Shown here one piece after another: positions 1 through 27,996 of a stretch of 27,996 nt of DNA (positions within the stretch are counted from its first letter, which is position 1; each line of letters opens with the position of its first letter). The stretch covers positions 654,469-682,464 of the forward strand of contig NW_004754897.1 in NCBI RefSeq assembly GCF_000188695.1. The letters run 5' to 3'. The translations under genes and the position numbers were made by a program. Under the pieces are notes generated by a model, which saw only the letters and a program-made list of their open reading frames with translations, made no database searches and was not told the origin of the DNA. Source of the DNA: Salpingoeca rosetta. Its lineage: Eukaryota > Opisthokonta > Choanoflagellata > Craspedida > Salpingoecidae.

Positions 1-174
1 GTGTGTTTTGTGTGTGTGTGTGTGTGTTTTGTGTGTGTGAAGGTAAACAAGGTTGCGCTGTGTCTCTCTCCCACCCTCCCCCTCTCCCCTGTTTACCAGT
101 CCCTCTCACTTTACTCACCCGACCACCACCACCACCACCACCGCCGCCATCATCTCAACCTCTACCCTGCGCAG

Positions 175-3683
<3,509 letters not shown>

Positions 3684-3912
3684 CACCTACGTGTGTGTGC
3701 GTGTGCGTGCGTGTCTGTGATGTGTGATGTGATGTGTGTGTGCGTGTCTGTGATGTGTGTGTGTTGTGTTGTGTTGTGTGAACTTGCACTCCTCTGCTCC
3801 TTTTGCTTCTTCTTCTGTGTTGGGAGGACCTTCAATCAGTTTCAAGTCCAGTGGGCGGTTTTGCCCTTTGCATCTCGCGCGAATACACACGAGCAAACGA
3901 GGCAAGCCAAGC
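3684..3912. other. Short intergenic spacer between ENO4-like gene and polymerase kappa
   Basis: 229 bases between the TGA of the upstream gene and the first good ATG of the next, both on the plus strand. It holds GT-rich sequence with TGTGATG and TGTTGTG variants, then a T-rich patch near 3797-3815. It must contain the 3' UTR of one gene and the promoter or 5' UTR of the other. No AATAAA or TATA box was recognised. Confidence 0.6.
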
Positions 3913-8135
<4,223 letters not shown>

Positions 8136-8817
8136 TGGTGGATGCTGTCGTGTCGTGCGTGTGCGTGTGTTCGGGCAAGAACGGACAACTTGCATTGCAC
8201 ACACACGCACGCACGCACACACACACACACGCGCGCGTGTTGATATGTCTGTCTGTGATATCTGAGGATAAGAGCATCGCATTTATTTCTAAACGAAACA
8301 GAACCAACAACAGCAACAAAACACCATCAAACCGTTGAGCGAGCAGTCACCCGTGCACCATTAGCGGGTATACAGGAGGGAGAAGAGAGAGAGAGAGAGA
8401 GAAAGGGGGGGGGGGCATTTAACACAGGAGGGGAAGAGCACACGAAGAATGAAAGCACAGGTCACAAACCAGAGGAGAAAAAAAAAAAGGAGCAACAAAA
8501 TGGAGAGGGCCAAAGATCGACGGGGACGGGCGATGATGGGATGTGATGCGTATGCACAAGCACAGAGTGGAGGAATCAGACGACTGCATCTCACAGTTTA
8601 AGGTCCATGGGATAGCAGCAGGGGCAACACGTTGTGGCACCAGTGCACACACAGAGGCGTGCTGGCGTGTGCATGAGAGATGAGTGTGGAGGAAAGAGGA
8701 CACGGAAGGGGGGGGGGGCATCAGACACGCGTTAGTTCAAGACAGGGAGGGGGGAAGGGAGGGGTAGTTGTGACGGCAGCAATAACAGCGAGGAGGCCGA
8801 TGAAGGGGTGTTGAGCG
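8136..8817. other. Convergent intergenic region between POLK and PPP2R2 3' ends
   Basis: No coding signal is seen. It contains CG/CA-rich sequence (8190-8240), a TTTATT at 8282-8287 that reads AATAAA on the minus strand, a GA run followed by a G10 tract (8387-8416), an A-rich patch (8478-8488) and another G tract near 8709-8718. The two genes converge here, so both 3' UTRs and cleavage sites should lie within it. The minus-strand AATAAA is far (about 530 bases) from the PPP2R2 stop, so its use is uncertain. Confidence 0.6.
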
Positions 8818-12904
<4,087 letters not shown>

Positions 12905-13593
12905 CGTGTGTTTGTGTTGTCACGAAGATGCCAATGCGCGCTCGTTGGAGCCGTGTGTCGGCCGTGTAGCTGTCTTGCTGGTCGCTGCTTGTCGATCGAC
13001 ACGCTGTCTGTCCTTTCGTGCGTCTGAGTGCGAGTCCTTGGCTGCTGTGCTTGCTTGCTGTGCTTGTTTGCTGGATGCTGCGCTGCCTGTTGTTGATGGT
13101 GGTGGTGCGGCCGTTTCTCTTCCTCCTTCCTCTCCTTCTTCTTCTTCGTCTTGTCTGTCTGTCGGTTGTTCGTTCGTGTGGTGAATTCCCTCGTTGCTAT
13201 CCACCACCTACGATTCGCAACGCATTCACGTCAGCCAATGCGCACAAATTTCCGCTGACTCAGCGAATTCTGGCTGCCGCGAAACTTTGATGATGTGACA
13301 TGGCGCTGATGCAACCGCGACCTTCATCAACGTCATCGTTCCTTTTTGAACGCATCGCTCGCGTCGCCAACCACACACCACGCGCACCACGAGCCAAGCT
13401 CAGCAACCACTTTGAACCACCACCACACATCACCACGTGTGTTGGCTAGTTATTCGTCAGTTCATTCATCATCGACACGGCACACGCACATACGCACACA
13501 GACACACACACACACAGCCACACACACACATTTTCACGCACACACGCACACACAGACACACACTTTTACACGCAACAACAACTGCATATCGCC
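12905..13593. promoter_or_regulatory. Divergent promoter region between PPP2R2 and PDE12-like genes
   Basis: The two start codons face away from each other across 689 bases, so both promoters must lie here. At the middle is a tight cluster: ACGTCA (13228-13233), CCAAT (13235-13239) and TGACTCA (13256-13262). The last sits inside the near-perfect palindrome CGCTGACTCAGCG (13253-13265), which resembles a Maf/AP-1 site. The PPP2R2 side is CTT/CTG-rich, and the PDE12 side ends in a CA-rich stretch just before the ATG. No TATA box was recognised. Factor assignments are by motif resemblance only. Confidence 0.5.
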
Positions 13594-16500
13594 ATGATGG
13601 AAGACAACTTTGTGCTCGTGCACCACACGCACGACGAGGACATTGAGGTTGCGCATCAGAAGCAGCTGTTGAAGCAGCTGCAGCAGCGCGAGGAGAAGCG
13701 CCAAGAGCGCCTCAAACGCCAGGAGGCGAGGCTCAGGCGCCAGATGGAGAGAGAGCAAGGCATCAGCACCAGCACGGCAGACAATAACGTCTTTACCGAG
13801 GGGCAAGGGGATCAGGAGGAGCAGGAGGACGATGATGACGACGTGCCCAACGACGTGATGGTGCCGGAACTGGCGCGCAACATGTACATGCACATGCTCA
13901 TTCGCTGCAACGGCCGCGATGTCCTGCTCAAGCGTGAGATTGACGGCCCGCTCCCGCCAACGCTTGCCCGCATCGCCAAGAAGTTTAAAATGAAGGCTGA
14001 CGACGTGCGCGTGGATACGCAGGGCGCCAGCACGCCCACCCAAGCCCCGACGATCGGCGCTGAGCCTGTGAAGCGCGATGCTGTGGAGCAGCCGCAAGCA
14101 ACAACGACGACAACGCCATCCGCAGCCACAGCCGCCACCACGGCTACGGCAACGACCGCGACAGCGCCGGCTGTGCCGCAAATGATCACGGTGACGGACG
14201 AGCACGCGGAGACGCGCGTCGACGCGACGTCGCCCACCGTCGGCGCAGCAGAGGACGTGTACGGCAACCCGATCAACACGAACACCAAGGACCCGAGCAA
14301 GCTGTCCAACTACTGGGCATTCCGCCAGGGCTGTGCGCTTGTGCTGGGCGATCAGCAGCTGCCCGTGTATCACCACGCGCCGGTGGTGGTGTCGCTGTTT
14401 GTGCGCGGGTTCCCCATGGTCGGCAGCATGCTGCACCCCATGGCAACCCTGCACAACTGCACGGCCAACACCTGCAAGTGGGCGTGGTACCGCACCTCCA
14501 AGTACGTGTCGCACAAGGTCATTGAGCGCGTGGACGCGTTTGGACAGCACGCCAACATCGAGGTCTCGGAGGCGGACGGCGACGTGCTTGTGGCCACGAC
14601 CCGCCGCTACACCCCGACCGCAGACGACATTGGCCACCGCCTCATCTGCATGTGCACCCCCGTCAACGAGCTGTGCGCAGGCATCCCCGTGTGTGTCCTT
14701 GTTGGTTCGCGTGATGACACCCGCATCAACCGCCAAGACTTTTACACCAGCGGTACCGACAACAACGACAGCGGCAACGGCAACGACAACGGCAGCAGCG
14801 TTGAGACGCCAGCAGCGCGATGCCAGCGCCTGTCCCGGTCCGTGTGCGAGATGCAGCTGCACCCTGTCGTGCTTGCCCGCCACGCCTTTGCGCAGAGCCG
14901 CGAGCTCTCGCCAGGCATGATGCGCGTGGTCTCGTACAATATCCTGCACGACATGTTTTGTGATGGCACGTTTGCGCTGGAGCACCTGTACCCGTACCTC
15001 GACCCGATCCACGCCAAGACCAACTACCGCCACCGCCGCATTGCCGAGGAGATTGCAGGCTACCTGCCAGACTTTGTCTGCCTGCAGGAGGTTGGACACG
15101 CAGAGTTTCACGAGGTGCTCGAGCCACGCCTCGGTGCAGCAGGTGCGTTGCTGCTGGTGGGGCGCTGTCGGCAGTGGTTGATGGTGTGATGGTGACGGCG
15201 GTGGTGATGGTGGTGGCAGCAATGCGTTTCTGGTGGTGGCTATGTGTTTGAAGCCCGTGGTGGTGGTGGTGGTGGTGGTGGTGGTGGTGGTGGTGGTGGG
15301 ACAAGGGTGTGGCCGAAGATCGTGACAAACGACCCCACAGCGTGTTTACCATGTGCTTGCGTTACCTTTCACTGACACCCCCTCCCTCCTTTCGCCAACG
15401 ACTTGTCGATTTGACGTTCAGGTCTGCATGGCGTGTATGCGAACAAAATCAGCCAGCAGCGCTGGGGGATGGCCACGTTCTTCCGCCGTGAAAGGTACAG
15501 CATTGTGTGTGTGTGTGTGTGGTGTGTGTGTGTGTGTGTGCTTGCATTTGTTGAAGTCTCGCTCGGCGCTGAACTATTCTTGAAACCCTCCACGCCTCAC
15601 ATCCGTTTCTTGCTCACCCGATGTTCCTCTGTGCTCAATCGCCACCCCCACCACGACCACCGCCGCCACCATCATCACCATTTGCCATTTCCATCATCAC
15701 CATTCCGACCACCGCCGCCACGACGACGGCGACGACTGCGTGTCAGGTGGTCGCTGCTTGAGGCGCACCGGCTCAACCTGACGCGACAGTGGCGCGTGCA
15801 CAGCACTATTGCAAGTGTGGCATCGTCCCAGCCTGCGCTGCAGGATCAGCTTGAGAACAGCACGACCGTTGCCCAGCTGCTGCTGCTGCAGTGTGCAGAC
15901 GGCAGCCGCCACTATGACGGCCAGCTCCTGTGCGTGGTGAACTGCCATCTCTTCAGCCACCCAATGGCCCCGCACGTGCGCGTGATCCAGGCCGCCGTGA
16001 TTGCTGCGGAGATCAAGGACCGCTTTGGTGCCGTGCCCGTCATCTGGTGTGGTGACTTCAACGCCAACCCAAATGCAGCCGTTGTCCAGTTTCTTCACCA
16101 CCGCTCGGTCCGTCATCACGCTGACTTTCTTGCTTGCTTCGTGTGTGTGTGTGTGTGCGTGTGCGTGCGTGTGTGTGTGTGTGTGTGTGCGTGTGCGTGT
16201 GCGTGTGCGTGTGCGTGCGTGTGTGCACGTGGGCTGGTATGTCTTCGAACATGGTTCTTTTGAGTGCGATACCTTGAACGCTCTTGTTAACCCTTCCATA
16301 CACACACACACACGCACACAGATTGAGGAGACACACCCCGTGTGGGCGGAGGGCGCGTGCATCACACGGTTCAAGTCTGCCACAAAGGCCCAGCGCGAGG
16401 CCAACTGGCACAGCGTGCTAGGTAGCGCTGAGGTGCACATGGCTCGCTCCTACTTTGCCACGCTTGCCTCCGCGGACACGCAGTTGCTCAGCCCTGTCGC

Positions 16501-17266
16501 CATGTTCTCCTACACGGACGCGCACGGCGCTGAGGGGCTTGCGGCAACAAAGGCGTTTGGCGAGGATGCGATGCGCGCGTGCACGCAGGAGGGCGGCCTG
16601 TCGTACCAGGACTTCTTTGGAGCGCTGGTCGACCTCCGCTTGGAGGCGCCGGACCTCTTTTCCGCCCTGCAAGACAACGCCCCTCCCATCGATGACCTCC
16701 GCAGTGGCATGGGCAGCCGCACCAACAGCACAAGCGGTGGTCTTCGCAGCAGGCTCGCCTCGTCCCCGACAACAACAGTAGCGCCACACGCCGCACCAGC
16801 ACAGCAACAGCAGCAGCAAGGGGAAGAGGAGTCGTTGGCGAGCAGCAGGACACCAGATCCTGCACTGACGCGGGCTGCCATCAGCAGTGCCGCTCTCACG
16901 GTTCCATCGCCGTCCTCGCAGCACCTGCAGCTGCGTGACAGCGGCGCCAGCACCACCTCCATCGTCAGCCTTGCGTCGCGTGCGCTTGTGTCCGGGTTTG
17001 GGCTGAGCTCGTTCTCCATGGCGCTGCAGCACAACCTTGAGCTGCACTGCTCTGTTCGCCAGCCCACGTACAGTGCCGGCATCCCCGCCAAGCCCGAGCA
17101 GGTGGACTATGTCTTCTACACCCCGCAGATCCAAATGCGCATGGAGCAGCCGCCCACGTTTGCGTTTCACCACATTGAGAACGGCCTCCCCAGCGAATTC
17201 CTGCCGTCTGACCATGTTGCCTCTGTTGTCGATTTCGCGTGGAACCGCATGGCCCTGCAACAGTAA
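13594..17266 (+). CDS. PDE12: PDE12-like EEP nuclease (2',5'-phosphodiesterase/deadenylase family)
   Basis: PDE12 hydrolyses 2',5'-oligoadenylates and poly(A) tails; the animal enzyme is mitochondrial. Exons: 13594-15142, 15422-15494, 15747-16107, 16322-17266 (2928 nt, 975 aa), phases matching. ATG 13594 is followed at once by a second ATG. A charged coiled coil (about 20-57, Gln/Glu/Arg-rich) and a conserved-looking block (about 84-155) precede an Ala/Thr linker. Next comes the beta-rich PDE12 N-terminal domain (about 230-375) with YTPTADDIGHRL. The exonuclease-endonuclease-phosphatase fold starts at about 444 with VSYNILHD (N449). It continues with CLQEV (E499), VNCHLF, CGDFNAN (D644, N646), VDYVFY and PSDHV (D958, H959), so the catalytic set is complete. 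Some 130 residues (about 759-890), Ser/Gln-rich in part, are inserted before the strand preceding VDYVFY. No N-terminal targeting peptide is visible, so the location may be cytosolic. One donor is GTCCGT at 16108. Confidence 0.9.
15259..15299. repeat. (GGT)n repeat in PDE12-like first intron
   Basis: About 13 GGT units in the intron 15143-15421. A TGGTGATGG-rich flank precedes it. Confidence 0.9.
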
Positions 17267-17602
17267 ACAAAGAAATCTGCTGCAACGGCACTGCGGCCAC
17301 CACCGCCACTACCACCACCACCGGTAACGACGAGGGGTGGTGGCCACACCTGCAAGAGGGCATCTGGTGTGCCCGCAACAACCAAGTAGTCATTGTGAAT
17401 AGGCGAGGCGGGAGCTCCCTTACTGAAAACTAAATTATGGTGGGAGCGTCAGGTGTTTTCGTCACACCAACCACAACCACGCCCGTCTGTTGGTGATTGA
17501 TATAATGGCTTGTAAGGTGGAAGGAATAGCGTCGCAGGTCGTGTCACATTCCTGTGATGTGATTTGTTTCGAATACAAAGGAACAACACCCACACTAGCA
17601 GC
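17267..17602. promoter_or_regulatory. Intergenic region upstream of the hedge-vWA-lectin gene
   Basis: 336 bases between the PDE12-like TAA and the next ATG on the same strand. It starts with a CCACCACC-rich patch and then turns AT-richer. A TATAATG at 17501-17507 lies about 100 bases before the ATG and is the only TATA-like element seen. Its function is a guess from position and composition. Confidence 0.35.
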
Positions 17603-17981
17603 ATGAGGTTTCTCGCAGCTACCATCGTGGCTACGGCCCTGCTCGCGACAATGGCCTCCGCCCTCAGCCCAGGTCAAACCTCGCCCAGTAACACGGACGA
17701 GGCCGATGTGTCTGGGGTTGCCGTCGATTACATTGACATTGGCAGTGCCGCATATGAGGCGTTGAACAACTTTGACACCTTCGTTGGCACCTCCGTGAGT
17801 TTGGCAGTGCTGGCGTGCTGATAGCATCGTAGAATCATGCCCTTCTTATCTCGTGTCGAACCAACACATACTAAAGCATCTGCACCGACATTGCCTCAAA
17901 CTGGCTTGCACACACGAGGCCCAACAACGCTGAAACGCTTCCCCAAGCCACGTTGCACTCTCTGTTTCCATCACCCACTCA

Positions 17982-18038
<57 letters not shown>

Positions 18039-20803
18039 AACAGCATGGTATTGTGTTCGACAAGGAGTCGCACAAGCTGATGACCCAGTACATGGCACAG
18101 CTTCTTCAAGCCCTTGACAACGCCATTGGCGAGGACATTGCTGTTGTCCGCGGGTTCCAGTCACGCCCCCAAGTCCCAACATCGGCCCCCTCACTCCTTG
18201 ATGTTGGTCGCGCCCTTCGACTTCGGTACAAAGCGGATGGCAGTGCATCCTCCGATGCCCGCCTCAGCACCCTTGCCCAGGCCTGCATCAACGCCGGCTT
18301 TGACTTTGTGGCTGTGCCCGCAGACACGACCACAGACAACTACGTCTATGTCAGCACCCCCAAGATGGACTGCGGTGACGCTGTTGCAGACCTTCTGTTC
18401 ATTCTCGATGGCTCCGGCTCTGTTGGCTCTGGCAACTTTCAGACCATGCTCAACTTTGCCCAGGAGGTGGTGTCCTTCTTCGACGTCGCACCCGACAAGA
18501 CGCGTGTTGCTGCCATGGTCTATGACAGCTCCAACTACCGCAAGTTTGATTTTGACTACATTCAGTCCGTCTCCAAGCAGCAGCTCATCAACTACTTCGA
18601 CACGTTCGCCTACCCTGATGGTGAGCGACAGAGCGGTTGACGTGATTTGCTGCTTTGGTGCAGATAATTTGGATATGAATGAATGCTGTTTGTCGGTGTG
18701 CGCCTTGAGCATCTTGACTTACACTCTCACCTCCCTCCTTGTGGGTTTCCCTGCTGCAGGTGGTACGGAGACTGGCAGCGCCCTCTCCTTTGCTCTCAGC
18801 AGCATGTTCGTCACATCCCGCGGGGTGAGCGTGTACATGTGTGTGTGTGTGTGTGCGGGTCGATGTGCGTGTTCATGTTCATGTGCTGTTTGCACATGAC
18901 CCCACAGCAAGTTCCCCAATGTGGGCGCCTGTCTTCTTTGAGCTCACACCTGTCTTGCATCTGTGTGCGCATAGGCTCGCGACTTGAGCGAGGGTGTGCC
19001 TCGTGTTGCCATTGTTATCACGGACGGCAAATCCGGCGACGATGTTTCTGCACCAGCGCAGGCCCTTCGCGACGCTGGCGTTACTCTCTATGCTGTCGGT
19101 GAGAACGGAAGTGGATAGCGTTGGGGATTCTGAGGTTGAGTTTGACGAGACGAGATAGAGGTGTGGAAGATTGTGGACACACCCAGCGGGAGTGAGCTTG
19201 CGAGGTTCATACGATAAGTATCACTCACCACTAATAAATGACACCACGCTGCAACTTCGACACGAACAGGCATCTCTGGTGCTGATGTGAGCGAGTTGAA
19301 CCAGATTGCCAGCCCACCTGTTGAGGACAACGTTGTCTTCATTGACACGTTCAGCGAGTTCTCCGCCCTTGCCTCGAAGATTTCCCGCGCCAACTGCGAC
19401 CAGCCTGCTAGTGTCTCCTCCGACATTGACGTGCGTGTGTGCGTGTGTGTGTGTGTGTGTCTGTCTGTCCAAGAGCAGACATGGGATCTCCTTCGCCTTG
19501 CTCGCCCTCTAACAACCCTTTCAATCACTGCACCATCCCTTGCTATCGTCGCTGTCGTGCAGATTGAGGTCAACAACACCTCCCCCGGTGACATCCGCTA
19601 CTACCGCCCGGACCTTGATGGGCTCACAGAGTCCGTCCTCATCGTTGTTGAAACTACCGGTGGCGCAACGTAAGTGAGAGCTAGTGTGTGTGCGCGTGTG
19701 CGTGTGTGTGTGTGGGGGGGTTGGGGGTTGGGGGGGGGGTTGGGGGAGGTGCGCAAGTGCGTGCGTGTTTGTTTCCTGCCCGAGTCGACCATCGTTGTCT
19801 CGCCTCTTTTCCTCCACACTAACACAAACACAAACACAAACACAAACACAAACACAAACACAAACACAAACACAAACACAAACACAAACACACACACACA
19901 CACTACAGTGATCTGTACGTGTCGACCAACCCCAACCCTGGTCCATTCAACTATGACTATGCTGTGGAGAACGACGACGCAATCAAGGCAGTGCTGGTGG
20001 ACAACACTGGCAACGAGGACTACTACGTGAGCGTGCGCAGCCGTTCCGACGACCCCGCAGACACCGTCAGCTACCGTGTGATAATCACCAACGCCATTTT
20101 CCAAGGCAACGCCAGCTACACCATCTACGTCAGCACCGACGAGAACGTTGCAGGCACTCCCATCTTCACGCTGCCGCCACTCCGCAGCTTCGACGTTGTG
20201 CCCTCGTTCATGTTTGACCTGTTTGGTCCGGATGAGGACAAGTTTGTGCTCGTCAACGACAGCGAGGTGGTGCTGACGGCCCCACTCGAGTTTGGCAAGC
20301 GGCACGTGGTTGCCATTGAGGGCATCGACGAAGCCAACAATCTCGCTGGCGGCATTGCCCTCAACGTCATCTACAACGAGATGCCGTGGACGGCCAGCCC
20401 CGACAATGGCCACGAGTACCAGATCAACTACCTGAAGAAGCTCAACTGGTTCGACGCCAAGGAGGCGTGCGAGGCAAACAACGCCCAGCTTGCCTCCGTG
20501 TCCTCAGTGCAGGAGAACAACTGGCTTGCCGAGCTCGCCCTCAACACCACCCTCGGCTCTGGTCTGCATCAAGCCTGGCTTGGCGGCCACTTCCCGCCCG
20601 TGTTCGCTTGGACCGACGGCTCTGCCGCCACCGACTTTGGCTTCCCGTGGAGCGTCGAGGACAACGACCCGCACGCGCACTGCCGCTTCAATTGCCTTGC
20701 CCTCAAGTTCAAGGACAAGAAGACCACGCCCGCTAGCGAGTGGAAAGATCTCCGCTGCGGTCGCAAGCGCGCGTACATCTGCAAGCGCCCCATCGCTGCT
20801 TGA
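17603..20803 (+). CDS. Secreted hedge (Hedgehog-N-like) / vWA / cadherin-like / C-type lectin protein
   Basis: Exons: 17603-17794, 18044-18620, 18760-18824, 18975-19098, 19270-19430, 19563-19669, 19909-20803 (2121 nt, 706 aa), all phases matching. The first 20 or so residues form a signal peptide with a likely cut after MASA. Residues about 45-175 resemble the Hedgehog N-terminal signalling domain, seen in [13 protein letters not shown], then [13 protein letters not shown] and [14 protein letters not shown] vWA domain (about 180-355) has an intact MIDAS: DGSGS at 186-190, GGTETG and ITDGKSGDD. The next region (about 365-465) is a beta-sandwich resembling those after vWA domains. About 465-565 resembles one degenerate cadherin repeat (APLEF, then [12 protein letters not shown]). 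A C-type lectin domain (about 575-704) has AWLGG, FAWTDGS, WKDLRC and YIC. No membrane segment or Hint domain is seen, so it should be soluble and extracellular. Role unknown; adhesion or matrix function is inferred from domains. Confidence 0.82.
17981..18036. repeat. (CA)n microsatellite in hedge-vWA gene intron 1
   Basis: A pure CA tract ending a few bases before the acceptor AG at 18042-18043. Confidence 0.95.
19714..19748 (+). other. Second intronic G-quadruplex-prone tract
   Basis: Runs of 5 or more G with TT loops, about 45 bases after the GTAAGT donor at 19670 in the hedge-vWA gene and on its coding strand. The pattern matches the tract at 1761-1793. Confidence 0.75.
19821..19904. repeat. 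(ACAAAC)n hexamer repeat grading into (CA)n
   Basis: About 11 units of a CA-variant hexamer, followed by pure CA and then the acceptor AG at 19907-19908 of the hedge-vWA gene's last intron. Confidence 0.92.
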
Positions 20804-20882
20804 GCCGCAGCATAGGGTGGAGTTTGCCGCATGGAACGGCAAAGACTTCTCGACTACTTGGCGTTGTCTTGCTCTTGTGATG

Positions 20883-20907
20883 TCAGAGTTCACTTGCTTT
20901 CTCTCTC

Positions 20908-21001
<94 letters not shown>

Positions 21002-23138
21002 GGGGACGCTCGTATCCCGATTCGCTATCAGTACACCACAAGCTGCTTTCATTTCTGGTTTCCACTCCAAGTAAGTGAGGGATGCTCGAGACACACTAAA
21101 GGGGGAGGAGGGAAGCATACACAATCAAGCACACATCAAGTGCAGCGGACACGAAAAGGGATGAAGAGCCGGCACGATGCATGGTCACCATGTTGGCACG
21201 ATTGCACTTCTTTGCTTCTCACTACAACAAACTCGCGCAGCGCCAGCATCGTCATCCACTTCAGCAGCACGTCATCGCAGTAGTCGCTGTGGTGCAGCTG
21301 CCTCATCTGACAGGCCACCAGGCTCAGCGCAATGGCCGTCATTAATGACAGCTTGAAGTCGAGGCCCGGCTCCAGGTTGTTGGCGTCCAGAAACGCAACC
21401 AGGTCGCGCGGCTCCAAGCGCGGGTGCAGCTGCTGGCATGTTCCATGTGGTGGCGTGATGGTGGTTATGCTTATCGATGCGCCTACAGTGTGTGTGTGTG
21501 TGTGTGTTGGGGACGCTCGTATCCCGATTCGCTATCAGTACACCACAAGCTGCTTTCATTTCTGGTTTCCACTCCAAGTAAGTGAGGGATGCTCGAGACA
21601 CACTAAAGGGGGAGGAGGGAAGCATACACAATCAAGCACACATCAAGTGCAGCGGACACGAAAAGGGATGAAGAGCCGGCACGATGCATGGTCACCATGT
21701 TGGCACGATTGCACTTCTTTGCTTCTCACTACAACAAACTCGCGCAGCGCCAGCATCGTCATCCACTTCAGCAGCACGTCATCGCAGTAGTCGCTGTGGT
21801 GCAGCTGCCTCATCTGACAGGCCACCAGGCTCAGCGCAATGGCCGTCATTAATGACAGCTTGAAGTCGAGGCCCGGCTCCAGGTTGTTGGCGTCCAGAAA
21901 CGCAACCAGGTCGCGCGGCTCCAAGCGCGGGTGCAGCTGCTGGCATGTTCCATGTGGTGGCGTGATGGTGGTGGTGGGGAGGAGAGATTGGTGGTTGGTG
22001 TGATGAGTGGAAGTTGTGTGTATCAGCAGTAGTCGTGGTGGATGGGAGTCACAAACAGACAGAGACAGACAGGCACACACACACACACACACACAGACAC
22101 ACAGACAGACACACACACACACACACACCTGTAGCCGATGAAGACGTCGTATCACTCCTGCAGGCCGAGGACTGGCAGGAGAGGACCATACTTGGGCGAC
22201 CAAGTCATTGGGCGACAGCAGGTGTTCGTCAACCCACAGCCGCGTCCTGTCGACGTGGAGCACGCTGTTTTCACCTGCAGAGAGTACAGCAGGTGGAGAC
22301 GAACATGCGTTGTGAGTTGGAGATGAGCGGTTAGAGAAGGTCAACACGACTGCTGGTGTAGGTTGTTGACCCATCACACATGCACCCGCTCGCACACACA
22401 GCGGCTGCAAGGATATACACGTGCGTGCCAAGAAAGACAGCGCATGGCAGCCGCCTCCAATGACAGCTGGGTGCCCACGCTCACTTGAGTTGCGTGACAG
22501 CCGTGTTGTGCGTCAGCGCGTCTGCCAACGCCACAGCACCGTCCGGTGCAAGCTGTCAACATGCAAAGCAGTGGTCACTGGTAACGACGGAAAAGAGGAG
22601 CAAGGGGAGGGATCGTGAGTGGCAAGCGAAGGGGGTAGAAGGGTACACTGACATCACACACGGGCTTCAGCCACTGGCTTCAGGTGTGCTGTGCCACAGC
22701 GTGGCATTGCGCTCAGCCATGAACTGGGGGTGGGCTGTGCAATCACAACACACGCCAACGACACTTCTCTCCCATGCATGGGTTGTGTCAAGACTCACTT
22801 GAGCCGCGCGATGGTCGCATTGTGCTTCAGCCCTTGTGCCAACGCTGTAGCGCCCTCGGGGCTGATGTGGTTGCTGCTCAGGCTGTAGCCCCACAACCAA
22901 AACCACGATGGTGGGAGGGGAGGGGAAAGGGAAGGTAGGGGTGGTTGGTCATGAGCCAAGGGCGAAGGCAGCACGAGGAACATGACATGGCATGATGGAA
23001 GCGGTGCGCATGACGGTAGCTGCTGAATCAGTGGCGCGTGTCGCATGCAATCCATATGTGCACGCACGCACGCACTCGAGTCTTGTGACGGTGGTGTTGT
23101 CCTTGACAGCCACTGCAAGTGCGCGCATTCCACCATCG

Positions 23139-23170
<32 letters not shown>

Positions 23171-23343
23171 TGTCATCCCTTGGTCACCTCACTCACGTTT
23201 GTAGAAGCGTACGGATTCAGGCTGGATATGTCGTTGTCACCAGTTTGGATATAACGAAGTTCACATTTCTCGATCTGTCTGCGGCTACTGAGTATTATTC
23301 GATGTACGTGCGATACGGCAAGTGCGCGCATTCCTACCACTCG

Positions 23344-23377
<34 letters not shown>

Positions 23378-23639
23378 TTGGCACAGTAAACAGGACGCGA
23401 CGGCGTTCTGACAACGAGGCGAGGCAAGCACAGCAAGCCAAGCCGGACGCTCGACTCGAACTGTTGCAGACAACACACAACACACACACTCACACACACG
23501 CACTCACTCACTTTGCGCGTGGCTCAGACGTGTTGTTGGCGATGGCGCGAATCAGGTCCTTTACCTCCTCATCTTCGATCTGCGTCTGCACCAACAGGCC
23601 CTCCACCTCCTCGCTCACTGTCTTCTGTCCGCCGGACAT
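20883..23639 (-). CDS. Leucine-rich-repeat protein (ribonuclease-inhibitor type repeats) with unidentified C-terminal region
   Basis: Minus-strand gene starting at ATG 23637-23639. Exons 23512-23639, 23076-23138 and 22799-22882 join in phase and give LRR units: DLIRAIANNTS, DGGMRALAVAVKDNTTVTRL, then LDLSSNHISPEG and ATALAQGLKHNATIARL. A further LRR exon (22485-22552; GAVALADALTHNTAVTQL) joins in phase to 22129-22264, then to the phase-0 exons 21730-21939 and 21223-21432, which are identical copies. The link from 22799 to 22552 is unsolved, because phases do not match directly; a missed small exon or an error is possible. The C-terminal exons (WVDEHLLSP, EPRDLVAFLDANNLEPG, DDVLLKWMTMLALREF) are helical and not recognised. 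The last exon probably begins at 21095; its end is unclear because the sequence runs into a long microsatellite, and 20883 is the furthest in-frame stop. The 3' end faces the hedge-vWA gene about 80 bases away. No signal peptide or membrane segment is seen. Confidence 0.6.
20911..21000. repeat. (GT)45 microsatellite
   Basis: A pure GT tract of 90 bases that abuts the left edge of the first copy of the tandem duplication. On the minus strand, the sense of the LRR gene, it reads CA. Confidence 0.97.
21001..21972. repeat. Perfect 465-bp tandem duplication (offset 507)
   Basis: The segment 21001-21465 recurs at 21508-21972. I compared the two base by base and found no difference, in exon or intron. 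The copies are separated by 42 bases: 23 unique bases (21466-21488) and a short TG tract. Each copy contains the complete 210-bp exon of the minus-strand LRR gene (21223-21432 and 21730-21939), its splice sites, the following intron and the start of the next exon. Divergence begins after the shared GTGATGGTGGT. Confidence 0.95.
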
Positions 23640-24402
23640 GGCCGATGATGGAGTTGGTGGGGCTGCTGTGCGTGGCGGTGGTGCTTGAAGGTCGTGTCGT
23701 CAACGGCGGTTTGACCGAAATTCCAAACAGCCAACGGTTGACAAAACCGGACGAGACACTGGCTGCTGCACGAACAACAAGTCAACGCAAAGGTGAGGTG
23801 GAGGGGGTGAGGTGCAGTGAGGGGAGGTGTCATTGGTGGTGTTGTGCGTGCCACGTTCCTTCCTTCCTTCCCCTTCTTCGTCCTCGCTGACGCATTCACA
23901 CACATTCACACATGCAGGGAGGGTGTACACACCGTCTCTCTTCTCCCTTCTCCCTTCCATCCATCCTTCCATCGTTGTCCATTTCCTTCTCCTGTGATGA
24001 ACCACGCACAACCAACCAACCAACCAACGACCACATGAATGACACATCTATCGACAGGTGAGACTTTTTCCTCCCACTCCGTGCTCCTCTTCCCCTTCTT
24101 CTCCTTGCACACTGCGCACAGCAACAACAACCACCACCATCAACAACAACAACACCACAGCGTACGCTGTCACCGTGCACACACACATGTGGACCACAAT
24201 CCGTGCATCCATGGGTGGTTGGATCACAACCAACACACCACTGCGTGTGGCACTCACAACTGCACACACACACACACACTTGCTCACCGTTGTGTGGTGA
24301 CAGAACAACTGCCATCAGCCACCGTCATGCAGCGGCGACCCTGAGAATGGATCATGCAACCTCTCAACCAGTGAGCAGCACACACATGAGAGAGAGGGGG
24401 AA
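23640..24402. other. Upstream region of the LRR gene, no clear gene
   Basis: About 760 bases before a weak plus-strand gene. It contains a CCTTCCTTCC pyrimidine-rich stretch (23857-23877), CTTCTCCCTTC repeats (23938-23960), an ACCAACCAACC run (24010-24027) and a CAACAACAACAAC patch near 24140. A possible tiny exon (ATG 24035 to GTGAGA at 24058) was seen but cannot be linked to anything. The LRR gene's promoter should lie here; no specific element was recognised. Confidence 0.4.
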
Positions 24403-24427
24403 ATGACATCAACCAACATCACAGCCA

Positions 24428-24471
<44 letters not shown>

Positions 24472-26594
24472 ACGAGTTGTGTTCCTTCTCATCCTCCTGC
24501 CTTCTCCTCCTTTCTGTCTGTGACACGCTGGTCACTGTTGTTGTTGTTGCTTGTTGCTTGCTTGTTTGTTGTGGGTGTAGATGGATGTCTTCCATCATCA
24601 TCATCATCAGCAGCAGCAGCAGCAGCAGGTGCTGGCTGATGCGTGAGGCAGTGGGCAACCCCCACCAACCAACCCACAAACGACTACATGCTGACGGATG
24701 AATGGTGATCCAACCACTGCATCACCCAGACAGTTGTGCATGTGTGTGTGTGTGTGTGTCGACGTGCACGTGCTCTTCTCCACCCATCCACACGCCATCA
24801 TCACCACCTCCTCATGTTCTTGTGTGTTTGCTCACATCCTTCCCTTCCCACCCTCAACACCACCACCACCACCACCCTCCACGCTTGCTTGTTTCCCCTT
24901 CCTTCCTTCTGCTGTTGCCGCACACAGGGCCTTGAGCCAGAAGCTGTCACCCCTCCACCAACCACCGCTGCTCTCGTGGGATGAACAGACGAGCATTGCC
25001 ATGTAATGGTCATCCAGCCACGCCTGTGCGGCTGTGGAAACAGCAACACCAACACACACCACACCACAAGCAAGCGATGAACAACGTGAGTGCATCTCTC
25101 CATGTGCGTGTGTATGCTGCGCACCGCACCAGTGTGCGTGTTTTGTGCTCGCTGTCTCTGTTTCTCCTGTCTCCCCTTGTTGTCCACATCAATGTGCATG
25201 CATGTGTGTGGTGCAGCTGCCTGTTTTGCCTTGCTTGATGCGCTGTCTCATTCGACGTTCTCACACACAACTGCCTGCACACTTGCACATTCTCCACCTT
25301 GCCGCTGCTTATATTCCCCTCTCTTCCTCGCCCTCCCTGACGGCCATCACAACAACAGCAACAACAACAACAACACCAGCAGCAGCCAACACACCCTCCA
25401 CCGCCGATGCAGCAGCAGCAGAGGATGCACCACCACCATCACTTGCTGCTGAACACATCCCCCAACCAACCAACCAAGCCATCACCCAATGCTGCTGCTG
25501 GCGGAAGCTGGCTGTTTGCAGCTGGGAACAGGTGGCGACAGCACAAGTTGCATTTTCGGCTGGAAGCAGCAGCAGAGGTGAGGGCGAGAAGAAGAGGGGA
25601 AACGGCGAAGATATGTGTTGGCTGGATGGATGGATGGATGGATGAGGTGGGGTGGGGGATGCTGGGTGAGTGTGGTGTGGTGTGGTTGGCTGGTTGGTGA
25701 CAGAGGACGGTGGTGTGGTGGTGGGGAAGAGGAATGGATGGATGGGTGGATGGAATGGGGTGCAGCATGTCTTGTTCTTTCCCTTCTGTTTTCTGTTTTC
25801 TCTCTCTTCCCTTTCTCCTCCTTCACACACAAATGCATGCACAACACCAGCAGAGGCATCAGCAGCATCAGTGTAGCTGCGCACATATTCATGCTCCCTC
25901 TTGCCCCTCACTCACTCACCACGCTGGTGCTCGCACACAAACACACTCACAGGCGATGCGCACACGCACAGGCAGGATGAGGGAAATGTCGAGGATACTT
26001 GCCACGCGTGCCAGCTGCACTCGCCTCACACATGGTATGTGGGTGGTGATGGGCGGTTGGTTGGTGGTGTGATAGGGTGCGGTGATGGTGCTGGGGTGCG
26101 GTAAAGCGAACACGAGGGAAGGGGGTTGATGGGGGGGGGTTGATGGACACACACATCGACACACACGCACACGTGTGAATGTGGTGTCAGTCACTCGTTC
26201 TGCTGTGCTGACGTGATGGCTTACTCTGTGCCTGTTGTGTTCTGTTCCCATCCACGTTCCCTGCAACCACACACACACATACATATGCACAGGTGGCGAG
26301 GTACCAGCACACATCAGGATGGTGATGGAAGCGGGCTAGCATGCCGGCTGCTGCTGCAACTTCCCCGATTCAGCTGCCGCTGCTGTGCTCATGCAGTATT
26401 CCTACATGCGTGAGCCCATCATGGATGCTTTGGTTGGCACATGGTGCATGTGTTGTTGTTGTTGCTGTGGGTGTGCTTGTTGTTGCTGCTGCTGTGTCTC
26501 GTGCACCAGTGTAGCTGTGCGACTCACATGCAATGTGTGCGTGTGTGTTATTGCGGCTGTAGGGAGCGACTGCCTGAGGATCGTTGGAGGATGA
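24403..26594 (+). CDS. Putative Gln/His-rich multi-exon gene, weak support
   Basis: A phase-consistent chain can be read: 24403-24429, 24581-24642, 24941-25085, 25359-25577, 25953-26034, 26374-26409, 26563-26594 (603 nt, 200 aa, stop 26592-26594). Support is indirect. TG tracts follow candidate donors on the plus strand, as in the confirmed genes, several donors are GTGAG, and the reading frame stays open. The protein would have His and Gln runs, a Cys/His-containing segment (HRCSRGMNRRALPCNGH), a proline/Gln stretch and a helix crossing two exons (KLHFRLEAAAE then AMRTRTGRMREM). No family is recognised. Individual exons, especially 24581-24642 and the last one, could be chance. Other blocks downstream (26640-26697, 26969-27085) also look partly coding and may belong to a longer version. 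Polyglutamine of this kind is common in transcription regulators, but no function is claimed. Confidence 0.28.
24430..24471. repeat. (GT)n microsatellite
   Basis: A pure GT tract that would begin exactly at a possible donor of the Gln/His-rich gene. Confidence 0.9.
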
Positions 26595-27283
26595 TGGGCG
26601 GTACACACACATGATAGATTGGGAGGAGCAGCTGTGGACACACACGTCCATGGCCATGGCGGGCACATCCAACCACAGTGACGCAGTCATGTGCAGGTGT
26701 GTGTGCGTGTGTGTGTGTCGTGGGGCGAACAGGAGGAAAGCAAAAGAGGGGCAGCAGGAAGGTGAACACGTCTGCTGTGCTCACATGCCATGCATGTGTG
26801 TTGTGTGTGATGATGTCGTTGTGTCTTGTCGTTGTGTGTTGGTTGTACGGGCACCAGGGCCACGTCAGAGGAGGGGAAAGAAGCCGCCATGAACGACCCA
26901 TCATCATCATCATCATCATCAACCTTCCCCATTTCTTTCTCCTTTCTCGCTCTTCCACCTCAGCTCCTCTGTCATCACCGTCATCATCATCGCCATCGAC
27001 TGCACAGCCGCCATCACACTCCGGCTCACACCAGCCCCAATCTGGCGTGATGCAGACATTGCACATGTCAGTCGCTCTCATGAAGAGGTGAGCAATGTGT
27101 GTGTGTGTGTGTGTGTGTGTCGTGGTGGTGAGTGGGGACAACATGTGTGCGTGTGGTTGTGTGTCAGTGTGGATGGTTGAAATGGGGCTGGCGTGTGGTT
27201 GATGATGCGTCGCTGTCAACCTCACCCCCTGCATTCTCTCCCATTTTGTGTCTGTGCACACACATTTCACAGCGTTGAGGAGG

Positions 27284-27288
27284 CGCGC

Positions 27289-27352
<64 letters not shown>
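27284..27352. repeat. (GC)n-(GT)n alternating tract
   Basis: About 10 GC dinucleotides run into about 25 GT dinucleotides without a break, nearly 70 bases of strict purine-pyrimidine alternation and therefore Z-DNA-prone. Confidence 0.9.
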
Positions 27353-27355
<3 letters not shown>

Positions 27356-27816
27356 GTTCATGCCGACACCAACTGCACCACGGCGTCTTCCTGGCCCACC
27401 GTGCTCAAGATGGTGTGCGGCACACTGCTGTTTGCCCAAGGCGCCCCCTCGACATGTGCCTGTGCAAGGCTTAGCGCATCAGCTCAGGCACGCAGCTGGT
27501 GTTCAGCAAAGAGGGTGGGCGGGGTCTGCCTCGACTACTCCCGGACCCAAGCATGCAGGCTGAGACATTGCCATGCCGGACCCCCCCCCCCGGCAGCCTT
27601 CATCCAGACCGCACGAAACGCGGCAGCCCAGAACGGACACCATTGTGCTCGAAAACGCCACCACAACGACAAACGTGCGCGATCTCACCACATTCACGTG
27701 CAGACACATCAACGCGACCCTCTTGTAGGCCTCCGTGGCCTGTTGCTGTTGTTCTTCTCCTTGTTGCTGTGTTGGAATGTACGTCAGCAATAAGCAGTCC
27801 TCCACTACAGTCCGCA

Positions 27817-27882
27817 ACAACAGCATGCGTCATCCGTTACAACAGCATGCGTCATCAGTTACAACTGCATACGTCATCAGCA
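27817..27882. repeat. Three tandem 22-bp repeats with CRE-like core
   Basis: Units 27817-27838, 27839-27860 and 27861-27882 share the pattern ACAACnGCATnCGTCATC. Units 1 and 2 differ at two adjacent bases; unit 3 differs at a few positions. Each carries CGTCA, and a further ACGTCA lies at 27781-27786. The reverse strand reads TGACG, the half-site of CREB/ATF-type bZIP factors. A regulatory role is inferred only from motif spacing. Confidence 0.7.
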
Positions 27883-27996
27883 ACACCAACGACATAATCA
27901 AGAACATGTACTGTCTACGTGTTGTCATTTATCCTACAGCTTTTCTATGCGTTGAGTCTACATCATACACAGTATCCACACATCTGAACATGCTGG

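Follow-up and report, generated by a model that had tools for sequence, protein, structure and literature searches.

The choanoflagellate Salpingoeca rosetta possesses a gene, PTSG_10931, encoding a secreted protein in which a Hedgehog-like (Hh-like), a vWA and a C-type-lectin-like domain occur together, and our analysis confirms that this observation is real. We suggest that the product is a secreted hedgling paralogue with a lectin-like tail, acting as an extracellular multidomain adhesion or matrix protein; we give this reading a probability of about 0.6. All positions refer to the window, that is, the whole stretch of 27,996 nucleotides that was analysed.

A seven-exon gene for a secreted multidomain protein

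Joining GT/AG sites gave seven exons (17603-17794, 18044-18620, 18760-18824, 18975-19098, 19270-19430, 19563-19669 and 19909-20803), and the 706-aa database protein PTSG_10931 is 100% identical over the whole query, as it is over residues 36-176. The database names it either hypothetical protein or C-type lectin domain-containing protein. A spliced aligner fed with this protein reproduced identical exons, and with the spliced model and the database protein in agreement, the initial annotation is right about the coordinates, the number of exons, the length and the order of domains. The features are as follows.

17603..20803, + strand: gene PTSG_10931, Salpingoeca rosetta (seven exons, 706 aa; GT/AG splicing, database protein, spliced aligner)
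17603..17665, + strand: signal peptide, residues about 1-21 (residues 3-21 have a hydropathy of 2.0; cleavage site placed by eye)
17699..17794, + strand: conserved N-terminal stretch, like the hedgling's EADASGVILEFI (alignment with the hedgling)
18044..18379, + strand: Hedgehog-N-like domain, residues about 65-176 (genome search, Pfam, family profiles, hedgling alignment)
18389..19370, + strand: vWA domain, residues 180-353, with introns inside (PF00092, E 5.2e-44)
19563..20107, + strand: unnamed beta-rich region, residues 374-475, with an intron inside (alignment; the hedgling has the same region)
20108..20407, + strand: degenerate cadherin-like repeat, residues about 476-575 (lines up with the beginning of the cadherin region in the hedgling)
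20438..20788, + strand: C-type-lectin-like domain, residues 586-702 (PF00059, E 2.9e-9; DNA-level call at the same bases)

We rejected the idea that two genes had been fused artefactually, since the database model agrees and exon lengths are common to the paralogues (three exons, of 65, 124 and 161 bases, have the same size in each of the four modelled genes), a judgement made from gene models. The upstream gene (13600-17266, same strand) contains the motifs MRVVSYNILHDMF, DFVCLQEVG and GDFNANP; from these motifs only, we take it to be of the endonuclease/exonuclease/phosphatase family, perhaps a PDE12/Angel-type nuclease. Just past PTSG_10931, a 300-bp stretch occurs twice (20981-21280 and 21488-21787) with 100% identity and a spacing of 507 bp, which represents either a recent tandem duplication or an assembly artefact.

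A Pfam scan of the whole protein returned VWA (180-353) and Lectin_C (586-702), both above cut-off, bearing out the vWA and terminal lectin domains first read from the sequence. The MIDAS of the vWA domain (D186-x-S188-x-S190, T259/T261, D295) is intact, as had been claimed, and its residues are invariant in all four aligned rows (PTSG_10931, its paralogues at loci C36 and C41, and the hedgling). The paralogue at C35, outside this alignment, reads DSSGD at the site, so the MIDAS is not preserved in every family member. Beyond residue 30 the maximum 19-residue hydropathy is 1.15, and thus no membrane segment is predicted; we rejected a membrane anchor because no stretch after the signal peptide is sufficiently hydrophobic, and secretion by a signal peptide stands as proposed. 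The same holds for the missing Hint domain, the Pfam scan of the protein having found no Hint/Hog domain. Unlike the large transmembrane hedglings, PTSG_10931 has 706 aa with no hydrophobic stretch after the signal, and instead of multiple cadherin repeats it has one degenerate repeat, recognized by alignment alone. The expectation of at most one cadherin-like repeat therefore holds in so far as a repeat aligns to the hedgling, but Pfam found no match to PF00028 in the protein. The region at residues 374-475 has weak PPC similarity in the Pfam scan (E 1.6), and its strands appear only in a low-confidence predicted model.

Homology to the Hedgehog N-terminal domain

The initial annotation had placed a Hedgehog-N domain at residues 45-175. 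Family profiles support the domain, although with limits of about 65-176 and with a PF01085 score below the Pfam cut-off when it is scanned alone (13.1 bits, E 0.079, cut-off 22.1); HH_signal is not listed in the scan of the whole protein. This sub-threshold score would fit a chance or convergent similarity, in which case PTSG_10931 would be merely a vWA-lectin protein, and the AlphaFold models, with a mean pLDDT of 48 for the whole protein (five other vWA proteins served as extra alignment rows) and 43 for the domain alone (no residue above 70), are uninformative. The relatives of the domain nevertheless speak strongly against chance. In the genome it matches at least six places including its own locus: C36 (63% identity), C41 (45% and 43%), C35 (40%) and C3 (32%, E 8e-4); this and our other genome counts are lower bounds, scores having been computed only for the best first-look candidates. 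C3 (1734799-1735203) is the only PF01085-positive place found in the genome (E 7.5e-15), and Pfam recognizes HH_signal (E 4e-15), VWA and cadherin in its hedgling frame. Direct matches between the Hh-like domain and this HH_signal locus reach E 8e-4 and 1e-3. Scanned singly, three of the six family members give an HH_signal match (Pfam, E up to 10).

A profile built from six S. rosetta domains retrieved hedgehogs from the PDB with a best E of 3.9e-10, and 25 of the 27 matches listed were hedgehogs. Because one of the six rows is itself the hedgling (and the two C41 rows are nearly alike), we repeated the search without it. The best E values were then 0.014 (four rows) and 0.013 (five rows), with hedgehogs making up 24 of the 25 matches listed each time; the single exception was 2-isopropylmalate synthase. 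Taken alone these E values are marginal, and to that extent they leave room for chance. The hedgling-free profile, however, gives the hedgling domain 27.7 bits, whereas no score among 5000 shuffles exceeded 9.6. Moreover, the Hh-like domain adjoins a vWA domain as in hedglings, and a single alignment runs collinearly with the hedgling over residues 16-523, some 500 residues, with 29.5% identity (E 5e-45). In view of the family profiles, the shuffle comparison and this collinearity we rejected chance similarity, which is strongly disfavoured and can hardly be right. Judging from the comparisons of sequence, with all lines taken together, we regard the homology of the domain to Hedgehog-N as settled.

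A hedgling paralogue in a family of exchanged tails

The collinearity over residues 16-523 identifies PTSG_10931 as a hedgling paralogue in which a lectin replaces the cadherin and membrane tail; as in hedglings, vWA directly follows an N-terminal Hh domain. The kinship to hedglings claimed at the outset is thereby upheld. The further idea of an unusual relative of the Hedgehog ancestor is not; the evidence points to a local hedgling paralogue whose tail has changed and whose zinc-ligand positions are replaced, and not to an independent relative of that ancestor. The C3 hedgling has Hh, vWA and cadherin in one open frame of 1293 aa, in contrast to the intron-rich small paralogues, and many Cys-rich repeats lie downstream in this long hedgling-type gene. 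Our genome searches with PF01085 and Hh-domain queries, which scored the best candidates, did not recover the second hedgling described in 2013.

We made spliced models for three paralogues, namely C36, one of the C41 pair, and C35. The C36 paralogue has the same architecture as PTSG_10931, including a terminal lectin-like domain, which scores 21.4 bits on the spliced model, slightly short of the 22.6 cut-off, and 25.3 bits, above it, from DNA. C41 holds two near-identical Hh-vWA genes, at about 127.5 kb and 269.4 kb, both of which run into N; the readable copy continues in a long, extracellular-looking frame, without lectin similarity to PTSG_10931, into N. The C35 copy has a Ser/Thr-rich tail, and the stretch past its frame runs into N. 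At C31, PTSG_09829 copies the 3' half of PTSG_10931 in truncated form, with 98.8% identity over residues 622-703; our genome search with the PTSG_10931 domain found no Hh match on C31. At the DNA level, positions 19225-26031 of the window (the gene's 3' portion with some 5 kb beyond it) correspond to C31 780000-789900 with 83-94% identity in pieces, and the C31 counterpart contains a 5'-truncated relative, taken as PTSG_09829, and a run of N.

A whole-protein search, which scored only the 7997 candidates sharing most words, listed 23 proteins; 20 were other vWA proteins (collagen VI-like, matrilin-like, integrin-like and others), uninformative on the Hh part. It also gave P0002, a protein of 697 aa (best S. 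rosetta genome match 65%) with the same head as PTSG_10931 and a membrane segment at the end. Its domain finds the same five non-hedgling places in the genome, misses C3, and weakly matches C14 as well (E 0.82, 26%). Of the 607 candidates in a protein search with the Hh-like region, PTSG_10931 itself was the sole match up to E 10, and with the hedgling Hh region none of 1674 reached E 10; the case for a relative outside S. rosetta therefore depends on P0002 by itself. As to relatives of the same architecture, the genome supplies C36, whereas P0002 shares the head only. Because that head is joined to a different, membrane tail, we conclude that tails are exchanged within a family whose head is stable.

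Relation to a published class of proteins

S. rosetta was reported to have two hedglings and five non-hedgling Hh-domain proteins, the Hh domain adjoining vWA in all of them (Fairclough et al. 2013, PMC4054682). In the account given there, four of these proteins have a membrane segment and are upregulated in thecate cells, and the other three, all small proteins that carry a signal sequence but lack a membrane segment, are consistently upregulated in colonial cells. PTSG_10931 shows the anatomy of the small secreted class (Hh next to vWA, signal sequence, small size, no membrane segment). We found at least five non-hedgling Hh loci, equalling the five reported; PTSG_10931 is thus very probably among these five and, by anatomy, one of the three small secreted proteins. 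The class and the secreted-ligand idea were therefore already known from 2013, and the initial annotation overrated PTSG_10931 as an unusual find in this species. The gene is unnamed in the main text of PMC4054682, to which our comparison extended, and its tag was not found in the literature searched, where no title or abstract start dealt with such a lectin-tailed Hh-vWA protein. That main text nowhere uses the word lectin, and the lectin-like tail was thus perhaps left undiscussed.

Binding sites and alternative roles

Alignment to Desert hedgehog shows that H, D and H, which we take to be the zinc ligands of the Hedgehog pseudo-active site, are replaced by L, R and Y in PTSG_10931; the C3 hedgling retains the first histidine only and C36 the last one only. 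The calcium-site segment VTEGWDE, where animal Hh partners bind, reads VVRGFQS with its acids replaced, and the alignment covers no other calcium ligands. With its zinc ligands replaced, the Hh-like domain is unlikely to have enzymatic activity, in agreement with published remarks that hedglings do not have a complete peptidase motif (PMC6027127, PMC8052667).

These replacements also weigh against a diffusible Hh-like ligand signalling between colony cells through a Patched-family receptor. In the genome paper, the three small colony-upregulated proteins were suggested as possible secreted ligands and Patched homologues were noted (PMC4054682), and in the S. rosetta genome we found at least two Patched-family matches above cut-off and at least three matches to Hint domains on other contigs. 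PTSG_10931 itself has no Hint, however, and hence no cholesterol addition, and there is no Cys before residue 145 and hence no N-terminal Cys of the palmitoylation type. Patched-family matches also occur in three of 14 control genomes, all archaea, and so do not demonstrate an Hh receptor. We consider a diffusible ligand of this kind quite improbable.

The C-type-lectin-like domain has the conserved cysteines (Cys 596, 667, 671, 692 and 700). Calcium-dependent sugar binding by C-type lectins relies on the motifs EPN or QPD and WND. By eye, neither Glu-Pro-Asn nor Gln-Pro-Asp is present in the domain of PTSG_10931, which has WKD where sugar binders usually have WND. Sugar binding is therefore doubtful, and the ligand is no more likely to be a glycan than a protein. 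Choanoflagellates feed on bacteria, and PTSG_10931 might be a secreted lectin that binds bacteria or prey and serves capture or defence, its vWA and Hh-like domains forming a scaffold. Such a role would suit the presence of a C-type-lectin-like domain, one of at least 23 such matches in the genome, and the duplication of lectin-bearing sequence seen in the C31 copy, which may recall arms-race families. The missing canonical sugar-binding motif and the expression of the small class, reported for colonies (PMC4054682), count against it, and we regard it as unlikely.

Proposed function and significance

We favour the adhesion or matrix reading, which is best supported by the combination of a signal peptide, an intact MIDAS, a lectin-like domain, the fit to a class reported as colony-biased and the precedent of Rosetteless, a secreted C-type-lectin-like protein described as coating and connecting rosette cells (PMC4381721). 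PTSG_10931 keeps the hedgling head, from the signal peptide to the first cadherin-like repeat, and carries the C-type-lectin-like domain where the hedgling has its cadherin array and membrane tail. The vWA MIDAS might bind one partner by way of a metal ion and the lectin-like domain a glycan or a protein, either on cells or in the matrix; the Hh-like domain might serve as a non-enzymatic binding module. A more speculative extension, which we think has a slim chance, is that PTSG_10931 and the C36 paralogue are matrix-anchored Hh-domain ligands, the lectin-like tail tethering the Hh-vWA head to the rosette matrix. This would be a form of Hedgehog-type signalling or patterning older than the Hint-processed morphogen, tethered by glycans and free of lipid.

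Hedgehog is a core animal morphogen. Its N-terminal domain has been proposed to derive from a hedgling-like Hh-vWA gene (PMC4054682), an origin that has been disputed (PMC6027127, PMC8052667). S. rosetta carries both membrane and secreted versions of the Hh-vWA cassette (PMC4054682), and a study has reported genome editing in this species (PMC7314544); whether the cassette was ancestrally adhesive or a diffusible signal is thus testable. PTSG_10931 is accordingly an important and testable subject for the origin of animal signalling.

Comparison with known systems

PTSG_10931 resembles the C3 hedgling in its N-terminal stretch, Hh and vWA domains, beta region and first cadherin-like repeat, all in the same order. 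In hedglings, which are described from choanoflagellates, sponges and cnidarians, however, cadherin repeats (21 in that of Nematostella; PMC2362128) and a membrane segment follow, whereas PTSG_10931 ends in a lectin-like domain at 706 aa. The animal Hedgehog N-terminal domain is matched by the family profile (E 3.9e-10) over about 100 residues, but animal Hedgehog has Hint, zinc ligands and calcium-site acids, whereas PTSG_10931 is without Hint and has the ligands, and the acids of one segment, replaced. The Hh-vWA class of 2013 consists of unnamed proteins, for which the section on them mentions no lectin-like tail (PMC4054682), whereas PTSG_10931 has one. Rosetteless has two lectin-like domains with Glu-Pro-Asn, a motif not present in PTSG_10931, and a role shown genetically, and neither "hedgehog" nor "von Willebrand" occurs in the main text on it (PMC4381721). 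Like PTSG_10931, however, it is a secreted, C-type-lectin-like protein of S. rosetta (PMC4381721), and the lectin-tailed version thus ties the Hh-vWA cassette to a kind of protein known to build rosettes.
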